The notes beneath the pieces are model-generated. The model saw only the letters and a program-made list of their open reading frames with translations, did no database searches and was not told the origin of the DNA. A DNA stretch of 20,823 nucleotides from IMG/VR virus record IMGVR_UViG_3300032294_000618, positions 1 to 20,823 of that record. The stretch is one strand, 5' to 3'. This stretch comes from a virus. Both the position numbers and the translations under genes were made by a program. Below are positions 1-20,823 of the stretch, piece after piece. Position 1 is the stretch's first letter. Each line of letters opens with the position of its first letter.

Positions 1-1718
1 CCTGAGCTATAACCAGTTAAAGCAACTGTTCCAAATCCACCAGCACCACCAGCACCACCAGCAAAAGTACCTGTACCGCCAGCACCACCTGACGATGTAG
101 GGGCAGTAGTAGCATTACCTCGTGAGCCACCGCCAGCCGTGTTAGTAGTGTTAAAAGTAGTATTACCACCATTGGCATTTTGAGCAGATGTGCCGATTGT
201 GTAAGGTATTGCCCCTGTTAAGGTTTGGTTAGTTAAAACTGTATATCCACCACCGCCTCCACCACCGCCAGCAGCTCGGTTGTTTCCTGATGATGCGGCA
301 GTTGCACCACCACCGCCAGCACCAATCATGTGAATGGTGTTATTAGAATTATTCCAATCTGCGGGTACTGTCCAAGAAGTGCCTGTAGTTAATCGGTAGG
401 CTTTAACTGTAGTAGGCTGAAACAATATTCCATCGTTGTTACCACCATTGGTAGAGTTTGCACCAGCATAAACAAGGTAAGGGTTTGAAGCACCTAAAGT
501 GTAGGAAAAGTTAATACTTTGAATGGACATATAGTCCATAGATATTGTTCCGCTACCCGTGTATATTATATTTCTTTGAACAGTAGGGCTTAGTGAATTT
601 ACAGTTACTACATTTCCAGCAGTTCCAGTTACAGTCCAGTTTGCAACACTAATATTTCCTGCATTAAGAGTTATTGTATGTGCAACTGTTTTTGTTGATG
701 CAATTTCTGTAAACGAGGGTAAAGTAGTTGAACCATCAATTTGTAATGTTGATGTTCCTGTTGTGCCACCAATAGTTAATTTATTAAATGCTAATTGACC
801 CCCAGTAAATGTTCTTCCAGTTCCAGAAGTGTTGCTTAAAACAATATTAGCTGTATTGACATTAAAAGTTAAATTTGTTGTTGTTCCTGTATTCCAAACA
901 GTTCCTGTACCACTCAAAGTCCATAATCCTGAACCCATTGTTAATGTACGGGTGTTTGAATTAGAACTAGAAAAAACACCAACTGTTACATTTTGATTAA
1001 ATGCGTCAAATGTTCCAGCATTTAAGTTTAATGTCCTTGTAGAACCCATTGTTAGTGCATCTACTAATCGAACTGTAGCTCCTACTGCATTAATGGTAAT
1101 TGGAAAATCTAATGTTTTACCATTGCTAGTAATTAATTGAGTACCTGATGTAGCGGCAAAAGTGGAAGTAGAAGCTCCAGCAGTAATAGACATTCCTGTA
1201 GAAATAGTTAAATTTCCATAAAATGTTCTTGCTGTAGCATTGGTATAAGAACCTGCAAAACCAGTAAAATTTAGACTTCTTAAAATTGAACCAGTTATAA
1301 GACCTACTACATCTGTTCCAGCAGTTATATTAAAACTAATTGAATTAGCTTCTGTAACTGAAGTTGCACTTATACTTCTTGTTCCGCTTGCTCCAGAATA
1401 GGTGCAATTAATTACTGGTGTTCCAGTAACTGTAAAAGTTGTTGCTCCTGTAAATATAGTTCCATTATTGCCAGCAATGTCAATGCTGTTTGTACCAAAC
1501 GCAAGAGTTCCTGTAAAACCTGTCGTGGTCAGAATTCTGCAAACAGCAGTACCTGAACCAATCGTTACAGTATTTGCGCCTGAATTAGCATCAAAGAATA
1601 CATCATCGGTAGCATTAGGTACTGCTTGACCACCTGCACCGCCAGAAGTTAAAGCCCATTTAGTGCCAGCAGTATTATCCCAAGTTCCTGTACCGCCTAC
1701 CCAATATCTATTAGCCAT
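1..1718 (-). CDS. Glycine-rich tail fibre or adhesin (partial, runs off left edge)
   Basis: An open minus-strand frame of 572 codons starts with ATG at 1718 and has no stop before the edge, so the C-terminus is missing. The protein begins MANRYWVGGTGTWD. A long middle section is rich in Thr, Ser, Asn and Gly with short beta-type repeats (patterns such as TGTxxW and NxGTF), as expected of a beta-helical or beta-sandwich fibre. The last 70 or so residues seen are very glycine-rich (runs of Gly with Ala, Ser, Thr), like glycine-rich C-terminal domains of phage receptor-binding proteins. The start overlaps the previous gene's TAA as TAATG, implying coupled translation. Its place at the end of a portal-fibre series supports a virion tail role. 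Function is inferred from composition and context; receptor specificity cannot be told. Confidence 0.75.
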   Translation of the reverse strand, partial: MANRYWVGGTGTWDNTAGTKWALTSGGAGGQAVPNATDDVFFDANSGANTVTIGSGTAVCRILTTTGFTGTLAFGTNSIDIAGNNGTIFTGATTFTVTGTPVINCTYSGASGTRSISATSVTEANSISFNITAGTDVVGLITGSILRSLNFTGFAGSYTNATARTFYGNLTISTGMSITAGASTSTFAATSGTQLITSNGKTLDFPITINAVGATVRLVDALTMGSTRTLNLNAGTFDAFNQNVTVGVFSSSNSNTRTLTMGSGLWTLSGTGTVWNTGTTTNLTFNVNTANIVLSNTSGTGRTFTGGQLAFNKLTIGGTTGTSTLQIDGSTTLPSFTEIASTKTVAHTITLNAGNISVANWTVTGTAGNVVTVNSLSPTVQRNIIYTGSGTISMDYMSIQSINFSYTLGASNPYLVYAGANSTNGGNNDGILFQPTTVKAYRLTTGTSWTVPADWNNSNNTIHMIGAGGGGATAASSGNNRAAGGGGGGGGYTVLTNQTLTGAIPYTIGTSAQNANGGNTTFNTTNTAGGGSRGNATTAPTSSGGAGGTGTFAGGAGGAGGFGTVALTGYSS

Positions 1719-1882
1719 TATTCACTCTGCGGTGGATTAAAGCGTTTACCATCCCATGTATAGCCAATATCGCAAAATGGGATTTCGACCAAAATACAGC
1801 CTTCAGGCGGTGTATCGGTAGGTTCAGCAACAATTAAATTAATGACGATGCCGTTACTATCAACGACTGCACAATTAGCCAT
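1718..1882 (-). CDS. Small tail-associated protein, 54 residues
   Basis: The protein starts MANCAVVDSNGIVINLIVAE and ends with YTWDGKRFNPPQSE. This pattern (a 'dG-V-n-iv' strand near the N-terminus and a 'GytwDG-F-PP' end) recurs in short proteins next to phage tail fibre genes; that recognition is from memory. I chose the ATG at 1882 because GGAG lies 6 nt upstream; an upstream in-frame start at 1924 lies inside the previous gene and lacks this support. It sits between two fibre genes, starting just after the stop of one and overlapping the start of the next by one base. A fibre-accessory or fibre-chaperone role is inference from position. Confidence 0.65.
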   Translation of the reverse strand: MANCAVVDSNGIVINLIVAEPTDTPPEGCILVEIPFCDIGYTWDGKRFNPPQSE

Positions 1883-1890
1883 TCTTACTC

Positions 1891-2982
1891 CTATGCTTGT
1901 GTAGCTACAGCAATTACATCCCAAAATATATCGGTAGAGTTATATACACAGCCTACATAAGTTACTTTTGTAGCAACTGTTGTAGTTGGTAAAGTCACGC
2001 CAACTGCTCGATATGCACCGCTTGTGGTAGTCCATGTAATCCCACGACCTGTACCATTATCTTCAAAACGCAACATTAAACGCTGACCATCTACAGGTGT
2101 TCCGCTTGGTGTTGCGACTGTAATTGCACCTGTTAAACCAAAGGCATTAAATACATCGGTTGTATCGCCATTTGGGGTAAGCGTTCCTGATGTTGCACCC
2201 GCAGCAACGGCTCTAGGGTTTACCCTTTTATTGGTAAGTGTTTGTGTTCCGCTATTGGTTGTAACTGTAGAATCAATGGCAATCGTACCTGAGGTGGTTA
2301 TAGTTCCGCCAGTAAGACCTGTACCAGCAATAACACTTGTTACTGTTCCTAAACCACTAACTCCAGTAATACTACCGCCTGTGATAGACACATTATTAGA
2401 GTTTTGTTGTGCCATATCACCTAAAACACCATCAATACCGGTTAAAGCATTGATTTGATCTTGTAGGCTCTTTAGGGTATCGGTAACAACCTGTGAAGTA
2501 CCAGAACCACCGCTACTAATGATGATATTTCTAGCAACTTCGGGTTGTAGTATCTGACCGCAATCGATCTCGTTGCCATTCGATAGGTAGATAACGAGAG
2601 AACCGTCAAAGTCTATTTTAGCATCGACGACAGATACACCGTCTTGACCATCAATACCGTCTTTTCCGTCAACACCGTCTTTGCCGTTGATGCCATCACG
2701 ACCATCTTTACCGTCACGACCAGCTTTACCATCTTTACCGGCAGGACCTTGGATGCCTTGCTTAGCAGGAGTGTTATTTAGCTCTACTAACTTAGCTTCT
2801 AGCTTAGATTCAATGGTTTTTAACGCCTGAATTACCATATCAGCGTTCTTACCAACAGCTTCTTCCCGCTTTTGCTTCGCTTCGATGATAGTTTTCTCAA
2901 CCTGAGCTAATGCTTGCTGCTGTTCCTCTAAAGAAACAGCACTATTACCGATTTTTTTGATAAAATCTTTAATATTAGCCAT
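1891..2982 (-). CDS. Collagen-repeat tail fibre protein, 363 residues
   Basis: Residues about 15-70 are charged and heptad-like, predicted to be an alpha-helical coiled coil. Residues 76-117 are 14 uninterrupted Gly-X-Y triplets rich in GKDG, GRDG and GVDG, a collagen-like triple helix. A beta-rich Gly/Thr/Ser region follows, then a C-terminal domain containing QTLTNKRVNPR and ending in DVIAVATQA, a fold seen in many phage fibre tips (from memory). The order helix, collagen stalk, tip suggests a trimeric fibre. The ATG at 2982 overlaps the portal gene's end by 8 bp and has only a weak Shine-Dalgarno sequence, so it may depend on coupling to portal translation. It could be a neck or head fibre rather than a tail fibre. 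Confidence 0.8.
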   Translation of the reverse strand: MANIKDFIKKIGNSAVSLEEQQQALAQVEKTIIEAKQKREEAVGKNADMVIQALKTIESKLEAKLVELNNTPAKQGIQGPAGKDGKAGRDGKDGRDGINGKDGVDGKDGIDGQDGVSVVDAKIDFDGSLVIYLSNGNEIDCGQILQPEVARNIIISSGGSGTSQVVTDTLKSLQDQINALTGIDGVLGDMAQQNSNNVSITGGSITGVSGLGTVTSVIAGTGLTGGTITTSGTIAIDSTVTTNSGTQTLTNKRVNPRAVAAGATSGTLTPNGDTTDVFNAFGLTGAITVATPSGTPVDGQRLMLRFEDNGTGRGITWTTTSGAYRAVGVTLPTTTVATKVTYVGCVYNSTDIFWDVIAVATQA

Positions 2983-5035
2983 TATTGGATAATTTCTCAG
3001 TTAAGTTATTCAGAAATTCTTCTTCTGTTTTACCAATTGTAGCAATTTTATCTGACATTTGCAACTCTACAATCTTCGTGTTATTCTTCAAATCTGCTTC
3101 TTTTAGCATTAATTCAGCGATTTTAACACGGCGATCGAATTCTGCATTGGCAGCGTCGTCTTGATTTGGTAAATTTCTAGAAACAGCACTGATAACCTTA
3201 GCTTCCACTTCTTTTGGAGCCAACTGAGCTTCAACCATCGTCTTTTGAGCATCTGCAACATCTTTAGCAGCGGAGGCTTCAAGGCTCTTAATTTGGGCTT
3301 GTTGCGATTGCAGCTGCAACTGAAGCTGTGCCTGAGCCAATTGCTGTTGCTCTGGATTTGGTTGCATCATTTGATCTAGTTGTTGGATCATTTCAGCACG
3401 ATTTGGCAAGCTAGAACTAGAGATAATACCTTTGAGGATCATCGGCAACACAGGAGTGTCAGGACCGAGGGTCTGGAGCAATGCGATGAGCTGCTGTTGC
3501 TCGTACTCACGGGCAATGATACCAAGCGTAGCCATTGGAATAAACTTGTAATCCGCTGCAGGATAACGCTCAGGGTCAAACTGCATAAAGCGATAAGCAG
3601 CTTTGCGAATCAAGGGAACTAAGAAGTCCTCTTGGAAGTTCGTCAAAGTACGCTTGTACTTCTTGATGATACCAGCGATCGACATCGAGAACTGAGCAGC
3701 TCCGTCACGAGTAAACTGTGTTGGCTGACCAGAAGCATCAACAGTGCCAGTAGCTTGTAGTAACATACGCTCAAAGTTCTGGCTAATCGCTAAGTTGCCG
3801 GGATCGGTAATGCCGAACTTAAATGGCTGTAGGATTTCAGCAGGATTGCCGTTGGTGAGGATTGCTTTACCGGGTTTGACTTCAAACTTAGCACCACGGG
3901 GTAGACGAGTAGCGTCCATCGCAATCATCGGTGCGGTTGTGAGAGCTAGGCTGTCTAAGTGGCTACGCAACTGAGCATCAATACCCTTTTGCATATTGTA
4001 GCCTTTTTCTACAGTGCCACGACCCCAGAAGCGGTTCGGTACAGTATCGTCCTGATAAGCTACAACAGGACGGTCTTTCATCATGTACGGCGTTTTTTCT
4101 GCTTTGAGGAGGAGGTCGCCGTTAGCAATAACAACGATGGCTTCGACGAGATCGCTATACTTATCCGCAGTGCTATCGTCCGGAAATAAGTCAACAACTT
4201 CTTCACCTTCTTTGTTCTCCAATTGTTCAATGTATTCACGAGGTACTAAACCGTAGTACTTCATGAGTAATACTTTATCGTCCTTAAACTGGACATCTTC
4301 TTGTGTTGGCTCTAAGTCATCATCTTGACCGTAGGGTTGAATATCTACTTTCTTGTAGATACCCTTTTCCATACCCGATACTACCTGATGAATGGAAACA
4401 TAGGACTCAATAGCGACACCCATTGCCTCATCAACGCTAACAGCATTGGGGTCAATGAGGAAGTTCTTTGGATTGATGGGATTTAGCTTGACGCAGGTAT
4501 ATTCCTTCTCCATCACTCCGTAGGCTGCTGTGCCGTCAGGCATTGGCATCGTCTGAGGATACATCTCAGTTTTTTTGGTAACGGTCAATTCACCGATACC
4601 TGTACCGTAAATCTCAGCTAATAACTCAATCTGAGTAATAGCTTTACGAATGTTTTCTTTTTCTAAGTCTTCTTTGAGCTGGAGTTTAAGGACTTCAACA
4701 TCGATAAGGTTTGTGTCTGTAACATCGTCAGCAATGTCAAACCATTCTCCATTTCCGAATATAGCTTCGCAAATCTCTGCATGTCTTGTTTCCACAGCTT
4801 GTTGAGTCGCTGGGGAGATAATACGGCTGCGCTCAGATTCTCTAGTGCGGTCTTCTGCAGCCCACTTACCTCTAAAAATTCTTTCATATTCTTTCCAGTC
4901 TTCCAGATAATTCGTATCACGATGATCACGCCAGCGATCACAGTGACCTACAACGAAATCGACAATCTCTTTATCGGCTTCTGTCGGTTGATAAAACTCA
5001 TTCTGAGCGAGTTCATCTTTAGTAAATTCTGCCAT
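2975..5035 (-). CDS. Portal protein, 686 residues
   Basis: The portal forms the ring at one capsid vertex through which terminase pumps DNA. The N-terminal 120 residues contain a region like WKEYERIFRGKW followed by RSRIISPATQQAVETRHAEI, typical of large podovirus-type portals; the middle has IDPNAVSVDEAM and FWGRGTVEKGYNMQKGIDAQ, also portal-like. Roughly residues 555-600 are strongly Gln-rich and helical, followed by another charged helix, fitting the long helical barrel of large portals such as that of P22 (about 725 residues). AAGGA lies upstream of the ATG at 5035. It lies directly downstream of the terminase block. Assignment rests on motif recognition plus context; I am fairly sure. 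Confidence 0.88.
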   Translation of the reverse strand: MAEFTKDELAQNEFYQPTEADKEIVDFVVGHCDRWRDHRDTNYLEDWKEYERIFRGKWAAEDRTRESERSRIISPATQQAVETRHAEICEAIFGNGEWFDIADDVTDTNLIDVEVLKLQLKEDLEKENIRKAITQIELLAEIYGTGIGELTVTKKTEMYPQTMPMPDGTAAYGVMEKEYTCVKLNPINPKNFLIDPNAVSVDEAMGVAIESYVSIHQVVSGMEKGIYKKVDIQPYGQDDDLEPTQEDVQFKDDKVLLMKYYGLVPREYIEQLENKEGEEVVDLFPDDSTADKYSDLVEAIVVIANGDLLLKAEKTPYMMKDRPVVAYQDDTVPNRFWGRGTVEKGYNMQKGIDAQLRSHLDSLALTTAPMIAMDATRLPRGAKFEVKPGKAILTNGNPAEILQPFKFGITDPGNLAISQNFERMLLQATGTVDASGQPTQFTRDGAAQFSMSIAGIIKKYKRTLTNFQEDFLVPLIRKAAYRFMQFDPERYPAADYKFIPMATLGIIAREYEQQQLIALLQTLGPDTPVLPMILKGIISSSSLPNRAEMIQQLDQMMQPNPEQQQLAQAQLQLQLQSQQAQIKSLEASAAKDVADAQKTMVEAQLAPKEVEAKVISAVSRNLPNQDDAANAEFDRRVKIAELMLKEADLKNNTKIVELQMSDKIATIGKTEEEFLNNLTEKLSNNG

Positions 5036-5043
5036 GATTTTCC

Positions 5044-5289
5044 TTAGTCTTCTTCAGAGTTGTCTTCAACGGAATCGTCAAACGGATCAGTAAATTCTAC
5101 TTCTACTACTTCCCTCGGTAAAAAGATTTCTTTATCTTTTAGACCTTCCATCTTAGCGGCTGATACAATCTTCATCAGGCACTCGCCATCGAGATTGTTC
5201 ATCTCTTCCTTCATTACTTCCCAGACTGCAGGATTTTTGCTAAGATTCTCAAAATCTAGTGGAACATATTCATTTTCTTTTTCGTACAT
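5044..5289 (-). CDS. Acidic hypothetical protein between terminase and portal, 81 residues
   Basis: I do not recognise a family. The protein starts MYEKENEYVPLDFENLSKNP and ends in a very acidic tail (DPFDDSVEDNSEED). A middle helix around NLDGECLMKIVSAAKMEGLKDKEI looks folded. It has AAGGAAAAG before the ATG at 5289, and lies 8 bp after the large terminase gene and 8 bp before the portal gene, so it belongs to the packaging operon. Small acidic proteins in this position could be packaging accessories or head-assembly chaperones, but nothing in the sequence decides that. Confidence 0.7.
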   Translation of the reverse strand: MYEKENEYVPLDFENLSKNPAVWEVMKEEMNNLDGECLMKIVSAAKMEGLKDKEIFLPREVVEVEFTDPFDDSVEDNSEED

Positions 5290-5297
5290 ACTTTTCC

Positions 5298-6557
5298 TTA
5301 GTACCCAGAAATTACATCCAAAGTCTCGTATCCGTCATCTTCGTAATCCTGCTGATAGTTGGATACCGCTAACTGATCTACATACGCCAATGCGTCGACT
5401 AAGTCGTCATGCACATTAGCAGTGGGGAAGAGGAGTAACTGATCTACTAACTCTCTCCAGTCTTCTTCCTTGTTTAGGGTGATTCTGCCATGCTCGAATC
5501 TTCCCTGTAACGCCCACGCAATCCGTTCCGTTTTCTTTTTGTTGCCATGCGTCAAATCTGTGATGTGGAAATACACACTGTACTTACGCATCAAATCATT
5601 TAGGTAAGGCGCTACTGCATTCTTTAGCGCTCCACGCTCGATTCCTACTGCGGTAGGCTGGTATTCCTGTACTGCCCTTAAAATCTTCCCAGCGGTCTCT
5701 TTGATGTCCCAGCGACCGTGGATAATCTTTTCTACAAACCAATCGCCAGTGTCTTCTATTTTAACAATCGCTATTGCGGATTCGTCTAAGCGTTTCTTTG
5801 AAGCGCCAGCGTTCTTCGCCACATCCTCAAATCCTGCAAGGTCGATTGCAATAACATAGTCGCCCTGCCCCGGATCTTCACCATAACGAACCCATTCCTC
5901 TTTGAAGATCTCCTGACCCGCATTGTCGAAAGAAGCCTCGTATTCCTGTTTGAAGGCAAACGACGAGAGCGTTTTTCTTGCAGCGTCCACCTCTTTCGGG
6001 TCAATCGTCTCATTGTCTTTAGTAGTAAAGTGCCATGCTTTCCATTCAGGATCTTCTCCTTCAAAGCCTAGCTTGTACATCTCGTAGAACCAATTACGAC
6101 CGGAGGGAGTCGAAATAAACATCGCTTCACCTTTACGGTCCGAGAGCGATGCTCGGATAATCTTCTCCCAAGTGTCTTGCTTAATAAACGCACACTCGTC
6201 AAGGACTGCGTAATACAAACTGAGACCACGAAGCGTATCACTGTTATCTGCACCACGGACATGAATCTTACGACCATTAATCAGTGTGATGTCCAGATTG
6301 TTAATGTGTGCCGACTTAATCACCGGCTTCCCAATCTCTAGGAGACTGTCCCAGATAATCTGTCTGGACTGACCTAGCGTTGGCGACACATACAGCACTG
6401 CAGACCCTTCCGGTGCTTCTAAAGCCTTAATAATGAGCATCATCGTTGCTAGACGACTTTTACCGCACCGCCTCCCGGCTGCTATTACTTTAAAGCGAGT
6501 CTGGTCCTTAAAGACATCTTGCTGCCACTTTAGCAGCTGGAAGTTAAGACTCGTCAC
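5298..6557 (-). CDS. terL: Terminase large subunit (packaging ATPase and nuclease), 419 residues
   Basis: This is the motor that translocates DNA into the prohead and cuts the concatemer. The ATPase domain shows Walker A GRRCGKS at residues 28-34, Walker B AVLDE with D120-E121, and a coupling motif FISTPSG near 148-154. The RNase H-like nuclease domain has acidic residues at D239 (VIAIDLAG), E307 (VGIERG) and D384/D385/D388 (HDDLVDAL). The length is at the short end for the family. The start is GTG at 6557: an in-frame TAG lies just upstream with no ATG between, and GAGG sits 6 nt before the GTG. It overlaps the preceding gene by 14 bp, so translation is probably coupled. Confidence 0.93.
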   Translation of the reverse strand: MTSLNFQLLKWQQDVFKDQTRFKVIAAGRRCGKSRLATMMLIIKALEAPEGSAVLYVSPTLGQSRQIIWDSLLEIGKPVIKSAHINNLDITLINGRKIHVRGADNSDTLRGLSLYYAVLDECAFIKQDTWEKIIRASLSDRKGEAMFISTPSGRNWFYEMYKLGFEGEDPEWKAWHFTTKDNETIDPKEVDAARKTLSSFAFKQEYEASFDNAGQEIFKEEWVRYGEDPGQGDYVIAIDLAGFEDVAKNAGASKKRLDESAIAIVKIEDTGDWFVEKIIHGRWDIKETAGKILRAVQEYQPTAVGIERGALKNAVAPYLNDLMRKYSVYFHITDLTHGNKKKTERIAWALQGRFEHGRITLNKEEDWRELVDQLLLFPTANVHDDLVDALAYVDQLAVSNYQQDYEDDGYETLDVISGY

Positions 6558-7029
6558 TATCGACCTCGTTCTCGACGATGTCTACGACACCAGCATCGAC
6601 AGTAGGACTATTTAGTCCAGTGATGTTAATGCTAATCTGCGGTGTTGAACCACTATTCTTAGCGGCATCGAATACCGACAAGGGTAATAATCTATCGACA
6701 CACAGCTTTAGTGCTGCCATGTTGTCCTTATCATTTACATCCAACGCTTTATGAATCAGCGTCTCAATAATCTTGTCTCCGGAGGTTCCAAGCAATCTAG
6801 CTTTGAACTCATTGATTCTTGCTGCGTCTCCGGCGGGTCTACCGACTTTGCCACGGTTACCCTTCTTTTTCGCCTCAATGTCCTTCTTTAGCGGACGACC
6901 TACTTTACGACGAACTATCTTCGGACGCTTGTGTTCTACAAGGTCTGCACTGACTGCTTCCTGTGCAATCCCCTTCGGGGGCGGTTTAGTTTCGACAACA
7001 GAAGTTGTCACTTCTACTTTTTCTTCCAA
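6544..7029 (-). CDS. terS: Probable terminase small subunit with AT-hook-like motifs, 161 residues
   Basis: The gene directly precedes and overlaps the large terminase, the usual place for the DNA-recognition subunit. The first 70 residues are disordered and basic with two AT-hook-like KVGRP motifs at residues 42-46 and 61-65. A helical region follows with IIETLIHKALD and AALKLCVDRLLPLS, resembling the C-terminal part of the DUF5681-type phage family (from memory). The C-terminus is acidic. The start is TTG at 7029: an in-frame TAA lies upstream, no early ATG exists, and AAGGA is 8 nt before the TTG. A general DNA-binding protein is the alternative; recognition of the packaging site is inference. 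Confidence 0.65.
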   Translation of the reverse strand: MEEKVEVTTSVVETKPPPKGIAQEAVSADLVEHKRPKIVRRKVGRPLKKDIEAKKKGNRGKVGRPAGDAARINEFKARLLGTSGDKIIETLIHKALDVNDKDNMAALKLCVDRLLPLSVFDAAKNSGSTPQISINITGLNSPTVDAGVVDIVENEVDSDES

Positions 7030-7140
7030 TGTCTTTGTCCTTAATGGGAGACTTGTTTAAATTAGCGACAATCCATCTATATAGGGTTTTCGCTATCGGA
7101 GAGGTTTCTATAGGAGAAGAATATTAATCATCCTATATCG

Positions 7141-7168
7141 CTAACGAATCATCCCTAACGAATCGTCA
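7141..7168. repeat. Tandem direct repeat in leftward leader
   Basis: The 10-mer CTAACGAATC occurs at 7141-7150 and again at 7155-7164, giving two 14-bp units in tandem. They lie 16-39 bp downstream of the inferred leftward transcription start. They could be a regulator binding site or part of the leader RNA. Confidence 0.55.
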
Positions 7169-7175
7169 TAGTTCT

Positions 7176-7193
7176 ATATAGTGCGAACTATAT
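7176..7193. promoter_or_regulatory. Inverted repeat overlapping the leftward -10 box (operator candidate)
   Basis: ATATAGT and ACTATAT form perfect 7-bp arms around a GCGA centre. The right arm covers the -10 hexamer of the leftward promoter and the left arm covers the expected transcription start. A dimeric protein bound here would block RNA polymerase. The binding protein is not identified. Confidence 0.5.
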
Positions 7194-7215
7194 CATACTT
7201 TTTCATTTTTGTCAA
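7187..7215 (-). promoter_or_regulatory. Near-consensus leftward sigma70 promoter for the packaging/structural operon
   Basis: Read on the minus strand, a perfect TTGACA (-35, 7215-7210) is followed by exactly 17 nt and then TATAGT (-10, 7192-7187), with an extended TG one base before the -10. The predicted start is near 7180, giving a leader of about 150 nt before the small-terminase TTG. Such strength suggests host RNA polymerase transcribes the structural operon unless it is repressed. Confidence 0.8.
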
Positions 7216-7240
7216 GTACTTTGTTACTTTTTTATTTACA

Positions 7241-7330
7241 GTATAGACCCTCCGGTGCGGGACTCCATCGGCTTGATCGGTCTCCGCTTACCCTACGCTA
7301 GAGACCACTTCGTGTGCGCCGATTCCGTTA
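7241..7330. other. GC-rich island with nested stems (structured RNA or packaging-site candidate)
   Basis: GC content is 60% at 7261-7320 against about 28% nearby. An outer stem pairs ATCGGC (7267-7272) with GCCGAT (7318-7323), and an inner stem pairs GGTCTC (7279-7284) with GAGACC (7301-7306). No tRNA T-arm or anticodon arm fits and no reading frame is convincing. It lies upstream of the leftward promoter, about 0.25 kb from the small-terminase gene, so a cos/pac-type site, an origin or a small RNA are all possible. Confidence 0.4.
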
Positions 7331-7396
7331 TTGACTCTGTCCCATTTTCATTATTATTCTACATAGTCACTTCTTCTTTTAATTTCAAAGACTTAC

Positions 7397-7409
7397 ATTG
7401 CAGTGCAAT
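7397..7409. repeat. Perfect 13-bp palindrome
   Basis: ATTGCA and TGCAAT flank a central G. It overlaps a TATAGT hexamer at 7409-7414 that has no good -35 partner. A protein-binding site is possible. Confidence 0.4.
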
Positions 7410-7508
7410 ATAGTCTATTTTTACTATTTTGTATGCTTGCTTTTTACTTTTTTGTGTACGATAGCGGCTCCGACAACATTACATCACAGCCACAACCCCT
7501 CCCCCCTA

Positions 7509-7526
7509 TGTTGTTTTTATACAACA
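7509..7526. promoter_or_regulatory. Palindromic operator candidate, copy 1
   Basis: TGTTGT and ACAACA arms are separated by the 6-nt spacer TTTTAT. The same 18-bp architecture recurs at 7655-7672. Dyad arms of 6 bp with a fixed spacer match the binding style of dimeric helix-turn-helix regulators (established for phage repressors in general). The cognate protein is not visible in this window. Confidence 0.55.
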
Positions 7527-7649
7527 GTTTATAGCTACAAATATGCATCAATGCGTATATTCGCATACATCGATATAGTCAAAAACTATTAAGATCAGCA
7601 CAGCCGATAGAGCGAATGTATGAGGCGATGAAGCACCTTTATAGTGCAA

Positions 7650-7679
7650 CCTAGTGTTGTAAAAATACAACAGTCTAGG
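7650..7679. promoter_or_regulatory. Palindromic operator candidate, copy 2, within a longer hairpin
   Basis: TGTTGT and ACAACA (7655-7672) flank the spacer AAAAAT, repeating the site at 7509. Here outer arms CCTAG (7650-7654) and CTAGG (7675-7679) extend the symmetry, giving a 12-bp stem with a 2-nt bulge and an AAAA loop. There is no T-tract after it, so it does not look like a terminator. Confidence 0.55.
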
Positions 7680-7745
7680 CTGATAGATCTAAGCTATTGG
7701 CATTGGATCTTGATAGTTAAATACAATGAAAACATAGGGTTTATA

Positions 7746-7770
7746 CCTATTCCATTAGCGACAGAATAGG
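7746..7770. repeat. Hairpin upstream of the first early gene
   Basis: CCTATTC (7746-7752) pairs perfectly with GAATAGG (7764-7770) around an 11-nt loop that contains TTAGCGA. The sequence just before it, TAGGGTTTATACC, resembles that before the hairpin at 8023-8051. There is no T-run after it. It may be a leader RNA element of the early operon. Confidence 0.45.
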
Positions 7771-7824
7771 ATCATAATAGAGTCATAGTAGTGATTGATT
7801 AACAAACCAAACGGAGTAGATAAA

Positions 7825-8010
7825 ATGACGAAAGCACAAAAAAGACAGTTAGATTTAATCGAAGTTTATATTGATAACCAAATGCAGGATGTTGCGGCTA
7901 GATCGCTCTCAGCAATGATAAGATCCGCAATGACTAACAAAAGCAAAGAGTTTTTAATGCAAAGAGCCATTGATTTAAACTTAACAAAAAGACCTGAATT
8001 TATTGTCTAA
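7825..8010 (+). CDS. Early protein, hypothetical, 61 residues
   Basis: The first gene of the rightward operon begins MTKAQKRQLDLIEVYIDNQM and is helical throughout, with basic Lys/Arg spacing. It resembles short phage early proteins that begin MTKAQ (from memory), with no assigned function. I chose the ATG at 7825 because GGAG lies 8 nt upstream; an in-frame TTG at 7795 has no such signal. It lies just after the control region and is followed by a hairpin, so it is probably the first protein made after infection. Function unknown. Confidence 0.7.
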   Translation: MTKAQKRQLDLIEVYIDNQMQDVAARSLSAMIRSAMTNKSKEFLMQRAIDLNLTKRPEFIV

Positions 8011-8022
8011 ACCTAGGGTTTG

Positions 8023-8051
8023 TCCCTATTGCGGATCGTTAGCGATAGGGA
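8023..8051. repeat. Strong hairpin between the first two early genes
   Basis: TCCCTATTGC (8023-8032) pairs with GCGATAGGGA (8042-8051) over 10 bp with one G-U wobble; the loop is 9 nt. No T-tract follows, so simple intrinsic termination is unlikely. An RNA-processing site, attenuator or antitermination element are alternatives. It shares sequence with the hairpin at 7746-7770. Confidence 0.5.
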
Positions 8052-8057
8052 TAGACT

Positions 8058-8081
8058 GTAAACACTTAAACACTTGAAAGG
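8058..8081 (+). repeat. 24-bp direct repeat, copy 1 (gene leader)
   Basis: An exact 24-bp sequence, GT followed by two tandem AAACACTT octamers and GAAAGG, recurs at 8277-8300. The AAAGG at its end is the Shine-Dalgarno sequence of the gene starting at 8089, so the repeat works at least as a translation-initiation module. Confidence 0.75.
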
Positions 8082-8088
8082 CATTACC

Positions 8089-8277
8089 ATGAAAACAACT
8101 GACATCGCTGAGCATTTAGAACAATTATCACTAGGTTATGGCTTAAAACCTGAGTATGTTCAATCGTTAAAAATTGCTAGTCAAGTATTTAGAATCATTC
8201 ATCAACACCAAAAAAACAATCTGGGAAGTGAAAGTTTAGAATTACATATTGACCTAGCAATAAACTTTAAACAGTAG
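8089..8277 (+). CDS. Early protein, hypothetical, 62 residues
   Basis: The protein begins MKTTDIAEHLEQLSLGYGLK and looks like a compact, mostly helical soluble protein. No family is recognised. The ATG at 8089 is chosen because AAAGG ends 7 nt upstream as part of the 24-bp repeated leader; an in-frame TTG at 8074 falls inside that leader. Its TAG stop overlaps the first base of the second copy of the repeat, so this gene and the next share the same leader. Function unknown. Confidence 0.68.
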   Translation: MKTTDIAEHLEQLSLGYGLKPEYVQSLKIASQVFRIIHQHQKNNLGSESLELHIDLAINFKQ

Positions 8278-8300
8278 TAAACACTTAAACACTTGAAAGG
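8277..8300 (+). repeat. 24-bp direct repeat, copy 2 (gene leader)
   Basis: Identical to 8058-8081, including the tandem AAACACTT octamers, and placed before the gene at 8309. A partial third relative (GTAAACTTAAAC) is seen at about 8455-8466, and an 11-bp match lies at the right edge (20813-20823). Confidence 0.75.
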
Positions 8301-8308
8301 AATCAAAA

Positions 8309-8449
8309 ATGACTAAGAATGAATTTATAGCAATCTGTGTAGAAAAATGTATTGACCCGTCATTAGCACTTGAGAATGATGATGTCGTGCAAGCAATTAA
8401 ATCAGGCGATATTGAAATGCTTATCGCTACTTTAGACAATCAGTTTTAA
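8309..8449 (+). CDS. Early protein, hypothetical, 46 residues
   Basis: A short acidic protein, MTKNEFIAICVEKCIDPSLA and onward to TLDNQF. It is preceded by the second copy of the repeated leader, whose AAAGG lies 8 nt before the ATG. It looks like one small helical domain with two cysteines (C10, C14). No family is recognised and no function can be assigned. The shared leader with the gene at 8089 suggests the two are co-expressed at similar levels. Confidence 0.6.
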   Translation: MTKNEFIAICVEKCIDPSLALENDDVVQAIKSGDIEMLIATLDNQF

Positions 8450-8496
8450 TCGTAGTAAACTTAAACCGCTGTATCCTAACTTTGGAGGAATTACAA

Positions 8497-8742
8497 ATGA
8501 GAATCAAACCAATAGCGTCAAATATGACCGAATTAGTCCTAAATGATGGATCTAGACTTTTATTCAGTTATGAAACACCCGTAGCGCATTATAAACCTAG
8601 CGAATATCTACGGCGCACTTCTAAAAAATGGTCAGTAACCACATCAAAGCATATTGGTAAATGGGATATTGCTAAATGGTCAGATTTACCTTATTCTGAA
8701 ATGCCACAGGATTATTTTGATAACTTAGTGAAAGGGGTTTAA
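8497..8742 (+). CDS. Conserved phage protein with SYETPVA motif, 81 residues
   Basis: The protein shows the pattern LLFSYETPVAHY followed by RRTSKKWSVTTSKHIGKW, which I recall from small proteins common in phages and mobile elements (possibly DUF8033). The molecular function of that family is not known to me. The ATG at 8497 is chosen because a strong GGAGGAA ends 6 nt upstream; an in-frame TTG at 8482 would include the Shine-Dalgarno sequence in the protein. The His and Tyr/Thr-rich motif suggests a small beta-rich fold. Confidence 0.75.
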   Translation: MRIKPIASNMTELVLNDGSRLLFSYETPVAHYKPSEYLRRTSKKWSVTTSKHIGKWDIAKWSDLPYSEMPQDYFDNLVKGV

Positions 8743-8744
8743 TC

Positions 8745-8945
8745 ATGCTTACCGGAATCAGCACTAAAGAAGAAGTATTGAATTGGTTTATTCGCTATAC
8801 CGATAATCAATATCAAGATGCAGACGATCAGGAATATGTTAATAAATTGATTCGTATTGCTGATGAATTGATTAGTGATGATGTGGACTATTGGGCTAAT
8901 GAATCAGTCCGTAAATTACACGATACTGTTAGAGAAAGGGTTTAA
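8745..8945 (+). CDS. Hypothetical acidic protein, 66 residues
   Basis: The protein begins MLTGISTKEEVLNWFIRYTD and continues as a strongly acidic helical protein ending VRKLHDTVRERV. No family is recognised. It starts 2 nt after the previous stop with AAAGGGG upstream; the initiation context, ending TTTAATCATG, is nearly the same as that of the next gene at 8948. It may act as a small soluble early factor; function unknown. Confidence 0.65.
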   Translation: MLTGISTKEEVLNWFIRYTDNQYQDADDQEYVNKLIRIADELISDDVDYWANESVRKLHDTVRERV

Positions 8946-8947
8946 TC

Positions 8948-9109
8948 ATGATTACAAGAGAGCAATTATTTAAGGAATATACAGATTGGGTAAACAACTA
9001 CCTAACCATTGAAGTATTTGCCGAGCATAGAGGTTTAACCAAATCAGAGGCTAAAATGCTTATTGATCTTGCTCGATCATGCTTTGAAAACAATCACCCA
9101 GAGGCTTAA
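8948..9109 (+). CDS. Hypothetical early protein, 53 residues
   Basis: The protein begins MITREQLFKEYTDWVNNYLT and contains FAEHRGLTKSEAKMLIDLAR. The 'WVNNYLT-xEvFAEHhGLT-xxA' pattern is one I recall in many short phage proteins of unknown function. The second half looks like a helix-turn-helix-type pair of helices but is too short to call DNA binding. It starts 2 nt after the previous stop, with AAAGGG upstream. It is one of a run of genes started from a TTTAATCATG-like context. Confidence 0.65.
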   Translation: MITREQLFKEYTDWVNNYLTIEVFAEHRGLTKSEAKMLIDLARSCFENNHPEA

Positions 9110-9111
9110 TC

Positions 9112-9438
9112 ATGAATGACAATAAATACAATGGATGGACAAATTACGAAACATGGAACGCTAATCTATGGATCGATAACGATTGGAAACTATCCGAGCA
9201 TATAGCCTGTATTACTGGTGATTATTTCGGATCGTATGAGGATTTGGACACAATCACCAATTTAGTAGCGGAAAGAATCAACGATTTGTTTCTCGATATG
9301 ATGCCCGATATTGAATCAGGGTTTTTCGCTGATGTTATGAACGCCTCGTTTCGAGAGGTAAACTTTCACGAAATAGCAAGGCATTATGTTAATGTTGAGG
9401 CAGACTTTAGAAAAGATGAGGAGGAATCATGCAATTAA
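9112..9438 (+). CDS. Conserved phage/plasmid protein with GWTNYETWN motif, 108 residues
   Basis: The N-terminus carries NGWTNYETWNANLWIDND, a well-conserved signature of a small family (DUF7249-like, from memory) found in phages and plasmids near early and anti-host genes. The rest is acidic and helical. Its function is not established to my knowledge. It starts 2 nt after the preceding stop and overlaps the next small gene by 10 bp. The acidic character and location would fit a host-takeover or DNA-mimic role, but that is only a guess. Confidence 0.75.
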   Translation: MNDNKYNGWTNYETWNANLWIDNDWKLSEHIACITGDYFGSYEDLDTITNLVAERINDLFLDMMPDIESGFFADVMNASFREVNFHEIARHYVNVEADFRKDEEESCN

Positions 9439-9524
9439 AGAACTGGCACATGGTATTACTTGGCGCAGTATTGTTTGTGTTTGCCCAAATTATTTGGCAC
9501 TTAACAGCGATAGGTGTATTATGA
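9429..9524 (+). CDS. Single-span membrane peptide, 31 residues
   Basis: The peptide starts MQLKNWHMVLLGAVLFVFAQ and has one hydrophobic segment of about 20 residues, so it should insert in the inner membrane. GAGGAA lies just upstream of the ATG at 9429. It overlaps the end of the upstream gene by 10 bp and the start of the next by an ATGA. Overlaps on both sides support it as a real gene despite its length. Function unknown. Confidence 0.5.
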   Translation: MQLKNWHMVLLGAVLFVFAQIIWHLTAIGVL

Positions 9525-9694
9525 CTAGATCAGAGCTGCAGTATGAGATTTGGAAAGACCTAGGTTATCTTGATGGGAAAACAAATCCCGAATATCAGAA
9601 ACACCTTTGGCGCTTATCTGATGGGGAATTATTTAATTTATGGATGAATATACACAATGCGAGAGAGGCTTACAAAAATGAAAACAGAATTTAG
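9521..9694 (+). CDS. Hypothetical protein, 57 residues
   Basis: The protein begins MTRSELQYEIWKDLGYLDGK and contains a Trp- and Leu-rich helix (HLWRLSDGELFNLWMNI). The ATG at 9521 overlaps the previous stop as ATGA, so translation is likely coupled; a longer in-frame start at 9386 would overlap two genes and is not credible. It overlaps the next gene by 17 bp. No family recognised. Confidence 0.6.
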   Translation: MTRSELQYEIWKDLGYLDGKTNPEYQKHLWRLSDGELFNLWMNIHNAREAYKNENRI

Positions 9695-9854
9695 ACCTTA
9701 TGTATTTTTAGATGATGACGAAACTTCAGACACTTATAATTTATGGTGCGTCAGATGGTCAGAAATTATGAGTTTAGATGGATTTGCAACAATGGAAGAG
9801 GCAGAAGAGGAATTAAAACTTTTGATTGAGGAAGAGAAAAATGAACAAGTTTGA
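9678..9854 (+). CDS. Acidic hypothetical protein, 58 residues
   Basis: The protein begins MKTEFRPYVFLDDDETSDTY and ends in a run of Glu-rich helix. The pattern of an aromatic beta strand pair followed by an 'EEAEEEL' helix is reminiscent of the small alpha/beta proteins that many phages encode. The ATG at 9678 is preceded by GAGAGAGG; the alternative ATG at 9657 lacks an upstream signal. It overlaps both neighbours. Function unknown. Confidence 0.6.
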   Translation: MKTEFRPYVFLDDDETSDTYNLWCVRWSEIMSLDGFATMEEAEEELKLLIEEEKNEQV

Positions 9855-9999
9855 TTATTATTTTGAGTTTCACCAAATGAGGCTAGACGATCCTGTATTC
9901 GCTGAGACCTATGATGCACACGAATTCGAGGAATGGTATGCGGACTTTTACGAAATGATTAAAGAGGAAAACGAAAGGAATATGAGTTATGAAGACTAA
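9841..9999 (+). CDS. Acidic, aromatic-rich hypothetical protein, 52 residues
   Basis: The protein begins MNKFDYYFEFHQMRLDDPVF and is rich in Asp, Glu, Tyr and Phe. GAGGAAGAG lies upstream of the ATG at 9841, and the gene overlaps its upstream neighbour by 14 bp and downstream neighbour by 11 bp. Its composition could suit a DNA-mimic type inhibitor, but there is no specific motif. Function unknown. Confidence 0.55.
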   Translation: MNKFDYYFEFHQMRLDDPVFAETYDAHEFEEWYADFYEMIKEENERNMSYED

Positions 10000-10138
10000 A
10001 CTATTGATTTTATTAACATTTATGTCATTTATGGGGTCGGTTTATGCTTGCCGAAGTGTCATCATTGACACACCAACAGGCTCGGCAGTATGTTTTATTT
10101 GTAATGATGGTAAATATATAAACTGCGAGAAACTATGA
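9989..10138 (+). CDS. Small exported cysteine-rich peptide, 49 residues
   Basis: The N-terminus MKTKLLILLTFMSFMGSVYA is a clear signal peptide (two Lys, a hydrophobic core, AxA-like end at residue 20), followed at once by Cys21. The mature part has four cysteines (C21, C35, C38, C46), with a CxxC pair. It is thus expected in the periplasm, either as a disulfide-bonded peptide or, if the weak VYAC is read as a lipobox, as a lipoprotein. It is not proline-rich, unlike Rz1 spanins. GGA lies near the start, and it overlaps the next gene by ATGA. Function unknown. Confidence 0.6.
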   Translation: MKTKLLILLTFMSFMGSVYACRSVIIDTPTGSAVCFICNDGKYINCEKL

Positions 10139-10236
10139 AGACTGCATTATTTTGGGGAATGACTTACTTAGTTTTAGCCTATGTTTTCTATCATCTTACA
10201 GGAGTGATGCTATGCTATGCTTGGGAATACATCTAA
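10135..10236 (+). CDS. Single-span membrane peptide, 33 residues
   Basis: The peptide starts MKTALFWGMTYLVLAYVFYH and is one hydrophobic segment. The ATG overlaps the previous stop as ATGA, so it is likely translated with the exported peptide upstream. The pair (one periplasmic, one membrane-embedded) could act together at the envelope. Function unknown. Confidence 0.5.
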   Translation: MKTALFWGMTYLVLAYVFYHLTGVMLCYAWEYI

Positions 10237-10280
10237 AACCGCTTAAACGGGCTTTAGAGACGCTTTTAAGGGTAAGGTAA
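10212..10280 (+). CDS. Possible 22-residue basic peptide
   Basis: AGGAG at 10200-10204 lies 7 nt before an ATG at 10212 that opens a 22-codon frame ending at 10280. The product would be amphipathic and basic (LKPLKRALETLLRVR). It overlaps the membrane peptide gene in another frame. The good ribosome-binding site is the only real support. Confidence 0.25.
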   Translation: MLCLGIHLKPLKRALETLLRVR

Positions 10281-10326
10281 TACCTAGATGTCATCTACTA
10301 TGTTTTAATCGAATAGAAAGGGTTTT

Positions 10327-10554
10327 ATGCACTGCACAATATGTGATAAGTTATTAAACGATTACGAATCAACACGAAAGACCCTAGACGGGCAATATCT
10401 GGATATGTGTCAAGATTGCTACACAGGGCTGGATGTATTGATTCCGACAATAGATCGTAAGGATTTACTACACGAGGCTGATATGCCTAGTATGGATGAT
10501 TTATTTCAAAACTACGAGGACTATACAGACTACACAGACAATGAAGACCTATGA
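10327..10554 (+). CDS. Zinc-ribbon protein, 75 residues
   Basis: Two CxxC knuckles, C3-x2-C6 and C28-x2-C31, form a probable four-cysteine zinc-binding site in the N-terminal half. The second half is acidic and ends in a Tyr/Asp/Glu-rich tail (YEDYTDYTDNEDL). AAAGG lies upstream of the ATG at 10327, after a 90-bp non-coding gap containing the palindrome AGGTA-A-TACCT at 10275-10285. Zinc ribbon plus acidic tail would fit a small transcription-interfering protein, but this is inference. Confidence 0.7.
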   Translation: MHCTICDKLLNDYESTRKTLDGQYLDMCQDCYTGLDVLIPTIDRKDLLHEADMPSMDDLFQNYEDYTDYTDNEDL

Positions 10555-10646
10555 TGTATAACAACTTAGTATATGCTTATGATATATACATAGTTAAAAG
10601 CTCCTATGAAGTAATACTATATAGTGAGGGTAGCACAGATTTATGA
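10551..10646 (+). CDS. Possible 31-residue peptide
   Basis: An ATG overlapping the previous stop as ATGA opens a 31-codon Tyr-rich frame. There is no Shine-Dalgarno sequence, so it would rely on coupling. The stretch is AT-rich with TATA-like words and might instead be promoter DNA. Confidence 0.3.
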   Translation: MMYNNLVYAYDIYIVKSSYEVILYSEGSTDL

Positions 10647-10702
10647 TTTTGTCAATAGCAATATGTTGTTTTTATGTCATTGTTTTTATTACTGATATGT
10701 GA
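10643..10702 (+). CDS. Possible 19-residue membrane peptide
   Basis: An ATG overlapping the preceding stop as ATGA opens a frame for a fully hydrophobic 19-residue peptide beginning MILSIAICCFYVIVFI. Only the overlap and hydrophobicity support it. Its end overlaps a possible promoter. Confidence 0.25.
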   Translation: MILSIAICCFYVIVFITDM

Positions 10703-10708
10703 TATTGT
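10680..10708 (+). promoter_or_regulatory. Possible sigma70 promoter before the gene at 10732
   Basis: TTGTTT (10680-10685) is followed by 17 nt and TATTGT (10703-10708), with an extended TG one base before it. Each hexamer matches consensus at four of six positions. It would start transcription about 17 nt before the next ATG, perhaps boosting the replication genes. Confidence 0.3.
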
Positions 10709-10731
10709 CGGATTTATTACGAGGAGGATTT

Positions 10732-10896
10732 ATGCACCACAACGAAGAAGCTAGGTATCACTTTGTTTTAATGGATATGGTCGATCTAATCGGTGATTAC
10801 GGCTATGATCGTGTAATGGCTGATTTGGATGTCGCTATCGCTGATAAGGTAAATCGATTAGTTCAGCGAGCCGTTAATGAGGATGCTGACGAATGA
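10732..10896 (+). CDS. Hypothetical protein, 54 residues
   Basis: The protein begins MHHNEEARYHFVLMDMVDLI and is helical and acidic. The ATG at 10732 has the strong AGGAGG 5 nt upstream, one of the best ribosome-binding sites in the window; a longer in-frame GTG at 10699 lacks support. It overlaps the next gene by ATGA. No family is recognised. Confidence 0.65.
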   Translation: MHHNEEARYHFVLMDMVDLIGDYGYDRVMADLDVAIADKVNRLVQRAVNEDADE

Positions 10897-11336
10897 ACGC
10901 ATACGAATTAGCAGATGAATTTGATTGGATGACTGAAGAAAAGATTGTTCAATGGTGCAACGATGTAGTTAATATGCTACGCCAACAAGCAGACCGCATA
11001 GCGGAGCTAGAGAAACTTGTGCATCAAAGGTTTGATGATGGTAAAAGACTTGGTGTTATTGAAACTGAAGATAGACTAAAACAACAAAGTGCTGAACCAT
11101 TTATTTGGCTAAAACAAGATTTTGATGGTGAATGGATAGAGGTGCATCCAAATAAAGGAATCCCACTCTACACAACACCACAAATAAAAGAGTTAAGTGA
11201 TGAGGAAATTTACGAACTTTGGTGCGAATCCGATAATACGGAATTATTGCCTGAAATGCGTAATAAAGATGGAAGTATCAATTATATTATTTTGACTTTT
11301 TCGCAATTGTTATTAGATAAAGCGAGTGAGAAATGA
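10893..11336 (+). CDS. Conserved phage protein with coiled coil, 147 residues
   Basis: The N-terminal part has NAYELADEFDW and MLRQQADRIAELEKL, a coiled coil widely seen in phages of Gram-negative hosts, including betaproteobacteria (from memory). The middle has PLYTTPQIKELSDEEIYELW, another pattern common in such modular phage proteins. The function of this family is unknown. It starts by an ATGA overlap and ends by another, in a coupled string. Oligomerisation through the N-terminal helix is likely. Confidence 0.7.
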   Translation: MNAYELADEFDWMTEEKIVQWCNDVVNMLRQQADRIAELEKLVHQRFDDGKRLGVIETEDRLKQQSAEPFIWLKQDFDGEWIEVHPNKGIPLYTTPQIKELSDEEIYELWCESDNTELLPEMRNKDGSINYIILTFSQLLLDKASEK

Positions 11337-11512
11337 AACTCCGTTTTGAGGTTAGAGACGAATATAACGAAATTGTGCGGTGTTTTGCCACTAAACAAGA
11401 AGCACAGGCGCATTGTAAGTTAGACCCTAGCTTTTGGGTTAAGGTCAATCAGAAAGTCAAGCCAAATCCGTTTAAAGAGGCTTGGGAAAGGTTAGGCGAA
11501 TGTCTATTTTGA
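11333..11512 (+). CDS. Conserved small phage protein, 59 residues
   Basis: The protein begins MKLRFEVRDEYNEIVRCFAT, with a beta-hairpin-like start and an EAQAHC helix, and ends PFKEAWERLGECLF. The ending 'KPNPFxEAxexLGexxF' is one I recall from small proteins in betaproteobacterial phages. It starts by ATGA overlap with the previous gene and overlaps the next by 13 bp. Function unknown. Confidence 0.65.
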   Translation: MKLRFEVRDEYNEIVRCFATKQEAQAHCKLDPSFWVKVNQKVKPNPFKEAWERLGECLF

Positions 11513-11730
11513 TTCGTGGTTTTGTTATATCAGCGTTCTTCTTCGGGATCTTGGTTGGTTATATCGCTGGTCGCATGGAATGGGCGCATGAGGATTGTTT
11601 TGACACTACAGGCAAGTATCAACGATATGAGGCTTGGCTTAGTGTAAAGAATGGAATTTATCGTTGTTTTTGGATTGAAACCGAGTATCCTCACCGAGTG
11701 AAGATGCAAGGCGTGATTGATGTTAAATAG
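11500..11730 (+). CDS. Membrane-anchored hypothetical protein, 76 residues
   Basis: The protein begins MSILIRGFVISAFFFGILVG and has one transmembrane helix over about residues 5-25. The soluble part holds two cysteines and aromatic residues (WAHEDCF, YRCFWIETEY). I chose the ATG at 11500, preceded by AAAGG, over an in-frame upstream start at 11482. It ends 8 nt before the primase-helicase. Such bitopic small proteins may act at the inner membrane; function unknown. Confidence 0.65.
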   Translation: MSILIRGFVISAFFFGILVGYIAGRMEWAHEDCFDTTGKYQRYEAWLSVKNGIYRCFWIETEYPHRVKMQGVIDVK

Positions 11731-11738
11731 GAGATGTA

Positions 11739-13334
11739 ATGTTAGCTGAAAAGCAAAGTAAGTTTATTAAACACATTGGCTGTGATCGGTGCGGGTCAAG
11801 CGATGGTAATAGTTTGTATGATGATGGACACACCTATTGCCATGTATGCCTGACTTATGTCGATAAGGCTGGTGAAATATCAACAAGAGAAATTAAACCT
11901 ATGAATAAGGACTTAGAATTTTATGACAATGCTACTGCTAGTGCTATCAGTGATCGTGGTATTTCTTCGGCTGTTTGCCTAAAATACGGAGTTAAACAAG
12001 ATGTTAATAAGCATTATTACCCTTATTTCGATAACGATGGTGTGCTATCTGCTATTAAAACTAGGCTCGTTAGCTCTAAATCATTCTCGATTGCTGGCGA
12101 CTTTAGCTCTACGATGCTATTTGGTCAAAACTGTTTCCCTAAAGGCGGACGCTACCTAACTATCTGTGAGGGCGAACTCGACGCACTATCAGCATTTCAG
12201 ATGATGGGTGCGAAGTATCCTGTAATCTCAATTCGTAATGGCGCATCGGCAGCTCTAAAAGATTGCAAAACGCAATACGAGTATATCGATTCATTCGAGA
12301 ATATCGTGCTGTGCTTTGATGGTGACGAAGCTGGTCAAAAGGCAATGCAGTCTGTTGCTGAACTCTTTGGTGGCAAAGTTAAGATGATGAAGATGCGAAC
12401 AGGCTTGAAAGACGCATCAGACTATCTCAAGATCAAGGCAGACAAGGAGTTTGTGGACGATTGGTGGAGGGCAGAGCAGTATGTCCCTGATGGTATCATC
12501 CAAGGCTCTACACTGTGGGAGGTAGTGTCTAAACCAATTGACAAGGCAGAAGTCGATTATCCCTATTCAGGTATAAACAAACTCACCTATGGCATTCGTA
12601 AAGGCGAGTTAGTCATGATCACCGCAGGGTCAGGCTTAGGCAAATCACAGTTTTTGCGTGAGATCGTGTGGCATATCTTATCCAAGACCGAGGACAATAT
12701 CGGCATGATGTTCTTGGAAGAAGGAGTGCGTAAGACTGCAAGATCGTTGATGTCATTGGCATTGAACAAACCAATCCACTTACCAGATGTGGATGTAACA
12801 GAGGAGGAATTACGAGATGCTTTTACTAGAACATTGGGAACTGATCGCCTTTATCTTTTTGATCATTTCGGTAGTAGTACTCTTGATAACATTGTCAATC
12901 GGGTTCGCTATATGGCTAAAGGACTTGGATGTGGTTATGTGGTTCTGGATCATATTAGTATCATTGTTAGCGGTGGCGATGTTGGTGATGAACGCAAGGC
13001 ACTTGATGCTATTATGACTCGCTTACGGATGTTAGTGCAAGAGACCGGCATCAGTCTAATATGCGTAAGTCATCTCAAGCGTCCAAATGATCGTGGACAC
13101 GAGGAAGGCGCTGCAACATCACTGGCTCAGTTGCGTGGCTCAGGCTCGATCGCCCAACTATCGGACATCGTGATTGGACTAGAGCGTAATGGACAGGCTA
13201 CTGATATGGTCGAAAGAAACACTACTCATGTCAGGGTTTTAAAGAATCGCTTTAGTGGTTACACTGGCGGTGCTGGTGATTTACTTTACAATCCATCAAC
13301 CGGAAGAATGTTAGAGATACAGGAAACAATATGA
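11739..13334 (+). CDS. DNA primase-helicase, T7 gp4-like, 531 residues
   Basis: The enzyme makes RNA primers and unwinds the fork ahead of the polymerase. A zinc-binding domain has C15-x2-C18 and C34-x2-C37. The TOPRIM primase core follows with E144-G-E-L-D148 and the acidic FDGDEAG at 193-199. A RecA-like hexameric helicase of the DnaB/gp4 class carries Walker A GSGLGKS at 297-303, Walker B YVVLDH around 400-405 and a SHL motif near 444-446. The length is close to T7 gp4 (566 residues). AGGAG precedes the ATG at 11739. It heads the replication module and overlaps the next gene by ATGA. Confidence 0.93.
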   Translation: MLAEKQSKFIKHIGCDRCGSSDGNSLYDDGHTYCHVCLTYVDKAGEISTREIKPMNKDLEFYDNATASAISDRGISSAVCLKYGVKQDVNKHYYPYFDNDGVLSAIKTRLVSSKSFSIAGDFSSTMLFGQNCFPKGGRYLTICEGELDALSAFQMMGAKYPVISIRNGASAALKDCKTQYEYIDSFENIVLCFDGDEAGQKAMQSVAELFGGKVKMMKMRTGLKDASDYLKIKADKEFVDDWWRAEQYVPDGIIQGSTLWEVVSKPIDKAEVDYPYSGINKLTYGIRKGELVMITAGSGLGKSQFLREIVWHILSKTEDNIGMMFLEEGVRKTARSLMSLALNKPIHLPDVDVTEEELRDAFTRTLGTDRLYLFDHFGSSTLDNIVNRVRYMAKGLGCGYVVLDHISIIVSGGDVGDERKALDAIMTRLRMLVQETGISLICVSHLKRPNDRGHEEGAATSLAQLRGSGSIAQLSDIVIGLERNGQATDMVERNTTHVRVLKNRFSGYTGGAGDLLYNPSTGRMLEIQETI

Positions 13335-13654
13335 GTGAAGACTTTTTAGAACGAGCAAGGAAGTATGCAACGCATGACGAGTATCATGTTACCCGCAAGA
13401 TCATCACTGATCTATGCAACGAGATTGAGCGTTTGCGTGAACTCAATAAAGATGTTTTAAGTAGAATTCAGGATAATAAAGAAATGTTTAATAACTCTGA
13501 ACGCTATCTTTGGCTACGCAATGCAGCATGGGATGTGCCGCCGAATGCTTATGCGCCGATTGTGGTAATCTGTGATAACAAGATGGCAACATGGGAATGG
13601 GTTGATGGCACTGCTTTAGACTTAACAATCGATAAATGGAGGAATGATGAGTAA
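13331..13654 (+). CDS. Conserved phage protein, 107 residues
   Basis: An N-terminal helical region (about residues 1-50, with NEIERLRELNKD as a coiled coil) is followed by ERYLWLRNAAWDVPP, then a strand PIVVICDN and WEWVDGTALDLTID. This 'RYxWLR-x-DVP-x-W-x-xDGxxLDxxID' pattern is a common module at the ends of Ea22-like phage proteins (from memory). Its function is not established. It is coupled to the primase-helicase by ATGA and overlaps the next gene by 8 bp. Confidence 0.68.
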   Translation: MSEDFLERARKYATHDEYHVTRKIITDLCNEIERLRELNKDVLSRIQDNKEMFNNSERYLWLRNAAWDVPPNAYAPIVVICDNKMATWEWVDGTALDLTIDKWRNDE

Positions 13655-13817
13655 AGAAATTTCAGCAAGGTTTCAGATTACACGCACCTACTATGTAACT
13701 ACTTATGGCTATTCTGAAAATGAATGCTTTGATAACTTAGATCATGTTAAGGAATCAGACTACGAGTTCTCTGACGAACAAGTCGAGTTAATCGAGACTG
13801 ATTATGCTAGCTTTTAA
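13647..13817 (+). CDS. Hypothetical protein, 56 residues
   Basis: The protein begins MSKEISARFQITRTYYVTTY and looks like a small beta-rich domain with an acidic C-terminus. GGAGG (13638-13642) lies 4 nt before the ATG at 13647; a second in-frame ATG at 13644 is too close to it. It overlaps the previous gene by 8 bp and the next by 14 bp. No family is recognised. Confidence 0.6.
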   Translation: MSKEISARFQITRTYYVTTYGYSENECFDNLDHVKESDYEFSDEQVELIETDYASF

Positions 13818-14016
13818 ATGGATTGCTACTTATCTCTGCCTAGCCGGGATTGCACTGACTAGCTTTAATATCTACCCGATGAACATTGTGTTAAGCGGTG
13901 TAGGTAGTGCGATGTGGGCTTGGGCGGGATGGAAGCAACGGGACAATCCGCTTTTGATTGTTGAACTAGTCGCTGTTGTGTTTTATATTTCAGGAATGAT
14001 TTCGTGGATGATGTAA
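13804..14016 (+). CDS. Small membrane protein, 70 residues
   Basis: Two or three hydrophobic segments (about residues 5-20, 26-43 and 50-68) make it an integral membrane protein. The sequence (LAGIALTSFNIYPMNI and AWAGWKQRDNPLL) recalls the DUF6552-type small proteins found in phages of aquatic bacteria (from memory). It overlaps the upstream gene by 14 bp and the downstream gene by 13 bp. It might be considered for a holin, but sits in the replication region, and the family's function is unknown. Confidence 0.65.
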   Translation: MLAFKWIATYLCLAGIALTSFNIYPMNIVLSGVGSAMWAWAGWKQRDNPLLIVELVAVVFYISGMISWMM

Positions 14017-14330
14017 GCAAAAGAGTATTTGATTTAGCACGAGGATGTATTGATGAATTAGAGAAGCAAAAGCAATACATTCAATTATTAGAAGAGTATA
14101 TCGAGGAGTTGGAAAATGGTGTGGAAGTGTCCACCGCTAAACCTGTTCAATTGGAACAACCTATGGAAATGGAGGAATCAAATGACGACTTGGACAACGG
14201 AAGACCGAGTGCAGTGCGTCGAAGACCTGCAAAAGCAAATCAAGGAACTACAAGACCAGAATGTGAAACTGAATGTAGAACTGACAATGGCGATAGCGGA
14301 GCTGGAAGCGATGCGGCATCAACTGATTAG
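14004..14330 (+). CDS. Coiled-coil protein with overprinted C-terminus, 108 residues
   Basis: The GTG start at 14004 has AGGAA 7 nt upstream. Residues 1-40 form a clear coiled coil (DLARGCIDELEKQ, YIQLLEEYIEELE). From residue 60 on, the frame is shared with the gene at 14182 in another frame and becomes a low-complexity Arg/Ser/Gly/Asp-rich tail, more like a shadow than a designed sequence. The real product may still include this tail, since no earlier stop exists. A frameshift joining this and the next coiled-coil gene is an alternative. Function unknown. Confidence 0.5.
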   Translation: MDDVSKRVFDLARGCIDELEKQKQYIQLLEEYIEELENGVEVSTAKPVQLEQPMEMEESNDDLDNGRPSAVRRRPAKANQGTTRPECETECRTDNGDSGAGSDAASTD

Positions 14331-14352
14331 TGCAGAACGAGGAAGACACTAA
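14182..14352 (+). CDS. Small coiled-coil protein, 56 residues
   Basis: The protein begins MTTWTTEDRVQCVEDLQKQI and is almost wholly a heptad coiled coil (DLQKQIKELQDQN, AIAELEAMRHQL). GGAGG lies 7 nt before the ATG at 14182, so the start is well supported. The gene overlaps the preceding one by 149 bp in the +1 frame, and its TAA overlaps the next ATG as TAATG. Small coiled-coil proteins resembling phage lysis or replication accessories exist, but no function is clear. Confidence 0.65.
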   Translation: MTTWTTEDRVQCVEDLQKQIKELQDQNVKLNVELTMAIAELEAMRHQLISAERGRH

Positions 14353-15005
14353 TGGCTCATCCTGATCAACTTTTTGGAGATACAACTTATGCTCAACACG
14401 GTGATGATCTTGTTATTAGGGCTATCTTTCACAACCTTGGTATTGGTTGTCCTTCATATCTTGACCTCGGAGCGCATCATCCTGAGAACATTAGTAATAC
14501 TAAACTCTTGTATGATAATGGTTCTCGTGGTATTAATGTGGAAGCAAATCCAAATCTGTACAAACTGTTCTTAGAGCAGAGACCACAAGATATTAACCTT
14601 AATGTTGGTGTGGGTATTGAGTCCGGATTTCACGATTTTTACATGATTGATGGCGAATCAGGGCGAAATAGCTTCGTAAAAGAGGTTGCCGAAGGCTTTG
14701 TGATGGATTATCCGGAGTTTGCTATTCGCAATGTTATGAAGCTGCCGATCTTCACAGTCGAGCAGATTCTACATCACAGACCAATACCGGACTTCCTGAC
14801 GATTGATATTGAGGGCATGGACTTTGCGGTTCTTAGCAGTATCGACTACCGCCGTTATCCGTTCAAGGTGATCTGTGTCGAGGTACAACCTTACAGCGAG
14901 GAGGATATTCGAGCATTGATGCACAATGTCGGTTATTATTCTATAATTAAATGCGGTTCTAATTTAATATTTGTTGACAAAAACCTAGCACATAAAGTAA
15001 GATAA
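14352..15005 (+). CDS. FkbM-family SAM-dependent methyltransferase, 217 residues
   Basis: The Rossmann-type core shows the SAM-binding YLDLGAHHP at residues 36-44, an acidic ribose-binding E64 in VEANP, and LTIDIEGMD near 149-157, all typical of the FkbM class (Methyltransf_21). Members methylate sugars, small molecules or other acceptors at hydroxyl groups; the substrate cannot be read from sequence. In phages these genes are thought to be auxiliary, for example modifying surface glycans. It is packed tightly between a coiled-coil gene (TAATG overlap) and the DNA polymerase, so it is expressed with replication genes. A nucleotide- or DNA-modifying role is possible but unproven. Confidence 0.85.
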   Translation: MAHPDQLFGDTTYAQHGDDLVIRAIFHNLGIGCPSYLDLGAHHPENISNTKLLYDNGSRGINVEANPNLYKLFLEQRPQDINLNVGVGIESGFHDFYMIDGESGRNSFVKEVAEGFVMDYPEFAIRNVMKLPIFTVEQILHHRPIPDFLTIDIEGMDFAVLSSIDYRRYPFKVICVEVQPYSEEDIRALMHNVGYYSIIKCGSNLIFVDKNLAHKVR

Positions 15006-15009
15006 TTAT

Positions 15010-16668
15010 ATGCGACTATTATTGGACATCGAAACCACATTAGATCATAGTAAGATTTGGTGCGTTGTTACAAAGGATTTAGATACACAAGAGGTAAAAA
15101 TATGGAAAGAAGCAAAAGACCTGTCGGAATACATAAAGGACGCAAGTTTGATAGTGGCTCACAATGGGATCGCATTCGATTTCTACTTACTGAACAAGTT
15201 GTGGAAATGTCAGATCAAATTGAAGAGAGTAAGAGATACACTCGTTCTAAGCCGATTACTAAATCCAAGTCTCGAAGGCGGACACAGTCTAGCAAACCTA
15301 GGGAAATTGCTGGGAGTACAGAAGAGTGAGTTTACTGATTTTGATTTACAGACGCAATCGTTGGATGAGATGGTGCAGTATTGTAAGCAAGATGTGGAAG
15401 TACTACACAGGATTTACAACTACCTTGAAGCTGAATTAAAGCGACAAGAATTTTCAACACAATCACAGGAGTTAGAGCATGACATACAAGCAATCATCGC
15501 AATCCAAGAGCGAAACGGTTTCAAGTTCAATGAACCAGTTGCTATGCAATTACTGGCTGAACTTAAAGCTAAGTTGGACGCTATTACAGTTGAAATGCAG
15601 AGCATTTTTCCTCCCCGAATCACTTCTGGTCGTACCCACAAAAAAACAGGCAAGCCCCTCAAAGACATCATCGAGCCGTTCAACCCCGGTAGCCGCCAGC
15701 AAATCGCAGAAAGGCTCATTGAGAAAGGTTGGAAGCCAGAAAAGTTCACCGAAAAAGGCAGCGTCATCGTCGACGAAACCACGCTCGAAGGTCTCGACTT
15801 CCCCGAAGCGAAAGCAATCGCCGAATACTTGATGTTACAAAAGCGTATTGCACAGATTGAGAGCTGGATTGAACACATTCAGCCTGACGGTCGTGTGCAT
15901 GGCAAAGTGATCACCAATGGGGCTGTGACAGGACGCATGACGCATCATAGTCCTAACATGGCACAAGTGCCTAACACTGGCGCTATTTACGGTGCAGAAT
16001 GTAGAAATCTTTGGACAGTTGAGAAAGGATGTAAGTTAGTCGGTATCGATGCAAGCGGTTTAGAGTTGCGGATGCTGGCTCACTACATGAATGATAATGC
16101 GTATACCAATGAAGTTGTATCGGGCGACATACACACAGCCAATCAAACAGCAGCAGGATTGGAGACGAGGAACCAAGCTAAAACTTTTATCTATGCTTTC
16201 CTCTATGGTGCAGGAGCTGCCAAGATCGGGAAAATTGTTGGAGGCTCAGCGAAAGAGGGACAAAAGCTCATTACTAATTTTCTACGCAACACGCCGAAGC
16301 TCGAAAGGCTTAGAGACAAAGTGGCTAAAGCGTATGCTGCGAGGGGAGTCCTTCTCGGTCTCGACGGTCGTAAACTACTCGTTCGGTCGGAGCATTCGGC
16401 GCTCAACACGCTACTGCAAGGCGCTGGTGCGATAGCCATGAAGAAAGCATTGATATTGCTACAAAAAGACTTGACAAATCGTAAAATACCATTTAAATTA
16501 GTGGCTAATGTTCACGATGAATGGCAAGTTGAAGTTCCTGAGCAATATGCAGAAGAAGTAGGTCAGTCTGGTGTTCGTGCAATACAGAATGCTGGATTGG
16601 AATTTAAAATGAATTGCCCTTTAACAGGCGAATATAAGATAGGTGATACATGGAAAGAGACGCACTAA
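15010..16668 (+). CDS. Family A DNA polymerase with 3'-5' exonuclease, T7-type, 552 residues
   Basis: The replicative polymerase has an N-terminal DEDD exonuclease with D6-x-E8 (LDIETT), D57 in HNGIAFD, and D128 in YCKQD. Polymerase motif A is GIDASGLE with D347; motif B runs R387 to K391, Y395 and Y399-G400 (RNQAKTFIYAFLYG, nearly identical to T7 gp5); motif C is HDE at 502-504. It is shorter than T7 gp5 (704), with no obvious thioredoxin-binding insertion, so processivity must come from elsewhere. Residues about 200-275 are encoded by DNA richer in C-ending codons than their flanks. The start at 15010 has only a weak AAGATAA signal. It overlaps the next gene by 19 bp. Confidence 0.95.
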   Translation: MRLLLDIETTLDHSKIWCVVTKDLDTQEVKIWKEAKDLSEYIKDASLIVAHNGIAFDFYLLNKLWKCQIKLKRVRDTLVLSRLLNPSLEGGHSLANLGKLLGVQKSEFTDFDLQTQSLDEMVQYCKQDVEVLHRIYNYLEAELKRQEFSTQSQELEHDIQAIIAIQERNGFKFNEPVAMQLLAELKAKLDAITVEMQSIFPPRITSGRTHKKTGKPLKDIIEPFNPGSRQQIAERLIEKGWKPEKFTEKGSVIVDETTLEGLDFPEAKAIAEYLMLQKRIAQIESWIEHIQPDGRVHGKVITNGAVTGRMTHHSPNMAQVPNTGAIYGAECRNLWTVEKGCKLVGIDASGLELRMLAHYMNDNAYTNEVVSGDIHTANQTAAGLETRNQAKTFIYAFLYGAGAAKIGKIVGGSAKEGQKLITNFLRNTPKLERLRDKVAKAYAARGVLLGLDGRKLLVRSEHSALNTLLQGAGAIAMKKALILLQKDLTNRKIPFKLVANVHDEWQVEVPEQYAEEVGQSGVRAIQNAGLEFKMNCPLTGEYKIGDTWKETH

Positions 16669-16850
16669 AAGATAAAGAAGTTGAGGGCGAAATCATTATT
16701 ACCTTGTACGCTGATCGCACCTTTTCTATCGGAACCTCGGTTGATTTGGAAACAACGCTAGACTGCTTGATTGCAGCCGCAGATGGCATTGTTGAAGAAA
16801 CAATGGATGGGATCGATGAAATGAAGTCCTTCTCCGGAAGGCATCACTAA
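16650..16850 (+). CDS. Acidic hypothetical protein, 66 residues
   Basis: The protein begins MERDALKDKEVEGEIIITLY. Two beta strands (GEIIITLYADRTFSIG) precede an acidic helix (LDCLIAAADGIVEETMDGIDEM). AGGTG lies upstream of the ATG, inside the end of the polymerase gene. It sits between polymerase and SSB, suggesting a replication accessory, but no family is recognised. Confidence 0.6.
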   Translation: MERDALKDKEVEGEIIITLYADRTFSIGTSVDLETTLDCLIAAADGIVEETMDGIDEMKSFSGRHH

Positions 16851-16887
16851 GCTGTATTTATTAACCGCAGTATAACAAGGAGTTATT

Positions 16888-17307
16888 ATGGCAAATATTG
16901 AAAAGCCAATTAAAGTAGAAGCAGAAGTTCAATGGGCGTTCTTCAACAAGAAGAATGAGATGTCAGGTAAGTTTCAAGTGGACTTGACAAACCTTAGCGA
17001 CAATGCCGTTAAAGCACTGCAGGATGCAGGACTTGAGCCACGCAATCGTGAAGACAAGCCTGAGAAAGGCTGGTTCATTACCGCCAAGAGTAATTACGAG
17101 ATTAAGCCTGTCGACAAGAACGGCACTGAGATTACTGAGATTGTCGGTAATGGTTCAAAAGCAGTTGCATTGATTAAGCCGTATGAGTGGAGCTGGAAAA
17201 ACAAGAAAGGCGTTTCTCCTTCCTTGGTCAAAATCATCATTAACGATCTCAAGGTGTATAACAACACTGAAGAGAACGAAATTGAAGAGGATGACATTCC
17301 ATTATGA
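16888..17307 (+). CDS. Single-stranded DNA-binding protein, 139 residues
   Basis: The sequence fits an OB-fold ssDNA-binding protein: several beta strands rich in aromatics and Lys (VQWAFFNKKNEMSGKF, GWFITAKSNYEIKP, PYEWSWKNKKGV) and a long acidic C-terminal tail ending EEDDIPL, close to the DDDIPF tip of E. coli SSB that recruits partner proteins. AGGAGTTATT precedes the ATG at 16888. It lies after the polymerase and overlaps the 5'-3' exonuclease by ATGA. It probably coats ssDNA at the fork and links polymerase and nuclease. Similarity to T7 gp2.5 is functional; direct homology is uncertain. Confidence 0.8.
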   Translation: MANIEKPIKVEAEVQWAFFNKKNEMSGKFQVDLTNLSDNAVKALQDAGLEPRNREDKPEKGWFITAKSNYEIKPVDKNGTEITEIVGNGSKAVALIKPYEWSWKNKKGVSPSLVKIIINDLKVYNNTEENEIEEDDIPL

Positions 17308-18002
17308 TCGCCTTGGTTGATGCCGATATTCTTGTATATCGCTTCGGGTTCGCATCCGAAGGAGACCCCGCAGAGTTTGCGTTAGCTCGTCTATCCGAAT
17401 TCTTGGATAATCTTGTTTTACAAGACGGTATCACCGAAGCATGGGGCTATCTTACTGGTCGTGATAATTTCCGGAACGACATAGCTAAGACTGCTCCGTA
17501 CAAAGGCAATCGTGTTGCACCGAAGCCGTATCATTTTCAATTGCTTCGGGAATACATGGAAAGAGCTTGGGGATTTGAAGTAATAGATGGTATGGAAGCA
17601 GATGATGCGATTGGTATTGAAGCCTATCGCCATGAGCCAGAAGAGACAATCATTGTCAGCATTGACAAAGACCTCAACATGATTCGTGGTAATCATTACA
17701 ACTTCGTGAAGGAAGAGAAATACTTCGTGACCGAAGAAGAGGCTATCCGTAACTTCTACCTTCAGATCCTTACAGGCGACAAGGTTGACAACATTATTGG
17801 ACTTCAGGGCGTTGGTCCTGTTAAATCCAAGAAGTTGTTAGCAGACTGCAACACCGAATTAGAGATGTACGAAGCTGTATTGAAAGCGTACGATGGCGAC
17901 GAAGCCAGAGTGCTTGAAAATGCCCGTCTCCTTTGGATATTAAGAGAGGAAAAACAAATATGGACACCCCCAGTAAACAGTGTTCTAAATGTACAGAAGT
18001 AA
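17304..18002 (+). CDS. 5'-3' (flap) exonuclease, 232 residues, C-terminus altered by HNH insertion
   Basis: This PIN/FEN-type nuclease removes primers and flaps. Metal-binding acids appear in MIALVDADILVYRF (D6, D8), GMEADDAIG and VSIDKDLNMI; PYKGNR is the typical DNA-contact motif, and the helix-hairpin-helix follows in GDKVDNIIGLQGVGPVKSKK. It is related to T7 gp6 and T4 RNase H. The start overlaps the SSB stop by ATGA. The C-terminus reads LREEKQIWTPPV and then 7 foreign residues; a second copy of the same 3' end (LREEKQVWHPPVK and stop) lies at 18362-18403 after the HNH gene. The native end was probably that second version. Confidence 0.9.
   Translation: MIALVDADILVYRFGFASEGDPAEFALARLSEFLDNLVLQDGITEAWGYLTGRDNFRNDIAKTAPYKGNRVAPKPYHFQLLREYMERAWGFEVIDGMEADDAIGIEAYRHEPEETIIVSIDKDLNMIRGNHYNFVKEEKYFVTEEEAIRNFYLQILTGDKVDNIIGLQGVGPVKSKKLLADCNTELEMYEAVLKAYDGDEARVLENARLLWILREEKQIWTPPVNSVLNVQK
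17940..17977 (+). repeat. 38-bp direct repeat, left copy flanking the HNH insertion
   Basis: Matches 18362-18399 at 31 of 38 positions, starting TTAAGAGAGGA and ending CCAGTAAA. In this copy it encodes the exonuclease C-terminus and supplies the ribosome-binding site and ATG (17960) of the HNH gene. Confidence 0.85.
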
Positions 18003-18403
18003 AACCGCTTAGTAAGTTTAACCCAAAGAAAAACGGAGGTTTTCAGTCGTGGTGTCGTGAATGTAAAAATGAGTCAGGTCGGAATTGGTATCACCGTAGT
18101 GAAGAAAATAAACAAAAACGATCTAAACAAGTTTACGATAGAATTACTGAAAACAAAGATAAAGCAATTGAGTATTTAGGAGGTAAGTGTCAAGACTGTG
18201 GCGGCGTGTATCATCGTAGTGTGTATGATTTTCATCACTTAGATGAGTCGCAAAAAGAATTAGCATTATCTAAAGGACGCTTTTTATCTTGGGATAAATA
18301 TAAAGTTGAATTAGATAAATGTGTGTTATTATGTTCAAATTGTCATCGTATTAGACATCATTTAAGAGAGGAGAAGCAAGTATGGCATCCGCCAGTAAAG
18401 TAA
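17960..18403 (+). CDS. HNH homing-type endonuclease, 147 residues
   Basis: An N-terminal zinc module has C8-x2-C11 and C32-x2-C35. A basic linker (residues 40-70) could contact DNA. The HNH core has C77-x2-C80, the catalytic-type DFHH at 90-93, and C125-x2-C128-H129 (LLCSNCHRIRHH). Such free-standing HNH genes cut phage DNA lacking the insertion and spread by repair copying. The last 13 residues (LREEKQVWHPPVK) are not HNH sequence but a copy of the upstream exonuclease's end. The gene is AT-richer (27% and 32% GC in two rows) than its neighbours, consistent with transfer. AGGA lies 9-10 nt upstream. Confidence 0.88.
   Translation: MDTPSKQCSKCTEVKPLSKFNPKKNGGFQSWCRECKNESGRNWYHRSEENKQKRSKQVYDRITENKDKAIEYLGGKCQDCGGVYHRSVYDFHHLDESQKELALSKGRFLSWDKYKVELDKCVLLCSNCHRIRHHLREEKQVWHPPVK
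18362..18399 (+). repeat. 38-bp direct repeat, right copy flanking the HNH insertion
   Basis: Partner of 17940-17977. It ends the HNH frame, carries the presumed original stop region of the exonuclease (TAA at 18401-18403), and supplies GAGGAG plus the ATG (18382) of the downstream gene. Confidence 0.85.
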
Positions 18404-18810
18404 AGTTACAGGACTGTCCTGTTATTAAGATTACTTGGATTGACGCTCAAGCCGATGCTGGCTGGGACGAACCCAAAGTAGATATTGCACAATGCGTTAC
18501 AGTAGGGTTTCTTGTTGGTGAAACTGAAGATGCAATCTGTGTCGCAGGAACTGTATCTGATCACGAATGCAACAATCGTATCAGCATTCCTAAGTCTTGG
18601 ATTTTGACGCAACAGTTAGAGGAAACAAAAGATGAAGCCGCAGTCAGCAAAAGCAAAAGGACGAAACCTACAAAAGTGGGTCGTGGAACAGCTACAAAAA
18701 AGGTTCCCGCAACTACGCCCCGGAGACCTCGTAAGCACGTCAATGGGAGCCGGCGGGGAAGATGTCAAGCTAAGTCCAGCGGCAAGAGACGCAATACCGT
18801 ATCAGTTTGA
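18382..18810 (+). CDS. Conserved phage protein with basic overprinted tail, 142 residues
   Basis: Residues 1-80 look folded (VIKITWIDAQADAGWDEP, TVGFLVGETEDAICVAG, ISIPKSWI), matching a small phage family I recall of unknown function, which usually ends soon after 'IPKSWI'. Residues beyond 84 share DNA with the nuclease gene at 18632 in another frame, and are very rich in Lys, Arg, Thr and Ser, a possible DNA-binding tail or just shadow. AGGAG lies 8-9 nt before the ATG, inside the right copy of the HNH-flanking repeat. Its first 22 bp overlap the HNH gene. Confidence 0.6.
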   Translation: MASASKVKLQDCPVIKITWIDAQADAGWDEPKVDIAQCVTVGFLVGETEDAICVAGTVSDHECNNRISIPKSWILTQQLEETKDEAAVSKSKRTKPTKVGRGTATKKVPATTPRRPRKHVNGSRRGRCQAKSSGKRRNTVSV

Positions 18811-18970
18811 ATGTAAGAGTCTTGCCAAAGTAGCGGTTTATAATTATTATGAACAAGCAAAGGCACACGGTAGTCATGAACCAGTTGCTGTTGTCAAGCA
18901 AAACGGCAAGAAGCCTTTAGTTGTTGTTGATGCAGAGAAGTTTTTTGATTTAATAGCGAGGAGCAAATGA
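18632..18970 (+). CDS. PD-(D/E)XK nuclease, Holliday-resolvase-like, 112 residues
   Basis: A small single-domain nuclease fold: E19 in a helix (LQKWVVEQL), D44 in GGEDVKLSP, and the E60-x-K62 catalytic pair in FECKS, followed by a Tyr/Ala-rich helix and a strand pair (PVAVVKQNGKKPLVVV). This matches the archaeal Hjc-like and phage resolvase group, which cut branched DNA during recombination and before packaging. GAGGAAAC precedes the ATG at 18632. It overlaps the upstream gene by 179 bp and the next by ATGA. The exact substrate cannot be told. Confidence 0.75.
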   Translation: MKPQSAKAKGRNLQKWVVEQLQKRFPQLRPGDLVSTSMGAGGEDVKLSPAARDAIPYQFECKSLAKVAVYNYYEQAKAHGSHEPVAVVKQNGKKPLVVVDAEKFFDLIARSK

Positions 18971-19161
18971 ACATAATAGAAATGAAGGAGCGCAAAGATG
19001 GAGGCGCTGATCTTCAGATCGACATGACTGAAGAAGAGCGTTGTTTTATGATTGAGTATGGATTTAATGCAATGTTAAGAGCAACGATTGATAAATTTAA
19101 CGAGCAGTTCACACCACCGAAAGGAACTAAGAATGTTAAGTCTACAAGTAAGTCTAAGTGA
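18967..19161 (+). CDS. Hypothetical protein, 64 residues
   Basis: The protein begins MNIIEMKERKDGGADLQIDM, with a beta hairpin followed by a helix (TEEERCFMIEYGFNAMLRATI) and a Lys/Ser-rich tail. The pattern 'dGgadlqiDMteeE--ll-eyGf' recurs in phage proteins of unknown function (from memory). AGGAG precedes the ATG, which overlaps the nuclease stop by ATGA. Its position between nuclease genes suggests a replication or recombination link. Confidence 0.65.
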   Translation: MNIIEMKERKDGGADLQIDMTEEERCFMIEYGFNAMLRATIDKFNEQFTPPKGTKNVKSTSKSK

Positions 19162-19444
19162 TAATAGTGATTCAGTAAGCCGTACAGTTGAGTTCGATGA
19201 AGACCACACATGGTTGGATATTGTCCTAGCTTGTGCTGATGTTGTCTCAGCTAAGTACGGTTATGACATTACTCAAAATATGAAGTTTATTACTGATACA
19301 ACGATTTGGACAGATCGTGGACATGATCATGCTATTCCTAAAGCTGCATGGGAAGCATTCCTAGGTCGTGAAGGTCAAGATCAAGAAAAGTTTGATTTTA
19401 ATGACTTCGATAACGAACTCGAAGAGATGCGGAAGTGGTCATGA
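19133..19444 (+). CDS. Hypothetical protein, 103 residues
   Basis: The protein begins MLSLQVSLSDNSDSVSRTVE and contains FDEDHTWLDIVLACADVVSAKYGYD, then an acidic C-terminal half ending DNELEEMRKWS. The start has AAGGA 7 nt upstream, so the ATG at 19133 is preferred over 19088. It overlaps the previous gene by 29 bp and the HNH gene by ATGA. I recall similar proteins in phages, with no known function. Confidence 0.65.
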   Translation: MLSLQVSLSDNSDSVSRTVEFDEDHTWLDIVLACADVVSAKYGYDITQNMKFITDTTIWTDRGHDHAIPKAAWEAFLGREGQDQEKFDFNDFDNELEEMRKWS

Positions 19445-19836
19445 AAATCTGCAAGACTTGTACGGAACAAAAAGAATTAATAGAATTCTACCCGAACAAT
19501 TTATCTTGCAAAGTCTGTTGTCATTTGAAAGCTCGTGAATGGGCTAAAAATAATCCAGACAAAGTTAAAAATAGCAGACGCAAAACTAAATTAAAACAAA
19601 AATACGGGATAAGCACTGAGGAATATGATAAAATGTGGGACGAACAGAAAGGTCTTTGTTATATTTGCGAAAACCCACATACTCGTCGTTCTTTGAATGT
19701 AGATCATTGTCATTCTACTGGTAAAATCCGTAAACTTTTGTGTGATAAATGTAATATGGTTTTAGGTCTTGTTAATGACTCACCAACACTGCTTTTAAAA
19801 ATGAAAGATTATCTATATGAAAATACTACTTCTTGA
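19441..19836 (+). CDS. Endonuclease VII-like HNH endonuclease, 131 residues
   Basis: An N-terminal zinc module (C4-x2-C7, C23-x2-C26) is followed by a basic linker and a recombination endonuclease VII core: YGISTEEYDKMWDEQ, C73-x2-C76, the catalytic-type VDHCH at 87-91 and LLCDKCN at 99-105. T4 gp49 of this family resolves branched DNA; many shorter copies act as homing-type nucleases. The N-terminal module resembles that of the HNH gene at 17960, and GC is low (30% in the row at 19561), so mobility is likely. It starts on the stop of the preceding gene (ATGA) and ends by a 20-bp overlap with the next, replacing a simple stop/start junction. Confidence 0.85.
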   Translation: MKICKTCTEQKELIEFYPNNLSCKVCCHLKAREWAKNNPDKVKNSRRKTKLKQKYGISTEEYDKMWDEQKGLCYICENPHTRRSLNVDHCHSTGKIRKLLCDKCNMVLGLVNDSPTLLLKMKDYLYENTTS

Positions 19837-20554
19837 TATAGAATCATCTCCAAATACGGCGCATGTTTGGGGATTATGGCAGCAGAATGTCAGCATCAAT
19901 CAATTAATGGAGTCTTCCTATGTCTTGTGCTATGCAGCTAAATGGCTAGGCGAGAAAGAAGTCAAGTTCGATTCTGTTCATCAATCAAGACCTAAAACAA
20001 TGCTGAAAGGAATTCATGGGCTTCTCAACGACGCAGACGCTGTTGTTCACTATAATGGTACTAAGTTCGATATTCCTACTCTTAACAAGGAATTCTTACT
20101 ACATAATTTTAATCCACCATCGCCTTATAAACAGATTGACCTATTGCGTGTTGTTCGCAGCAACTTTAGGTTTCCTAGTAATAAGCTGGACTATGTAGCA
20201 CAGCGATTAAATCTCGGTAAGAAACACGAACACGAAGGGCATGAGCTTTGGGTTAAATGTATGAACGGAGATAAAGATGCATGGAAGCGGATGGAGAAGT
20301 ATAATGTTCAGGATGTGGTTTTACTTGAGAGTCTTTATGGCACTCTGCTTCCTTGGATTAAGTCTCATCCTAATCATAATCTCTTTTCTGATGACCATGT
20401 TTGCCCTAATTGTAGCTCATCTAGCCTACAAAGGCGGGGGACTGCAATCTCGGCTACCGGAACCTACCAGCGTTATCAGTGCCGTAGTTGTGGAACTTGG
20501 TCACAGTCTACAAAATCTATCAAATCGTCTGTCGAGGTGAAGCAATGCAATTAA
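19817..20554 (+). CDS. DEDD-type 3'-5' exonuclease with C-terminal zinc ribbon, 245 residues
   Basis: The RNase H-like fold has LLDIESSP (D7, E9), the HYNGTKFD motif with D85, and YNVQDVVLLE with Y162 and D166, making a DEDDy-type exonuclease. Residues 196-225 add a zinc ribbon (C196-x2-C199, C222-x2-C225) likely to bind nucleic acid. The DNA polymerase already has its own exonuclease, so this one may act in repair, recombination or host DNA breakdown. The ATG at 19817 has a weak Shine-Dalgarno sequence, perhaps because the upstream HNH gene displaced the original. It overlaps the next gene by 10 bp. Confidence 0.85.
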   Translation: MKILLLDIESSPNTAHVWGLWQQNVSINQLMESSYVLCYAAKWLGEKEVKFDSVHQSRPKTMLKGIHGLLNDADAVVHYNGTKFDIPTLNKEFLLHNFNPPSPYKQIDLLRVVRSNFRFPSNKLDYVAQRLNLGKKHEHEGHELWVKCMNGDKDAWKRMEKYNVQDVVLLESLYGTLLPWIKSHPNHNLFSDDHVCPNCSSSSLQRRGTAISATGTYQRYQCRSCGTWSQSTKSIKSSVEVKQCN

Positions 20555-20811
20555 AAGACTATATAGACCGCATAAACGAGTCCGTAAGCCCTGATCGTAA
20601 GCAAGTTGGGGGCAGCCACTACCAAGTCGCTGAAATCCAGCCTTGGGACATTTTCATGGCTTACAAGCTAGATCCTTGGACAGCTAATGTGATTAAGTAC
20701 TCACTTCGCTTTCCGTATAAGAATGGTGTGCAAGACCTTGAAAAGGCTAAGCACTACATAGAATTTCTTATTGCGAACTACGAAACTATTGACAAAACCT
20801 ATTATTCATGA
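20545..20811 (+). CDS. DUF3310 family protein, 88 residues
   Basis: The protein shows the family signature: GGSHYQVAEIQPWDIFMAY, then NVIKYSLRFPYKNG and DLEKAKHYIEFLI. DUF3310 proteins are common in phages, often in replication or nucleotide-metabolism regions; their biochemical role is unclear to me. GAGGTG lies upstream of the ATG at 20545, within the end of the exonuclease gene. A longer in-frame start at 20488 would overlap that gene heavily and is not needed. Confidence 0.88.
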   Translation: MQLKDYIDRINESVSPDRKQVGGSHYQVAEIQPWDIFMAYKLDPWTANVIKYSLRFPYKNGVQDLEKAKHYIEFLIANYETIDKTYYS

Positions 20812-20812
20812 T

Positions 20813-20823
20813 ACACTTAAACA
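20813..20823 (+). repeat. Partial match to the 24-bp leader repeat at the window edge
   Basis: The last 11 bases, ACACTTAAACA, match an internal stretch of the repeat at 8058-8081. They follow directly after the DUF3310 stop, just where a leader for another gene would lie. The window ends before the match can be extended. Confidence 0.35.

Follow-up and report, generated by a model that had tools for sequence, protein, structure and literature searches.

A TGTTGT-N6-ACAACA palindrome conserved at control regions of uncultivated phages, a candidate operator

Introduction

Two copies of one 18-bp palindrome, TGTTGT-N6-ACAACA, occupy the non-coding gap of a viral genome in which leftward packaging genes (encoding a 161-aa protein, the large terminase and the portal) lie on one side and rightward early genes on the other. 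What is this palindrome for, and what would recognise it? The window analysed here is the whole 20,823-nucleotide record IMGVR_UViG_3300032294_000618, whose portal is only 22-26% identical to those of its nearest cultured relatives (HMO-2011-like podoviruses and others). A sequence-only reading of this DNA had proposed that the palindromes bind a dimeric regulator, possibly a small helix-turn-helix protein of the phage acting with the help of DNA looping, to control early or late expression.

The two palindromes and their surroundings

Both palindromes are present in the gap (Table 1), and neither a third exact copy in the 20.8-kb record nor any copy in 100 dinucleotide shuffles (expected 0) was found. 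Read in the terminase sense, palindrome 1 is TGTTGTATAAAAACAACA. The start-to-start distance is indeed 146 bp (13.9 turns at 10.5 bp per turn), and the corresponding outer spacings in L003 and L011, two loci of relatives, are 138 and 136 bp (13.1 and 13.0 turns). All three values are near whole helical turns, but three cases prove nothing and looping between the palindromes is not supported. The CCTAG/CTAGG arms said to extend palindrome 2 exist in the window, but in L003 and L011, which have this copy too, only the right flank is retained (GTCTAGG/GTCCAGG) and the left flank differs, so that the extended stem is not conserved.

Table 1. Coordinates of the palindromes, promoters and genes of the control region in the window
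Feature	Position	Strand	Remark
Palindrome 1, TGTTGT-TTTTAT-ACAACA, TGTTGTTTTTATACAACA	7509..7526	none	adjoins G tract
Palindrome 2, TGTTGT-AAAAAT-ACAACA, TGTTGTAAAAATACAACA	7655..7672	none	upstream of candidate rightward early promoter
Leftward promoter of packaging genes, TTGACA-N17-TATAGT	7187..7215	-	11/12 consensus matches, TG before -10 box; conserved
Candidate rightward promoter, TTGGCA-N19-TACAAT	7697..7727	+	found by eye; weak by consensus; block conserved in L003, L011
G tract GGGGGGAGGGG, adjoining palindrome 1	7496..7506	-	from alignment of relatives
161-aa protein, first gene of leftward operon	6544..7029	-	two AT-hook-like GRP motifs
Terminase large subunit	5298..6557	-
61-aa protein, first rightward gene	7825..8010	+	function not assigned

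Throughout, promoter positions are counted from a transcription start assumed, rather than mapped, to lie 7 nt past the -10 box. Measured from the leftward promoter, palindromes 1 and 2 are about 300-450 bp upstream, and the centre of palindrome 2 is at about -71 of the weak candidate rightward promoter. No strong promoter in the window has a copy at its -50/-60, a point against the operator model. Neither palindrome appeared in a terminator scan; a G+C-rich stem with a T tract is missing, and the stem energy of palindrome 1 is about -5 kcal/mol.

The 11-nt G tract is kept in all 25 aligned relatives, even in those that lack the palindrome; in L008 and L012 another inverted repeat, GATAG-TTTTTCG-CTATC, takes the place of the palindrome beside it. 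This tract, which might have a primer or R-loop role, is reminiscent of the one in mitochondrial conserved sequence block II. An odd palindrome, ATTGCAGTGCAAT, lies between the G tract and the leftward promoter at 7397-7409; it is conserved in nearly all relatives and is possibly a second operator. In addition, repeated blocks (TAGGGTTT...CCTATT and TTAGCGA/TCGCTAA, at 7730-7775, 8009-8056 and 7060-7165) surround the starts of early genes as well as the leftward leader, and perhaps represent untranslated-region structures. A structured RNA considered for the G+C-rich block at about 7250-7330 was discarded, the consensus fold being almost empty and covariation nil. The 161-aa protein has no family match, and no repressor or integrase family (CI/Cro included) is among the top-ranking family matches listed for the window.

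Conservation among terminase relatives

Among 80 loci encoding relatives of the terminase, the TGTTGT/ACAACA arms are found 79 times around a 6-nt spacer, as against 0-3 times for any other spacer length, and no other inverted hexamer at that spacing comes close in frequency. The arms are thus conserved in relatives. Most copies are either in the divergent control region, which in many relatives holds from one to five or more of them, or at the promoter behind the portal gene. Many scattered copies in coding DNA were not found, and both window copies are intergenic. Palindrome 1 is nearly invariant across the aligned control regions, the form beside GGGGGGAGGGG being mostly TGTTGTATAAAAACAACA, and has been lost beside the G tract in a few relatives (e.g., L008, L012 and L034). 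Many relatives carry an extra copy between the portal gene and a gene of 85-86 aa; the window has no such copy and a different gene directly follows its portal. The half-site varies on one arm only, as TGTTGC (22 distinct times) or TGTGGT (15), and none of these variant palindromes has both arms changed alike. Since single-arm changes are common and the other arm never compensates, it is recognition of the DNA, and not an RNA stem, that appears to be conserved; a protein that reads the two halves of the site separately would tolerate such changes, whereas an RNA stem would not.

The placement of the palindrome relative to promoters follows a few fixed patterns in these relatives. Its centre is at -50.5 of the leftward promoter in L040, L041 and L046 and at -62.5 in L042-L045, and in L049 it overlies the -10 box. 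The portal-gap copy lies 8-9 nt past the -10 box, that is, it spans about +2 to +19 with its centre at about +10.5. The leader behind this copy (for example at L099:16863-16880, G012, and L456-L560) contains CAGTT..GGAG..AACTG around the ribosome site, and the gene that follows starts with GTG; folding of this leader could mask the ribosome site.

The palindrome at promoters of unrelated viral contigs

Many viral contigs that encode no detectable relative of the window's proteins carry the identical 18-mer too, either singly or in arrays in which the next copy starts no more than about 50 bp on. The neighbourhood of the 18-mer often contains TTGACA-N17-TATAAT, followed about 30 nt later by a gene start. 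When viral contigs were scanned for the motif 2-22 nt upstream of TTGAC-N16-18-TATAAT, at least 120 stretches were recovered, as against 10 in an otherwise identical control with a 7-nt spacer, and a reversed-pattern control (50 records) was almost empty. In 257 Gb of prokaryote genomes, the same composite pattern matched 7 times: five matches resemble chance occurrences in chromosomes, and the other two come from phage-like contigs in lake bins. The gap that separates the motif from the -35 box is strongly non-uniform, with peaks at 6, 9, 16 and 19-20 nt (chi-square 60, 20 df; 159 distinct sites), and its helical phasing is suggestive, not significant (Rayleigh p = 0.07). Because these contigs were picked by exact motif and exact hexamers, the conservation of the motif within them exists by construction; the promoter link is supported independently by the control with a 7-nt spacer, by the scan of prokaryote genomes and by the way in which the gaps are distributed.

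When the motif was instead required downstream of the promoter, 118 stretches were returned, and roughly half the distinct ones among them represent the portal-gap promoter of related phages. Among these matches, a TTTTGGCGCC/GTTTCACGTGAAAC group appears to form a separate cluster of palindromes and was excluded as promoter evidence. In L198, L471 and L502, TGTTGT-N6-ACAACA, its flanking arms extended, is clustered with TTTTGGCGCC and the parS-like GTTTCACGTGAAAC, perhaps as a partition or origin region.

The motif-bearing records range in size from about 4 to 345 kb and include T4-like phages and much larger ones. Indeed, G039 is related to T4-like cyanophages through a 712-aa protein, and several other motif-bearing records share genes with it. 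Among 50,697 records of cultured phages, no full-length exact 18-mer with an AAAAAT or ATAAAA spacer was reported, a negative that is soft because 18-mers lie close to the E-value limit of the search. Two plasmid matches to the 18-mer proved unrelated, and an Rfam search gave no match. In the literature, a TTGTNNNNNNACAA string occurs in a paper on the MocR/GabR regulator EnuR.

Comparison with known regulatory systems

One close parallel comes from the sites of the late-gene activators of P2-like phages. It has been described that the P2-like phage Smp131 uses a TGT-N12-ACA consensus (PMC3931495), and that a related TGTTGT/ACAACA motif lies 50-90 nt before start codons in phiRSY1, whose late promoters are without a sigma70-type sequence (PMC5694545). 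Like the sites of P2 Ogr and P4 Delta, every exact copy described here contains the TGT-N12-ACA dyad. Unlike them, both triplets are conserved with a strict 6-nt spacer, and in many phages the site is followed by a consensus TTGAC-N17-TATAAT, in contrast to phiRSY1. Moreover, no Ogr_Delta protein (PF04606) exceeded the cut-off in any of the 31 records searched, many of them fragmentary; the weak matches were mostly to the zinc ribbon of an exonuclease-like protein of 246-257 aa.

Sites of the CRP/FNR type are likewise palindromic, with two short half-sites around a 6-nt core and a centre near -61 in some promoters, and those of FNR share with the present palindrome a TTG-N8-CAA geometry. The half-site here is TGTTGT (with the variants TGTTGC and TGTGGT), however, and not TGTGA or TTGAT. 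Against the -41.5 and -61.5 of CRP/FNR, the centres lie at -62.5 in L042-L045, at about -60.5 for the gap peak of 16 nt and at -50.5 for the main peak, and this last, commonest position is unusual for CRP. The operators of lambdoid CI and Cro resemble the present ones in that, at many loci, tandem copies stand about 19-30 bp apart in a divergent control region. They differ in that no CI/Cro-like gene was seen beside the arrays (loci read by eye) and in that the site is here common to unrelated phages.

What reads the palindrome

The palindrome is real and conserved, is very probably a regulatory DNA site, and is spread more widely than first noticed. Its reading as a dimeric-regulator site is supported by the strict spacer, the conservation, the intergenic position and the fixed placement at promoters; among the parts of the original proposal that gained no support is the small phage-encoded helix-turn-helix partner, no conserved example of which was found. 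On balance, and by a little, we favour an operator for a dimeric, sequence-specific regulator, most likely host-encoded, acting at sigma70-type promoters. Each TGTTGT half-site would be read by one subunit, the six AT-rich core bases mostly not being read base by base, and the bound regulator would help or block RNA polymerase depending on the position of the site. Upstream copies (centre about -50 or -60) may serve activation or upstream modulation, those that cover +2 to +19 or the -10 box suggest repression, and the two copies of the window might set divergent early and late transcription. In L248, L262 and L276, two adjoining copies lie where genes converge. A promoter role, which is not obvious there, does not fit these pairs, and they count against the operator model.

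The assignment to the host rests on two points: the site is common to podovirus-like, T4-like and much larger phages, and no DNA-binding gene shared by them has been found. A common host clade would then be the most likely source of the regulator. Against this, host chromosomes among the 257 Gb of prokaryote genomes were not enriched in consensus sites accompanied by consensus promoters, as might be expected of a host regulon. A search for the host through the terminase in genome contigs gave no match.

That the regulator is instead encoded by the phages, as a small helix-turn-helix, ribbon-helix-helix or zinc protein spread between phage lineages, appears unlikely. Such an origin would agree with the concentration of site and promoter in viral contigs and their near absence from prokaryote genomes, as well as with an early region rich in small proteins of unassigned function. 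Two small helix-turn-helix-like proteins were seen, one in a single genome and the other in two. Yet BLAST across 31 genomes and searches with 40 terminase-family profiles disclosed no DNA-binding family common to the terminase group and to 12 phages outside it that bear the motif; what the two sets share is limited to general enzymes and a small number of structural or function-unassigned proteins. Ogr_Delta also stayed below its cut-off in the 31 records searched. Because many records are fragments, a missing gene or site is weak evidence. A 75-aa protein with two CxxC pairs (10327-10554) is present in 14 of 19 terminase-group genomes and absent from the other motif phages.

It is improbable that the palindrome acts as RNA, in the form of a 5' or intercistronic hairpin that influences translation, termination or the stability of the mRNA. 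In favour of this, a transcript would begin with the stem wherever a copy spans +2 to +19, portal-gap variants still pair through G-U, many copies lie within a few bases after a stop codon, and palindrome 2 taken together with its flanks folds better than shuffled sequence does. These points are outweighed by the one-arm changes, which go uncompensated and in the case of TGTGGT break pairing on both strands, by copies upstream of -35 boxes that are untranscribed from those promoters, by a stem that alone is weak and without a T tract, and by the unconserved flanking arms of palindrome 2. We give as little credence to a replication origin or packaging (pac) site, for which the repeated palindromes, the G tract and an AT-rich stretch at the cumulative GC skew minimum beside the packaging genes would speak, because unrelated phages have the motif at sigma70 promoters without a G tract and divergent gene direction also yields a skew minimum.

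Conclusions

Returning to the host-encoded operator, we propose tentatively, at a little short of even confidence, that a single 18-bp operator, undescribed in the searchable literature, is common to unrelated uncultivated phages by way of the regulator of one poorly cultured host clade. Operators are usually confined to a single phage lineage, and an identical one in podovirus-like, T4-like and much larger phages would point to one regulator exploited by many viruses of the same host. If this is true, the operator would be both a handle for finding the regulator and a marker tying phages to their host, and may offer a simple DNA signature by which uncultivated phages can be grouped and their hosts assigned.
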